Source: Macrocystis pyrifera
Taxonomy: Eukaryota > Sar > Phaeophyceae > Laminariales > Laminariaceae
Length of the DNA: 64,000 nucleotides
Assembly: GCA_031763025.1 (NCBI GenBank)
Contig: JASSKH010000032.1
Location: 2,931,001 to 2,995,000 of the forward strand
Direction: 5' to 3'
The position numbers and the translations under genes were made by a program. This document shows, in pieces, positions 1 through 64,000 of the stretch (positions are counted from its first letter, which is position 1; every line of letters starts with the position of its first letter). Under the pieces are notes generated by a model. The model saw only the letters and a list, made by a program, of their open reading frames with translations. It was not told where the DNA came from and made no database searches.

Positions 1-571
1 ATGGTTGGTCCATCACGAGCTGGGCCAGTCAAGGCATTGTTAATTTAACGGGTTAAACATGCCCCGGCCAAGGTTGTTGCGAAGTAAGACTTGAAACGTT
101 GACACGGCTTATTTCGTCTACCGAGCGACATCAAAGACTAAGTGATCAATACATTGAATAGATATTGTGGTCGCACGATGTTCTGTAGCATGTGGTTGCT
201 TTATAGGATACGTTGATCGAATAGTATGCGGATGAGCCAAATATCAGTGGGTCATACGTATGGCACGTACGAGTAAACGGTTAATTATTTATTGGACGGG
301 ATATTCTGACGGGAGATAGTACGGAGTTCCGATATTGAGATAAGGTTCAAACAATACTCCTTGAGGCAGTATGAGACTGGATTGACTTCCTGGGAATACA
401 GGATGGCTCTAGGAAGTTCCCAGTGATGTGAGAAGGACTGATTGAAGAACTTTGGCAAATACGGAGGTGAATACATGATTTGGGAGAGGGGAACGAGAGT
501 GACGCATCACAGCTCACTCTCTCTTTTGTTTCCCTCCTTCCCGACAGCAACGAGTATTAAATATTTATTAA
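1..571. other. Left flank, no gene recognised
   Basis: No reading frame in this stretch looks like a protein. The last 100 bases before the copia element are pyrimidine-rich and then AT-rich (ttaaatatttatt near 556-569). This stretch occupies the place where the U3 part of a 5' LTR should be, but it does not match the sequence upstream of the 3' terminal repeat. Confidence 0.5.
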
Positions 572-658
572 CATCTTCTACACGTCTTTGCACAACACCC
601 GACATCATGTCGCGGCCATAGCGACGAGGCCATCCCCCGCACGAAGCGGTCTATTACG
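572..658 (+). repeat. 5' terminal direct repeat of copia element 1
   Basis: The 87 bp from catcttctacacg to ctattacg recur at 7131-7217 with a single G/T difference near position 18. The match stops abruptly on both sides: the internal side reads gctagcgaag here and acacactgg after the 3' copy. It is probably the R-U5 part of an LTR. No TG...CA ends and no standard initiator-Met primer site were identified. Confidence 0.85.
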
Positions 659-1723
659 CTAGCGAAGTCGATCGATAAGATATCTTCGTGCGAGGGATAG
701 GCAAAGATGGACCCATTAATTCTGGCGAAGACACGAGGAAGATGGTCGAAGACAACTTCGAACAAGCGCTCCGGCAACAGCAAGCTGCACGTGACGACAG
801 TTCAGCGGAGGGAGAGAGGATAGACGAAGGACGAGCAACCGCCCAGGAAGGACCTGTGAGCACCGCCGCATCGTCACCCTCCCAAAAATTCACGCAGGAC
901 TACGCACGAGTACAACAGCAAGCGTGGGCGTCAGGCCCAGCCTCAGGAATGTTTCGATTTAGTACCAGAAATAGGCCCAAACCGTTTGATGGTGATTTTA
1001 AGAGTGGGGAAGAAAGACAGCAGAAGATTTTGATTTTTGAGGGACAAATGATTGCGCTGTTTGGGGAGAAGGGGTGCCTTGATGCAGTAACAAGTGACGT
1101 GCCTATTAAGGTTGGACTTCCGAATGTAGACGAGGAAGCCCTAAAGAGGGAGCATGGAGCAGAGTCGGTAGCGAAGGCACGCGTTGCTTGGGGTATCCTC
1201 ATCCACCAGATTACATATCCCCCAATGCTTGAGAAAATATGGCAGCAGGAAGCCCGAGTGAGGGTTGGAATTTTTTTAAGAAGTTTTATGCCCCACAGTC
1301 TTCGGCCGAAAAGGCCAGACTTACTCAGACTTGGTATGGTCTTAAGATGAAGGACAGAGAGCACCCGAACGAGTACTTTGCGAGGAGTAGTGTTCTTAGG
1401 AGTCGGCTTGCAAATCATGCGGTGACCTTTTCCGACTTGGATGCAAACCAACACTTGGCCCGCAATCTTTCCCACGCATTCCGAGTTCAAAAGAGCATTT
1501 TGCTCGCAACCGCAGATTTGTCGTACAAAGTCCTTGAGGATGTGGTACTGGACGCTCATGGCGAGATGGAGATGGCGAAGGAGGAGGAGAAGAGGAATGG
1601 GACGGGACATGCACTCGTGGCCCCCGACTGGCCAGGCCGGGGGAATGGGGGTGTTCAAGATGGCGGGAGAGGGGGTCAAGGCGGTCGTGGAAGAGGCAAG
1701 AGGCGCGACTACAAGAAGGGGGA

Positions 1724-1763
1724 GCAGCAGCAGCAGAGGCAACAGCCTCAGCAGCAGCAGCAG

Positions 1764-1803
<40 letters not shown>

Positions 1804-1816
1804 TTCAGCAGCAGCA
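1724..1816 (+). repeat. CAG microsatellite coding polyglutamine in gag
   Basis: A run of CAG with interspersed CAT, CCT and AGG triplets encodes a Gln/His-rich tract inside Gag. The longest pure part is near 1777-1803. The unrelated copia element 2 has a similar CAG tract in its gag (21627-21730 on the other strand). Confidence 0.9.
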
Positions 1817-2101
1817 TGTGAGTCATGGCGGTGGTGTTGGTTGGGGCGCAGTGCCACATTGGGGCGCTCGAGAAGGAGGACCCGGGAGCAGGGGAAGCAA
1901 CGGAAGGTTTGGGGGTGGTCGTAGACAAGGTGCTGGGGGAAGAGGTAGGGGTTTGTTACCATACCCCCCTCCCCCCGGCAGATACGACTACTCTCGGTAC
2001 CCGCCGAACGCCCCTCGCCCTTATGGTCCGCTGCCTGTTTATGGAGCTTCTCCTCAGAGTAGCCACGCGGGCGGACCTCCACACCCCTCGCATTTCCCGC
2101 C

Positions 2102-2253
2102 GGGTCGACAACAGCAGTGGCCGCGCCCGTACGGTCAAGGAAATATTGCCGCCGCTGCCCCGGGAGGGTCGACAACAGCAGTGGCCGCGCCCGTACGGTC
2201 AAGGAAATATTGCCGCCGCTGCCCCGGGAAATATTGCCGCCGCTGCCCCGGGA
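2102..2253 (+). repeat. 64-bp tandem duplication plus short satellites in gag
   Basis: A 64-bp unit beginning gggtcgacaacagcag occurs at 2102-2165 and again at 2166-2229, essentially identical. It is followed by extra copies of a 21- to 24-bp piece containing attgccgccgctgccccgg. Because 64 is not a multiple of three, the duplication changes the reading frame; the same peptide is read in one frame in the first unit and in another in the second. Confidence 0.9.
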
Positions 2254-2760
2254 TATGGTAGTGTTTTCCTTGCCTCCGGTGTTGCTGCCACCACTACCGC
2301 CGAGGACAGCTTCTACGAGGACTACAGCCACGACGACTACTACAGCGACTACGGTGATTACGGCGACTACGGCGACTACGAGGGTGGCTACTATCTACAG
2401 CAGCCTGCTTCGCCGTCACCGCAGTTTCAGTCGCCGCCACCGCCGCCGTCGCAATTCCATCCGTCACCGTCGCACTTCCAGCCGCCGCCGCCGCCGCCTC
2501 CGTCGCAATTCCAGCAACCGCCCCCGACCCCACAGCAACAGCATCATCCCAGCTATGCCCCGTCCCCTTCCTCTTCCTCTCCTGCCGGAGCATCTTCATC
2601 TCCCAACGGCGACCTCCACAGCCTTGTGGCACGTTCAGTGCCACAAGGCAAGGTGGAGTCAAATTCTGGCAGATTAGGGGTGTATGGGTTAGCTAGTCTG
2701 TGAAGGTGTTAGTGTGACGGGTCGTGGGATAGGTCCGCCAGGTAGGGGGATTCTATTTCC

Positions 2761-3236
2761 GATATTGGGGCAACAAATCACATCACCAACGATTCTCGAA
2801 ATGTGTACGATTGGGTGGACATTCCACCGGGGAAGGAAAACAAGTGTTGATTGGTAGTGGTGAGGGGATGAGGGTGGTAGGAATAGGCAGTCTTAATCTA
2901 AGGATGCATTCCAAGGTTGACGTCAACGTGAAGCTCACTAACGTGTATGTCACGGAGGGTATTGGATTCAATCTGTTCTCCCTCCACGATGCTCAATCCC
3001 GCCAAATCATCACGCTTGACAAAGAGGGGGTACACCTCTTTGGCAATCGACTTACTTTTCCTCGTGACGAGATTGGATCATGTTTGCGCGCGACCCGTTT
3101 GAAACCAACCCCCACAGTCGGACTTACTGCTGTGTCTGTTTTATCTGGTGTTGCCCCCCGCCCCCCTTCTGAGCATGCTGTGACGAGTGGTTCACTCCCC
3201 CCCCCCTTTCGCAACCCCTACCTTCCACAGACGTAG
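2761..3236 (+). pseudogene. Retropepsin-type protease of copia element 1, degenerate
   Basis: The motif DIGATNHITND at 2761 corresponds to the copia catalytic motif D-S/T-G-A-T, with Ile in place of Ser/Thr. A TGA at 2848 and a frame change follow, after which VLIGSGEGMRVVGIGSL and NVYVTEGIGFNLFSLHDAQ give the typical flap and second half of copia proteases. The domain ends in a proline-rich tail with a stop at 3234-3236. The protease would cleave the element's own polyprotein. The altered catalytic triplet and frame break make this copy inactive. Confidence 0.82.
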
Positions 3237-3250
3237 ATAAGGGAGGGCCC

Positions 3251-3500
3251 GGCATAGTGCCTGGGGTGTCTGGTCCCCACCCCCTTGCGAATCTAGGTTT
3301 CCCGCCTGCCGTTCGCGGCATAGTGCCTGAGGTGTCTAGTCCCCACCCCCCTGCGAATCTAGGTTTCCCGCCTGTCGTTCGCGGCATAGTGCCTGAGGTG
3401 CCTGGTCCCCACCCCCCTGCGAATCTAGGTTTCCCGCCTGCCGTTCGCGGCATAGTGCCTGTGGTGTCTGGTGTCCCGCCCGCCGTTAATGGTGTAGTGC
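3251..3500 (+). repeat. 66-bp minisatellite between protease and pre-integrase
   Basis: Three full 66-bp units lie at 3251-3316, 3317-3382 and 3383-3448, with a partial, diverged fourth. Each begins ggcatagtgcct. The unit equals 22 codons, so copy-number change keeps frame; one frame reads a Pro/Val-rich repeat including FPPAVRGIVPEV. Confidence 0.92.
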
Positions 3501-3597
3501 CTGCAGAGCCGTCAGCAGTGTCACCCCCCCCGGAGTAGAGTGAGGAGTAGTAGGAATGAGCTCCCTTGTTGCTGTCCACGGATTGTAGGCCCCCAAC

Positions 3598-4709
3598 TTG
3601 GACGTGTTCATGGACACTAGTCTTATGGATGGGTTTGATAACACCCCACCCACTTCCTTTTTTCCAACCCCCATTGGTTTTGTAGAAGCGCCAACGCTTG
3701 AGGAATCAGACAAGCATGCCCCCGAAGAGTGTGATGTTTACCGTGTAAAACCAACTGCTGCATCTGTACTTGCCCCGGGGCCCCGTCCCGTTTCCGTTGG
3801 AAAGTCTGGGAAAAGGATTGATATTAATCATTTTCATTTTTCCTTCGACCATCTGAACGAACGTTTGTTGAGGGAAACGGCTAAGCAGCAAGGCGTAACC
3901 TTGACTGGTGTACTGCAGCCGTGTGCCGGGTGCTTGGAGGCGAAAGGTGTGCGCGTCAGGGTGCCACGGAGGACGACATCACGAGCGGAGAGGCCGATGG
4001 AGACTGTGCACATCGACCTAGCGGGCCCCTACGAGCCGTCTTTGGGCGGGTCAGTGTATCTGATCATGTTCGTGGACAGCGCACCACGGTGAATGAGGCC
4101 GTACGGCATGGCGAGGAAGTCCGAGACCACCAAGTACGTCCAGAAGTTCGTCGCCGACATGAACCACATGGGGCGGCCGCACTGCTTCCGCACGGATAAC
4201 GGTGGGGAGTTCACCAGCCGTAGCTACATCGACTTCTGCGACTCCGCTGGAATCCGTCGAGAATACACGGCCCCGGGTAAGCCACAACAAAACGCCGTTG
4301 TCGAGAGCGCGATTTGGCGCGCAATGAAGGGGGGGGCCATGCGGCTCGTCGCGAGATTCGGCGGCTTTTTCCCGGGGTCGACCTCGGCCGCATCCCCTAC
4401 ATAGGCGCTAACGGGGACCGCCTGTGGCTGGAGGCTGTACTTTGGGCTGCCGACTGCTTCAACCGCTCGGCGACCAAGGCCAACACCGGGTGGCGGTCAC
4501 CATACGAGGTGTTCTTCTCGCGACTGCCGGATCTGCAGGTGGTGCCGTTCTTCCAGGAAGGTATGATGCGGGTGGATCGCTCCACTAAATCCGACGTGCA
4601 GTCGGTGTTGTGCTATTTCCTGAACAACGGCTACAACCACCCCTCATCCGCCGTAAAGGTGATCAAGGGCTCGACGGGCGGGATATGTTTTTCAAGCGAC
4701 GTGTTGTGA
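3598..4709 (+). pseudogene. GAG-pre-integrase and integrase of copia element 1
   Basis: The GAG-pre-integrase zinc-binding part is visible as INHFHFSFDHLNERLL followed by CAGCLEAK (an H-H-C-C pattern). The catalytic core follows: first Asp in VHIDLAGP (codon 4015), second in RTDNGGEF (4195), Glu in NAVVESAIWR (4303). The 35-residue spacing between the second Asp and the Glu is exactly the D-D-35-E of retroelement integrases. A TGA at 4090 interrupts the core, and a frame change near 4340-4390 joins it to the C-terminal part (LWAADCFNRSATKANTGWRS) ending at 4709. The enzyme would insert cDNA into host chromatin. All three catalytic residues are present, but the frame is broken. Confidence 0.9.
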
Positions 4710-4814
4710 ACGGTTCCTCGTGTGCCCGTGGTGCCGTTGCCAGCGTCAGCGGGCGTGGGGGGACCAGTGTACGCCGCTGCACCAACAACGGCAGATTATA
4801 GCATCACCTACACG

Positions 4815-4967
4815 CCACCGCCGCTTCCGTCACCGCCGTCACCGCCCCTTCCGTCGCCGCCGCCACCGCCGCTTCTGTCGCCGCCGCCACCGCCGCTTCC
4901 GTCGCCGCCGCCACCACCGCTTCTGTCGCTGCCGCCACCGCCGCTTCCGTCGCCACCGCCACCGCAG
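4815..4967 (+). repeat. 24-bp Pro/Ser/Leu-coding repeat, integrase-RT hinge
   Basis: Repeats of about 24 bp (ccgccgcttctgtcgccgccgcca and variants) encode PPLPSPPP or PPLLSPPP. They lie between integrase and RT and are followed by SGRTRSK. The antisense glycine-rich frame is a shadow of this repeat. Confidence 0.85.
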
Positions 4968-5055
4968 AGGATATCTGGACGCACTCGTTCCAAAACGGTG
5001 TCTTTTTTCAGGCGCACCGGCGGTCCAACACTCACCCGGGACAGAGGAGCCGCGT

Positions 5056-6431
5056 CCCCCATCGCCGGTGAATAACGATCAGGGTTTGAGTCATAGCATC
5101 GGACTCATCTCGTTGCTAGACAAAACGACGCTAGTGGGGATGGTGGCTTCGAATGGTGCCATCAACGCTGGTCGCCGTGACAAGCCGTCGTCTACGGGGA
5201 ACCACGGGGAACAGGCATTCTCTCTTGAAGGACGTCAGGGGCCGGCAACGTCTGGGGGGCGCGGAGGGATACCGTGTGTTTTTGCGGCGAATCTGGCCAC
5301 TCGGGAGGAGATCGACGCCACGCTGGACGACCAACGACCGCCCCATAAGCCCCCGGATTTGCCGCAATGCTACGCGTCGGATCTCAGGGTGCCGCGGAGT
5401 TATCAGGAGGCCATGCAGACGGAGCACGCTGATCTTTGGACGGATTCGACCGCGCGGGAGTTCTACGGATTGTTGGATGCGGGAACGTTTGAGCCAGTGT
5501 AGCAACCAGTCTCCAACTTCATCAACGCCATGTGGGTTTTTGATTGGAAGGCTGATGAGTATGGTTGGCCGACGAAAACCAAGTCTAGATTAGTAGCGCG
5601 GGGGGATGAGCAGAGAGCTAACATTGATTTCGGAGAATTGTTTGCGTCCACCGTTGCTGTCTCGAGTGTCCGGTTGTTGACAGCGATGGCGTGCGAGCTA
5701 GATCTTGACTTATGCCATTTTGATATTGAGCAGGCTTTCGTGCAATCAAGCCTCGAGGAAAACGTGTTTATGCGCTTACCCCGAGGTTGTGGTAGGTTGT
5801 CCGGAAAGATTGTACGATTGAATAAGAGTCTATACGGCCTGAAGCAGGCTTCAAGGCAATGGCATGCGCACCTTACTAGATGTTAAAGACTCTGGGTTTT
5901 ATGCAATGCTTGGCTGATGCATGCGTTTTTCGTTTGATGGAAGAAGCAACTGTGGTGATGACTATAGTGGTGCATGTAGATGATATATTTGCAGTAGGAG
6001 AGAAGGAGAGGTGTGATCGGTTCGGGAAGGACTTGAACCAGATGGTACCGGTCAAGAACTTAGGAGAGTTGCGTTGGTATTCGGGGTGTTTCTGTGAGAG
6101 GGATTGGGAGAAGGGAGTGTTGAAGATTTCCCAGCAGACTTTCGCTGAACATTTGGCGGATGAGTATGGGATCGAATTTGGTAAGAGTGTTCCGCGTTCT
6201 GTTGGCGCGAGACTTGCTGAGTTCGACGAGAACGAAGCACGAGGGCACTGGCCTTTTCGCGAGCTGGTAGGCTCACTTATGTGGCTAACAACCCAGACTC
6301 GACCTGACATCTCTAACGCAGTAAGAGCGGTGGCTAGGTACTGCTCAGCGCCTAAGCGTGTCCACTGGAAGGCGGCACTTGGTATTTTAGGATATGTGAG
6401 ACGGACGAGTTCATTAGGGATTACTTTTTAG
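5056..6431 (+). pseudogene. Reverse transcriptase (RVT_2) of copia element 1
   Basis: The N-terminal portion contains PRSYQEAMQTEHADLW and FYGLLDAGTFEPV, then a stop at 5500. The core continues in the same frame with WVFDWKADEYGWPTKTKSRL and DFGELFASTVAVSSVRLL, DIEQAFVQSSLEENVFMRLP and LNKSLYGLKQASRQWH. After a frame change near 5880 comes the catalytic motif VHVDDIFAVG (copia YVDD box, here HVDD, codons near 5972-5983), then NLGELRWYSG and the connection TRPDISNAVRAVARYCSAP, ending at 6431. These are classic RVT_2 landmarks. The enzyme copies element RNA to cDNA in particles. A stop and a frameshift break this copy. Confidence 0.93.
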
Positions 6432-6961
6432 AAAGGTTCGGTAGGGGGGCTAAATCTGCAGGTTTTTTGCTGACGCAGACTATGCTAGTAAAGCAGCTGA
6501 CAGGAGGTCAATTTCTGGGGGGTTAGTGATGTGTGGTGGTGCATGTGTGTCATGGTTTTCGAGGACTCAGAAATGCGTCACGCTTTCCACAACGGAAGCA
6601 GAGTACGTGGCACTTGCAGATGTAGTAAAGGAGGTGTTATTTTTTGAGGCAGGTTTGGCGCTTTAAGTTACCAGAAGTGGGGATGCCATGCATACCGGTA
6701 ATCGAGGACAATGAGGGTGCAGTGCAACTTGCACAAAACCCCATTACCAACTCCAACTCCAAGCACATCGACGTGCGACACCATTTTTTCAGGGAATTGG
6801 TTGGGAGGAAAGAGATTTCGACCATCCACGTGTCGCCACCTTTTCAGCATGTGGATTTTCTTACAAAAGCAATACCGCGTGAGTCTTTTGATTTTCACCG
6901 TAGCATTGCCATGAATACATGGCGAGAACCAGTGTTGTTTTTGTTCATTTTGGGGTATTGA
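6432..6961 (+). pseudogene. RNase H of copia element 1
   Basis: In shifting frames the copia RNase H line can be followed: a degenerate DADYAS segment near 6465-6490, SWFSRTQKCVTLSTTEAEYV near 6550-6610, then EDNEGAVQLAQNP, HIDVRHHFFRELV and a terminal FLTKAIP stretch (6644-6961). It removes RNA from RNA:DNA hybrids during reverse transcription. It is continuous with the RT domain but has at least two frame changes. Confidence 0.87.
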
Positions 6962-6978
6962 AGTTTTTTGTTTGTTTG

Positions 6979-6992
6979 TTGGGGGAGACACT
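6979..6992 (+). other. Candidate polypurine tract of copia element 1
   Basis: The G-rich run ttgggggagaca lies after the RNase H stop and about 140 bp before the 3' terminal repeat. It is the usual position and composition for the plus-strand primer site. The U3 would then begin near 6988 or slightly after. Confidence 0.35.
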
Positions 6993-7130
6993 GGTAGTGT
7001 GTTTTGGTATGTAGTTTAAAACATGAGATTTGGGAATCTGTATTTTGGATTGTGGCCTTTTTATTTTTATGATATCATGATGAATAGGATTTCGGACTGA
7101 AATTCGGAAATGTGTGATACAATAAATAAC

Positions 7131-7217
7131 CATCTTCTACACGTCTTTTCACAACACCCGACATCATGTCGCGGCCATAGCGACGAGGCCATCCCCCGCA
7201 CGAAGCGGTCTATTACG
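7131..7217 (+). repeat. 3' terminal direct repeat of copia element 1
   Basis: This is the partner of 572-658 with 86 of 87 positions identical. Upstream sequence (6990-7130, AT-rich, probably U3) has no equivalent before the 5' copy. Confidence 0.85.
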
Positions 7218-8429
7218 ACACACTGGCCTCCTGCCCTGTTTTGGTTTCATTTCTTTTTCAAAGGGAGATGTGACCGATCTGAAAACAAAACGAACAACCA
7301 AATATAAAAGTGATCAAAACTACCGTCGTAGTAAAAAAAAGAAACAAGAAGAAAAGGGCAGGCGGTCAGTATATCTGGACGTCATGCTATTCTAACATCG
7401 GATTAAAACTTCATGGCGAAAATATCAAAACTGAGCGGGGCATCACAGAAATCCGGTTTTTTTTTTCCGTAAGTCGCTGGTATAAAATATACGGAACAGA
7501 GTTTTGGTGCATGATATCTCGTGATGAGTGTCGAACTGGGTAACGAGACTTACTACTTGGTTCTTCGTGTTGTGACACCAAAGTTCATATTGATCGAAAA
7601 CGACAACTTCTATAGGAAACGTTTGTACAAATTTAGTGTCAAAACGTTGGTGTTTTTGAGTTTCCGCGGATGGATGTCTCGGCGCGATCGAGTCGGAAAA
7701 TCAAAAGGTTTCAATGCTTCTTGTACTCGTTTCTTTCTTCCGCACAAAAAGTGGCGTGTCAGGGTTAAGTGCCTTCAAATATCGTCAACTAATTTGTCGT
7801 GGTTTACGAGATGCGACCACCTTAGGAAGCTTTCTCCGTTTCTTGGCTGTCCCAGCTTGCAGCGGGCGCTCCCCTCCCCTTCCTGCCACAGTACGTGCCT
7901 TGGGATTGTATTGCAGGAAAAAGGTAGCGTTTTCTCCTCCCTCGGCGACTGCCGTCGAATTTTCGCGAATTCATGCTGACAATTTCTGCTATTGGTTTTC
8001 ACAAGAAAGAAAAACCCCTTGGCTGGACTCCAAAACACAACACTCTGGTGCTACTGCCTGTAGTACTAGAGAGTTCTAACCACTAACCGCACACGGGAGC
8101 CAGCCCCTGCGTATCTGTGATACGAGTACGTACGAGTAGTGCGTCACTGGCGTCTCGGTGACTGCGAAGTTCTCTCACCAAATAATTCGATCAACCATCG
8201 GTTGGCCATAGCCCCTTTGCCTCGTCTATAGTGTGTGCCAACCATAGTCTGGAATAAGCGGTAGTGTAAGACATTACACTACAGTACTGGTTGCTTCATC
8301 TTTCATAATACCCTACGTACAGAGCACGACCGCAGTATTCCGTGACATGTTATCGCATTGTCACACCTACGTAGTCGTCGAGTATTCATCAGGCAATTGA
8401 ACGATACCTTAAATGTAAGATATTTCTAC
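7218..8429. other. Intergenic, no assignable gene
   Basis: Two overlapping plus frames (7521-7979 and 7714-8079) are open for 120-150 codons but show no family resemblance, biased composition or splice context. I regard them as chance. The rest is featureless. Confidence 0.5.
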
Positions 8430-9352
8430 GACAGCAGTGTTTTTCAAGCTGCCATCGACCATTCAATGAAAGTATTGCATTGGATGAGGCCTCCTGCCCC
8501 GGTCGGTGGTCCTACCGAATTTCCCTTTGTTTCTTGGTTGGTGATTCGCCACCGACCAGGCGCTGTGTGGTCAAACCCAAACTTGCTTTCTACTGGTATA
8601 TTTTAGTCATGCGGTCACATGCATGGGGAGAAAACTGTCTCGACAGCTGGAGACAGCAGTGGCAGCTCGCTCGTGATCGGGTATTATTTAATATCTGGTA
8701 TTATATGTAGTGGTCCTGTTTCCTCTTTGGCGGTTGGATCTGCGTGCAAGTGGTCGATCCGACGTAGATATTCGCTCCGTTCTCCGACTTCCACCTCCGG
8801 ATCTTCATGATCTCGTCAACGAACGGTCGTACCCGCCAATGACTTGCTCTCCGAGACGCTGGGGTGGCTGCGAGGACGAAATTGTTCTGGGGTTGATCTT
8901 AACCTTTTAATAAAATAGGAGAGATAAATAATATAGGTGCACCGGGGCGTGCCTTCCGGCAATAAACGGGTGAACCAAGCATGTATACGAACTAACTCGA
9001 ATTTGTTTACTGCGCTTGCAACAGCTTACCCGGCACCTCCCGTCCTCCCGTCCTCCAGTCATGCTCGAACGCTATTACAGAGCGTTGTTTGTTTGTCATC
9101 TGACTAATGTGTGCCCTATTACCGTGACGGAGTAATGCGATAGGGTAAAAACGACGCTGCTACAGTAGCCCCAACCAACTCTCTGGAAAACGTAACGTGT
9201 CCGCGCAGGCACCTGTAAGACGACAAACCGTGCTGCCAATGTAAATCTAATGCTGTATACAATGTGCCCCCGGGAACCTGTATTTGCTTCATCCATCCCG
9301 TACCAGAGTATGTGTTTAGGCTCACAGCTATCATATATGCATGGCACAAAAT
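8430..9352 (-). mobile_element. Dispersed repeat family A, copy 1 (partial)
   Basis: Read on the minus strand, this stretch matches the plus strand at 26842-28060 in the same order, for example tggtacgggatggatgaagc, ccctatcgcattactccg and gaggtggaagtcggagaac. It lacks about 340 bp present in copy 2 (roughly 27260-27600). A decayed tyrosine-recombinase-like tail is recognisable (KIRRWKSENGAN on the minus strand). Element type is undetermined. Confidence 0.75.
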
Positions 9353-9373
9353 CTATACACTATTGAACATACA

Positions 9374-9484
9374 CTATTACGGGGGTCCATAGAAAATAGG
9401 ACCTATGGTATACATAAAAAAACAAATATTTATCTATTTTTACCAACAAGATTTGGTCCTGTTAACTATGGACCCCCGTAGTAG
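9374..9484. mobile_element. Palindromic MITE, copy 1
   Basis: The left end ctattacgggggtccatag is mirrored by ctatggacccccgtagtag at the right. The middle is AT-rich and has no coding capacity. Near-copies occur at 35398-35508 and 50152-50269. The ends are compatible with TA target duplication of the Tc1/mariner type, which would place the TA inside CTA...TAG. It lies directly beside repeat family A copy 1. Confidence 0.85.
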
Positions 9485-9699
9485 AATCCTGAGCTTTTGA
9501 GCCCATTTTTGCACTTGTTTGGGCCCAAACATTTTCGAGCCATTATGGGGACGTAGTTTTGAGCCTAGCAGCATCTTCAACGACGATTCCCTAAGAGATA
9601 TATCATCCGCCTGGAGAACATCAATGTTCTAGCGAATGATATTTCTTCATCGGTGATGTAGTAGCCCATTGTGCTATTCTCCCTTGCTGCGTCAAATGA

Positions 9700-9897
9700 T
9701 TTTTTTGCGTTTTCGCGAGCTTTTTGTGCTACTCGCTCGCAACATCAAATACACCAAACACCTTGTCAGACGTGAACTGTCGTCTGGCATCGAGAGGCCC
9801 TCACAGACTCCATCATGATGAGCACCCTTCAATTTCACAGGTTTTAGTCTCCTGCGAAGAGCTGTAGCTGTCCACAAGTGATGTGCAAACGTTCAGT
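9700..9897 (-). repeat. Dispersed repeat family B, copy 1
   Basis: On the minus strand tttgcacatcacttgtggacagctacagct and the following 150 bases align with 60148-60360 on the plus strand, with moderate divergence. No protein is evident. Confidence 0.6.
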
Positions 9898-9900
9898 TGG

Positions 9901-10764
9901 GGGTTGTTTTCTGTCGCATTTTGTGCAACGCAAATTTCGACCAATATCAATCACTGGAGCACATGTTAGTCGAGGTATACACCTGTCTGTTGAGAACCTG
10001 CGGGGCATCAATCTCGATCGAAGCACAAGCTGCTGTGATGAATCTCTAACAAGTCGCCGTCGCTCTCCGGGAAGCACGAACCAGCCGCAGTTCTGAACGC
10101 AGCGTGTCAAGATAGCATTGTTTTTTTCTGTCCCGATAAAAACATCTAGACATTAGAGTGACCGGATACTCGGGGACCAGGGGACGCTTGGGTGCCAGCG
10201 TCGCTTCAAGGATGACGTTGAGACCCAACAACTAATTTCCCATAATATTGACCCGTTTTAGTTTTTTTTTTTTCAAAGAATGCACGCCAACGGCGATCAC
10301 TTCTGACCAAACAGAAAATGTCTACAAAAATATCTCTCGTTCCAAAATTACGAAAAGCTGCTGATGTCGGATTGTTCTTTTTTACAAGGTTTAAATCTAA
10401 TCCTTCGTTCCACGAATATTATGTTGATGCCGGACTCAAAGGGGTCGGTGGGGTGTGCGTGGCATGGTAGGCCAACACAGGTTGTGCTCGTCGCCGCATA
10501 CCTGGTACATATACTTCGTATACTCTTTCGATACATATATAGATTTTTTCAGCTCAAAAAATAGAGGCGACCTGGCCAACACATTCTAGAACTGGCACAA
10601 ACGTACCTATAAGAGAGAGAAAAAACTGCCTGTGTGAAGAGCATCGCTTTGGGAACCTCCTAGCTTCGGCCATCACCAGCCATATCGACCCTAATCACTA
10701 CTGTTCGTAAGAGCCAACAATTCGATCTCGATCACAAACGCTACATAAAAAGCTTGCTGCATAC
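9901..10764. other. Intergenic, nothing recognised
   Basis: There are only short frames and a few homopolymer runs (for example T-run near 10262). The final bases abut the 5' LTR of the gypsy element. Confidence 0.5.
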
Positions 10765-11030
10765 TGTTTTGTTACTGTTTTGTATGAGGTTGAAAGCTCG
10801 GTATTTACCTAGGTCCAGGCACCGGGAACGTATTTGTAGTACTTGGAAGGCGTATCATATATTGAAAACCACGAGGGACGCACAAGCTTGGTCTCCGTCT
10901 TCGCGTGCACGAAAGGAATAAAACTGCTCTTCTATAGCTGAGCAAGCAACCCACGCGAGTACCAACGATTACCGACTTAAAAGGCAGACCTGTCCAGGGA
11001 TACAAAGTGCCCCACAACCTTGATCTTAAC
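10765..11030 (+). repeat. 5' LTR of gypsy element 3
   Basis: It starts TGTTTTG and ends CTTAACA, giving the canonical TG...CA. It aligns over its whole length with 15053-15330, including acttggaaggcgtatc, cgcgtgcacgaaagga and aaaaggcagacctgtccagg. It differs by scattered substitutions and small indels. Confidence 0.92.
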
Positions 11031-11031
11031 A

Positions 11032-11048
11032 GTGGCGTCGACGGCAGG
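11032..11048 (+). other. Primer binding site candidate of gypsy element 3
   Basis: The sequence tggcgtcgacggcagg begins one base after the LTR. TGG is the complement of the CCA tail of a tRNA and this is the expected location. The tRNA was not identified. Confidence 0.5.
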
Positions 11049-11425
11049 ACCCTTTGTTGCCCCCCACCCGAGCACCGTTCTTGAAGACGTCTACAGGGTC
11101 TGCAGGGCCTATTTAGTCTTCGCGTAGGCCGCTCCACGTGCGCAGCGATCCTTCGGCTCCAGTGGAACAGGAAAAACCTGGCACTGTCCGTCGAGCCAGT
11201 GGTAACTCCACGGCCTCCGGTCAGATCAACCGGACAGCAGCATACCCTTAAAATTCGGAAGAATTGCAGCTCTCGTCAAGCAGAACGGACTCAGACCCCC
11301 TGCCCCCTTTGAACCAGGACGGAGATCATCGGGTGCAGAAAGAGAACCTTCTGGCGATTGTTTGCCAAAAGTGACACACAGCTCGTATACGTGGAATCGG
11401 ACTCGTCTCGTGAAACAGGGGCTCA

Positions 11426-12104
11426 GTGCTCTCAGAGAAGCACACCCCCCCACACACACACGCCGCAACTGCGGCCACCAACGACTCGGCACCGTCGGTC
11501 TTTGACTCTACTCTCGAGTATCCAACGGAGGGGGTGGTACTGTTCTGGCAGTCCCCGTCTTATTTTTCGCAGTGGTCCCCCTCGTCTTTTCTCATCGATT
11601 ATGTGCCAGATTCCTGCGCGAACCAGCATATGATGGCTGAAACGGCTCGCCTTTTCCAGGACCACGGCACAGCGGAGCGGATTATGGTCTCGCCAGACCC
11701 ACGCGATCACAAACGCCTCGGTCGAGGCGTGCAAAACTTCGACTGCGCTATCTGGAACCGTGTTCGGGAAGACGCCGTCCGTGCTGCTAATTTTGCAAAA
11801 ATCTCGCAGAACCCGGTCATGAAGCAGCGCCTATTGAGCATTGGGCACCAAATGTTTAGCTGAAGCCAGCCCTTTAGACGGCATGTGGGGCATCGGTCTC
11901 CGGGCGGACGATCCCGAAGCTCACGACCCCTCTCGGTGGCATGGACAAAACTTGCTCGGAAAGCTCTTTCCACCGTTCGCGAAGCCCTCAGCTCAAGTGA
12001 GGCCGGGTTGGCACAACCCGCCTCCTCTCATCAATTCTGCACCCCAACCAGAACTGACAGAATTCATGAGATTGCACCAGCGCCGTCCCGCCCTTTGGCC
12101 GTAG
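11426..12104 (+). pseudogene. NADAR-domain protein inside gypsy element 3
   Basis: The reading frame 11426-11863 and its continuation 11841-12104 give a nearly complete NADAR domain (YbiA-like, Pfam NADAR family). Landmarks in order: VVLFWQSPSYFSQWSPSSF (about residues 36-54), MMAETARLFQDHGTAERIM, LGRGVQNFDCAIWNRVRED, AKISQNPVMKQRLL, then after a one-base slip near 11855 EASPLDGMWGIGLRADDP and SRWHGQNLLGKLF. The family acts on ADP-ribose-type substrates; some members remove ADP-ribose from guanine in nucleic acid. The usual Glu in the (C/S)AEQYMM-like motif is Asn here and the Lys of EKARLF is Thr, so this copy is probably inactive as well as frame-broken. It takes the place of gag after the leader. 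Confidence 0.9.
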
Positions 12105-12380
12105 CCCGCGCTTGCCCAGATCCTCCTTTGGAGTTTTCGACCTATTGTTCTGTCGCACCTAGTGACCCCTCGTCCGTCCCGACGGTACCCATCCCGTCCG
12201 GCCGCAACCGCGCCGAGCCCGTGGGAACTTCTCTTTTACGACTGCCGCCGCCATCTGACGCACCTCCCGTCACCTCGACCGACTTGGACGCCCTCGGCGC
12301 AGCTGCCGAGATTCAGTTCGGTGATTCCGCAGCGTGCTATTCGCACGCCGACTGGGGCTCGGGAACAACAGGCTGAGCCC
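12105..12380 (+). other. Pro/Ser/Ala-rich linker, element 3
   Basis: A frame open from about 11885 to 12376 reads a low-complexity Pro/Ser/Ala segment ending AAEIQFGDSAACYSHADWG. It may be the residue of a polyprotein linker or of a deleted upstream domain. I could not see RT or RNase H motifs in any frame here. Confidence 0.4.
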
Positions 12381-12800
12381 GCGCACAACGCCGCTATGCG
12401 CTGCATAGCCCTTGGCCGACCGGACGTTTTGCCAGACGATTTTTTATCGGGTTTCCATTCCCACCAGCGCCATCCCTTTTAGGAGGTTCAGGAGCTGGCC
12501 GACAAAGCCCGCTTGCACACCACCCACGCGGGCATCGTTCTACTTGTTCGACAGTCGCCCCTCCCCCCTGCGTCCGATACGCAACGCCCGGTGGGTCGTA
12601 CGGCCTGTTTATTGAACGACGAGCCTGTTCGCATTTATGTTCCGCTGCTCATGCGCCCCTGGGTCATGCAGGCTTGCCATTCCACGGCTTCCTGCCACCT
12701 AGGAACCGCGTGCACCCTTCGTATGCTCGAACGTTTCTACTGGTGGATCGGTATGAGCGTGGTGGCTACGCAACTGCCTAAAGTGCCAAATACAGGAAAC
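12381..12800 (+). pseudogene. Integrase N-terminal zinc finger of gypsy element 3
   Basis: The lead-in ALGRPDVLPDDFLSGF precedes IYVPLLMRPWVMQACHSTAS, with the two His of ACHSTASCHLG. The downstream LRMLERFYWWIGM and, after a frame change, NCLKCQ (Cys codons 12775 and 12784) complete the HHCC finger of Ty3/gypsy integrases. A stop near 12479 and the frame change break it. Confidence 0.88.
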
Positions 12801-13771
12801 GTCGCGGCAGACGGTCCGGTGGCCCTCCATCACGTTTGCCTTGCCGGAAGGGACCGGCATCGCCGCCAGCATCGACCATTTCGGCTCTCTCCCGGTGACG
12901 CCTCGAGTCAATACTTACACCTTGCTTTTCACTGGTCGTTTCAGCCGCCAAGCCGACATGAACAGCTAACATTCTCATCAACCGGGATACCCCTCTTTGG
13001 GGGTGCCCACGCAACATCCTCTCGGACAACGGCATCCGGTTTTTCTCCAAGCTTTCGCACGCCGTATATCAGCTTCTCGGGGTTCGAAAAATTGCCACCA
13101 GCTTCTACCACCCAAACGGCAACGGTGGGGTGGAACGTCTAAACCACACGATGGCCCAGATGTTGGCAATGGTCGTCAACGAGCTCCAAAACAACTGGGA
13201 TGAACAGCTCCCTCACGTCGAATTTGCGTAAAACAATTCCGTCAGTGCCGCTACGGGTCTGGCTCCCAACGAGGTACATATGGGTCGGCTCGCACGCCTC
13301 CCTCTCACGAGTTTCAAGCGTGCTGGAGTCGCCGGCCACCAGAGCTTGGCCCGCGGCCAGCTTGCCTACTGCGACCTAGCGACGGACCGCCAGCAGCGCG
13401 CGTGTGATATCGTTCGAGAACACCACGCCCTCACTGTTGCTCGCGTAAACCGCCGCAATTCCGCCCTGTCTGACGCTCTGCGTCCGGTCCCCAAATTTGA
13501 CGTTTGCGGTTGGGTGTGCGTGTACAATACAGCGGCCACCATCCGCCAGGGCGCGAAACCAGACACGGACGCCAAGGTCCTCAAGGCCAAACTCTCACTC
13601 AACTGGACGGGCCTTTACAAAGTTCTCGCAGTTGGCCTATGCTCCTCAGCGGACACCCTGGATGGATATCCTCTCGGAGCAAAGCTCTTGTATTCGGATA
13701 TTCCGTCCGGTATGCCTGGCGCTGAGGCTCGCCGGCGCGTATCTGTTCCACGCTGCAAGCCCCTGTGCTAA
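12801..13771 (+). pseudogene. Integrase core and C-terminal region of gypsy element 3
   Basis: Catalytic residues are visible: Asp in SIDHFGSLPVTPR (codon 12874), Asp in ILSDNGIRFFSKL (13025) and Glu in GGVERLNHTM (13133). The second Asp and the Glu are 35 residues apart. Breaks include a TAA after ADMNS, a TAA at 13229 and at least two frame changes. The C-terminal stretch 13280-13771 has RRVSVPRCKPLC at its end and KLSLNWTGLYKVLAVG, the G-x-Y-x-V module common in gypsy integrases. It would insert element cDNA. Confidence 0.9.
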
Positions 13772-13789
13772 CCACCACGACCGTGGCGA

Positions 13790-14135
13790 CATGCCGAAGT
13801 ATTTACCGGCGGGGTTGACGCAATACGTGCTCAACAATTTCTCCAAGAAATCTCCTCCGTACCACGTCACCGAGGACGACGTTTCGACCCCTCTGGAACG
13901 ACTCGAAGTGGAGAAGATTTATAGACATCAATCGGCTAGAGGTCGAGGTGGAGTCATTGCGGTGATGTACGAGACGCACTGGACAGATATTCCCGGCCAT
14001 CCTGGGAACGGGAAATGGACCTTCAGCTTTCTCGTCACGCAGTTCTACTGGGCCGGCACTCCGAACCAACACCGCCAAACCAACCTCCTGTGCCGCCGAA
14101 TGAGAATTGGCACACCGGCAGCTTTCTCGGAGTAA
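13790..14135 (+). pseudogene. Chromodomain of gypsy element 3 integrase
   Basis: After a frame change, STPLERLEVEKIYRHQSARG and GGVIAVMYETHW form the beta strands of a chromodomain. A one-base slip near 13995-14000 leads to SWEREMDLQLSRHAVLLG, the helix end typical of chromovirus chromodomains. These domains bind modified histone tails and steer integration to heterochromatin. Confidence 0.82.
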
Positions 14136-14199
14136 CGGCGAGCGGTTCCAGGCAACCGGCTTTGGCTGCGTATCGCACGCCGATTGACTCCGCCGATAC

Positions 14200-14484
14200 A
14201 GCAACACTGTACTTCCCAACGGGGCCCACGTTTGGTACAAGGGCGACGACGGCCTGTGGTGGCTCGGGAAAATCAGCGCAACTACACCAACGGATGGAGT
14301 ATATTTGGTTCGATTTTTGGACGACCCGGGGACAATCAAGCTTCATCTTTCTCCGGCGCGCTACACGACTTCGGCGAAAGTTGTACGAGGTTCTAGGTGT
14401 CTGCAAATTCACTTGGCTAGCGCGTCTGCACGGGGGGTTCATAGTAACGTAGATGAATCTCGAGGTGCCGCCGTGGATAGCTGA
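14200..14484 (+). pseudogene. Tudor/Agenet-like module at end of gypsy element 3 pol
   Basis: One frame (codons in phase with 14227) is open to a TGA at 14482-14484 and reads HVWYKGDDGLWWLGKIS, GVYLVRFLDDPGTIKL and HLSPARYTTS. Alternating aromatic and strand segments with a DG turn resemble SH3-like barrels such as Tudor or Agenet domains. No ATG opens it, so it is the tail of the polyprotein. The fold assignment is by pattern only. Confidence 0.5.
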
Positions 14485-15052
14485 TTTTGGCTTCTTGACT
14501 GCACTCGATATTTATTTATTTTTTGTCGTTTTCCTGGACTTTGGGGGATGAATTTTTGTACGCTCGATATGCTTCTGGTGTGTGTGTGTTTGTTTTTTTT
14601 TGCGCTGGGTTGGGGATGTCGTTTTGCGTATTTTCTCCTGCTTACCCCCGCTGCTCAGTGTCGGGACTGGTCTGGGCAATCGGCCGCTCATGTGCGGCCC
14701 AGAACGCGTTTTCACAGTTGTGGGCTGAGTCTAGGTGGTTCTTGCCGTCTTCCGTGTTATTTTTCTTTCGTTCCCGTACTCGCTTTTAGCTTTTCCATGC
14801 ATCTTCTTCGCATCCACCCCCCGTGCGGGCGGCATGGCGATCGCTTTCATTGACGATCTCTTTTGTTGGCTCTTAAGAACAGGTCTTCCCTTTATTTTTT
14901 TACATACTTTACCGATTTCATTGTCTCGTCGTTCAGAGGTGTGGGAGTGGGTTTTGAGGAGCCGCATCTTCGACTCATGTGTTTGTTCGCTGAATCGAGG
15001 TTTCACTGAATTTCCCATAATTCTTCAAATACGGCTCATCAGAGTGGGTTAG
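14485..15052 (+). other. 3' internal non-coding region of gypsy element 3
   Basis: It is T-rich and has no sustained coding frame. It contains gggttttgaggagccgcatcttc (14953-14976), also found in the relics at 34730-35215 and 54880-55110. The purine-rich agagtgggttag just before 15053 is a candidate polypurine tract. Confidence 0.6.
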
Positions 15053-15330
15053 TGTTATAATACTGCATTGTATGAGGTTGAAAGCCCGGTAATTTCCTGG
15101 GTTCAGGCACTGGGAACGTATTGGTAGTACTTGGAAGGCGTATCTTAGATGGAAAACCAGGGGCTTTCTAGAGACGCCCGAGCTTGGTCTCAGTCTTCGC
15201 GTGCACGAAAGGAACAAAACTACTCTTCTTCTATAGCTAAGCAAGCAACACACGTGAGTACCAACTATTACCGACTTAAAAGGCAGACCTGTCCAGGGAT
15301 ACAAAGTGTCCCGCAACCTTAAGCTTACCA
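15053..15330 (+). repeat. 3' LTR of gypsy element 3
   Basis: It starts TGTTATAATAC and ends CTTACCA. It is the partner of 10765-11030. An extra gggctttctagagacgc-like stretch near 15163 accounts for much of the 12-bp length difference. No convincing target-site duplication was seen (flanks catac and ctact). Confidence 0.92.
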
Positions 15331-15672
15331 CTACTGTACACCCACGAAAGAGAAAAGGTTGAACCAATTACATGCCCGTACTATGTATACGTTATCACTA
15401 CTCTACGGTAAGAGTAAATACTCCTGGAAGTGGTTATCATGTTCGCGCATATATTCTACCGGTCGTTCTGTCATTTACTTTGTTTCTTGTTTTCGCACTT
15501 ACTTACGTATTCAGATACTTCTACTGTACGTAGCTCTTCGTCGGAATGGGTTTCTTGTTTTTTGTTCGCCACAGAGACCCCCCCCCCCGTCCTCCCCTCG
15601 CTGCCTGCAAACATGCAAGTGTGCGTGATACCTCTTAATGGCCTTTCCCCTCGTGTATTCTCGAGGGAATAA

Positions 15673-16311
15673 TCAATCGTGTGTTTTCCTCGTCGACCCG
15701 CATCGAAGTGAAAACTTGATTGCAGGTAGATTGCATACACAAACTACGTATAAGAGAAGGCGCTTCGTAGCTGGAGTCAACGTTTGAACACGAAAAACGG
15801 GTTTCGAACTCCAGGAATCGGCCTTAGGAATCACGAGGATAGACCACTTTACTGCTGGGGGTGCCGGACACCGACTGGTATCACGGGCATAGTTGCTATG
15901 AACCAGCGCGAGCATAATATCCGTTCTCGGCATGGCCAGCGCAACTCTATGCTTAGAGCTGCCAGGATCCACGGCGCGCACAATCGCTCTCCGTGCTGCA
16001 GGCGTGTCGAGTGTGGGTGGTAGGAGTGATACAACGGTAGGACCTCGAGAAAAGTTGTTTTTGCAATGCTTGGCCGACACGCGTTCCGAATGCGGGGGTG
16101 CAATCATAGGAGGTATACACACGAGTATTACAGTTGTACTTGAACCACGTGTTTCTTGGCTTTCTATGGGAAGTAGCTGATCTGCGTTTTGAACGGGTAC
16201 GGATTTGAACGTGACCTTGTATTTCAAGTACGGTGTTCGTGGCGAGATTGATGAGACAATCTTCTCAAACGCGGATGAGCGAAGGGAACCACATCGTTTC
16301 AAAAACTCCAA
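15673..16311 (-). CDS. Hypothetical ORF between two retroelements, 212 codons
   Basis: This open frame starts with MEFLKRCGSLRSSAFEKIVS and ends at a TGA-type stop at the low-coordinate end. I do not recognise a family. It has basic composition, several Pro/Ser-rich stretches and a modestly hydrophobic LLLYVVCVCNL near the end, with no clear signal peptide. It lies in the 1.1-kb gap between the gypsy 3' LTR and the copia 2 LTR. It may be a chance frame, an exon or an element remnant. Confidence 0.25.
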   Translation of the reverse strand: MEFLKRCGSLRSSAFEKIVSSISPRTPYLKYKVTFKSVPVQNADQLLPIESQETRGSSTTVILVCIPPMIAPPHSERVSAKHCKNNFSRGPTVVSLLPPTLDTPAARRAIVRAVDPGSSKHRVALAMPRTDIMLALVHSNYARDTSRCPAPPAVKWSILVIPKADSWSSKPVFRVQTLTPATKRLLLYVVCVCNLPAIKFSLRCGSTRKTHD

Positions 16312-16457
16312 ATTCCGAGATTCTAATGCAACGTCTGACGATAAACTCGCTTATACGAGGTGTATATCGACCTGCAAAATATGATGAGCGTACGTCGTGC
16401 TACGATTAGGGTGCGTTACTCATTGATGTCTGTCGATTGGTCTCTGAAGGTAGGGAG

Positions 16458-16715
16458 GCAGCTGGCACGGGAACGCGTGGTTGACACCGGACAATAACAC
16501 GAAAATCTTCTTCTTATATTATATCCGACTTGTCGAGTGATGGCACATGGCGACGCATGCAGGTTATTATCCATCAAGTTGCCAACACAATATACCTCCC
16601 GTTTGTCCCGCAGAATATCCGCCCAAATATTCTTCTCCTATATTCCCACATCACTATATGGAACTCCCTAATGCTAGATGGAATATCTCCGTCGTGTTCC
16701 TGAGCACAATCAACA
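16458..16715 (-). repeat. 3' LTR of copia element 2
   Basis: It shares gcagctggcacgggaacgcg, gcatgcaggttattatcca, agttgccaacacaata and atctccgtcgtgt with 22861-23108. On the minus strand it would begin TGTTGATTG. A purine-rich gcagtgggggtg lies just before it. Confidence 0.88.
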
Positions 16716-17450
16716 CCCCCACTGCTCCTTATACACGACCGTACTTCAATACCCCCCCAGCGCTTTACATGACAATGTACGACTCCACAGGGTTGATATA
16801 TCTCAACATTATGACCATCTCATATGAAAGTCAGAAACACTATTATTCAACAACCCAAAATCAAACTCTCAATTTCTAAAGTACTACCAAAGCTTCCAAG
16901 CCAGGAAAAATTAACATGGACCGCACACGCCCCCAGGTGTTTCGTAGTCTGTCTCCAGCCTTGTCAAAAACCTCTCGCTCTATTTGATATGAAATTAATG
17001 CAAATCATGGAAAATACCATAGCAGTCAGGCTCATCAAAATCAAAATCAAGCCAAGAATTTTAATGCTAGAGATCGCGAGGAACCTCGTTCCTCCTGACA
17101 AGAGCCTCCCCTTATCCCCTGCTCCCGCCATAGATATACAGATCGAGACGGTACTGCGAGAAAGCATACATCCCTTCACCTATTATTTTATTTGGTATTG
17201 AAGCTACTGAAAAATACGAAAAAACTCTCCTAACCCATCACCAGGAACAAAACGGTATCATCCTCGGAACTAGCCAGGGAAAAAAAAAAAAAAAAAAATC
17301 GGCTGCATCTTCGGATCTATAGTTCAAACAAATCCTTCACTCTAAAATCATAACAAGAAACCTTCTATCTCGGAAACAACGCTTTAAAGATCCATCAGAA
17401 AATCCCGGTAGCAACGGAAAACCGTGTTGTTGAGCGGCTTTGTCAAGAAG
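16716..17450 (-). other. 3' internal region of copia element 2
   Basis: Lies between the 3' LTR and RNase H and shows no domain. It includes an A-run of 18-19 bases on the plus strand near 17280. The plus-strand frames 16547-17201 are composition-driven and not supported. Confidence 0.5.
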
Positions 17451-17850
17451 TTAGAACGCTGCTCCTCCGACTCTACTTGGGTAATAACAACCCCCCCCTT
17501 TGTAAATCAGCTGCCGCAAAAAGTAGTGTCGTACGTCGATGTCGTTTGAATTCGACGTGAACACTGGATTTTTTGCCATGTGCCTTGCCCCTTCGTTATC
17601 CTCGAAAACCGTAATGCTTCTCTCCACAAATCTCGCAAAATGAAAACTCCAGGCGTAGCGCATGAACATCGCCTCCGTGATATTATCTGCCAGTGCTACA
17701 TATTCGGCCTCAGTGGTTGAGACTGTGACGCGTTTCTGCGTCCATGAAAACCAGCGCACACGCCCCAGCACACATGATAGCCCCACCGGAAACTGACCTC
17801 GTGTCAGTGGCTTTGTTGGCATAATCTGCATCTGCAAACGCTACCAGCTC
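17451..17850 (-). pseudogene. RNase H of copia element 2
   Basis: The minus strand reads RWFSWTQKRVTVSTTEAEYV, VFEDNEGARHMAKNPV and DIDVRHYFLRQL, the typical copia RNase H line. The active-site Asp/Glu in TEAEYVALAD and EDNEGA are present. The 5' part that would hold DADYA is frame-shifted. Confidence 0.87.
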
Positions 17851-18014
17851 AACCCCGCTACCCTTCTAGAACGTAATGCCGAAATCACTTGTAGAAAAAA
17901 CGTACTTTAAAACACCGACTGCTGTCCTCCAGTGTACTTCGTCGCTAGTACTTCCCCCGGCTCATTCGTGTACCTCGCTACCGCCCTCGCCGCGTTCGAA
18001 ATATCCGGTCGTGT

Positions 18015-18990
18015 TTAGTTCGCACGCCACGTCAAGCACCCCACCAACTCGCGAAAAGGCCAATCGCCCACGGGCTTATTCTCGTCGAACCCCTCGAGCT
18101 TCACACCAGTCGAAAGCAGATTATTCCTCCCAGAACTAGCATCCAATCTCGCCGCGGTATTTTCAGCGAACGCCTGCTGCGAAATCTTCGAAGTACCAGA
18201 ATCCCAATCTCTCGAAACATAACAACTAGCATACCACTGCAACTCGCCCAGGTTGTTGATCGGAACAAGGTTGGTCAGGTCTTCACAAAACTGATCGCAT
18301 CTAGCCTCAACTCCAACAGCGAACATATCGTCCACATGAACTACCGATACAATGGAGACAGAGCCCGACTCGACCAACCTCATGACACACGCATTAGAGG
18401 GGCTCTGCTCAAATCCTAGACTCTTCATGTGAGTGAGAAGGTGGTTGTGCCACGACCTCGACGCTTGCTTCAAGCGGTAGAGACTGCGATTCAACCTGGC
18501 TACCTTATCAGATATTTTGCCGCAGCCAGGGGTAGTCGCATGGATACATCCTCATCCATGTTCGACTGCACGAACGCCTGCTCAGGAATTGAATGACACA
18601 AATCCAAACCCAACTCGCACACAATAGCACCCAACAAACGAAAACAAGACGCTGCAGGCGTCGGAGCAAAAGTCTCAAAGAAATTAACCCTCACGCTGCT
18701 TTAAACCTCGTGCCACCAGCCTTGCGTTCGCCCGCACCACATCACAATGCAATTTGGACTTCCAGGCGAACACCCACTTCGACGAGATGACCTTGAACCC
18801 CTCTGGTTGCTACGTCGCTCTAAACGTCCCCGCGTCCGCCAGTCCATGACATTCGTTGTCCGTCGCCTGCCTTCAGATGGCCGAATACTCGTCCGCACAC
18901 GCTTCAGCAAACGAATTCGACTTCGAACGCTCGCTCGCCAGGTGAAGGGGAGGGTTCTCGCGCGGTGGAGCTTGGTGGAAACGTACATGG
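18015..18990 (-). pseudogene. Reverse transcriptase of copia element 2
   Basis: Minus-strand segments read, in order, a diverged GLADAGTF and SSKWVFAWKSKLH (about 18890-18740), FFETFAPTPAASCFRLLGA and CHSIPEQAFVQSNMDEDVSM (18694-18500), then LNRSLYRLKQASRSWHNHLL and the catalytic VVHVDDMFAVG (around 18321-18350), NNLGELQWYASCYV, and a tail DWPFRELVGCL (18494-18015). Several stops separate the pieces. RVT_2 family. Confidence 0.9.
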
Positions 18991-19140
18991 CCTATAACCT
19001 TCCCGCGCTGCCATCAACGACAGCAGCCCATGTCCCTTAGCCTCGCGGTTCGGTGTATTCTCCCCCCTTGTTCGCCCCCTCAGCACATCTCTCTATTTTC
19101 CGGTGCCGCCCAACTTCCCCCCTGGTCCGACCACCCTGTA

Positions 19141-19368
19141 TATCGCCACTACCCCCCTGGTATCGTGCGGTTTTCCCCACTTTTCGACCTCTCTGCACAC
19201 CGCCACCACCCTCCTGGTGTCATGCGATCTCCCCCCTTGTCTGCCCTCCCTCCACACCGCCACCACCCTCCTGGTGTCGGTCTGTCTCCCCCCTTGTCTG
19301 TCCTCTCTCCACACCGCCACCACCCTCCTGGTGTCGTGCTGTCTCCCCCCTTGTCCATTCCCTCAGCA
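19141..19368 (-). repeat. 57-bp minisatellite, integrase-RT hinge of copia element 2
   Basis: Four units of 57 bp start at 19141, 19198, 19255 and 19312, each with caccaccctcctggtgtc or close variants. 57 bp equals 19 codons. It occupies the same integrase-RT position as the 24-bp repeat of element 1. Confidence 0.9.
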
Positions 19369-19429
19369 AATCGCCATCTTCGGGGTCCGGGATATAAGAA
19401 CCCAGTTTCCGGACAGCACGCTGCGAAAG

Positions 19430-19615
19430 CTGTGACTGCGGTGACTGCTGCTGCGGCGTCAGCGGTGGTAACGGCGGTAATGGCGGCGGTGGTGACGCCG
19501 GTGGCGGTGACGGAGACGTGGCGTCGGCGGTGACGATCACGGCGGCAGCGACGTTGACGGTGACGGCGGTGGTGGCGGCAGTTGCGGCAGCAGAAGTGGG
19601 GATGGGGACGGTGGC
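19430..19615 (-). repeat. Thr/Ala/Pro-coding low-complexity tract
   Basis: The plus strand is GGT/GGC/GAC/GTG triplets; on the minus strand this reads as Thr, Ala, Val and Pro repeats. It continues the hinge between integrase and RT of element 2. Several long frames on both strands here come from triplet periodicity. Confidence 0.7.
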
Positions 19616-19744
19616 TCGGGCCATACGTCAGGTCCCCCTCAGAGGCTCCGGCGCACCCGAGGGTGGTAGCGACGGTAACGCCGGTGGCAGGGAGCTTTCC
19701 TCCTCCGAAGGCAGTAACCCCACAAACGGTTTCCTCGGTCGTTC

Positions 19745-20864
19745 TCAAGTGACGTTGAGGGAGAACGACCTCTGGCCAGGCACCAGGAGAATCGCTGCAG
19801 TCAGCTGCGTGTTGGTTGTCACCGTTGCGCTGCAAGCCTCCGCCTTCCGCTGGGTCTTCAGGGTCCTCCTGACGTAGTGGAAGCCCGGTTTGAGAAACGA
19901 GAGCAGCCGCGCAAACGGTGCTCTCCCGTGGAATCTACGGTACGGCGAGTGCATTTCCGGCTTGTCCCATTCCCTCGCTGTCATGTTGATCACATCGCTT
20001 GCGTACACGCATGCCTCAGCCCTGAGGACCTGCGTCGCCGACATCCTTGCATTGCCGAACACGCAAGGGGCCTCCAGGCGGAACGCTATTGCAAGCTCCA
20101 GCGTCATGGCGATCTGTCGCTCGACCACCCCGTCATGCTTCGGAGAATCGACGATGCTCGCGGCGGATGCCGTGATGGTTGAGCTCCACGAATTCCGTCT
20201 TGGTGAACACGGTGCCGTTGCCCGAGCGAAGGCACACCACGATGGACGGCACACCCTTTACGTTGATGTCGGCCAGAAAACCAGCGAAGACCTTCGGGAC
20301 GTCGGACTTCCGCTTCAAGACATACAGCCACCCCAGTCGCGAGTAGCCGCCGACGATCATCATCAAGTACTGCACACCGCCAGCAGACGTAGACCGCTGT
20401 CCCGACAGATCCACGAACAGATGCTCCAGGAGCCTCGTAGAACGACACTCGGTCGCCCACGGCATCGCCATCCTCATCCCGTTCGCTTCAGAACATCCAG
20501 CACACGAAACCAACTCTCCAAAAACCTTATTGCCCATCCGGCGTGCTGTCTCACGGAGGTTGTCAGTGGGATTGGGCAAGGGAAAGGTGAAGTCGTTAAT
20601 ATCAAACCTCCGAATTTTTCCAGGGGCCAAAACAGCGGCAGCAATCGGGGTCTCTACAATCCGCGTGGCATCTAAGTGTGAACCCGCGTCCCTACGAATG
20701 AAGGATAACTGCCCATCCAAAATGTGAGCTCCCTGAGCATCACGTGTCGCCGGGCATTTCAGCATTACGGCATGAAACGAAAACGGGTTGAAGCGAACAC
20801 CGGGTGCTTGTGCTACGTCCGACAGCCTACCTTGAACGTCACACTGAGGGCTGCGCATTACCAT
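19745..20864 (-). pseudogene. GAG-pre-integrase and integrase of copia element 2
   Basis: The minus strand reads RFDINDFTFPLPNPTDNLRE then CAGCSEANG (pre-integrase zinc region), HLFVDLSGQRSTSAGGVQYL (first catalytic Asp), SIVVCLRSGNGTVFTKTEF (second Asp of T-D-N-G replaced by Gly), and DGVVERQIAMTLELAIAF (Glu). A frame change near 20150 separates the last part. The missing second Asp makes this integrase inactive irrespective of frame. Confidence 0.88.
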
Positions 20865-21010
20865 TGGAATCTGGTCGAAGTACTATATTTTCAGTGGCCC
20901 CATGTCACCGACCATCAAACTCCTCTTATCGGGGGAAGGGGGGGTACAGTCTATCATACCAAAGGGGTTACCGGTCAAATGAAAGGTCGCTCCCGAATCC
21001 GCTACTCATT
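20865..21010 (-). pseudogene. Protease of copia element 2
   Basis: On the minus strand VADSGATFHLTGNPFGMID shows an intact aspartic protease catalytic motif DSGAT (plus coordinates 20985-20999). The remainder includes SLMVGDMGPLKI and then a stop, so the flap half is truncated or shifted. Confidence 0.78.
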
Positions 21011-22840
21011 CTGCTCTCCCACTAACCCAAACCAAATCATCAGTCGCCTTGCCTTGGTCCGCAAACTGCGCGGTGAGGAGGTGCGGATCGAACGTAGGCG
21101 TAGGGTTGCCGTGGTTCGCTGGGCCAGGGGAGGAGAAAGTGCTCGAGGAGGGTTGTTGCGACGGGGAAGCTCCGGCCAAGGTATACCCACCACTGCCGTG
21201 GGGCGTCTCCTGCAGCCAGCCACCTCCGTAGTGTATCTCCTGAGGGGTTGACGAGCGGCAGCACCCGGGATGGCGATGTTCATCTGCGCGGGAGCTACCT
21301 GACATTCCGCGACGTAGCGGACCGGTCTGCCGCTCTGGAAGCTGAGCCCCTTGCGCTTCCTGGCGTGTTGTTCGGTGGGAGGCCCCAGCCTGCCGGAGTT
21401 GTAGCAGGCGGCAGGGGTATCGGCGACGACATTATCCCTGATGGTGGGTCGGTAGGTACCCAACCCATGGAGGGGACTACCCCACTCGTGCCGAAAGGGT
21501 CTGGACCAGAGTCATCCCAACGGTACCTGTAGGCCACGGCATCCCAACACCATTTGGGGCCGGTTATCCCCCCCGACGAAGCTCCTCCCCTGTTGCCACC
21601 ATGCTGATGGGGACGATGCTGTAGCTGCTTCTGCTGGGGCTGCTACTGCTGCTGTTGATGCTGCTGCTGCTGCTGCTGATACTGCTGCTGGGGCTGCTGC
21701 TGCTGCTGATGCTGCTGATGCTGTTACTGCTTCCCACCCTTGAACCTCCAGCCTGTCCTGTTCCTGCTTTCCCCTCCTGGACCCGTACCTCCACCACCGG
21801 AAGGTTGCGCACCTCCGGCGTACAAGGCATGCAGATCTACCACTCCCTGCATGCCCAACGGCTTAGAAACCGTCTCTTTCTTTACCTTGTCGTTGTCATA
21901 CGCATCACGGAAAATCTCATCGATCTCGTAACGGGGGATGAAAGGGCAGGAAAGAATTGACTCACTTTGTATCGTGTACGAAGACGAGAGGTTGGTGACC
22001 ATGTGGCGGTTTACTTCCTTCACACTCTTACCGCAGCCCAACATAGCCAGCTCATCCGCTGCCTTATCTACCTTACCTAGAAACAGCAGGGGGTTCTCGT
22101 CCTCAGTCATCGTAATGGTCTCGGATCGTCTTTTTAACCTATGCGTCGCAGCTATCGTATTTGGCAAGTAGTAGTCCTCTAACGCTTTCCAGGCACCACT
22201 TGGCGACATTGCCTTTTTCATTCGAAATTCCGCCATCTTATATCCTGTCATAGATGTCATCATCAATTCGTATATCAATTGCGCATCTCTGATTTCTGGA
22301 GGAGAATGCCTGGAGGCTAGCGCCTCCGGAGTCACCCTCATATCACCTACCAGAACTGGGTTAGCTGTGTTGCTGAGTGCATGCAGGCACTCGAGCGATA
22401 ACACGTAGGCTACAACCGTACTACGCCACATACCTTAAGTGGGCCTCTAGATTATCGATCTTTGGGGGCCTCGACTGGGTAAAACTAGGGCGGTATAAAG
22501 AAGATAATGGCATGCCTGATTGGGCTTCCAGCCCAGGTGTCGACACAGTTGACGTTGGTTGTTGTCTTGCAGCTGCTTCTCCTCTCGTCCCCTCTCCGCG
22601 CCCCCCCCCCCGTTGCTGCTCGCTGCGCGTCCTTCTAATGCGCAGCCTCTGCTCCTCCATCGTCCTTTCCAGGACCTCGATCTTCCCTCTCATTTCATCC
22701 ATCTTCTCCACACTTGCCACGCTGACTTCCTGACTAGGCACATCATCTAAACCCGGCATGCTGGAAGCTTCCAACCTCTCTAGGTTGGCATTGGCGGCGC
22801 TTGCCAAACGAAAATCACCAGCTTTCACTAGTGTGTTGAT
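21011..22840 (-). pseudogene. Gag of copia element 2, with coiled coil and polyQ
   Basis: Minus-strand order: a coiled-coil segment EKMDEMRGKIEVLERTMEEQ (before 22421), a proline/serine linker, then after a frame change MRVTPEALASRHSPPEIRDA, MKKAMSPSGAWKALEDYYLP and HRLKRRSETITMTEDENPLL, the UBN2 gag core (21724-22431). Downstream are the polyglutamine tract and a decayed CCHC knuckle (CYNSGRLGPPTEQHARKRK), in which expected C, H and C are S, P and H. Packages element RNA. Confidence 0.85.
21627..21730 (-). repeat. CTG/CAG microsatellite in gag of copia element 2
   Basis: The plus strand is CTG, TTG and CTA triplets; the minus strand encodes a Gln/Ser-rich tract depending on frame. Confidence 0.88.
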
Positions 22841-22860
22841 TGATCTCAAAAGGTATAGAC

Positions 22861-23108
22861 GCAGCTGGCACGGGAACGCGTGGTTGACTCCAGACAACAC
22901 GGAACTCCTCTGATATGGTATCCGAGCTAGCACATGGCAACGCATGCAGGTTATTATCCAGCAAGTTGCCAACACAATAAACCTCCCGGTTGTCCCGCAA
23001 AATATCCTCCTAATCATCCCTCTCATATAATCCCACATCAATGTATGGAACTCCTTAATGTTAGCTGGGACATCTCCGTCGTGTCCCTGGCTGATTTGGG
23101 CTGAAACA
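22861..23108 (-). repeat. 5' LTR of copia element 2
   Basis: It pairs with 16458-16715. On the minus strand it begins TGTTTCAGCCC and ends near GCCAGCTGC. The downstream leader GTCTATACC does not match the usual initiator-Met primer site. Confidence 0.88.
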
Positions 23109-26100
23109 GGGTGCCTTCTAAGCGTGCCGTTGCCAGCAAGATGCTGTTAAAAAAATGATGGCTGACGCAGTGGTGACCTTCCTGCGACTTGAGCGGGGAT
23201 CACTAAGCTCGGTGTAACTCTGGCGAACAAACGCCCGGCGCCGTGTTGCACAGGCATAGCACGTAGGCACGAGATATATATATGTGCGCGTAAATGCTTT
23301 TTTAACATTCGCCGCCTAGAGATGAAGCATACCTCATGAATACCTGGCCCAGCGAACGACCGCTGTCCAGGTCCAAGCCACGACCCTGTGTGTTCGCATC
23401 TCCTGCCAGTCTGCCAGCACCCCTCCGTGGTGTATGCCACTTGGCACTCCCACAATCCCGATTAACCAAACAATGCCAGCTACTGCTGTCGAAGTGCGCT
23501 ACATCCTACTGTTACGTACTCAGCCGAAAAATAGGAACCGTAACGCCTAATTCTCTCTACAACAACTAACTGCAGATTATTATCATATCGGTTCTCGATC
23601 CCAAAAAGTATTTTACCTGTAACATACACGACGATAAACCAGTACCGAGTACGAGCCTCCGGACAAACGAAGGGGTCGGGGTTTGTCAATGCTCGCTAAA
23701 AACACTACGTAGGAGCACGAGTACAGCAATATTGTCAGCCTTATCATCGCGTGGTATCGTGTTCGAGAACATGTGCGCGGATATGCGACACTGAGGCGCG
23801 GGTTATGGGTTTGCTTGTAAGCCATCTGGATTTTATGTTTGCATATCGATGTTACACTTTGGGTGGCTGCGAACAAAAGCCAAAACACGAATTTCTGGGA
23901 TGCAACGCGTAAACACGAGGTACTGTATAGTTAGGACAAGTAACGACAGTCAAGCGTGGCGCATAAACCACTGAGCCACTCACTCAGCGCTGGATGAGCG
24001 CTGAGCCGACCATGAACGGCTTGGGTGAGACCGCAATGCATTCTGTTTAGTGGGTATTATTGCGATAATCTGAGAAGATCTTCTTGAGAGGTGCACTATG
24101 TCGCAGGAAGATGATGGGAGAAACGTTTGATATCTGCCGCTTATTAAATATCTTGTAGATTGCATCGCCAGAAACTGCTGGAAACCCGGTGACTCAGCCC
24201 CCACCCGCCCCATCACAAGGCTGGAGAGCCTTCATGTTATTATTGTGTAATATTTGGTGATGATGGTCAATTTCTTTACATTACTACTCCACGTCGGTGC
24301 GAACGGGTGGAGATATGGTTTATTCGAGGGGCAAATATGCTTTGTTGACAGAGTCGCTGGTTTACACCTTCCTACGGTACGCGCGGAGTCCAAAACCACC
24401 GCGTTAACTTTCGCCTCGTCTAGGCGGTGGCCACGACTCGTTGTACTCTGTGAGTATGTTTGTCGTTGGTTCGCTTATCAAATGGGGATTCAAACCGCCT
24501 TTCCCAACAACAATGTGTCTGAACAAGCAGTAGTGAAGTGCGAGTGCGGGTATGATAGTGAACGAACAGCAGTCAAACAACAGGGAAGAAGCATAACTCG
24601 CAGCAAGCAGCAGCAACAACACACAAACCACGTAAACGCTGCAACTATGTGACACGGCGTCTTGCTGTTCGTTTTAAAAAAAGCCGCATTGCAGCAGCAA
24701 ATTCAGCCTGGGTTGTACGAGTCATTGACGCGAGCGCACCGAGCATGACTTAAGCTGCTGCGCAGTACCTATTGAAGCCTTCATCCTTGCTATTATTAAT
24801 TGTAGAGTACGCAGGGCTGAGCTGGGGTATACCAGACGAACCTGACCACATAATTAATTCCGATGCTTCGGGTACATCTACGAACAGCTGCATGCATAAC
24901 ATCCTCAGAGAGAGGTGTATGTATCCGCAGCAGAGTCGTATTCGCAGCGTCCATGCCGCGGATTTGACTGAGTCATGTGCATTGACACCACTTTAAATAT
25001 CCGTTACAAACTAGAGCTGCCCGTGGCAGCAAGCAGCACAGAAGATGGCGCTTATAAATAAAAGTCACTGCTGTTAACCCCTGTGAGGGTCGGAATGATC
25101 CGACGATTATATATATGAAAATATTACAAATACGTCCGGTGTGAGTTCGATCGGTTAAAAGGGTTGCGCTCAACTGGTGTAGCTGCCTAATGCGCTGGTC
25201 CTACACTTTTCCATTTACAGTGTGGTGTTAGTGTATTGGAGTTACGATGTACTACTAACGTTGGGGTTATTGATCAATTTTACTAGTGGTGGGGTAGGCT
25301 GTTCGCGCGCCCTTCTAAATGTAGTCCTCGTTAGGAAAATACAGTACTTTCGTGACTCCCCTGGATGCCACTCGGATCAACACGATCTGACAAGGACGAT
25401 GACTGTCCGTTACCATACTAGGCACTGATGGATACCAGTGCCATATAGTCCGAATACAGGACAACATGAGACGATACTATTACATGATACGGTATCACAA
25501 CTGCTGGTACCAACAATAGGGGCATCATACGAAAATATCCCACTTGCACAGTCACTGTTCAGCCACACGACGCAGTGCGGACGGTTGGGGCAGTGGGTAT
25601 TTACGATGCATCCTGCAGAGACACTTACAGCAGGCGCAGACGCGTGCAACGATAGGGGTAGCTAAGCAGCGAACAGCGCAGAAGTAGATGACTCTCATAT
25701 TCTTGAAAGGCCACGGTTATAACTCCTCTAGGTCTTCAGAGGGAACGGTGAGATGGTCATACCCTTGCACATCTCTACGTCGTGGTCGACACTGCAGTGG
25801 ACATGTACCAGCAACGGCGTGCATATACCTTCAGCGAGAGGCACATTCCAACCAAAGGAATGGAGGGGATAGTGTTGAAGAGGCAGCACAGTTGGCTTTC
25901 AGTGCATGAATATCTCTTTCACTCTCTCGTTCTCGTGTTCTACCGGCCTCATTTGTATGTACTTGATAGTCAAATAGCTGCAGGGGGTGCTACGAACCGA
26001 ATCAACCTCAAGAGTGCCAGTAGCGTCCACAGAGGAATACGCAGCGGCATCAGAAGTTCATACAAGCGTACCGCTGCTTCACGACAAAAGCCCGCACAAG

Positions 26101-26841
26101 CCCGCACCAGCAAGCAACGCCGCGGATAGCTCTCATGCATCCCGGTTTCAATCCCTTTAATTTTCCACAGGGAAGAGGTGTCGATCATATCTTATTGATA
26201 GACATATATTTGACGATTTCAGGTCGTCCACATGACGCAGGCCGAGGGACCTTTATCAAGCGCCACGTGAGAGATTTGCGTTCTCAGCAGCATGGTGCTA
26301 TTCTACCGCGGCATGTCCTCCCAGGAAGTATTTTGACTGCACTGCTCTCGGTGTAAGTCGCTACTCGTACGTAGTTTTACCGAATCCCATGTATGAGGGT
26401 GCATGCAATGATGCGGCTGCGCTCTAAGCGTGTGTACCGGGTGTATGCATACTTGATTCCGCTTCGAGTTTAAAAGCACCTTTGATGTAGCCCGTTTTCG
26501 CACGGTTACATAATTTCGACAAAAGGGTGGCTTTAACGGGTAAATATATTTTCTATTGCATACCTGGTAGGCCGTGGTTTATTTGTTTCGTGTAGTCTCG
26601 GTCCGGCCGCAGCAGCAACGACCAACAGCCACAACAACAGATCATAGTGCAGGTGGGTTTGTTCACGGAATTTGCAGCCGAAACAGCGGCGAGCCGCCCC
26701 GACAGCAACAACAGCAAGGGTTCCACATGGACCACGACTGGGTCAAGCCTGCAGCGTGCAGCAGAAACTCAAAGCGACTGTGGTGCCTCCCACGTTTACT
26801 GCACAATGTTCGACGTTGGTAGTTTAACATAATATATATTT
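23109..26841. other. Intergenic, no gene recognised
   Basis: Reading frames up to 132 codons exist (24254-24652 on the plus strand), but none shows a family signature or a convincing exon structure. There are short AT-rich and CAG-rich patches (about 24600-24630 and 26605-26720). I see no RNA gene. Confidence 0.5.
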
Positions 26842-28060
26842 AGTGCCATATTTTTATGCCCATAACCGTATAGCTGGTACGGGATGGATGAAGCAAAATG
26901 CAGGTTGCCGACGGCACAATGTATACAGCATCAGAGTTACATCAATAGCACGGTTTCTCGTCACACTGGGGCCTGCGCGGACACTTTACGTTTTCCCGAA
27001 GGTTGGTTGGGGCTTAACAGCGTCGTGTTTACCCTATCGCATTACTCCGTCACGGTAATAGGGCACACATCAGTCAGATGACAAACAAACAACGCTCTGT
27101 AATAGCTTTCGAGCGTGACCGGAGGACAGGAGGTACCGGGTACGCTGTTGCAAGCGCAGTAAAAGTATTCGAGGTGATTCATATACGTGCTTGGTTTACC
27201 TGTTTTTTGCCGGAAGGTACGACGCGGTGTACGTATATTATTTTTCTCTCCTCTATTATTAATAGAGGAAATTTCAACCCGACAAACATTTCTTTTGGCA
27301 GTCATACCAGCGGTGAGCAACCGCAGCAACATCCAGCGGCAGAAGTTCCGAAAGGATGGCGGCTGTGCGAAGGAATTGAACTGAAACCTGTGCTGCGTCA
27401 CGCGTTTACGGACTGCGCCCAATGTTTTACACTTCTTAGTTAATACAATACTCGTTTATGTGCAAAACTTGAAATTTCTCATGAAACGAGAAAAACACCG
27501 ACCACACGTTATATTTACGGTACGTCGATACGCGACATCCCGGTGCCTTGCGGCAAGCGCAAGCACTGACCAAGGGGGACAACGAGGCGGATTTGAGGGG
27601 TACCGGTGAGCGGTGGGGATGCCCGACCACCTTGGCGCCCCCTTCCACGTCTTGGAGAGCAAGTCATTGGCGGGTACGACCGTTGACGACATCCAGAAGA
27701 TCGGGAGGTGGAAGTCGGAGAACGAAGCGAATTGCTACATCGAAATCGACCACTTGCACTCAGGTCCAACCGTCAACGAGAAAACGGTACCATTAATAGC
27801 ACGAGCGAGCTGCCACTGTCTCCAGCTGTTGAGCCGGATTTCTCTGCGTGCGCGCTCACGCACGGCTAAAATATACCAGCACGAAGCAGTTTTGGGCGAG
27901 ACAACACAACGCCCGGTAGGTGGCTATTCACGAACAAAGAAACACAAGGAAGTTTGGGTAGGACCATCGACCGGGGTAGGAGGCCTCATCCAATCCAATA
28001 CGTACATTGACTGATCATTGGCAGCGTGGAACAATACTGTGGTAATCGTGACCCAATCAA
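26842..28060 (+). mobile_element. Dispersed repeat family A, copy 2 (longer)
   Basis: The plus strand here aligns with the minus strand of 8430-9352. Shared landmarks are tggtacgggatggatgaagc, gtcagatgacaaacaaacaa, gcaagcgcagtaaa, ttgccggaagg and tggaagtcggagaacg. An internal 340-bp segment (27260-27600) is unique to this copy. A recombinase-like peptide lies at 27613-27780. It may be the 3' part of a Crypton or DIRS/Ngaro-type element; this is an inference. Confidence 0.72.
27613..27780 (+). pseudogene. Possible tyrosine recombinase C-terminal fragment
   Basis: The peptide SLAGTTVDDIQKIGRWKSEN followed by NCYIEIDH resembles the C-terminal signature of tyrosine recombinases: a small-residue helix, I-x-x-x-G-R-W-x-S, then a Tyr nucleophile about ten residues on. 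Only this tail is visible; the R-K-H-R catalytic set upstream was not found. The equivalent of copy 1 has the frame shifted and G-R-W changed to R-R-W. Confidence 0.35.
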
Positions 28061-28326
28061 AGGAACCAATCTTTGGTACAAAGATATGAACCCAGGGTAT
28101 GTTGGATTTACTCAGAGTTAGAACGCACGAAGCGATCGGTTTGTCGAAGCCTAGCCTACCCTTAGAGAACAGGGTGATAGGCACATGGAAAAAACAGACC
28201 TTCCCACCCACCCTACAGGCTAGGTAGTATTTTTTGCAACACGATCATTTCAATACCAGGGATGGGCGCCGCGCTGAGACTCACCACGAGGTTTATCCCG
28301 CGCGAGGTCTTCCTGCTCCGAAGCAG

Positions 28327-28402
28327 GAGGCATCATCCAATCCAATACTTACATTGAATGATCGTTGGCAGCGTGGAAGAACACTGCAGGTTTCAATTAC
28401 TC
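28327..28402 (+). repeat. Partial duplication of repeat family A end
   Basis: gaggcatcatccaatccaat and the following 55 bases repeat 27980-28055 with scattered differences; the two copies are 347 bp apart in direct orientation. Confidence 0.75.
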
Positions 28403-28894
28403 AGTTGTTTAGGGTTAAGACACAAGCCGAAGGTTGAGCACTTCAGGCGTAATAAAGGCAAGGGAAGAGGAGGGGTGGACGAGGACAAGGGTTTTGGGAA
28501 AAAAACTAGTGTGAAAGACGCTTCTCTGACAAAAAAAAACACGAAAAATGTTAATTGGGGAAGGTTTGTGTCCAAAAAAACGAATGCCATCCATTGTTTG
28601 TTCTTGGCCTCCCTTCCACCACAAACGCACTCGTTGAGCAGGGCGTGATGTCTTTACTAGTCACATACCACCGAACTAAAAGGGCTCGCGTCCCGAGACC
28701 AAACAATGCTATCGCCTGACGCTACTATCAAGCCAAACGGAAGTGAGTACCGGTCCCGGTTCGATCAACCACCCTGTCAATCACTGGTAGCGTGAGCATG
28801 TATACTTGAAATATATTCAGAGACCCCGCAATCGTTTCGCTTCAAGGCTTCTAGGGCGAGGGGACGTGCATGGCTCGCAGGGCGGAGAGCAGCA

Positions 28895-29604
28895 GGCATC
28901 CCATCTCGCTATGTCTCTCTGACCGACGTACCCCGATTCTGGTAAGTACGCGACGACAGTCGCGTGACTATATGGAGGCGGTATTTCATCCGGACCGTTC
29001 TACCTTTGAGCACGGCATTGTCATCGTTCTGCGTTACAGCCGGAGAGTTGAACAAGCTGGGGCTACCAAGCGTGTATGTCCCCTCGATGCGCTCGACCCC
29101 GAGTTCCGTGGCTAGTCTTGCGGCGGTAATAATTGTCATTGCTCCTCCAAGCGAGTGTCTTGCGGTTCACAAGCTTCGATCTTGCTGATGTTCTCATTGA
29201 GGTCGTTGAAACATCCCCTGCACCTGCAGTGACGGCCACAAGCTGTCCTGGGCATCGAAGAACCCGCTGTGTACCTTGCCCTTTCCAACGCCAATGTCGG
29301 TGGAAATTGGAAATGACTTGGGCCGAACCCTGAAGTTTTAGCACCAGTTGACGGATGATGTCGTCCCCCGAAAAAACGATGCTAATGTCGCGCAAAGTAT
29401 TCACGATCAAAACTGCATTATCGGCCCTCGTATTGGTTCCGGCACCGTAGAAAAAAACGATATGAATATCGTCATCTGGTATACATAGTCTGTACCTGTC
29501 CGCCACCTTCGTCGCCTCATCTTGCAAGGGCCTGTTGGGAATGTCATACACCAACCCGGATAGATAAGCCAGTCTGGCCGCCATGTTCCAGTTCAACGTC
29601 ACCC
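28895..29604 (-). pseudogene. Decayed class 3 lipase paralogue
   Basis: The minus strand aligns with the lipase at 48911-49833. Matching pieces are VTLNWNMAARLAYLSGLVYD, a weakened oxyanion region (SIVFSGDDI where the intact copy has FIVFRGTAS), the nucleophile elbow reading ARHSLGGAM (the first Gly of GGHSLGG changed to Arg), ITAARLATELGVERIEGTY and LGSPSLFNSPAV with VLKGRTVRMKY. At least two frame changes lie between these pieces, and the C-terminal catalytic His region is absent. An AG dinucleotide sits at the same exon start as in the intact gene. Confidence 0.88.
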
Positions 29605-29639
29605 TTGCACCATAGATGCAAGATCCACGGCGCAACGGA

Positions 29640-31300
29640 CGTTAAACGGCAAGGAAGCAGCACTTGCACGGTTGAGTCGACATTGCGCAGATCACTACAT
29701 ACGAAGATTACATCGTAAGCTGACCTTGTCGTCATGTGTGTTGCTGCACACACACATTTTTTTCCCCTCCACCGGTAGTACGCAGAACCTTTCTTGGTAT
29801 GTGCACATATTGCGTCCGTTCAGAGTACCACGTACAACGTAGTCGTGGGGCATAGGTGTGGTGCTCGCACACAAGGGTGAATCAGTTCTCTCGGGATGCA
29901 GGGGTCGCCAGCACCAACAGTGTGTGCAGCTCGAAACATCGGCGGCACCAGCATTAAACAGGCGCAGGTATAAAAATACCAATGCGAACGACGTTACGAA
30001 AACGGACAATGATACATGTAGATATAAAATAGGTCCAGTGTTGCTGAGGGCAGTAGTACCGCAGCACGTAGTACACTCCAGCGGTGTACGTCGATACACG
30101 CTGTGGCAGGAGTAGCACCTGACTATACTGGGGTCCCTCATTCTAGAGAATAGTCAGCGTACAATCCCGACAAGCAATGCCTATATGTCCGAACAAAAGT
30201 GCGACCAAATGTCACACTCTTGATGGAGGCGTGCTAAGAACGGTGTCGAAATTTCTGATCAGAATATTTCTGACTGCCCGGGCTCCCGAACCCACTATCG
30301 TCGGAATACCACCAGTGCTTTACAATATTTTTCGTTGTGTAGGCAGGGTTCGAGATTGTTCGTCGGCTTGCACTTCCAGCTCTTCTCTAAATCAGTTTTT
30401 GGGTTAGGTGTGCAGCTCTTAAAGGTAAGGGCCTCAGGAAACATCTGCTGCACTCCTGCCGTACCGTGCACCAGTCTAGTCTAGCGACATTGGACGATTC
30501 CTGGGGAGGGAGCCACGTCAGTCGGGAAAAAAAAAAGAATACTAACATATGCTACGACCCCTCGCGTATAGAACGCGTCCGGCGTGCACTCAAATTTTCT
30601 CAAATAGCCGGCTGCGGTTCGAGTGCTCAACGGATAGGCAGATCTGTGCGACAATTTGTTGCAGCCAATGAGATCAATAAATATACTTATCGGTATTGGA
30701 GTCTGACTCTGAACTGTGGATCGCTTCATCGGACGGCTGGCATCATTATCGTGAACTGCTCCACTGCGAAATATTCTGGAGACGCAGCTTCTGCAGGGCT
30801 ATTCGGACGTTTGTTCATATGGACGAATTGGCCACACCCCACTTTGCCGTGTGTACAGGTCGAATCGACGTATAGGTCACGAACCACCTGACACAAACGA
30901 CCGTGAATACTCGGCAGGTGGACTACCCAAAAAATTGGGTCTGAGGGTGAGAGGCTTGAGAAATTGGATGACGGGGGGGGGGGGGGGGCGAATCGGGTAT
31001 TTCCCTCTAGGTTTGACCACGTGGTCGATTCACTGGATAACAGAATACAAAAAAATCGCTGGGTGGCTATCAAATACACGAGCATTCAAACAGAGATAAG
31101 CACATACTTTGTTCGTGGGTAACCAGATCTCAGGTAGGCATTAAAGACACGGATGAAAAAAGGGCCCAAACGTCGGAAAGGTGGCAATTCCCACAACTAT
31201 GAGCCTGCTATAGACACGCGGCACAGGTACGTAAATCTCCCAATAGACGCGCCTATACTTGTCATGCCACACGTCGAAAGTCTGTTGTGCTCCTGATAGT
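29640..31300. other. Intergenic, no gene recognised
   Basis: Frames of up to 148 codons (29695-30141 minus, 30466-30891 plus) lack recognisable motifs. A G homopolymer of about 20 bases lies near 30967-30988. Confidence 0.45.
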
Positions 31301-31309
31301 TTTTGTAGA

Positions 31310-32081
31310 TCAGGTTTGTTCTGCGGAACCAGATCTCACGCCAATATCTCGGAAATTATGAGCAGAAGAAATACGCGACAAAGATCTTGGAACACTTCCA
31401 GTGATGCGTTCGTAAGTGCAACCCTTCGATCTCCTTCGCATCAGAGCCGACGCGATACATCCCTGGGTCTCGAGACATTTCGGTTGCCGCCGCGTCCCTG
31501 TAGACATCGACATCGTCTGCCGAACGGCGCCGCAGAGTCCAGCAGACCGACAAGAGCGTCGGCAAGTGACTCTCGACGCTTCGAAATCAACGAACCACGA
31601 GGGCCAGGTCAAGCCAATGACCTTGATTCCGTCTATTTGATGTAGACGAGAAGATGTGCCTTCGGCCGTGAAGAGATCGTGGGCAAGCTCCCTGTCCCTG
31701 TCGGGGAAAGACCGGCATGTGTCGAGGAAGCGTTTCGCATCTCCCGGCGTTCTTGAAGTCAACGAAATACACGCAGTTAATATCTACGGTTAGGTGAACT
31801 AGAGCTAGCACATTGGTGACCGCCAAGCCTCGAACGTATATCTCAACAGTACATTGGCACACATATCGTCCATCCGGGGCATTGTTTCCAGTTACGTTTG
31901 TAGTGAACAGTGGAAAAAATAACGTTCTTTTGTCGTGAGGCTTCAAATAATCCTCTTCCGGATTGGGCCGCACGTACGTACAGCAGTACACACACAGGGT
32001 TTTGGCAATGAAACTCAATATCCTGAGGATTCCGTTTTGGAATTCTGCATGTCTATGTGCATATATGCGCCAGCAATGCAA
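31310..32081 (-). pseudogene. Unknown degenerate coding remnant
   Basis: Two overlapping minus-strand frames join head to tail. The first reads YLKPHDKRTLFFPLFTTNVT, YVCQCTVEIYVRGLAVTNV and VYFVDFKNAG; the second picks up GDAKRFLDTCRSFPDRDREL and IDGIKVIGLTWPSWFVDFEA at the same point. The protein-like composition of both and the single frame change between them suggest a once-continuous gene or exon. I do not recognise the family. Confidence 0.3.
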
Positions 32082-32882
32082 GGATGAAGTACACTCCGTC
32101 GATTACGATGTGCCCGGGGTCGGAAGAACAGGAAATATATATTGGGAATGTTATCTCGCAAATATACGTGGCAAGGGGTTAAAAGCTCAGCTAGGAAGAT
32201 GGTTATCTTACATCGCCTCTGATCCAAGGAAAAATGAGAACTCGCCTTCTGGTTTCTGTTTTCGGCGTTCGGGTTTGGCACGTTTGGTTCGATTATACAG
32301 GCATTTGCTTCAAGCTTCCAAGTTTGGAGTTCATGATTGTTTTTAGGAAGATCAAAGCGGTCTCGAAGAGGAGCCATTGACGCGCGTGCTCATGACACAC
32401 GGCACTGCGCTGCTTCAAACAGACTAGATTGCGTTGGAAATAGTATCAACCCCAACGGCAGCTAGTGGTACTGTCTCATGGGGATCGAGGACTTGGTACT
32501 GATATAGTCGGTGGGTGGTCTGGAGGCAACGAAAAGAACACCAGGTGAGTGGTATTCGCCGCTTTATCCTCTACTGCGGATAGCATCCAAGTAGTCACAC
32601 GACACACGGCCGTCACACGACAGGCACTGCCGGCTAATAATGCAGGCATCCTCCAGTTGGTCCCCATCCCGTCCGCTGCTGCCCGCAGTAGCTCGTGACT
32701 CACTGTAAGCGTTGTTCTTGGTGCCTGGGACAACTCATGTAAAATATTTCAAACCCGTTCATACCCTCATTGTGCAGCAGGGGTGCTCCGTAGTTTTGTA
32801 GCTGTACTGTGTGGCGAACAAATAGCGAAGGCACCGACCCCCTCCAGTCCGATTGTTATTTATGCTGCTGCTCATTAATATA

Positions 32883-32914
<32 letters not shown>

Positions 32915-34729
32915 GGATGGAACCTGCTGCTGCTCCTACGGCCGTTGCAGCTCGATCCATCCAGCGCGGTTGGTACGGAGGCTTTTGGCTGTGCTGTTGC
33001 TACTTCTCGCTGGTGCTTGACACTGCTGCCGCTCGCTGCTGCCGCTTGATGCTGCTGTGCCGCTGCCGACGTTGAACTATATTTTTCATCCTATCGCACG
33101 TGATCGTACAACTACTGCACTAATGCCTCGCCATGACTTGCCTCACACTATTTGTTTTCTACCCAGCGGCACCAATGTACCCTGTGTCCATCTAGATCAT
33201 TTAGCTACTGTAACAGTGACACCTCTTATGATATGGACAAACTTGTTGTGGGTCACACGCTACTACTTTTTGTACTACGCTTGTGACACAGAGGAAAACA
33301 ACCTAATTTCATAGTCGCAAAGTAGTCGACGTAAGCACTCCTTCTCCTGACCCAAAGAATAGCGTATCCCTTCCGCCCGTCGCGCTCGCCGATTATCATT
33401 TTTCAAGGGGTTTAATGTGGCTGAGTGTGTTGGGGACGCTGGTGGACGAGACCCTCCCCTTATAGGGTGAGGGATCGCAATTACTATGTCCACACACACT
33501 GTTGTAAGCATTTTGTAGAAAGTAAATAAAGACGGAAGGTCCGTGGAAGATGGACAAACAAGGCATGCTGTACAACCCATGAATGTTCGGATTGTTCTTA
33601 CGTCTTTTGAACAGTAAACAACACCCGAAATGTGGGCGGATCCGGACCTTTTGGAACCCGTTTGTATTCTTCGAACATATGTACGCCATCATTTGCAACG
33701 TAAAGCAACACGCAATCCTCATTACAGCGTGGATGGGTCCGAGCCTTGCGCAGTCCATTGTTTTGCTGCACTCTGCAGGTCACCTTTTCGAAACCTGAAA
33801 ATTGACACAAGGTCCCCACAACGTGAGCCCGTCCAGACCGATGTGCAGCCCATCATTTGTTCCTTGACTTTGAAGTCCGCCTCTTTTCACTGAGACAAGT
33901 AAAAGAATACCTGGTACGAGGTATACTATAGTCAGCCTCAAGTACCGATGTGATCCAGTATACGTAGATGACAATCTGAAAGTGCATTATGTACTGCTGT
34001 AGCTCATAACCGGCCTGCCAATGATGTTGCGCGTTGTGAAAATGCTTCGTGCGGTAGGTTCGATATTCGCGCACACTTACGTGTATAGTGCATGCGTCGA
34101 GCCCATTGAGAACCAAAAGCGAGCTATGAAGGATGTCTCGACACACTTGTGTACAGGATCGCCTAGGACAGAATGTATAACTGCTGTTGTTGCACGAGCC
34201 AAGTTTTGTTCTCCATTCCTAGAATGGACAGAATACCGCCTCCGGGGTGTGCTCTGCACCAAATCAGAGTCTATCGAAACTACTGCTGCTGCACGTACCG
34301 TTTTAGTTAAGGTTTGACTGAGCCCGCCAACGCGCACAAGCTGTCGACCGTGGCAAATATGCGGCTGCGCAAGTTCCTAGCGACATCAATCGTTCGACAA
34401 CCGGTCAGCTTCGCTCGAGCCGTTCGCTCGGTCGATCGCCAGCAAGTTTGGTCGATGGCGATGTTCTTGCAAAACATGTCCTGCCTATCGGCAGACAATA
34501 GTCGCTGTCTTGAAATGATGAGACACTACAGTACCTCTGACGTACAAACTGCACTCCATCCCTCCGTCGCGAAAACGACATAACTCTATCACCGAGCCGC
34601 GAACTATCGCCCGAGCAACGTATCGGGGGTCAAATTCCTCCTCGCCCCCCCTCGGATTGCAGCACTACCATAAGTCGTTCATTCCACACGTTCTTGCCCC
34701 CCCCTCCCCCCGCCCCCCTCCGACCCTCA
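32082..34729. other. Intergenic with CTG microsatellite, no gene recognised
   Basis: Contains the CTG cluster listed separately. Frames near 33275-33800 and 34307-34583 are open on both strands for 60-120 codons, without features I can name. Confidence 0.45.
32874..32945. repeat. CTG/CAG microsatellite cluster
   Basis: A pure (GCT)n run of about ten units lies near 32884-32912, followed by further CTG triplets to about 33065. No host reading frame is attached. Confidence 0.85.
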
Positions 34730-35215
34730 TGCCGGGGAAATGGCGGTGGGTTTCGTTGACGTTTATTCCCGTCGTTAATTACTGGGCCTCATTTGGTTGC
34801 TCTTGTATTCAGGTTCAGAGGCGCGGGATTGGGTTTTGAGGAGCGGCATCTTCAACCCATGTTCTGTCACGGGGTGACCGAAAAAAAGTGTGTCAACGAA
34901 GGGAGACACCGAGTCAACGAGTCCATCTTGGGTTTTGATCACCGTAGCCCTGCTAAATATGTTATACTACGAAGGAGAAGCCTAACAAGAAGCAAATACA
35001 GGGGTGTCAGATGCATGGGTTCATCGCGGGTTCTCGTTTGCCGTGCCGGTGAAGTCGAGGGATTTATCATATTCTGGCGTATTGCCTCTGACAATAATCA
35101 ATCGGATAATTCACGCTACAGTAACCAAAACAAAGACTCAATTAATTTCACTCTCTCAAAAAAATACGAGTGGTCAGAATGGCCTGGTCTTATGGTTCTG
35201 CTATAAATGGCCTTC
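34730..35215 (+). mobile_element. Relic 3' end of a gypsy element related to element 3
   Basis: gggttttgaggagcggcatcttcaaccca (34832-34860) and gtggtcagaatggcctggtcttatggttctgc (about 35170-35201) correspond to the 3' non-coding part and LTR start of element 3 (14953-15075). About 300 bp between them have no counterpart. No LTR end or protein remains. Confidence 0.55.
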
Positions 35216-35397
35216 AGAGTAAAACAGCCAGAGAGAGGGAATCGGGGCAGTATTTATTTTTCTCGTGAGTCGTGTTTTCGATTGCAAACGGGGTAGATTC
35301 AGGGCAAGGGATATGCAAGCCGTCTCCATATTGGCTTCCATGGTGCTTAAAACAAATAGAAACCGGTCTCATTCCATCCCTATACAACTAAAGTGAA

Positions 35398-35508
35398 CTA
35401 TTACGGGGGTCCATAGTTAACGGGACCAAATGTTGTTAGTAAAAATAGGCAAATATATAGGTTATTATGTACACCATAGGTCCTGTTAACTATGGACCCC
35501 CGTAATAG
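35398..35508. mobile_element. Palindromic MITE, copy 2
   Basis: The ends ctattacgggggtccatag and ctatggacccccgtaatag are a near-perfect inverted repeat. This is the best preserved of the three copies and the same length (111 bp) as copy 1. Confidence 0.88.
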
Positions 35509-38500
35509 TAACAGTGAGAACCTGCTCACTAGCCAAACCTGCCGTTGGGCTCTTCAGTCTGCAAAGGAGGAAACACACGTTCCTTGCTGTGTTTGCATCG
35601 TAAAACGAGATTACTCAGCAGCAGAAAAAAAATCTCTGCCGAGTCTCTTCTCTGGTATCTCCACCATGTAACGTCCATGTAGGACCCTACCCGCTGTCCA
35701 ACTCGAGGCCCAAGTAGGGTGGCCTACTGTTTATAGTGCCCGACTATGTCGACAAAGTACGAGTGAAACAGTACCAGCAACCTGCGAAACTACCTCTTTA
35801 TTGACTCGGCCAAGCGTAGTACAGGTGTTAGCCTTTCTGTTACCCGGTACGTAAGAAATATGTTCCGTGATGAAAGAAATCATCCCATTGAGCCGGCATC
35901 TATTGAACAAATACTGCATATGACCCATGCTCTCCAAAACCATAAAAGACACCTGCTAAAGAAACAGGAATCCGGGCCCAGCCTGGTATTCTTATTTGTT
36001 CTTTTCATGAAGCTCTTCCTTCCAGGGCTTCTTTCTTTTTTCGTGCGGCGAATGTCGACCTGACAACCTATTGGAGTTGAAAAGGGGTTAATTCTCAGTG
36101 ATGCCGCAATTGGCTGTACACCTGTCACTGGTCGCGCACGCGCACAATCGGTGTGCGAAACAATCCGCGCATACTATTATAGAAAATGTCCTTGGCAACG
36201 GGGTTGAAACGTTGTGTCTGTTTACGTCCGAGATCGCTGCCGTTCCATACTTTTCTTCGTCAAGGCCACGAACAAGGTTATATACCCGTCGTCCTCGGGT
36301 TTGTGTGTAATTGCATTAGATACGGCAGATATTCGTCCGGGGCTTTATATTACGTCGCTATTTTAACTCGTTGCATTTTTCCGTCGGATTGTTTGTGTCT
36401 TAGGGCACAGTGGGTTTGTCAAAATAGTGTCTCATCTTCAGCAACTAGTGTTTCTCGCCCAGTTGACCCTCAGTACTTTCTCAGTGGACGCCTACACACC
36501 TCGCCTTTACAGGGTGTTTTGAAGGGTGTTTTGCGGAAGGAGTGATAGGTTGAATTTCGGAAGAGACCAATATGAAACTACAAACACCATCCAACTAAAC
36601 ATGTTCGCCTTACCTGCGAATAGTTCCCCCCCACCTTCCCCCCTCAAGCTTTTTTTTCTTTTTTGGCGGTCACTACGGCTGACGGTCGAGTCAATTCATT
36701 TGTATGCAGGTAGAGCCTTAACTCCGCACAAGGGGGATGATGGTGTATGCTTCGTAGAAGGCACCCGCAAAGCTGTTACATAGTTTACCCATTGCTATCT
36801 CTGGAAGTGGCCACACCAGAAATTAAAATCAACTAATTGACGCTGAAGTCCATGTGCAACAAAATCCGACTTAAAATCGGTTCTCAGAAGGATGCAGCTC
36901 ACCCTTCATGCGACTCGTCCGACAACTCACGGCGCATCGTGCTTGTTGCAGCCAATGCCTGCCTGGTCGGTGAAATTTCGACGTGCTCCGTCCGGGCAAT
37001 GAAGGGATGCGAGGGTCTATGGTCATACGCCCATGACCATGCATGATATCGAGCACACCTCGTCTCCGAGCAACCACAGGCTACGCCATCAAGTCACTCT
37101 TCGTACAGGGTGTGTGAGGGCGTCGAATGCAGCAGACAGTAGTCGCATACAGACAAAAACAGTCGTTCTCGTCAATTTCAAATTGGCAGTGAGTTGCACT
37201 CTATTGGATGAAGTCGCAAGCTTGGATATATGTTTCATTCACGCACCTCAGCCCACTGTAGTATCACACAAACAGCATCCATGAAAAACAGGGGCTTTGT
37301 AATGAAACATTGACCGGTTTCCTCGCGGGTCGTGTGGATCAGTACGCTGCCGCACCCAAAAAAAAAGTGATCACTTGGACGCAAGGTAGGCGACCCTAAA
37401 GTGGCCCGATTATTGCTTACTTCCAGTAGAAGTTTTCTAGAACGAAGTGAAACTAGACCTTGTTGCCAAACCCCCGTACACTAAATCTAAGTCGTTCGTA
37501 TACTTTGGCGAAACATATACTTGATCCTACTCGAGAACGGATTTTTCAGGGTGTTTGGCTGTGGCCTTGAGGTTGCCATCACATCGAAATCTCCACAGCT
37601 CGCCACAAGGTTGGAAAACATGTCTTCAGATACACCGTGCGCGCGTACGACACTCTCAAAAATGCGTCGAACTGTGGCGTGTTCAAGGCTTTTCTGTATT
37701 TCATTTCGCTCAATGCCGAGGGCTTTTTGAGTCTTGGCGTGAGCGTCGTTGACTTGCTGGGGAGCGCACTATCTGTGTGTTGGGCCTCGTACATGGAGAG
37801 TAGATTTTCTCTTCTGATCCCGTCTCTTCTCCGTGGTAGATCTCAAATAAATCGTACCGATGTGTTTGCGTTTTCCACGTCGAAAAACGTTTTTCTTGTG
37901 GGCTATACGAGCAGGTTCAAACAAATATGGCCCAGATTCATCCAGATTTCTCCAGATTCCAATTTCCACATTGTTTTTTGTTTGGGACCCGTACATCTGG
38001 CACACGTGTTGTATGAGCCCCTGCTCAGCCATTATTGGATAGCGCTTCTTTTGTTTTTGCGTTTTGTGGAATGTTTGGGCCTTAGACATCTATACGTTCC
38101 AGCTAAAAAACAATCAAACAAACGCCACTCGACAAAGGCTTGGCAGCGGCTCATAGAACACGCACCAAATTTCGCGATTCATCTTCAGACGACGGCATGG
38201 ATATTCCGATGTTTGTGTGGTGAAAGTGCCAAAAATAGGCGTCGCCTCTCGTAAATACTTGCCTCCAACATAGGAATAATTTGTTCCCTTAAATAGTGGC
38301 AAAATGTTGTCCCGACGTACCAGTTATTCGAATTATTGCGTGAAACGTCTACAACAAATGCTCTGGAATACGTGAAACTTTTTCGTGCAGGGAAAAAAAT
38401 GGAAACGAAACATTAAACAAATGTTTTTCTACGGAAACGCCAGACTAAAGTTGACATTTTTGAAGATCTGCGTTTGGTCGGGACGTAGGTTCGCGGCTAG

Positions 38501-38639
38501 CTCCAGCCGTAGGCCCTTAACAAAAACCCGTCTGTGTCATCCTTTTCCGCCGATCATCACGATCATCAGTCTGTTACCCCATTATGAAACTCGAAGCACC
38601 TATTGCATGCGGCATTCGTGAATGGCACTTCTGGGAGTT
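35509..38639. other. Intergenic, no gene assigned
   Basis: The longest frames are 37637-38254 plus (205 codons) and, opposite it, 37579-37794 and 37769-38089 minus. The minus frames are rich in Lys/Arg/Thr and could be a broken coding region; neither strand has a motif that I recognise. Confidence 0.4.
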
Positions 38640-39315
38640 TAAGCTGTTTCGTGTGCTACTCGCTTTCGAGCTTCAGATCTGTATTTTCAATCCCAAAAAT
38701 GAAAGCATCTGCTTATCCAATCCGAATACTCGTACGCAAAATCCAACCGGATTTTGTTTAGGTTTGAGAATCCAATTGCGCAAGTCGTCAGATTTAATTA
38801 GGCCCAAATTACGACGACCTGGGTGATCAGATTTGCAAAACGATAAATTTCATGATATTACCTAAATTCAAAACACTACCCGCGCAAGCAAGCAGCAATA
38901 TAACGATCGATAAACGACTACTGTAGCTACTCGGTGACACAGCTGGATAACCACATTGCTTCGCACCCGACGCTCAGTCGACGGGCGGCGGGTCTCTCCG
39001 TGTCCAGACTACAGTGGACTGGCGCCGGTTCGGGCCTAGAGACGAACAGAAGCGTTCTCGGCGCCCAGCTCTCCATGGAAGTACTCGTAGACCACAGCAG
39101 CAGCAGTCAGTCGCACTGTGAAACATAAAATACGAAGACAGGATGACTCTACGTAGCTTACTCGTCAGATCTCTTTGCAACCAGACCAGAGGCCTTCAGC
39201 GTGGACTAGGATGCTTGGGTCCTACGCGGAGTGCAGCGCGCTCATCGTTTCCCTTTGCGGCGCCAGACCACGAGAACAGCAGTTGGTCTCGACGTTTGCT
39301 CGAAGTCTCCACAGC
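38640..39315 (+). repeat. Dispersed repeat family C, copy 1
   Basis: It is a direct-orientation relative of 46690-47335. Strong landmarks are tcggtgacacagctg, gggcggcg, cagactacagt, tcgggcctagagac, gcttgggtcctacgcg and cagcagttggtctcg. Internally it contains related subunits that start near cgtctctg/cgtctcttcg and end in a Gln/Ser-type CAG patch. No coding function identified. Confidence 0.8.
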
Positions 39316-40126
39316 TCGAATCGGGAGGCTTGACAGCGGAAAAAAACGATGCCGCACCAGCCCAAGGTGCGTGACAACGGCGAGCGTCCCTTTTTTACGC
39401 TTCTGATACCGTACTGCTTCCACTGTGTAAAACATATTCGTGTGTGGGTCCTGCATTGTTCGCACGTGTCGTAGGGCGTGGGGCGATGCGCTTGGTATGA
39501 TTAAAATAAACCGCTCACACACAAGATCGCACAATGTAAATCAATTCCGTGCTACATATAGTAAAGCAGTTCAGTACTACTTGTGTATATTGCAAGATGG
39601 AGTACGTGCACAATAACAAAGCGGGGAGAATCCGTATTTTATACCCTTACAGAGTGTTGCAAGCTCGTCTTGGCAAGAATAAGGCCAACGGACAGAAGAA
39701 AGTGGCGACGAAAATAGTATCCCCCGGTTTTCGTGCTTTTATATTATGTGAGAAACGGTGGCGATCAGGTCTTCTGTCGTACCCCGTACATCGTATCGTA
39801 CCCCTTTTCAGACAGGGATGTACCAAGTATATGTGCGACAAACAACAAACAAGGGGAGGTGGGTGGAAAGCCGATTTCTTATTGCAATTTACGCGAAAGA
39901 AAGGGTTTCAGCCGTTGTTCGTCCGCATCGACCATTGGCCCCCTGCCGCGCGCGGGCCAAAGAAAAAAGAAAACAACAAATGCAGTACTCCTACCATATG
40001 TCATGCTCTACGTACTTGTTGTACGGTTGTTCCGTGTCGTCTTCGACTGACCCTTCGGAAAGAGCCATGGCGATGCACAGCAGAAACAATAATACCGGGG
40101 GAATGCCGCCTTTTTTATGTCCAGGT
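39316..40126. other. Intergenic
   Basis: A frame of 196 codons (39549-40139 plus) is open but basic, cysteine-scattered and without motifs; likely chance. Confidence 0.4.
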
Positions 40127-40190
40127 GTTAAGGTCTTAGCCCGTTGGGATATAGGTAAAAGGTTCACCGGTCGCCTACCCTATTTAAGCC
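40127..40190 (+). repeat. Direct repeat near tRNA-like remnant, unit 1
   Basis: gttaaggtcttagcccgttggg, ggtaaaaggtt, accg and tttaagc recur at 40398-40463 in the same order, about 271 bp downstream. Confidence 0.75.
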
Positions 40191-40337
40191 TAATACGTAT
40201 CACTCTCCCCCCTTGGAACGGACCGGATATACGGGTCGACGCCTGACACCAAAAACGCGGTTCCAATTTCTGGGGATTCAGAAGTATTATACATATTTTG
40301 ACATAAGGACATTCACTTTCTTTAAAAAGCGATTTCA

Positions 40338-40425
40338 TGGTGGACGTGAGATTCGAACTCACGACCAATGACACATGTCCTGCCGACGATGCTATTTGTT
40401 AAGGTCTTAGTCCGTTGGGCTAAAA
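40338..40425 (-). ncRNA. tRNA-like remnant (SINE-type or pseudo-tRNA)
   Basis: On the minus strand, an A-box-like tagcccaacgg is followed about 60 bases later by ggtcgtgagttcgaatctcac, a T arm with a 5-bp stem and TTCGAAT loop, then gtccacca. The last is a plausible 3' acceptor strand. A matching 5' acceptor strand and a normal anticodon stem were not found, so I do not call a functional tRNA. The A-box half overlaps repeat unit 2 (40398-40463). Confidence 0.4.
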
Positions 40426-40463
40426 AAGGTAAAAGGTTAACCGATCACCTACCCAGTTTAAGC

Positions 40464-43012
40464 TTTTAACACAGGCACGTGGTAGCCTCAGCATCACAAG
40501 GGTCGTGTGTCCTGTGTGATCTTCTGTTTTTTGTAGGTTTCGCGGGTAGAAAAACTGTTATTTTTTTGTTTTTTTTTCTGATTGCGGGATTCCCACCACT
40601 CGCCCGTGGAGCTCGAAAAATCAGTCGTTTTTTCCCTACAGTCGTGCCGGTCCGTCTATAGTGCTAATAATAGTGTGCACCAGCCAACAATACCGGCACT
40701 ATAGCGACAACCGGCACTAATCCCTCCGCACACCGCCACACTGATTGGTGCATCCCATCTGTGCCAAGTGATTTCACAGGTATTCTATCTAACGGGTAGC
40801 CAGCACTGCCGGGGGGCACTTAGGACCGCCGCTGTACATGTAAAGTCAATTCTAGTTCTTCGCGAATACGATTTATTATAATATTTCATGTGAATTAAGT
40901 ACGATATGTTCCGTTCGATGGAATCTTTTGTCATCTCAAAGCAAGTTCTGCTACCTACCAGGCACTGAAAACAACGATTCTGATCCGGTGCGTACTGTTT
41001 GGGTTTTGTTGATAGGTTTCTTGTTTCTACGACTTTCAACTCCATAAAATATATTCAGACTGATGGAACTGTACTCAGAAAGGAAAAAACTCGCGGCGCA
41101 GCAACAAAGGGGAGGGGGAATTAGGGATCATGCCCCTGCGCACGAACCAGCAGCTAGGGTCGAGTGCACGTATTACGATGTGACGACTCAGCGACCACAA
41201 TGTAATGCATCCCAGCTCAACGAAAATTGGAGGCCGCTTAATAAAATAAAGCAGCCTGGTTTTTCCCATGCCGGATTTTATATCCATGTTTTGCCTCTGT
41301 CGTCATCCATACTCTCAATGTATTGTTGGCTACCGTAACCAAGACATTGTATACCCGGAAGCATTCGAAGTTTTGAATAATTTGTGTAGACATGCCCTCC
41401 CCTGCTGCGGGGTGTGCCAACCTGTGCCCCGTCACCACGTCCTTCACTATAGTTTGCTGTCCCAGTCGAGCACGAAATGGTCGGGTCGTTCTCCGTGCTT
41501 CATTCACTCGGTTCTCCTCTCCCGACGTCTTCTATCCCTCACCATGGTATGCGTTTATCGAGAAGTACTTCTTGTACACTTCCTGGGTTCAATCGCTTCC
41601 TTAAAGGAGGGCAGCGGGTACGAACTATTGTCTGTCTCTGGTTGGTTGACTAGTAAACAGATTTCGAATGTTACGGCGTCGAGGAGCGTTAGGTAGAGTA
41701 GCCCCACCCCACCCTAGGAAGAGGGCCTTCACCCAGTGGTTCGATGTATTGTATCTGTAAAAGACACTGCGGGTGTCCTCGAGTTCAACGGGTTCCAGAT
41801 TCTCCCTCGTGGCTATGACCCATGCGTGAATCTATCCCGCGTAGTCGGATTTCCTAGCGCTTAGACGTGTCCAATTCTGTCGTGTGGTAAATTTTTCCCG
41901 CCAAAGACGTACAGTGGAGACCCGAGGCCCATGCAGCCGGGGTGGGTAATTCAGTACTGTGTCGCCACAGGTCTAGCGACTGGCGACTGGATAGCATTGT
42001 TGCAGGACGACAGGGACGTGTTTTTCACGTCCCCGCAATAATGACACTGCTGGAGAAACACCGCCTGCTCCCGCGAAGGATATATATGTTGTTTGTACCA
42101 CACTCGTTTTTTTTCACCGACACGTATATATCTATCAGTGACTCTGTGCCTAGTTTGCCACGAAGGCGCTGCCTGCTATTTATTACCGTTGAGCGTGCTG
42201 ATAAACCGATAACGCCTAAGGCTAACGCCGTCATGGATCTTAAACAAAACCTCCATTGCCGCTGGACACTGCTGTGTCACATTAACAAGCGAACGGTCGT
42301 TGGTCAAGGCGCGCCTGTTCATGTCCGACGCCCTGGCTTCTGACGATACAGTGGAGTTGATCTCCGCGAGAGATTCCCATTGTTCGCCGGACCCCGTTAT
42401 TCGTCCCTCGTATAACTGAGCAGCGCTCCCCAAGGGCAACCACCGTACGTCGTTCTCGCGATGATTCCTCCATTTTTGACAAAGCGCGTCATTTATGTGT
42501 CAACACCCGCGCTGAATACCTTTTACTTCATTATTGTGCTAACAGGCGTGCGATGATCTATTTTCCGCCATCCCTCCGCCTGCCGCTCGTTCCGTACGCT
42601 CCATCGCAGAAACAGTTACGGAAGGCGTGGCCAAAGGCTGGGGTGGGTTCGATGTACATTAGAAGACATTGCGGCGCAAAAAGAATGTAGCCGATGATGA
42701 CGCCTCTCGTGAATATACTCGGAGGTGGATGATGACACCCAGTGATCGTGAAATACACTTGCGTTGTTAAATAGTCTCGCGAGTGTCGTGCGAACTGGCT
42801 ACCTTTGTGTCTGCTTTTCCTTGTGCAAGTATGCATGCCTAACACAGTAATTACCATGAGGTATCACTCCAACAGGGCCTCCTCCCGCTCATGCACTGCG
42901 AACGCATTTATCCCGAAGGTATGGAGTGAAACGATTGATTTCGAAACTCTTCCATCAACATTAGCACTGTTCACCACGCAGACCATCGATATTGGGGATA
43001 TCGTGTAGGTCA
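40464..43012. other. Intergenic, no gene recognised
   Basis: Frames such as 41268-41696 and 41942-42343 (plus) have no motif or biased composition. The sequence otherwise appears unique. Confidence 0.45.
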
Positions 43013-43311
43013 GCACTGTGTCGCCGCCCTTTCTCTCGCTGCAACCGGTAACTCAACCATTGAGGCGCAAGATCTTCTTCCATTCTATCGTTGTGCCCAC
43101 CTAACTGACTGGCCGTTCGAGCCACCGCGCAGACGTGTTTTTGAGGGAGCCGCCGCCTTCTGCCTTCCCGTGAGACCCATCGGTTCCGGCCGTTACCAGA
43201 CTGGGGCTCTTTTTGTTTTACGCTTCACTTCTGCAGCGCACACCCAATACCCCAGACGTGTCAGACACTTCCAAGCACCGTTGTGGTGTGGCAGGTCAGG
43301 CAGGGAGTAAC
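43013..43311 (+). other. Candidate exon, open frame of about 100 codons
   Basis: An open frame after a possible acceptor (gtgtaggtcag/cact) reads EAQDLLPFYRCAHLTDWPFE and RVFEGAAAFCLPVRPIGSGR. It has balanced protein-like composition but no start codon at its head and no recognised family. Low support. Confidence 0.2.
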
Positions 43312-43639
43312 ATGCTGATGCTAGTGCTGTTCAAATTAAGGTCAAATGCCCCCTCTTCCAACACAGGGGCGTGCATAGTTTCAGAATGTTACCTTTACTG
43401 TCATGTTTCCGTTCGATGCTTCAGGAGTCAATTTCTCAGATCTGGTGATCACAACGGGGGCCTGACTAGAGGGCAGATATGTTTGACGCCTAGGTGTTGC
43501 CAAGGAGCGCGGGTGCACTCGCCTGCTTATTTTCCCGTCCGATGGTCTAATACGTACCACGATTCGCCGAGGAGAGACTTCAAATAGGGGTGGGATCGAG
43601 CGAAGCGGCGCAGGAGGGTCCACCTGTAAATGAGTGGAG

Positions 43640-44600
43640 ATTGCTTCGATTCTATGTCCATTCAACTTCCAAAACACCCATTCGACTTCCAAATTACTTC
43701 CAAAAGTTCCACTACGATAGGACTTCCAAATGGAGGTTGAACGGAAGTCAAAAGGAAGTATCGGAAATCAAATTGAAGTAGATGAAAGCTGACGTGGAAG
43801 CACGTGGCAGGTTCGATGAACGCAGATGAAAGGTTTCCAAATGGAAGCTTCCATGTAAGTATGATAGAAGTGCATCCATGGATTGCTACCGTAACTTACA
43901 CCTACATCCATAAAAGATTCCATCCACTCCTGTATGCAAGCACTTTCTCGTACTCCCACCCACTTCCACCCCTTTCTAAAAATCCATTAGTACTTCCATG
44001 TGGCGTTTATTTTTTCGGAAATTCCCATTAGCTTCCGCAAAAACGTCCATCTACTCTCGTCCGACGATTGTTTACCGTACTGCGATTTCTGACCGTTCAC
44101 GGTTCGCGATTCGCGCTCACGGCCTTCAGCAGCTCTTGCGGAGGGCTAATTATATGTTTGCACCTTGTCAGTGGGAGCAAGGTGCCAAATGGGATCAGGG
44201 TCAGGTCCGGGTGGGATCAGGAGAGCCGAGCAGGCGGCTGCTTTGTTTCCGAGGATGAAAGTCGATGGATTTATATGAGGGCATATGGGAGCTTAGTGGA
44301 ATCTCGACCAAGCTTCCACCAGGTGTGGCCGTTGAAGCTTCCACTGTGCTTCCACTTGGAACCTTCTACTAGCTTCCGAAGTTGAAGCTTCCATGGAAGT
44401 TTATAGAAATTGCCATCTATTTCCAATCCACTCCCAACCATTTCCATCGAATTCTATCTAGCTTCCATTCGATTTCCATCCAACTTGCAAAACCTGCAGT
44501 CGACTTCTAAAACTTCCAAAAGACTTCCAATTAACTTACGGAAGTTGAGTGGACGTTTAGAAAATCAAATGGACGTTGAGTGGAAGCTTCCACCTATCTA
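43640..44600. repeat. Dense cluster of TTCCA/TGGAA short motifs
   Basis: Words such as acttccaaa, gcttcca, ggaagct and tggaagt recur dozens of times on both strands, often as small palindromes (ggaagcttcca). The main blocks are 43660-43860 and 44330-44600, with a quieter middle. No coding frame dominates. Confidence 0.7.
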
Positions 44601-44604
44601 ACAA

Positions 44605-46689
44605 TAATGAAGAACACTGGCGTCCCAGGAGTCAGCCATGATGCGGCAGGGTGCTGTAGGTGAAAGTATACTTTGCGTTTCTGTGGGCTAGGCGCGCTGG
44701 TATTGACAGCGCGTTGTATGCAGACGTGTCACCCCGTGTGGTATTCATGTGCCAGCTCTATACGTATTTCCGAGAGTGCGAAGGGTATCGTCGTGTCCCG
44801 CGAGCACGCGCCTCTGACTCCGAGGCCGACGAAAAACAAATCTACACGGAAAAGCGCGGCTACTTGATATATTTCCCGTTCGCGCCATTGGCAACCGCAG
44901 CCTCATTTGTGGACAAACTATGAAAAGAATCACTACCGTTCGACACAGAGACACTCACTCATACCGCGATCGTGGCGAGGGAGTCCCAACATTTCTCGGG
45001 TGCCCAACAGAAACCGAGATCACGAAAAAAGAAACCATACGTCTTTGAGAAGTATTTCGGGCAGGACCCAAAGAACGCTGCCTCTGCGTAAGAAGTTACA
45101 TACCAGGTAGAAAATATATTTGTAAACTAATGTAGGAATGCTGTAAACCAATGCTGTGTAGTTCCGTAGTCGAGGTGAGCCTCGCCAGTCTTAGCGTGTT
45201 CGGCTTAAATGTGAACCCGCCTACGAGGGGAAGAAATAACAACCACCCAGATAGGAAGAGTACAGCAGTACATGTGAAAATCCCGTGGGTGGTTGCTATA
45301 TTTATATGTGTGTGTTTGCCGCCCGTTAAAGTTAAAGTATGGCCTGCAGCTCTGACCACTCATATAGGTTGTCAGAAAGACGAAGAAGACAAAGGCAAAG
45401 AAAACTATCGGTCGAGACCTCTGCAAGTACAGCCAGGAAATTTGCACCACACCATCCTTACCGTACATTAGGCTGCGCGTGTGGAGGAGGTTGAGAGCGG
45501 CGAAGAAAACAGACAAAAAAGATCACCCACATACATTGACACAAAGTGTGCGTAAGCAAAGGTAGACCCAAACCAGTATCAAGCAATCGTGAACCTCGGG
45601 AAAGCTACACCATACGTGAGCACCGCCGTGAACGACTAGTGCGCACTCGTATGAAACCTATGCGTTTTACAACCTACAAGGATGCAAAGAACGCTTCAGA
45701 CGCACAATGAGACTTCGTCGCCGACATTGCTATATTGGAGCTGCTGGAGAGTGCATTGATTCGCATGGACGGAAGACGAGACGTCAAATGAGATTATTTC
45801 TATAAATAGGCCCACTAACCAAACGATGAGTGCACCCGATCTGAACTGATGGCTTTAAACAGGGGTCTACAATTGCTAGCCTCGTATGCAATGCCGGAAA
45901 GTTCGCAAAACGCGCAACGTCAAGAACCTGCGGGAAATGGTAACGTACTACCGATGCGACATCGTCAACTTTATCAACGCGCCTGCAAACGAAGCAGGGG
46001 CATCGGCCCACGATCTGCGGTACGGGTCGTCCGGACGTCTGGACGAAGCTCATGTGTTCGAGGCAAGCGTGATCGGAGAGACAAGATGTCGGGTCGTGTC
46101 GTAGAGAACCCACTGTAGTCGTTGGTTGCCCGCTGGACAATCGACCGGGCGATCGACGGCCTGACTGGAGTTGTACGTGCCTATGCCCTCGCTAGAGTTT
46201 TACCTTAACTATACTATTCTGCTCATGCTGCCGCTGCTGTCGTTGCTTCGGCTGCTATCGTTGGTCTAGGCTTCAAGATATTTCAGGTGCGCATGCCGAT
46301 GTTGAATTCGCCTGAACCACGGAGTAACCGCTTTGAACAAAACCATGACTGCAAGTCAGTCGTGGCCATAGCCCAAGGGAATCTGCGACCTATATACCGA
46401 TAGGTTCTACACTAAAACACGTCGAATGTACGGTGGACGGCTATCGGTTTGCTCAAAGGGCTTGATCACGAGGCTAGCGAAAGGCGTGTCCCCCTGGCAC
46501 CTAAGAAATGACCGTCAAGACATCAGAATAGCGGGGTGACCATATTTTAATTTGGTACGCATGGAAGACGTGACGTTGTCGACGCCCACGCAGAAACGAT
46601 CGGCGCTCACTGCGCCACCAGCGCAATGGGCGCCGTGTTGGACCTATGCGCCGGATCGTCCGTTTGGTGAGGGTTTGCATATTTAGGCT
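44605..46689. other. Intergenic, no gene recognised
   Basis: Short frames only. 45886-46104 plus reads a basic 72-residue peptide without motif. Confidence 0.45.
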
Positions 46690-47335
46690 GTTTCCTATGC
46701 GAGCTTCACATTGGTTTTTTCGATCTCGAAAATGAATGCCCCTGATTTTGCAGCCCGAATACGCAAAATCCTGCTGGAAACTGTTCGATTTGAGAAGCCG
46801 AAGACCAAGTTGTCGGATTTTGAGCGAAACTCCGACGACTTGTGTCATCACATTTTTCAAATAAAAAGTGGCATGATCTCTAAATTCAAGCTGTTATCCT
46901 CGACAGCAAACAGCAGCAGAACCATCGATGAGTTGGATGGTGACACAGCTGTATAGCGACGTTGCTTCGCGTCCGACGCGCGGTCGGCGGGCGGCGCGTC
47001 TCTGCGTGGCCAGACTACAGTCGACTAGCGCGGGCTCGGGCCTAGAGACCAAGAGAAGCGCACTCGGCGCGCACCTCTCCGTGGATACGTACTCGTTGAC
47101 TACACTGTTGAACAGTAGCAGCAGCAACAATCAGTCACATTGTTTTTAAACACAAAATTCCAAGGCTGGTTGACTCTAGCGCACTCGCCACGTCTCTTCG
47201 CCGCCAGACAAGAAGCAGTCAGTCTCGGCTCGGACGCTTGGGTCCTACGCGTAGTGCAGCCCACCCAGCGCGTCTCTTCGCGGCGCCAGACCACAACAAC
47301 AGCAGTTGGTCTCGGTGTTTGCTCGAATATCTGCA
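46690..47335 (+). repeat. Dispersed repeat family C, copy 2
   Basis: It matches 38640-39315 in direct orientation. The flank at 47370-47460, read on the minus strand, loosely mirrors 46735-46790 (gattttgcagcccgaatac against ggttttgacccgattgcat), which could be terminal inverted repeats of a transposon of about 0.77 kb. Confidence 0.78.
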
Positions 47336-48900
47336 CGCACAATAAATCAGATTTTTCCGCATATGAAGACTGTTTGGAGTTGCCAAGTTCACACCTGAAA
47401 ATGCAATCGGGTCAAAACCTGAATCTCAAAAATCGAAACGCATGTAAAAAAAGCCTTACGAAACCCCGTCTTCAATCTCCGTAGCGGCAGGAAATTCGTG
47501 TGGAGGCCTTTGCCACATCCTGATCTTATCACGGATGGATGTAGACTCTTTTCGGAAAGGTATGAAGGAACACGACATATGAAGGACGCATTTCTTCTTC
47601 ACGCGCGCTACAGGATGTTTCGAACCCGATACACACCGGACATACCGCGACACAAGCAACATGCCGATGATGAGGACTCGGTCACTCAGCATCGCCCGAG
47701 GGTGTATCCGTCGGACGCATGCACTCAGAAAATCGTGGGGCGTGAAAGGGAAATCGCACGTTTGGCGCTATTAGCACGTAAAGAGAGAGAACCACAGGGT
47801 AATCACACAGGCCATAAAAGAGTTGATTGAAATGTACCAGCCAAGGTGGTAGAGTCCGGGCTAGTCAATACTGTAGTGCCCGGGAAGATGGGAGAACCAC
47901 TCATTTACGGATGCTACTTATTTCCGCAGGCACACAGTTGTGTGCTGATCGCCGTAACAGGGAAGTACAGAATACTGATAGGTAGTTTTTCATCGATACA
48001 AGACAATGAGAGGGGTGGGAGGGCGGCGGAGTTGGTACGTAGATTCCAGCGAGGAATGCTGTAGAAAAAACGTCTCCTCCAGTTTCGAAGTACTGACTCC
48101 ATGAAGAACGTCCGATCATACGTGGCGGAGAGGAACGGACAACAAAAAATGCATCATAAAGCTATCACGAGGACCGTTGACGTCGAGCAGTATGCAGGAA
48201 ACAGCGAGATCGCCACATTGCGAAAATGTCGCTCTTGAATAGATACTCACGTTACAGGGAGCCTCCAACCATTACGGTGGGAGGTCGAGTGTTGCACAAA
48301 CCACGGGAAATGCAGGCAGAACACATCAAAACACTGAGCGACCATCGTTGGACGCGTTGAGTGTAGCAAAGCGCTCGAGCGAAAGAAAATCACCCAGTAC
48401 TAGATGACCCGGTCCGAGCAACGGTAAACAGGTTGCGCGAAGAAACGCAATGGTCGGGAGAAGGACGTGAGGCAAACCTTGACCAAACGATCGACAGCGT
48501 ACTGCACAGTAGTCCGGGGTGGAAGAAAATCGCTGAGAAACCCGTGCGATCGTTCGCCGCTCTTCAAAACCCATCCCATCAAACACTGGGCGAACACGAA
48601 CGGAAGGGCCGGGCAGGGAATGTCACCGCTCATATTATTGTAGCAATCGCTATGTCAGTCGCGCAAAACAAAACAGAGGTAGAGGCGGTTGTGGGCAGGA
48701 CTACTCTCGCAGCGGAGGGTCGTACTTGCAAGCCAAGTATCGAGCCACCTCCAACACTTCCTGGTAGGGAAAAACTGTTTGAGACTAAAATAATGCTACA
48801 ACATGTACCTACCGGGACATTTAGTCTCGAATGTTGTTCACTTCTGCACCGCGGTACAATACTCATTTAAGGAGAAGCGATGCATCAAGCGTCTACTTCC
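47336..48900. other. Intergenic, downstream of lipase
   Basis: Frames 47498-47830 and 48433-48870 on the plus strand are open for 110-145 codons without recognisable motifs. Confidence 0.45.
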
Positions 48901-48910
48901 AATATATTGC

Positions 48911-49833
48911 TTAGTCCCCTCCGCCAGTCTCTCTTCCGGGTACACGCCCGAATGCAATACCAGCCCCCGCTTCACGCGCGATTTTGTCTAGTCTCGCCAG
49001 GTAAGACTTCTTCATACCGTGCTGCTTAATCCCCAGAACAATATTTTCGCCGGCGAAGTTTTCCTTTTGGCCCAGAAGGAGATAGTAAAAGCGTATACGG
49101 TCGTGCTTACGACGCGTTCGTTCAGACATGCCGTCTCGCTCTGTTAGTCTGATCGGGATGCCCGGGTTCCGGAGATATGGCGAAAGTATCCGCGGGACTA
49201 TGTCGAAACCGTATTTCACGCGGAACGTTCGGCCCTTGAGCACCGGATGAGCACGGTATCGTGAGACTGCCGCACTGTCGAACAAGCTGGGGCTGCCAAA
49301 AGTGTATACCCCATCGATGCGTTCGACCCTGAGTTCTTGGACCAGTCTTGCAGCTGTGATAATCGCCATTGCTCCGCCAAGCGAGTGTCCTCCAATCCAC
49401 ACGCTACGGTCCTGCTGATGCCCTCCTTGAGCTCCTTGGAAATATTCCAGCGTTTGAAGATCCGGCCAAAGGCTATCCTGGGCATCGAAGAATCCTCGGT
49501 GCACGTTGCTCTGTGGAACTCGAACGTCGTTGGAAATGGGAAATGACTTGTAACCCAGCTTGAAGTTTTGGAGCCAATTCGTCCATGATGCTGTGCCCCG
49601 GAAGACGATGAAAATGTCGCTTGCACTCTCAACGATAATAGCGACATTATCCGCTCTCCTATCGGCTACGGGGCTGTGGAAATACTTAACAACAAGCTTG
49701 TCGTCGGGTATCCATTTCCTGCATTTCTCAGCCGCCAGTGCTTTTTCTTGTTCGTCGGGCTCGTCCGGAATATCATATGCGAGCTGGGACAGGTGCCCCA
49801 TTATGGCCGCTATCCTCCACTTGAATGAGACTC
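48911..49833 (-). CDS. Class 3 lipase (fungal lipase-like), last exon
   Basis: Alpha/beta hydrolase of the lipase 3 family, expected to hydrolyse acylglycerol esters. The minus-strand frame ends at TAA 48911-48913 and shows FIVFRGTASWTNWLQNFKLG (oxyanion region), WIGGHSLGGAMAI (Ser nucleophile in GHSLGG), YTFGSPSLFD, DIVPRI (candidate acidic region), and KQHGMKKSYLARL, whose His fits the third catalytic position. The first ATG (49801) gives 296 residues, but the frame stays open upstream as VSFKWRIAAIMGHLSQL to a good 3' splice site (pyrimidine-rich, then acag|ga at 49833). The paralogue at 28895-29604 keeps that extension, so the real protein probably starts in an unidentified upstream exon. 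No stop or frameshift seen. Confidence 0.9.
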
Positions 49834-50151
49834 CTGTACGTTAGTTGCAAAAGCAAAGGTGTAGATAGCGTCACACTTCAAACCAGCATCACTCGCAATA
49901 TGCTGTTCACAGTGCTTTAAACTGAACAACTACTACAGGACGTACCCTATCCTATAAACAGCTGTCCTGAAACATCGAGCACGCAGAGAGCGCGCAACAC
50001 AATATCTACAGATGCCCGCGAAATGTACTGCTGTAGAGGCGCTATGGCGTCGTGCCTGCCCCTCTGGAGAGGGTAATACAGCCCACAGGCACTATCAGGA
50101 TATGGGTTAAACTAGATCAGGCTGGATGTCTTTATCGGCAATGGGCATATT
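49834..50151. other. Candidate intron/upstream region of the lipase
   Basis: On the minus strand this precedes the lipase exon. No further lipase-like exon was recognised before the MITE at 50152. Confidence 0.35.
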
Positions 50152-50269
50152 TTATTACGGGGGGCCATCGCAAATAAGACCGAAAATTGTTAGTAAAAAT
50201 AAGTAAATATGTACCAGGTAGGCTTTTATATACGCCATAGGTCCTATTAACTATGGACCCCCGTGATAG
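50152..50269. mobile_element. Palindromic MITE, copy 3
   Basis: The ends ttattacggggggccat and ctatggacccccgtgatag match copies 1 and 2. The body is 118 bp because of a small insertion around taccaggtaggct. It sits about 320 bp upstream of the lipase exon. Confidence 0.85.
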
Positions 50270-52997
50270 TGTTCGCTATCATTTTTTTATCCTCCGGCGC
50301 ACTGGTAAAAAAAAACTTAATGTGCTGTAGCTGGTCAGGTCTAGAAATCTGGAGATCCAACTTGACTGGAGCGTTCTTGCTATGCATGTACTGTAGGCAT
50401 CGTCAGCGTATTCGCTGTGCAGGGTGTACCATATCTTGGCGGCACCAGCGTTGCACGCTACGAGGTCTGCCTGCTACACACGCGGGACCATGTACGAAAT
50501 TACGAGCACGGCTAACAAAACGTAACCGATCGCAAAGAACGAACGAGTTTACAACATCATAAAATGTGTCTGGCTTGCCGAGCTCCACAGAAAACCTGTA
50601 GCGCGAAAGCTCGACAAACAGACGAATATGTACCTTGTAATGAGAAGCCAATTTGGACGCGTGCTCGAAAGGGCGTCTCTCCGTAAGATCGAGAGTGGGT
50701 CTTGTGTGCCGTGGTCGGCTGTGTGATGCAAAAACGGGTTGAGGAGAAAACTGTTTCTTTCCGAGTGTGCACGTGTGTGACTCAGTGAGTGTGTTCGGTG
50801 AAATTTATGCCTCGCAGTGAGACCAAAGCACAGGTGATTTCGACGCCGACGATGCCTATGGAGGCCCTATTTGATATTTGTACCTCCATCTTCCTCTGTT
50901 CGCGTAGAAATCCGCGTTGGGTTCATCAATCTCTGTCGTGGTCGGTGCACGAACTACCACGGGAGACTTCGGTCTTAACTGGGATTTGAAGCATGCACCA
51001 CAGGCGCCAGAGAGTACGGCAGCGGTGCTGAGCTGGTGACTTGGCGCTTCCGAACTCCAGCAACAAAAATCTCCTCCCAAAACAAGGACGCAGAGTCTCC
51101 CAGCTATATCAAATGCAACCGAGGCCTCGAGGGGTAGAATTCGCAGGATGGTGGTGCTGTTCCTGTATTCCGCGTTTGCAGGCAGAAGGAGCACGCCGGT
51201 ACCCACAACACGGTACGTGTGTGGGTTCGCTATATGTCTGTTGACTCAAAATCAGGGATGCGGGGACGTACGTATGTCAACGAAAAATATGGTTGATAAC
51301 CACCAGATCCAATCCCCCAGCACCTGGTACCAGGTAGGTAGCATACTACTGATGGTTGGTATTAATGCTGGTGTACAGCAGCAGTGGTCTTCGTTGTTGC
51401 CATTAATACCTCGTACCAGGTAGGTAATAAGACCTGAAGAAGACAATACTCAATATATATACCCCTCCCATGCAATTTGATTCTTGGTTCGTATTTCGTG
51501 CTGTGTCGTAGCTGTTTACTGTTGGTGATCCTTGCTTACACTCATCGCGGGGTGTTTTCGTCGCTTTTGTTGTTGTTGCGTGTTTTTCAGTGTTTCCCTC
51601 GGCCTCTCCGCTATGTTGTTGGTGAGTTTGGTTGTTGACTTGTATTCACTTGTTGTTGTCGTCGACTATTTGTTGGCGCTTGTGCTGTTGTTATTATGAG
51701 TGTTTTTCACGTAGTGATATGGCCTGTACACCACGCCCCCCTCTCGCCGCCCGACTACCCACCGACCCACCTACCCACCCACCGATCATATAAGGTTTAG
51801 GCCCTGACGCGCATCAAAAAGCAATTGACTGTTGATGGTGGGTAGTGATCTCGTGGTTGTTGCATCGACCAGCTCACGCAGCAACCGACGCACCCAGCAA
51901 CTCACTTATCCACCAACGGATACCCACAGTCATCATACAAGGCTTTTGCGTCGACGCTCGTCGCTCAATAGTGAAAGCGATCCCAAGAGTACTGCTGGAA
52001 CACAAGTAATAATAGAAGAACTGCCAACGCAGTACGAGCAAAATGGAATTCGGAGTTTGACTGACACAAAGCGTCCATGACACTCCTCATTCTCACCGTC
52101 TTTTGCCGCAAGTGTGACTGAGTGCGGCACATGTTCGAGTACCTTAGGAATTCGTTTTGATGGTACGGGATATCCACTGGGCTGCATAACTTCGGTTTTG
52201 TGAAGTTTGCGCCATCGGACTCCCTTTTTTTATATAGGATGCCAAGCGTTTCGCTCAACAACCAACTAGAGCGCTAGATCTTGTGTAGGCTACATTTTTC
52301 GTTTTCCCGTCCTGTAGATAAGATGGATCCTTCCCAGCGACATCACCCGTAATTTTGTAGAGTTCGGTAGTTTGTAGAGTTCAGAGCGATGGAATACCAT
52401 AAGTTGCCGTACCCAATGGTTTGCGTGGGAAGAGGATCGGCTTCAAAATACACAGTGTGGGGTTGCCGAAAACATGGTATAGCTGTTTTCAAGATCTGAA
52501 GCGAGTTGAGCTTCCTCAACTTCACGCTTATCCATGTGAAATCGCACTTGTGGCGGAATTTGATGAGGAATAGGCAGATTAAGCCATCACATTTCTCTGG
52601 AAAGCTTAAGTTGCGAAACGTTTTCACGAAGGCCATTGGCCGAGAGAGTTTCAAGAAACGTCGCTGCATTCATATATGGATATCGCAATGTGTCGTCTGG
52701 GCGGTTCGTGGTTGTTGTTTTAACTTGTGTTGTCGAGTTTTTCCGGTTGATCTGGCGTCAGGGAAGGTGTTCAATATTGCTTGCCTCCTCGAACAGGCTA
52801 TCACAGACTTTCGTTTGCCTTCGGAGTACGCCAGAGATTGCGGACGAGAGACGACTTACGCCAAAAACAGTTTTTCATTGGGCAGATTCACGTATTGGGC
52901 CAATTCATTAACGTGGCTGACAAGGCATTGAACATTCCTTCGCGCGTGCACGAAGCGTGTTGGCAGGTATGCTGCCTCACGCTTGGTGCGAACACAT
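50270..52997. other. Intergenic, no gene recognised
   Basis: Contains two occurrences of taccaggtaggta (near 51329 and 51413) and a T/G-rich patch (51480-51720). No coding or RNA feature is supported. Confidence 0.45.
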
Positions 52998-53255
52998 GAC
53001 GGCCAGACGCATTAACGACCAAACGTTACCTTGTTTAAGCGCCTGTACCTGGCGAATAGACCCGGTTATTGAAACGTCTAGTAGCCTAGCAGGTAGAAAA
53101 AGTTCATTCTAATGAAAGCGGCGCGTGCACTCAGCAGATTCGTGGGTATACTGCTTAACACGTGTTGCAAACGCTCGACGGCCAGTCACGTTAACGACCA
53201 GCGCTAATTTATCAAGGGCCTGTACTCGGCGAATAGACATGGATATTTAACAATC
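52998..53255 (+). repeat. Diverged tandem duplication, period about 179 bp
   Basis: gacggccag...ttaacgacca and cctgtac...ggcgaatagac occur at 52998 and again at 53177 in the same order, with clear divergence. Confidence 0.7.
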
Positions 53256-53812
53256 CCCTGTTGAAACAAGAATGGGTGTGCGCACTTATCACCAGTGTTG
53301 ATCAATCTCCATTGTGTGTTGGACCGTGTACGACTCTTTCCTTGGGTAGCAAATACCAGGGTGAAACTAGATCGAAAAATTATGTACAACGGCCGAAAAA
53401 TGGTTCGTGTATTTTAGACAGCTCAGACATAGCCTGAGCTCCTTGCGTCACCTGCTGAGTTGTGTAGGCAATTACATACTTGACATTCGATATACATTTA
53501 TGGCAATCTGCTCATGCATCCTTTACTTTCCCCTCGACGGTTTCCGGACTGCAGAATGGGAGGGAGTGATTAAAGTAGTAGTAGATCTTCTACGTATTGC
53601 TACGTAGGTCTCAGGCTGAAAGTGGCCATTGCGGTAAGCCTCACAACGGTTTCGCCGACTAACGGTGGCATACTTCAATCTAGCCACAGACATAATGTGG
53701 CAGCGTTTGACCTAGACCGTGAGGGCATGATGAGCGTCTTCAGGTGACGCTAGTAGTGTGTATAGCATTGCTAAACTCCCTTAGCATTGCAGTGCACAGA
53801 TTTGACACACAC

Positions 53813-54164
53813 CTTGGCACACCTCCACTGTTGGGGTTTGGATGGCAACTTTTCGTTGCGCCTCACTACGAACCAGTCGAGATAGACGCAAGAGCTCAAA
53901 GAAAACGTTATCCACGTCAGCATAAGTAGAAGCGGTTGCCGTAGGTCGCCACCAGAATTGTCCAGCCGAGCCAAGACTCGTCTCGCCAGTTTCTCGCGAA
54001 CGGTACAATTCGACCAAACGAGACAGTAGGTCCTCATCTTTACGGAGGATATTAGCAAGGCCATCAACAGCCACTTCACGCAAAGCTTGAACCCCGCCAG
54101 GGTCTCTTCCTTCGGAGTCCAGGCGGTGCTTGTCGAGGAAACCCTTCGCTTCCACCAGCCAATC
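53813..54164 (-). CDS. Candidate internal exon of an unknown gene
   Basis: The minus strand has cgttttcag|gattgg at 54164 (3' splice site) and tgccaag|gtgtgtg at 53813 (5' splice site). Between them one frame is open and reads DWLVEAKGFLDKHRLDSEGR, VQALREVAVDGLANILRKDE and NVFFELLRLSRLVRSEAQRK. It is a Leu/Arg/Glu-rich, probably helical protein segment of 117 codons with no family I can name. Neighbouring exons were not identified. Confidence 0.45.
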
Positions 54165-54310
54165 CTGAAAACGATAGAAATACGCATGCACAGATGTTGT
54201 AGGGTGTGTGTATGTGAATTTATGTCAGCAGAGCAGAGTAATGCCGACTACAGATCGACCGGCGTGCGTAGAACAGCAGGTACACGCGAGTAGATGAATT
54301 CGCGTAGATA

Positions 54311-54392
54311 AATTCAACGAGTTCCCCATACACTACAGACTACATTCCTTAAATTCAACGAGTTCTCCATACACTACAGACTATACTCCTTA
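54311..54392 (+). repeat. 41-bp tandem duplication
   Basis: Two adjacent 41-bp units start aattcaacgagtt at 54311 and 54352, differing at a few positions. Confidence 0.9.
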
Positions 54393-54879
54393 GTTTTGAC
54401 TCGCCTTGTTGACATCAGACACCATGTGCACTTATGCAGCGCGTACATACGGGCTGAATGAAGTCAGATATATCTCGGGACTGCGAGTGAAGCAACAAAA
54501 GCCCAACATTGCTCTATTCTGTAATTGAGCGCGATGGAATGTTTTTCAGAAGCAAGGTGTGACGAACCAGTGGTAGATGCGAGGCATACTCGTTGTGCCC
54601 TAGGTTTTCGATTAAATCAACGAGGCGTGAATTTGACGACTCTTGGGACAGGTACTGTGGTATCCCATGCTAAGTGAGTCTTGTGTGCAGATTCTGGTCG
54701 GCAGCCACGTGTGTAGGTTGCTTAGGAACAGAAAAACAACTCATCTGTTGCTTAATCTGGTCGCGAAGGAGATTAAACCCACGGGCCTCACATAAACCTC
54801 GACCTTGACATCACCAATGCGTTGCTAACACCTAGAAAACAGGTAAAATCCGAGGATTGAAGGTGTTTCAAAGCAATAC

Positions 54880-55110
54880 CACAACACTAGCCCACTCCGA
54901 GATGAGCCTTCCTTGCAGAAATGGGGAAACTCCGCGAAAATACGATTCCACGAACAAGACCATGGGCCGAAGATGCGGCTCGTCAAAACCCACTGCAACA
55001 CCTCAGAACGGTGAGTCTTCAAAGCCGATGAAGAATACCAAGACAAAGGGAGAGAAAAGCAGCCTATCTCCACGGGAAAGGAGAAATATCAACAAACCCA
55101 ACCGCCGTAT
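54880..55110 (-). mobile_element. Relic 3' end of a gypsy element related to element 3
   Basis: On the minus strand cagtgggttttgacgagccgcatcttcgg and gagtgggctagtgttgtggtattgc correspond to 14945-15068 of element 3, including the LTR start TGTT. The LTR body beyond (to about 54800) is only weakly similar, so this is a related but distinct subfamily. Confidence 0.65.
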
Positions 55111-55323
55111 TGCAAGCTGGGTGGGATCGGGGTGAGCGTGTAGATATACAACAACCCTAGCGAAGAGAAACGAGGCGAAGTGCGATCGTCGAACCAGAGA
55201 ACACAACGATTGACATAGACCTGGGCCATAGTAGTAGTTTGCGCTGCCAATTGACCCAGATCGTCCCCGCTTCTCCGTCCTGCAGCCTCTGAACTACGTC
55301 CTGGCCCGACTACTTCCTCCGCC

Positions 55324-56149
55324 ATGATGGCCGGTTTAGGCCCATCCCCTACGTCGACGCAGCTCAGGTATCCAACACGGCGCTCCACCAAACCAGCCGA
55401 CGACAACGCCTGCCTACTACAGGCCATCATGCGCAACGCAACTCGGTCGGTTGCTTTAAACGATAGAGTACCAGAACGGTTGAATAGCACCCGCGCCCTC
55501 CTGCTGGAGCTGGCGGATGATGTAATCCTATCAGTACAGAGCACATGCGAACTGGTGGAGAACGATTCTTGGCAGACCCAACCTTGGGTGTGTACCCGAA
55601 GGCTTCCCCACGGCTGTGCTTTGGCCCACCTCGTAAGACGTCAAGGACTTTCCATCGGAGAAGTGGTGCGAGCAAGTGTAAGGCCGGCCACGGAGGCTCC
55701 CACCCGCGCTCAGGAGAAGGAGGGCTCTAAAATGACCGGGGCGCGGCAGCCGCAGTGATAGAGGCACCCACCGGTTCTCACGAGGAGGAGGCGGTTCGGG
55801 AGGTGGTACCAACGGTCGGCGTAGCGGGCCCGCCGGAAAAGGGAGCCGCGGGAAGGGCCGACACGGCCTCTTCAATTGGCGGTTAAGGGGGCGCTGGGAC
55901 CACATGCAGAAAGGCGATAACTGTGCTGATAGTTCCAGCTCCTTGGGGGGCAACGAAGAGGGAGCTGTCCACCCTGAGTTTACTTTCGTGAGGGACAAGA
56001 GGCAAAATTGTCCCTTCTTTTGTCAACACAGCACGTCCGCAGATTACCAAGCTTCGGAGACCTCACCAAACCTATCTTACGTCGCCCGCGCTCGACGATC
56101 TGCGAAAGACGCCGGCGCCACAACTGCTAGCGCCAAGTCACCGTTGTAA
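55324..56149 (+). pseudogene. Gag-like ORF with RGG-rich tail, one frame change
   Basis: The first part (55324-55758) reads a helical segment LNDRVPERLNSTRALLLELA then LVENDSWQTQPWVCTRRLPH. After a frame change between 55733 and 55758 the frame continues as GTHRFSRGGGGSGGGTNGR and KGSRGKGRHGLFNWRLRGRW, then HPEFTFVRDKRQNCPFFCQ, to a stop near 56149. An RGG/RG-rich tail after a helical domain is typical of retroelement Gag or other RNA-binding proteins. I cannot name the family and no pol follows, so this is a tentative Gag of a truncated element. Confidence 0.45.
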
Positions 56150-59100
56150 ACGACACGCGTACGTAGCCGTCGGCCTTCAATAGAAGGTTCGCGTAATAAC
56201 CCTCCCTTTTTATTCCTCGTTAAACCCGTCGGAAGTCGCGCGAAATCTCCCTCACTCGGATAAATCCTCCCGGTCCGATGTCCTCACGAGTTGCTACGTG
56301 CTCCGTCCGGGAATACTACGTTCCTCGGCGTCGGTCGTTGGCAGGGAACACCCCCTCCAGATATCGGTCGTCCGTGCCACCACGCCTGAAATGCCTTCGA
56401 CCGCCCCTCTCACCACCTTGATCGACGATGTGTTGGGACAGGTGCCACAAGCTCTCAAGGTTCAAGCCACGGGGCCCTGGGCATTTACTCTCGTGTTACC
56501 ACTTTGACGCATCCATATCAGCCGCGTGGACACGGGGACGGCCTATATGTAGCGGCACGCGTTCGGTGTGTCTAACGAGACCCTAGTTTGCACTTTCAAT
56601 CGGAATTTCTTGTAGTGTCGGCATCGACAGGCCCTGAGCGCCGTTAGGCCGCAGGGGTCGAGGTAGTGTTGGAGGGGGTTCGCCTGGCGGGTAACGAGCA
56701 ATGCCACAACTCTTCGTCAAAGATATACGTGGGAGGTTCGGCTACCGAACAGCGGCCATTCGATCCTTTTGACTTAATTTCGATACGCTTTCCAGAACCT
56801 TGCAAACATTAAGGCACCAGCCATTTTATGCAAGTAATCGACTTTCATTGCGTGATTATTAGACAGGTAAGCGGTGATCCGCCCCATCGGGACGCCGGCC
56901 CGCTGGCAATGGGCTTGGTCAGAACCTTACGCCTCAGTACCAGAACAGGTGGATGACTCCCCCGATTTCAAGATCCCAATCAACTGTGAGCACGATGCAG
57001 GGGTTCAATGTTCAAGTGAAATTGTCACGAATGCGTTCCAGAAGCTAGGGAGTTGACCCCCCCCGCCCCCCACTCCGTCCGGCAGAGGAAGGTGGTGCAA
57101 GAGATACAGCCAGGGTCTACAATTTCCCCCACGAGCTCTTACCCCTACGCTTCTCCTGCCCGACCAACGTGTCGTCACAGGCCCTGGCCTCCGTGCGCTG
57201 ATTGCAACGGTGTCAGTCGTAAAAACGCATCGCTAAACAAGACCTTTACATAGTTTTTAACGTACACAGTTGCGAATATTGATGCCTCCTAGATGCCTAG
57301 GCGGATCTTTGTGAACAACAACGACCACGCTGGGCCTGCACAACGACACCTACAACACACATTCGGGTCTGCTCGACGACACACCGCTGCATTGACCAGC
57401 CGAACTGCAACGCAATGGTCCGTCTGCCTCGTTGACAATCTGACTTGTCATGCTCCCCTCTGGCACGAAAAAAATGTATTTGTGTTTCTCCTGATGGATC
57501 CACTCTCAGCGACATGATGTGGAGTGGGAACCAGTACGTGTTTCGCCAGAACAGTACAAAGCCTTCGAGATACACGAAGAAGCTCGTGAAAAGATGCATT
57601 TTCTCTTATTCACAAAGTCGAAAATAAACGAGAACCACGTTACGCTTTTTTACCCCTTCAAGTGTTTTGTTTTAGGCCACCAGTTGACTAATACCAGGTA
57701 CACATCACGAGATCATAAAAATTGTTTGCTTTTGTACAACCACTTCGGATACATATGTTTAACAGTTAGAAACCTCCGTGGCGAAAGCATCAATCCTTTG
57801 GTCATAGCCGTATTTTGATCGGTGCTGTATGCATGGTTTTAAAGCCTCCACACACAAAAACAGAGCCATCTTAACGGGTTTTCGACATGTTCGCGATGCT
57901 GGAGAAACTTGGAGCTCACGAAAACATCTTGTGCGTCATTTGTGGCTGCCTCCAACAACTTTCTGGTGCAATCAACGCCCTCACACCATCCGCCAGGATC
58001 GGGGCCAATTTATGTGGGTTGTTCCAGACAGTTTGGGTCTGTTACTGCCTGCAAGCGCAATCAACATCTTCAGTGGGGGGCAGTTTTTGTGACTACATAA
58101 TTTCGACCATGTTCGACCACGGCACCCCAAAGTCGAGATGTAGATCTTCGTCGAGAAGGTACGCACGGCCACCTGGAGCGGATCACAAGCTGCCGTAGAG
58201 TAGGCGAAACACCGGGCCGACACATAGGCTCTCTGCTAAAGTGCAAAACAGCCAAAGGTCTAAATGCAGCTTGTTGAATACTGTTGAAACTGTCTGCACC
58301 CCAAGCAGTATACATAAGACCTGGTACGGTCACCACCAACAGACTTGGGGATGGCAGGGTGGAAACGATCCTGCGCGAGGTTGGACTCGCTGTATTTTCG
58401 TCTCGTGTTGTCCTGTTTTCGGTCCTGAATTCGCTGTTTTCCTCATTGACTATTCCGTCAACTATTGCTGTGTCGGTTGGAGCCATGTCAATGGGAACGC
58501 GAAGTTTGAAACGTTCCTTTGAAAAACAAAGCCGTCAAGAAACAGCCGAAGCAATTTTCGTACCGTCGCTGTGGAATAAAGTGAACATTGATTGATTTTG
58601 GTTTTTAGTTCAAACGGCTTCAGGGGGCGCACTTTTTTTTCTTCTCGTTGCAACTTGGGAACACGCTGACGAAAACCAGCTCGTGCGACGATAGACCTTC
58701 GATCTTGACAAAGACCCATCTCAGGGCCAACCTGCCTGGTGTAGAGCAAGGCCATCGACTGTAGATGACGGCCTCGGAGATATCAGGTGGATCCATGGTC
58801 TAGAGGTCGAGAGCTTGCCGGCGGCGTCTGACACTCATGTCCCAAACCAGAAAAAAAAAATGTTGCCACTGGAGACGGATCCAGAAAAACCATCATATGT
58901 TTTGTGCGCACCAGTGGTCAATTGCTTTTGTGTCATGCACTAGGCCAGCACCCGCCACGTATCACCGGTCATTGTGTGAACACGGTAACGCTGGGGTGGG
59001 TCGGACCCCCTGACGAGCGCACTCACTTTCAGACGTCATGAAGCATTCATTGGTTTCGTCGCTCGATGTCTGCCAAGGACTCAGAATCCCGCCGCTTCGA

Positions 59101-60147
59101 ACAAATAAACTTTCGCCTGATTCTTTCTCAAGCCGATCTTGGCCCAACATCGGCCACAGAACTACTTTTCTAGGGGTTTTCATAATCTTTGATACTTTCG
59201 GTTTGAAGAATCGCCCTCATAGAAAGCTGTGCCTGAAAAACTATGGCAGGTGTATTTCGAAGTCAAACTTTTTATGGAAACTTTGAGCTTTCTTCGGCAT
59301 TGATCTTCTTGGGGTCTTTCTTCGGTAAACCAAACTAAAAACGCGATAAAATATACCTTTCATGAGTCCCTATCGAACAATGCTTTCGCCAGCGGTAATG
59401 CTCCAAGTATCGTCCGCACCCCCCCCGCCTTTCGTGGACATAGCAGCGTACCGTACGTACCAAACACGAGCTTCGGAAATAACAAATTCCATGCTGCTGA
59501 GTAGATTTCGTTTCATAGCCCAGAGGGAAGTAGGCGCCCTCCCTTGCAGACCAAAAGCCCCCAATATCTTCAGGGTATACGTTAATCGGACTATACCGTA
59601 AAACGGCGTTCAGTTCAACCAAGGGGTACGATCGTCTTGCAGCCCTCGTTTTCCTCTCGACAACATTAAGGGTGCTAAAAGTCGAAAGTGCTAGTTTGGA
59701 CAGGCTCTCGACGACGTCTTGACGAAAACGCCTTGTTCGGCATTGGCAACCTATCTGGTCTCGAAAACATAAGCACTGAATTAACAAACTCAACGCTCTT
59801 TACGATAGTGCGAGGTTTTGTAGTGGAGGTAGGGCCCGTTTTAAGGCTACGGGGGATCTTACCCGCCCCCTGCCCGGGTGACTCTATTTTTCAAATGTTT
59901 TACCGAAACACCAGATCGGGGGCGCTGTTCTGGCACGCTGCGTTTGCACGTTCGGCTGGTTCGTGCCTAGCAGAGATCGAGTGTGACCCCAACGAGCTTC
60001 ATGACAGCGCGTTGGGATTTTCTTTCGTATTAGCGATCCGCGCTTTCTCAAAGAGGCCGACACCTTGTTTGACTTAGACGTGCTGCAGTTGTCGAAAAAT
60101 ATCGTTTTTTTTTTGTCGGCCTGAAAAAAATGGAATGAAAAGCAATT
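56150..60147. other. Intergenic, no gene assigned
   Basis: Several 60-150-codon frames on both strands (for example 58070-58486 and 59335-59793 minus) lack motifs. A C-rich patch lies at 57057-57075. Nothing else is supported. Confidence 0.4.
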
Positions 60148-60360
60148 CTGAACTAAATGTTTGCACATCACGTTTGGACAGGTACAGCTCCTCAAAGTAA
60201 ACTACGGTCATCAAATTGAAAAAACGTTCCAGATGAGGCGCGTGAGGGCTTCGGGTGTGCCAAACAGCAGTGCTAGGTAGCCGAAAGCGACTCATGAAGT
60301 GTTTCCGACAACTCGAAGTTTCTAGCCAGCAGCAGCACAAAACTATCCCGAAATCGCTGA
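60148..60360 (+). repeat. Dispersed repeat family B, copy 2
   Basis: tttgcacatcacgtttggacaggtacagctc and following sequence correspond to the minus strand of 9700-9897. The identity is moderate but collinear over about 200 bp. Confidence 0.6.
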
Positions 60361-60723
60361 AATATTTCGATTCACGCGCCGGAGCCTAATCCCGGTGAGT
60401 ACATCCACGATGAAAAAACGGTTTTCACCAAGCGTTTGCTGTTCGCAGATGGATTATGCAAGCCTTCTCGTCATCAACCCGGAACGCCCGCGAGTCAAAA
60501 GTTGTTAAACACGCGAAGAGTCATCGTAGTGAGATGTTGGGCCGCAAAAATGTAAGAAAAGGGCTACAAAGGGCTACAAAGCTCTGGATTATTGTCTGTT
60601 TGCATCAATTGTTAGGAAACTTCGAAATACGGATCTTGGTTGCAATACTGTGTTTGGGTTCCAGACCAAATCTATGTTTCGTCGAAACGCCTACGCGCGC
60701 CTACATGACAACACATTCTTGAG

Positions 60724-61536
60724 TGACCCTCCGTGCCCTTGACGAGTAAGTTTTCCATTGAATTTCGAAAACAATTTTTTCGTTTGATGTAATTTGCATC
60801 TGATTCGTCGAAAGGTGAATCACCAAGCAGGCATTTCCGAGTAAAATTGAATAACACCGACTCCCACAAAAACCATTTTTGGGGACTTTTATCTTGCTCT
60901 TCGCGTTATTCCGTTTGCAGAGTTTGTCCAACCCGACGTGGTATGCTCTATGAAACCGAAGCAAGCCGCGGTGAACATGAGCCGCGTCGTAGACTGCTTC
61001 AGAGGCGAAATCCATCATTCCTGAGAGGAAGGGGCACCGGAGCGGTCGCAACGCAACGTCCGACGGCCCCTAGCACACAGTAGAGCACCCGCGGCATTTA
61101 AACAGATCGCAAGGCCATCGCAAACCCAGCTTTCCATCTCTCTGTTCTCTCCAACCCACACGAGCAACGACCAGGTCACGACTTCGCTCAGACGTTCGAT
61201 CGCTGTACCCCTGTCGCTGCTGACCGCGTGGGGCTTCGGGGCACCCAAGATTTCTCGAAAGCGATACTCGTAGCCTTTTAGCCGGTGCCGGCAGAGATAA
61301 TCTGTCGCTGACCGCGGCGACCCGGGGAGGACTCGGACCGTCCCTCGCGTCATTGGTTGCCCTCGGGTGTCCGTAGTCCCTTTTGCGTTCTTCGGTTTTT
61401 TAACACAGTACGCCATTCCTCGATGTGACCGGACCCAAAAGTCATTGTTACAGAATTATATTCGATTACGATCCATTTTTATTTATTACGTTTTTTATTC
61501 ATTCATTTATACGGGTCGAGGCATGCCATCCTTATT
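60724..61536 (-). mobile_element. 0.8-kb TIR element, copy A
   Basis: Read on the minus strand it is collinear with copy B over its whole length. Shared landmarks are ttgggtcc, gtcctccccgg, gcagcgac, ctgagcgaagtcgtgacctgg, ctaggggccgtcgga and gcctctgaag. The ends contain ttgacgag-type inverted repeats (near 60735 and 61512). A GC-rich internal frame reads LSEVVTWSLLVWVGENRE (61015-61416 minus), similar to copy B. No transposase is recognisable, so it is probably non-autonomous. Confidence 0.8.
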
Positions 61537-62394
61537 TCAGAGATGGCATTGCAGTTGCAAAACAGAAATAAATACAATACGTTTTCAAACGACAGCAGTA
61601 CGTCTTTTTCATGGTCGAAGGGGCTTCTTTCAAGAGTATACACGGTCACAGAGAACAAATACACTTTAATACGCAGCGACGCAGGATCCGTCAACCTGCA
61701 GCCGCAGAACCGGCAACCAGCGTACCCGTACCAGGTGTCTGCGCGGCTGTTGTGCGCACTGTCACTTTTGGGAATCGCCCGAACTGCGCGTTTGTTTGTG
61801 GTATGTCTGTGTTCTGCTACTTTCTTGAGCTTGGTTGCGGAGATATAATTTTTTTTTCGGCCTGAAATGTAGACTTGGTAGAGAGATACATTGATTGATT
61901 GACTGGGGGCACAGAGGAGGGCCCAGCGAAAACAATCCTGACTACAAGACTTTGGTAATCGAGCCGCTATGTGCAGTGTCATGTGTTCAACTTCTGTAAG
62001 ACTACCCGTATCGTGAATGAATCAGCAGAATAACTGCTGTTGTGGTTAGTATTATGTCTTGATAGACGAATTCCATAAGACCACGGATTGGATAGATATA
62101 TACAGTGAACCGAAGCGGTCGTGTACGTATGGGATTTTGATGTGTTTTCCATAGGATACAATAATCGTTGAGTTGGCGTTGTTTTTACCATTACGACATG
62201 CGAAAACACCTATCTGTACGATGTTTTTCTTGGTGTAGGAGGCTCAGTGTCTTCGCGGCAAGCTATGCTAATAGTATGGAGAAGACAGCAACAATAATAC
62301 CCCCTTGAATCTTACTTGATTCAGTACTCCGTTATTAAGATTTGCCCTTTTTTTTCTTGTTGCCTTTTTGTCGATATTTCGGGGTCGAAGGAGA

Positions 62395-63186
62395 CAGTAG
62401 AGCCTGTGTTGACGAGCAACTTTTTGTATCGTAATTGGACCAAAAAAAATGAAGTTGATTTGATTTGAACATAATTTGTTGAAGAGTATGACTTTGGGTC
62501 CTGTCGAGGTGTCCTCGTAGCGGGTTTAATTCCTATAATCGGAAAGCGCACAATGGTCAACCAACGCTCACGGCAACCGACGAGGCGAGCGGCGGCCCGC
62601 GTCCTCCCCGGGGCACCGCGGTTAGCGGTATATTATTTCTGCCGGCGCCGCCGAGAAGGCGATCGCTCTTGGGAGGTATTGCGTGGCTGGCGCAGCCCCG
62701 AAACCCCACGCAGGCAGCAGCGACGGGGATACAGCGATCGAAGTCTGAGCGAAGTCGTGACCTGGTCGGTGCTTTTGCTTTTTTCTAGGGAAAGAGGGAT
62801 TAAAAACTGGGTTTGCGACGGCGTTGTAATTTGTCTAGGCGCCATGGATGGTCTACTCTTTGCTAGGGGCCGTCGGACCTTGCGCTGTGGATCTCGCCTC
62901 TGAAGTAGTCGACGACACGGCTCAAGGTTGTGCGGCTTTCTTCGGTTTCAAGAAGATGTCACGTTGAGTCGGACAAACTCCCGAAATTTAATCTCACGAA
63001 GAGCAAAAGAAGTCGGGAAAGACTTCTTCTTGAATTCATTTTTGTTCGTTTTTTTTTTTTTTCAAAACACCTGCTTGATGATTCAACTTCGATCAATTTA
63101 TATACAGTAGATGCAAATCGATACAAACGAAAAGAATATTCACGCAATTCAAATATAAAAATCCTCGTTAATACAGGCCATTAATG
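62395..63186 (+). mobile_element. 0.8-kb TIR element, copy B
   Basis: The left end cagtagagcctgtgttgacg and the right end ctcgttaatacaggccatta form an imperfect terminal inverted repeat of about 22 bp. The internal frame 62553-62903 reads SLSEVVTWSVLLLFSRERGI and GRRTLRCG, matching copy A. Copies A and B are in opposite orientation with 858 bp between them. Confidence 0.82.
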
Positions 63187-64000
63187 TATACATTTCCCAC
63201 ATCTTCGTTGTACCTGGTCTTTTACTTCTGCCTGAGCCATGACCGCTACGAAATTCATCCACTCGCCCTCGCGCGGAAGCCATACCCCATACCCAGTGCG
63301 CGAGTCATTCCAAGAGGACCGACGCTACATTTGTTTCACATCTGACCTTTTCGGCCGGGGGGAAGTATCAGACAACCATCTCCTCCGCGGAATAGCGCGT
63401 TTGAAATGGTATAAACGTGAAGAGACTCTTTCGCTACCCCCCGTCGACGCGCATACCACGGCGCACATGATATACCACCGACCTATGAGCTCTACGGAGG
63501 GTTATTAGCGGGGCGTACTGAATGAACTACGTGTACGTATACCCTCCACACAGGCGGCCGGGAAAAACGCTTTGGAGACGTTGAACGAAACGTAGCACAT
63601 CATGTATGCATTTATATCGAAATGAGAGGTATTATTGTCGACACCATGTGGGGTTTGTCAGGGTTTATCATGTCTCCACAGGAAGGTGCTACTCATACAA
63701 ACAGAACATGTTACACTTGACCTATTCACGCTGGTCAAAATCGACCAGCGGCGCGAAAATCGACTGACAACAAGCGTGTCGCGCTCGCTGTAACTTCAGC
63801 ATACGAAACACAACAACAACTTGCTCAGGGTAACGTTCAAAGCTTACCAACGTGGGCCAATAAAGTTTGTTTTTTTTAAACGTTGAGCGATCGTGTTTTT
63901 TCGGCCGGCCGGGGGACGGGGGATAGGAGGGGATGCGAGTATTGGTCACAGGTACAGGTAGCTAGTGAAAACAAGCCAAACCACACGCAACAAGCGATGC
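63187..64000. other. Right flank, no gene recognised
   Basis: Only frames below 90 codons, no repeat matched within the window. Confidence 0.45.

Follow-up and report, generated by a model that had tools for sequence, protein, structure and literature searches.

In the window (the whole stretch of 64,000 nucleotides that was analysed), the LTR element is an old copy with an internal deletion; it no longer functions, and it belongs to family A of a Ty3/gypsy group whose elements carry a NADAR domain. It is bounded by two LTRs on the + strand, the 5' LTR at 10765..11031 and the 3' LTR at 15053..15330, and these coordinates fit the TG...CA ends of the pair reported in the preliminary description. 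The direct repeats (10762-11031 and 15050-15330) are identical at 238 of 270 ungapped positions (88%, K2P 0.129). No matching target-site duplication was seen in the inspected flanks. A search of the source genome with the window LTR listed 42 matches, the window included (40 scored of 2199 candidates). The primer-binding-site candidate lies at 11033..11048 (+). In L040, a family B copy, the sequence that starts two bases beyond the LTR agrees with it at 15 of 16 bases, and by blastn the LTR of L040 does not match that of the window. But weaker matches with three mismatches also occur elsewhere in 17 of the compared loci.

The remnant of the Pol N-terminal linker follows in a broken frame (11047..11542, +). 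It was recognised by alignment with the longer copy L031, to which window positions 11047-12159 align at 90% (L031 4218-5336). The NADAR domain itself is split over two overlapping frames of the + strand. The first frame (11414-11863) matches PF08719 at E 6.4e-22 with 79 bits (profile 2-117 of 163), and the second (11838-12104) at E 7.5e-10 with 39.7 bits (profile 115-154 of 163), both above the curated cut-off of 35.1 bits. Thus a NADAR domain does lie between the LTRs, but comparison with the profile, with relatives and with structure 8bau places it at about 11543..11966 and not at 11426-12104. The glutamate near the last strand that marks the YbiA type (Asp or His in others) is kept in the second piece. 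The positions equivalent to the catalytic Glu and Lys (E43 and K50) hold Asn and Thr. With its frame broken and these two residues lost, the NADAR of the window copy is a decayed relative and no working enzyme, and any reading of this particular copy as functional finds no support.

Comparison with L031 places a deletion junction at 12159..12163 (+), where 3.3 kb are gone; the equivalent part of L031 holds the protease motif, reverse transcriptase (RT) and RNase H. Pfam matches were absent for 6 of the 10 window open reading frames searched, including the pieces between NADAR and integrase. Of 873 candidate places, 40 were scored, and the window alone among these spans the junction. Of the other 39, 38 match the left side only, with their ends at query bases 97-108, and a single one the right side only (109-201); no non-autonomous subfamily with the window's deletion was seen among these 40.

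Downstream and on the same strand, the integrase zinc-binding domain (H2C2) lies at 12639..12758 (PF17921, E 1.2e-6, 29 bits, cut-off 25.5). This part of the integrase first described holds, but the core survives only in pieces. Alignment with relatives places the core and C-terminal region at 12759..13771 (+), over several frames with stops. In the window, the core gave only rve_3 at E 0.069 in one piece, and in relatives PF00665 was matched at E 4.6e-6 to 6.5e-5 and 1.7e-6, under its curated cut-off. A chromodomain-like segment (13860..14075, +) was recognised by eye and has counterparts in L034, L036, L045, and L046; a Pfam search of L034:5852-8134 gave no family for it at E values of up to 1. 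A weak SH3/Tudor-like tail (14188..14400, +), also seen by eye, has counterparts in L034, L036, and L045 and its beginning in L046. Its top Pfam match (E 0.026) is under the cut-off, and the single-sequence model of the C-terminal tail (pLDDT 47.8) was too low to use. The window copy lacks gag, protease, RT, and RNase H, and the only Ty3/gypsy hallmarks surviving in it are the LTRs, the primer-binding-site candidate and the integrase.

NADAR-carrying families in the genome

As the preliminary description inferred, NADAR is part of the element family rather than an isolated insertion of a host gene. In the 537-Mb source genome, probably that of a brown alga, 150 of 1264 candidate places were scored for NADAR, and all 150 exceeded the Pfam cut-off. 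Three Gypsy families (A, B, and C) could be told apart in the inspected copies. Pieced together from these, the domains run in the order gag zinc knuckle, NADAR, protease, RT, RNase H, integrase, and tail. A single open frame of L031 holds NADAR (233-382), the protease motif (498), RT (886-1043), and RNase H (1109-1242). One open frame of L047 likewise holds NADAR, a protease motif, RT, and domains of the integrase; RNase H was not detected there by Pfam, so this frame, the longest, is perhaps not wholly intact. L035, L045, and L047 have CCHC knuckles upstream of NADAR. The longer copies have their YbiA-type NADAR in Pol, with the Gag zinc knuckle on its upstream side and the aspartic protease motif on its downstream side. 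Taken together, the family copies have the LTR pair, the primer-binding site and the order protease, RT, RNase H, integrase of Ty3/gypsy elements. In L040, the first 258 bases are repeated at the other end with zero differences, which we take as a sign of recent activity.

The host also has a separate zinc-finger NADAR gene, of which L049 is an exon; a second candidate locus (L048) holds the zinc-finger part only and no NADAR. NADAR trees were built on chosen rows. In the first (53 rows), family A grouped neither with the standalone brown-algal genes nor with family B. In the second (53 rows, chosen otherwise), family A adjoined the standalone brown-algal genes (93/87) and was apart from B (96/97), while a single A+B clade was not rejected (p-AU 0.257). 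For the third tree, family C was added and nine long-branch rows of the second set were left out; in this 45-row set, the positions seen in the second tree had no resolution, and neither a clade of A+B+C (p-AU 0.135) nor one of A+C (p-AU 0.222) was rejected. The families were never joined in any free tree. A single capture is kept as the simpler reading, itself unproven, and the source of family A's domain may have been the zinc-finger NADAR gene of the host rather than a bacterium.

Active site, fold and selection

We took a census of the active-site residues in 45 well-scoring rows from 43 distinct places, numbered as in the Phytophthora nicotianae enzyme; the roles of these residues are those given in the available text of PMC11543638. 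Since the copies were picked as best-scoring, the census leans towards intact copies. In family A, the equivalents of E43, K50, E125, D130, and W133 are kept in 28, 28, 29, 29, and 29 of 29 rows, and in family B each of the five is kept in 16 of 16. The YbiA-type glutamate is present in 45 of 45 rows. By eye, L047 keeps the E43 and K50 equivalents. With the fold model of a relative (P0018), matches to 8bau (E 1.7e-7) and to E. coli YbiA (E 1.3e-4) were obtained.

Between families, with one copy compared per family, identity is 45-57% in NADAR and 57-65% in the protease; the linker ahead of NADAR, by contrast, scores at the level of shuffled sequence or close to it (z -0.0, 3.4, and 0.6). Because NADAR and protease are conserved where this linker is not, the comparison points to long-term purifying selection on the YbiA-type NADAR. 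Family A against family B gives a median dN of 0.46 and a dS of 2.35, the latter saturated. Two results count against our preferred explanation: RT is 78-83% identical between families, so that NADAR is far less conserved, and within family B the pN/pS of NADAR is 0.58 against 0.47 in one neighbouring linker. Purifying selection, which the preliminary description had left to be checked, is thus indicated between families and is clear within A; within B the signal is not decisive.

Possible roles of the NADAR domain

On the explanation that we prefer, NADAR would be translated within the Gag-Pol product, enter the particle together with the reverse transcriptase and be cut free by the element's protease. 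The freed enzyme would then hydrolyse ADP-ribose, most likely on guanine, from element RNA or cDNA, and would in this way keep ADP-ribosylation by the host, or adducts of ADP-ribose, from blocking reverse transcription and integration. As a whole, with the window element as a decayed family A copy and a packaged, protease-released NADAR de-ADP-ribosylating element nucleic acid, we hold this account with about even confidence. YbiA-type NADARs hydrolyse guanosine-ADP-ribose in vitro (available text of PMC11125620), whereas NADARs outside DarT operons are described in the same text as not efficient against DarT1 in cells, which counts against it.

A stronger version is that the particle-borne, protease-released enzyme erases guanine ADP-ribosylation placed by the host on element cDNA or RNA. 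It would then act in counter-defence, as the preliminary description inferred, and would be evidence for ADP-ribosylation-based genome defence in brown algae. One PARP-like exon match was found in the host, which makes such a role possible and no more. No nucleic-acid-modifying transferase of the host was found or is known to us, which also counts against the preferred explanation. This stronger version is, in our view, doubtful.

Viral dUTPases clean the nucleotide pool, and some retroviruses carry theirs at the position that NADAR has here. By analogy, NADAR might remove small damaged or reactive N-glycosides near the reverse transcriptase, with no role against host ADP-ribosylation. The subfamily glutamate, kept throughout the census, agrees with this, as does the known substrate of YbiA, a riboflavin intermediate (PMC11543638, available text). 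However, the YbiA-type enzymes tested also hydrolyse guanosine-ADP-ribose, and we consider pool cleaning rather unlikely. The domain could instead act on the RNA intermediate of the element, perhaps by binding it and not by catalysis. RNA processing was proposed by the authors of PMC12477816, who found NADAR in ORF1 proteins of oyster LINEs, but the active-site residues kept in two families go beyond what binding alone needs, making this distinctly unlikely. That NADAR was captured and is carried without function would fit its loss in the window copy and the pN/pS in family B, which is not clearly below that of its surroundings; against the near-shuffle linker, the conservation of the domain and its active site between families leaves this very improbable. 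Finally, the separate NADAR gene of the host might suggest a host gene that had dropped into an unrelated LTR element or had been passed by one, but NADAR lies within three element families and shares one open frame with the protease motif and RT in other copies, which rules out such an insertion.

If the preferred explanation were true, an enzyme that clears ADP-ribose off nucleic acid would have been long selected inside retrotransposons, pointing to an unknown host modification acting on brown-algal mobile elements. It is the function that would matter, and the better copies keep the active site, one copy having the identical 258-base ends.

Comparison with known systems

Betaretroviruses carry a dUTPase ahead of the protease. 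Like the NADAR of these elements, it is an enzyme domain between the Gag zinc knuckle and the protease; the enzymes are unrelated, and the analogy is one of position only. NADAR domains and macrodomains of RNA-virus polyproteins (PMC9503650, available text) are likewise ADP-ribose-processing domains embedded with a polymerase, there in positive-strand RNA viruses and here in an LTR retrotransposon. The DarT1-linked NADAR antitoxins and the P. nicotianae NADAR (PMC11543638, available text) have a fold in common with the element domain, whose better copies hold the equivalents of all five residues. Unlike these, the element NADAR has the YbiA-type glutamate, and no transferase family was found by Pfam in the Pol and Gag frames searched.

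NADAR in ORF1 of Tx1 LINEs of Crassostrea gigas, where the authors call the matches divergent (PMC12477816), is also borne by a retrotransposon, but by a non-LTR element. The fusion, of which the preliminary description could not say whether it had been described, is already in print: NADAR-carrying Gypsy elements of the brown alga Ectocarpus (Gypsy-12_Ec32 and its kin) were published in 2025 (PMC12477816), and thus the window adds no new kind. The chromoviral label first given to the integrase is not supported; the NADAR elements of Ectocarpus are reported not to be chromoviruses, and its chromodomain-carrying lineages to be unrelated to them (PMC12477816). Families A to C likely belong to the Gypsy-12_Ec32 lineage, here in a genome of 537 Mb and in Ectocarpus in one of 200 Mb.

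The NADAR-bearing element in the window

The preliminary description reported a NADAR domain at 11426–12104. The domain is present, with other limits: PF08719 matched in two overlapping frames of the + strand (Pfam, E 6.4e-22 and 7.5e-10), which combined cover 2–154 of the 163 profile positions and place the domain at about 11543–11966. It was also said to lie between LTRs and upstream of an integrase, and this holds. LTRs of about 270 bp stand on either side of it (238 of 270 ungapped positions the same, K2P distance 0.129), and the zinc domain of an integrase lies downstream, at about 12639–12758 (+; Pfam, E 1.2e-6). No matching target-site duplication was seen in the flanking sequence inspected beside the LTRs. 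The primer-binding site after the 5' LTR remains a candidate: 15 of its 16 bases were found again two bases past the LTR of L040, a family B copy whose LTR gave no match to that of the window, but further matches with three mismatches occurred elsewhere among the loci examined.

The window copy is dead. Small indels disrupt its NADAR frame, and the positions that correspond to the catalytic Glu and Lys carry other residues. Window 11047–12159 and 12163–13455 match the copy L031 at 90% and 88%, respectively, while the 3.3 kb between these blocks, which in L031 holds the protease motif, RT, and RNase H, is absent. Against copies L045 and L046, the window lacks about 3.4 kb at this spot, a stretch that includes the protease motif. 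When a 201-base query across the deletion junction was searched, only the window spanned it among 40 scored of 873 candidates. Gag is also absent; the upstream part of L045 includes a zinc knuckle as well as a long linker. In L046, as in the window, an LTR is close to Pol.

Elsewhere in the window, Copia-type gag pieces were found at 1233–2261 (+) and 21724–22434 (−), both below the Pfam cut-off (PF14223, E 2.2e-4 and 5e-5). Two ORFs, 17451–17840 (−) and 20133–20882 (−), look Copia RNase H- and integrase-like by eye and had no Pfam match at E up to 0.1. There is a class 3 lipase gene at 48911–49840 (−; PF01764, E 1.9e-21) and a tandem repeat of about four 57-bp units at 19116–19343.

NADAR-carrying families in the genome

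Further NADAR-bearing copies were found. The genome (537,376,219 bases, 223 contigs) had NADAR above the cut-off in all 150 places scored out of 1264 candidates, and thus these counts are lower bounds. Among 44 places examined, three families were told apart: A, that of the window; B (e.g. L034, L035, and L040); and C (L047). In L031, NADAR, protease motif, RT, and RNase H share a single open frame of 1696 residues; downstream of it lies the sequence that matches the window integrase region. L047 has an open frame of 2349 residues, and the 2165 examined include NADAR, protease motif, RT, and integrase domains, with the integrase core under its Pfam cut-off and no RNase H shown by Pfam. Zinc knuckles lie upstream in L035, L045, and L047, and a chromodomain-like and then an SH3/Tudor-like segment, both recognized by eye only, lie downstream of the integrase. 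L040 seems to have inserted recently, since its two ends share 258 identical bases, the first running off the edge of the stretch examined. In L031, L038, L039, L045, and L046, the linker between the NADAR-RT part and the integrase carries a tandemly repeated unit of about 126 bp (42 residues), and the number of repeats differs from copy to copy.

Identity and selection of the NADAR domain

Among solved structures, an intact element copy was closest to 8bau (E 5.3e-17) and to E. coli YbiA (E 1.4e-5). A predicted model of the relative P0018 (mean pLDDT 82.4) matches both folds, which are two of the 53 matches listed at E of 0.001 or less. The glutamate kept in the element NADAR is that of the YbiA subfamily (PMC11125620). 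Among the best 120 of 2080 hits, the closest named bacterium was Nannocystis (about 62%), and brown-algal proteins from Ectocarpus, Pylaiella, and Scytosiphon were about as near (58–62%). These have an N-terminal cysteine-rich segment and are standalone judging by sequence. Separate from the elements, the host genome has an exon of a gene of this kind, a zinc-finger NADAR gene (locus L049, 2663–2953, −; G000 C192), spanning the cysteine-rich segment and the beginning of NADAR; the remainder was not found within the 3.1 kb of L049. Trees did not discriminate between one and several origins of the element NADARs, or between a host and a bacterial source.

Purifying selection on NADAR is indicated by family A and by the comparison between families. 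In family A (25 copies), pN/pS was 0.44 for NADAR versus 0.89 and 0.85 for the neighbouring linkers and 0.72 for the protease region. Family B (16 copies) by itself is not decisive because NADAR has 0.58 versus 0.78, 0.47, and 0.64. For these within-family values, L004 and L027 were removed because they duplicate L045 and L046, L032 was left out, L011 and L023 are without the motif, and only one pair covers RT. Between families, with one copy each, identity was 45–57% for NADAR and 57–65% for the protease, and RT, at 78–83%, was far above NADAR. The upstream linker was at shuffle level for A–B (z −0.0) and B–C (z 0.6) and weakly above it for A–C (z 3.4), and the middle linker showed weak similarity (z 4.8–6.0). 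Equivalents of P. nicotianae E43, K50, E125, D130, and W133, numbered by an inferred constant offset of two in the 8bau alignment, were kept in 44, 44, 45, 45, and 45 of the 45 rows. These rows, 29 from A and 16 from B, represent 43 distinct places; they are among the best-scoring copies and so lean towards intact domains.

Possible role and known elements

NADAR might be packaged together with RT, released by the element protease, and then strip ADP-ribose from element nucleic acid. In the host genome, one of six candidates was a PARP-like exon match (E 3e-6). NADAR may instead serve another role, chiefly the removal of reactive small molecules.

NADAR has already been reported in Gypsy elements of Ectocarpus (PMC12477816); among the literature listings examined there was no other report of a NADAR-carrying LTR element. 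The present analysis adds the position of NADAR after the zinc knuckle and ahead of the protease, the difference in selection, the count of kept active-site residues, and the exon in the host genome, although that paper may already contain parts of this.
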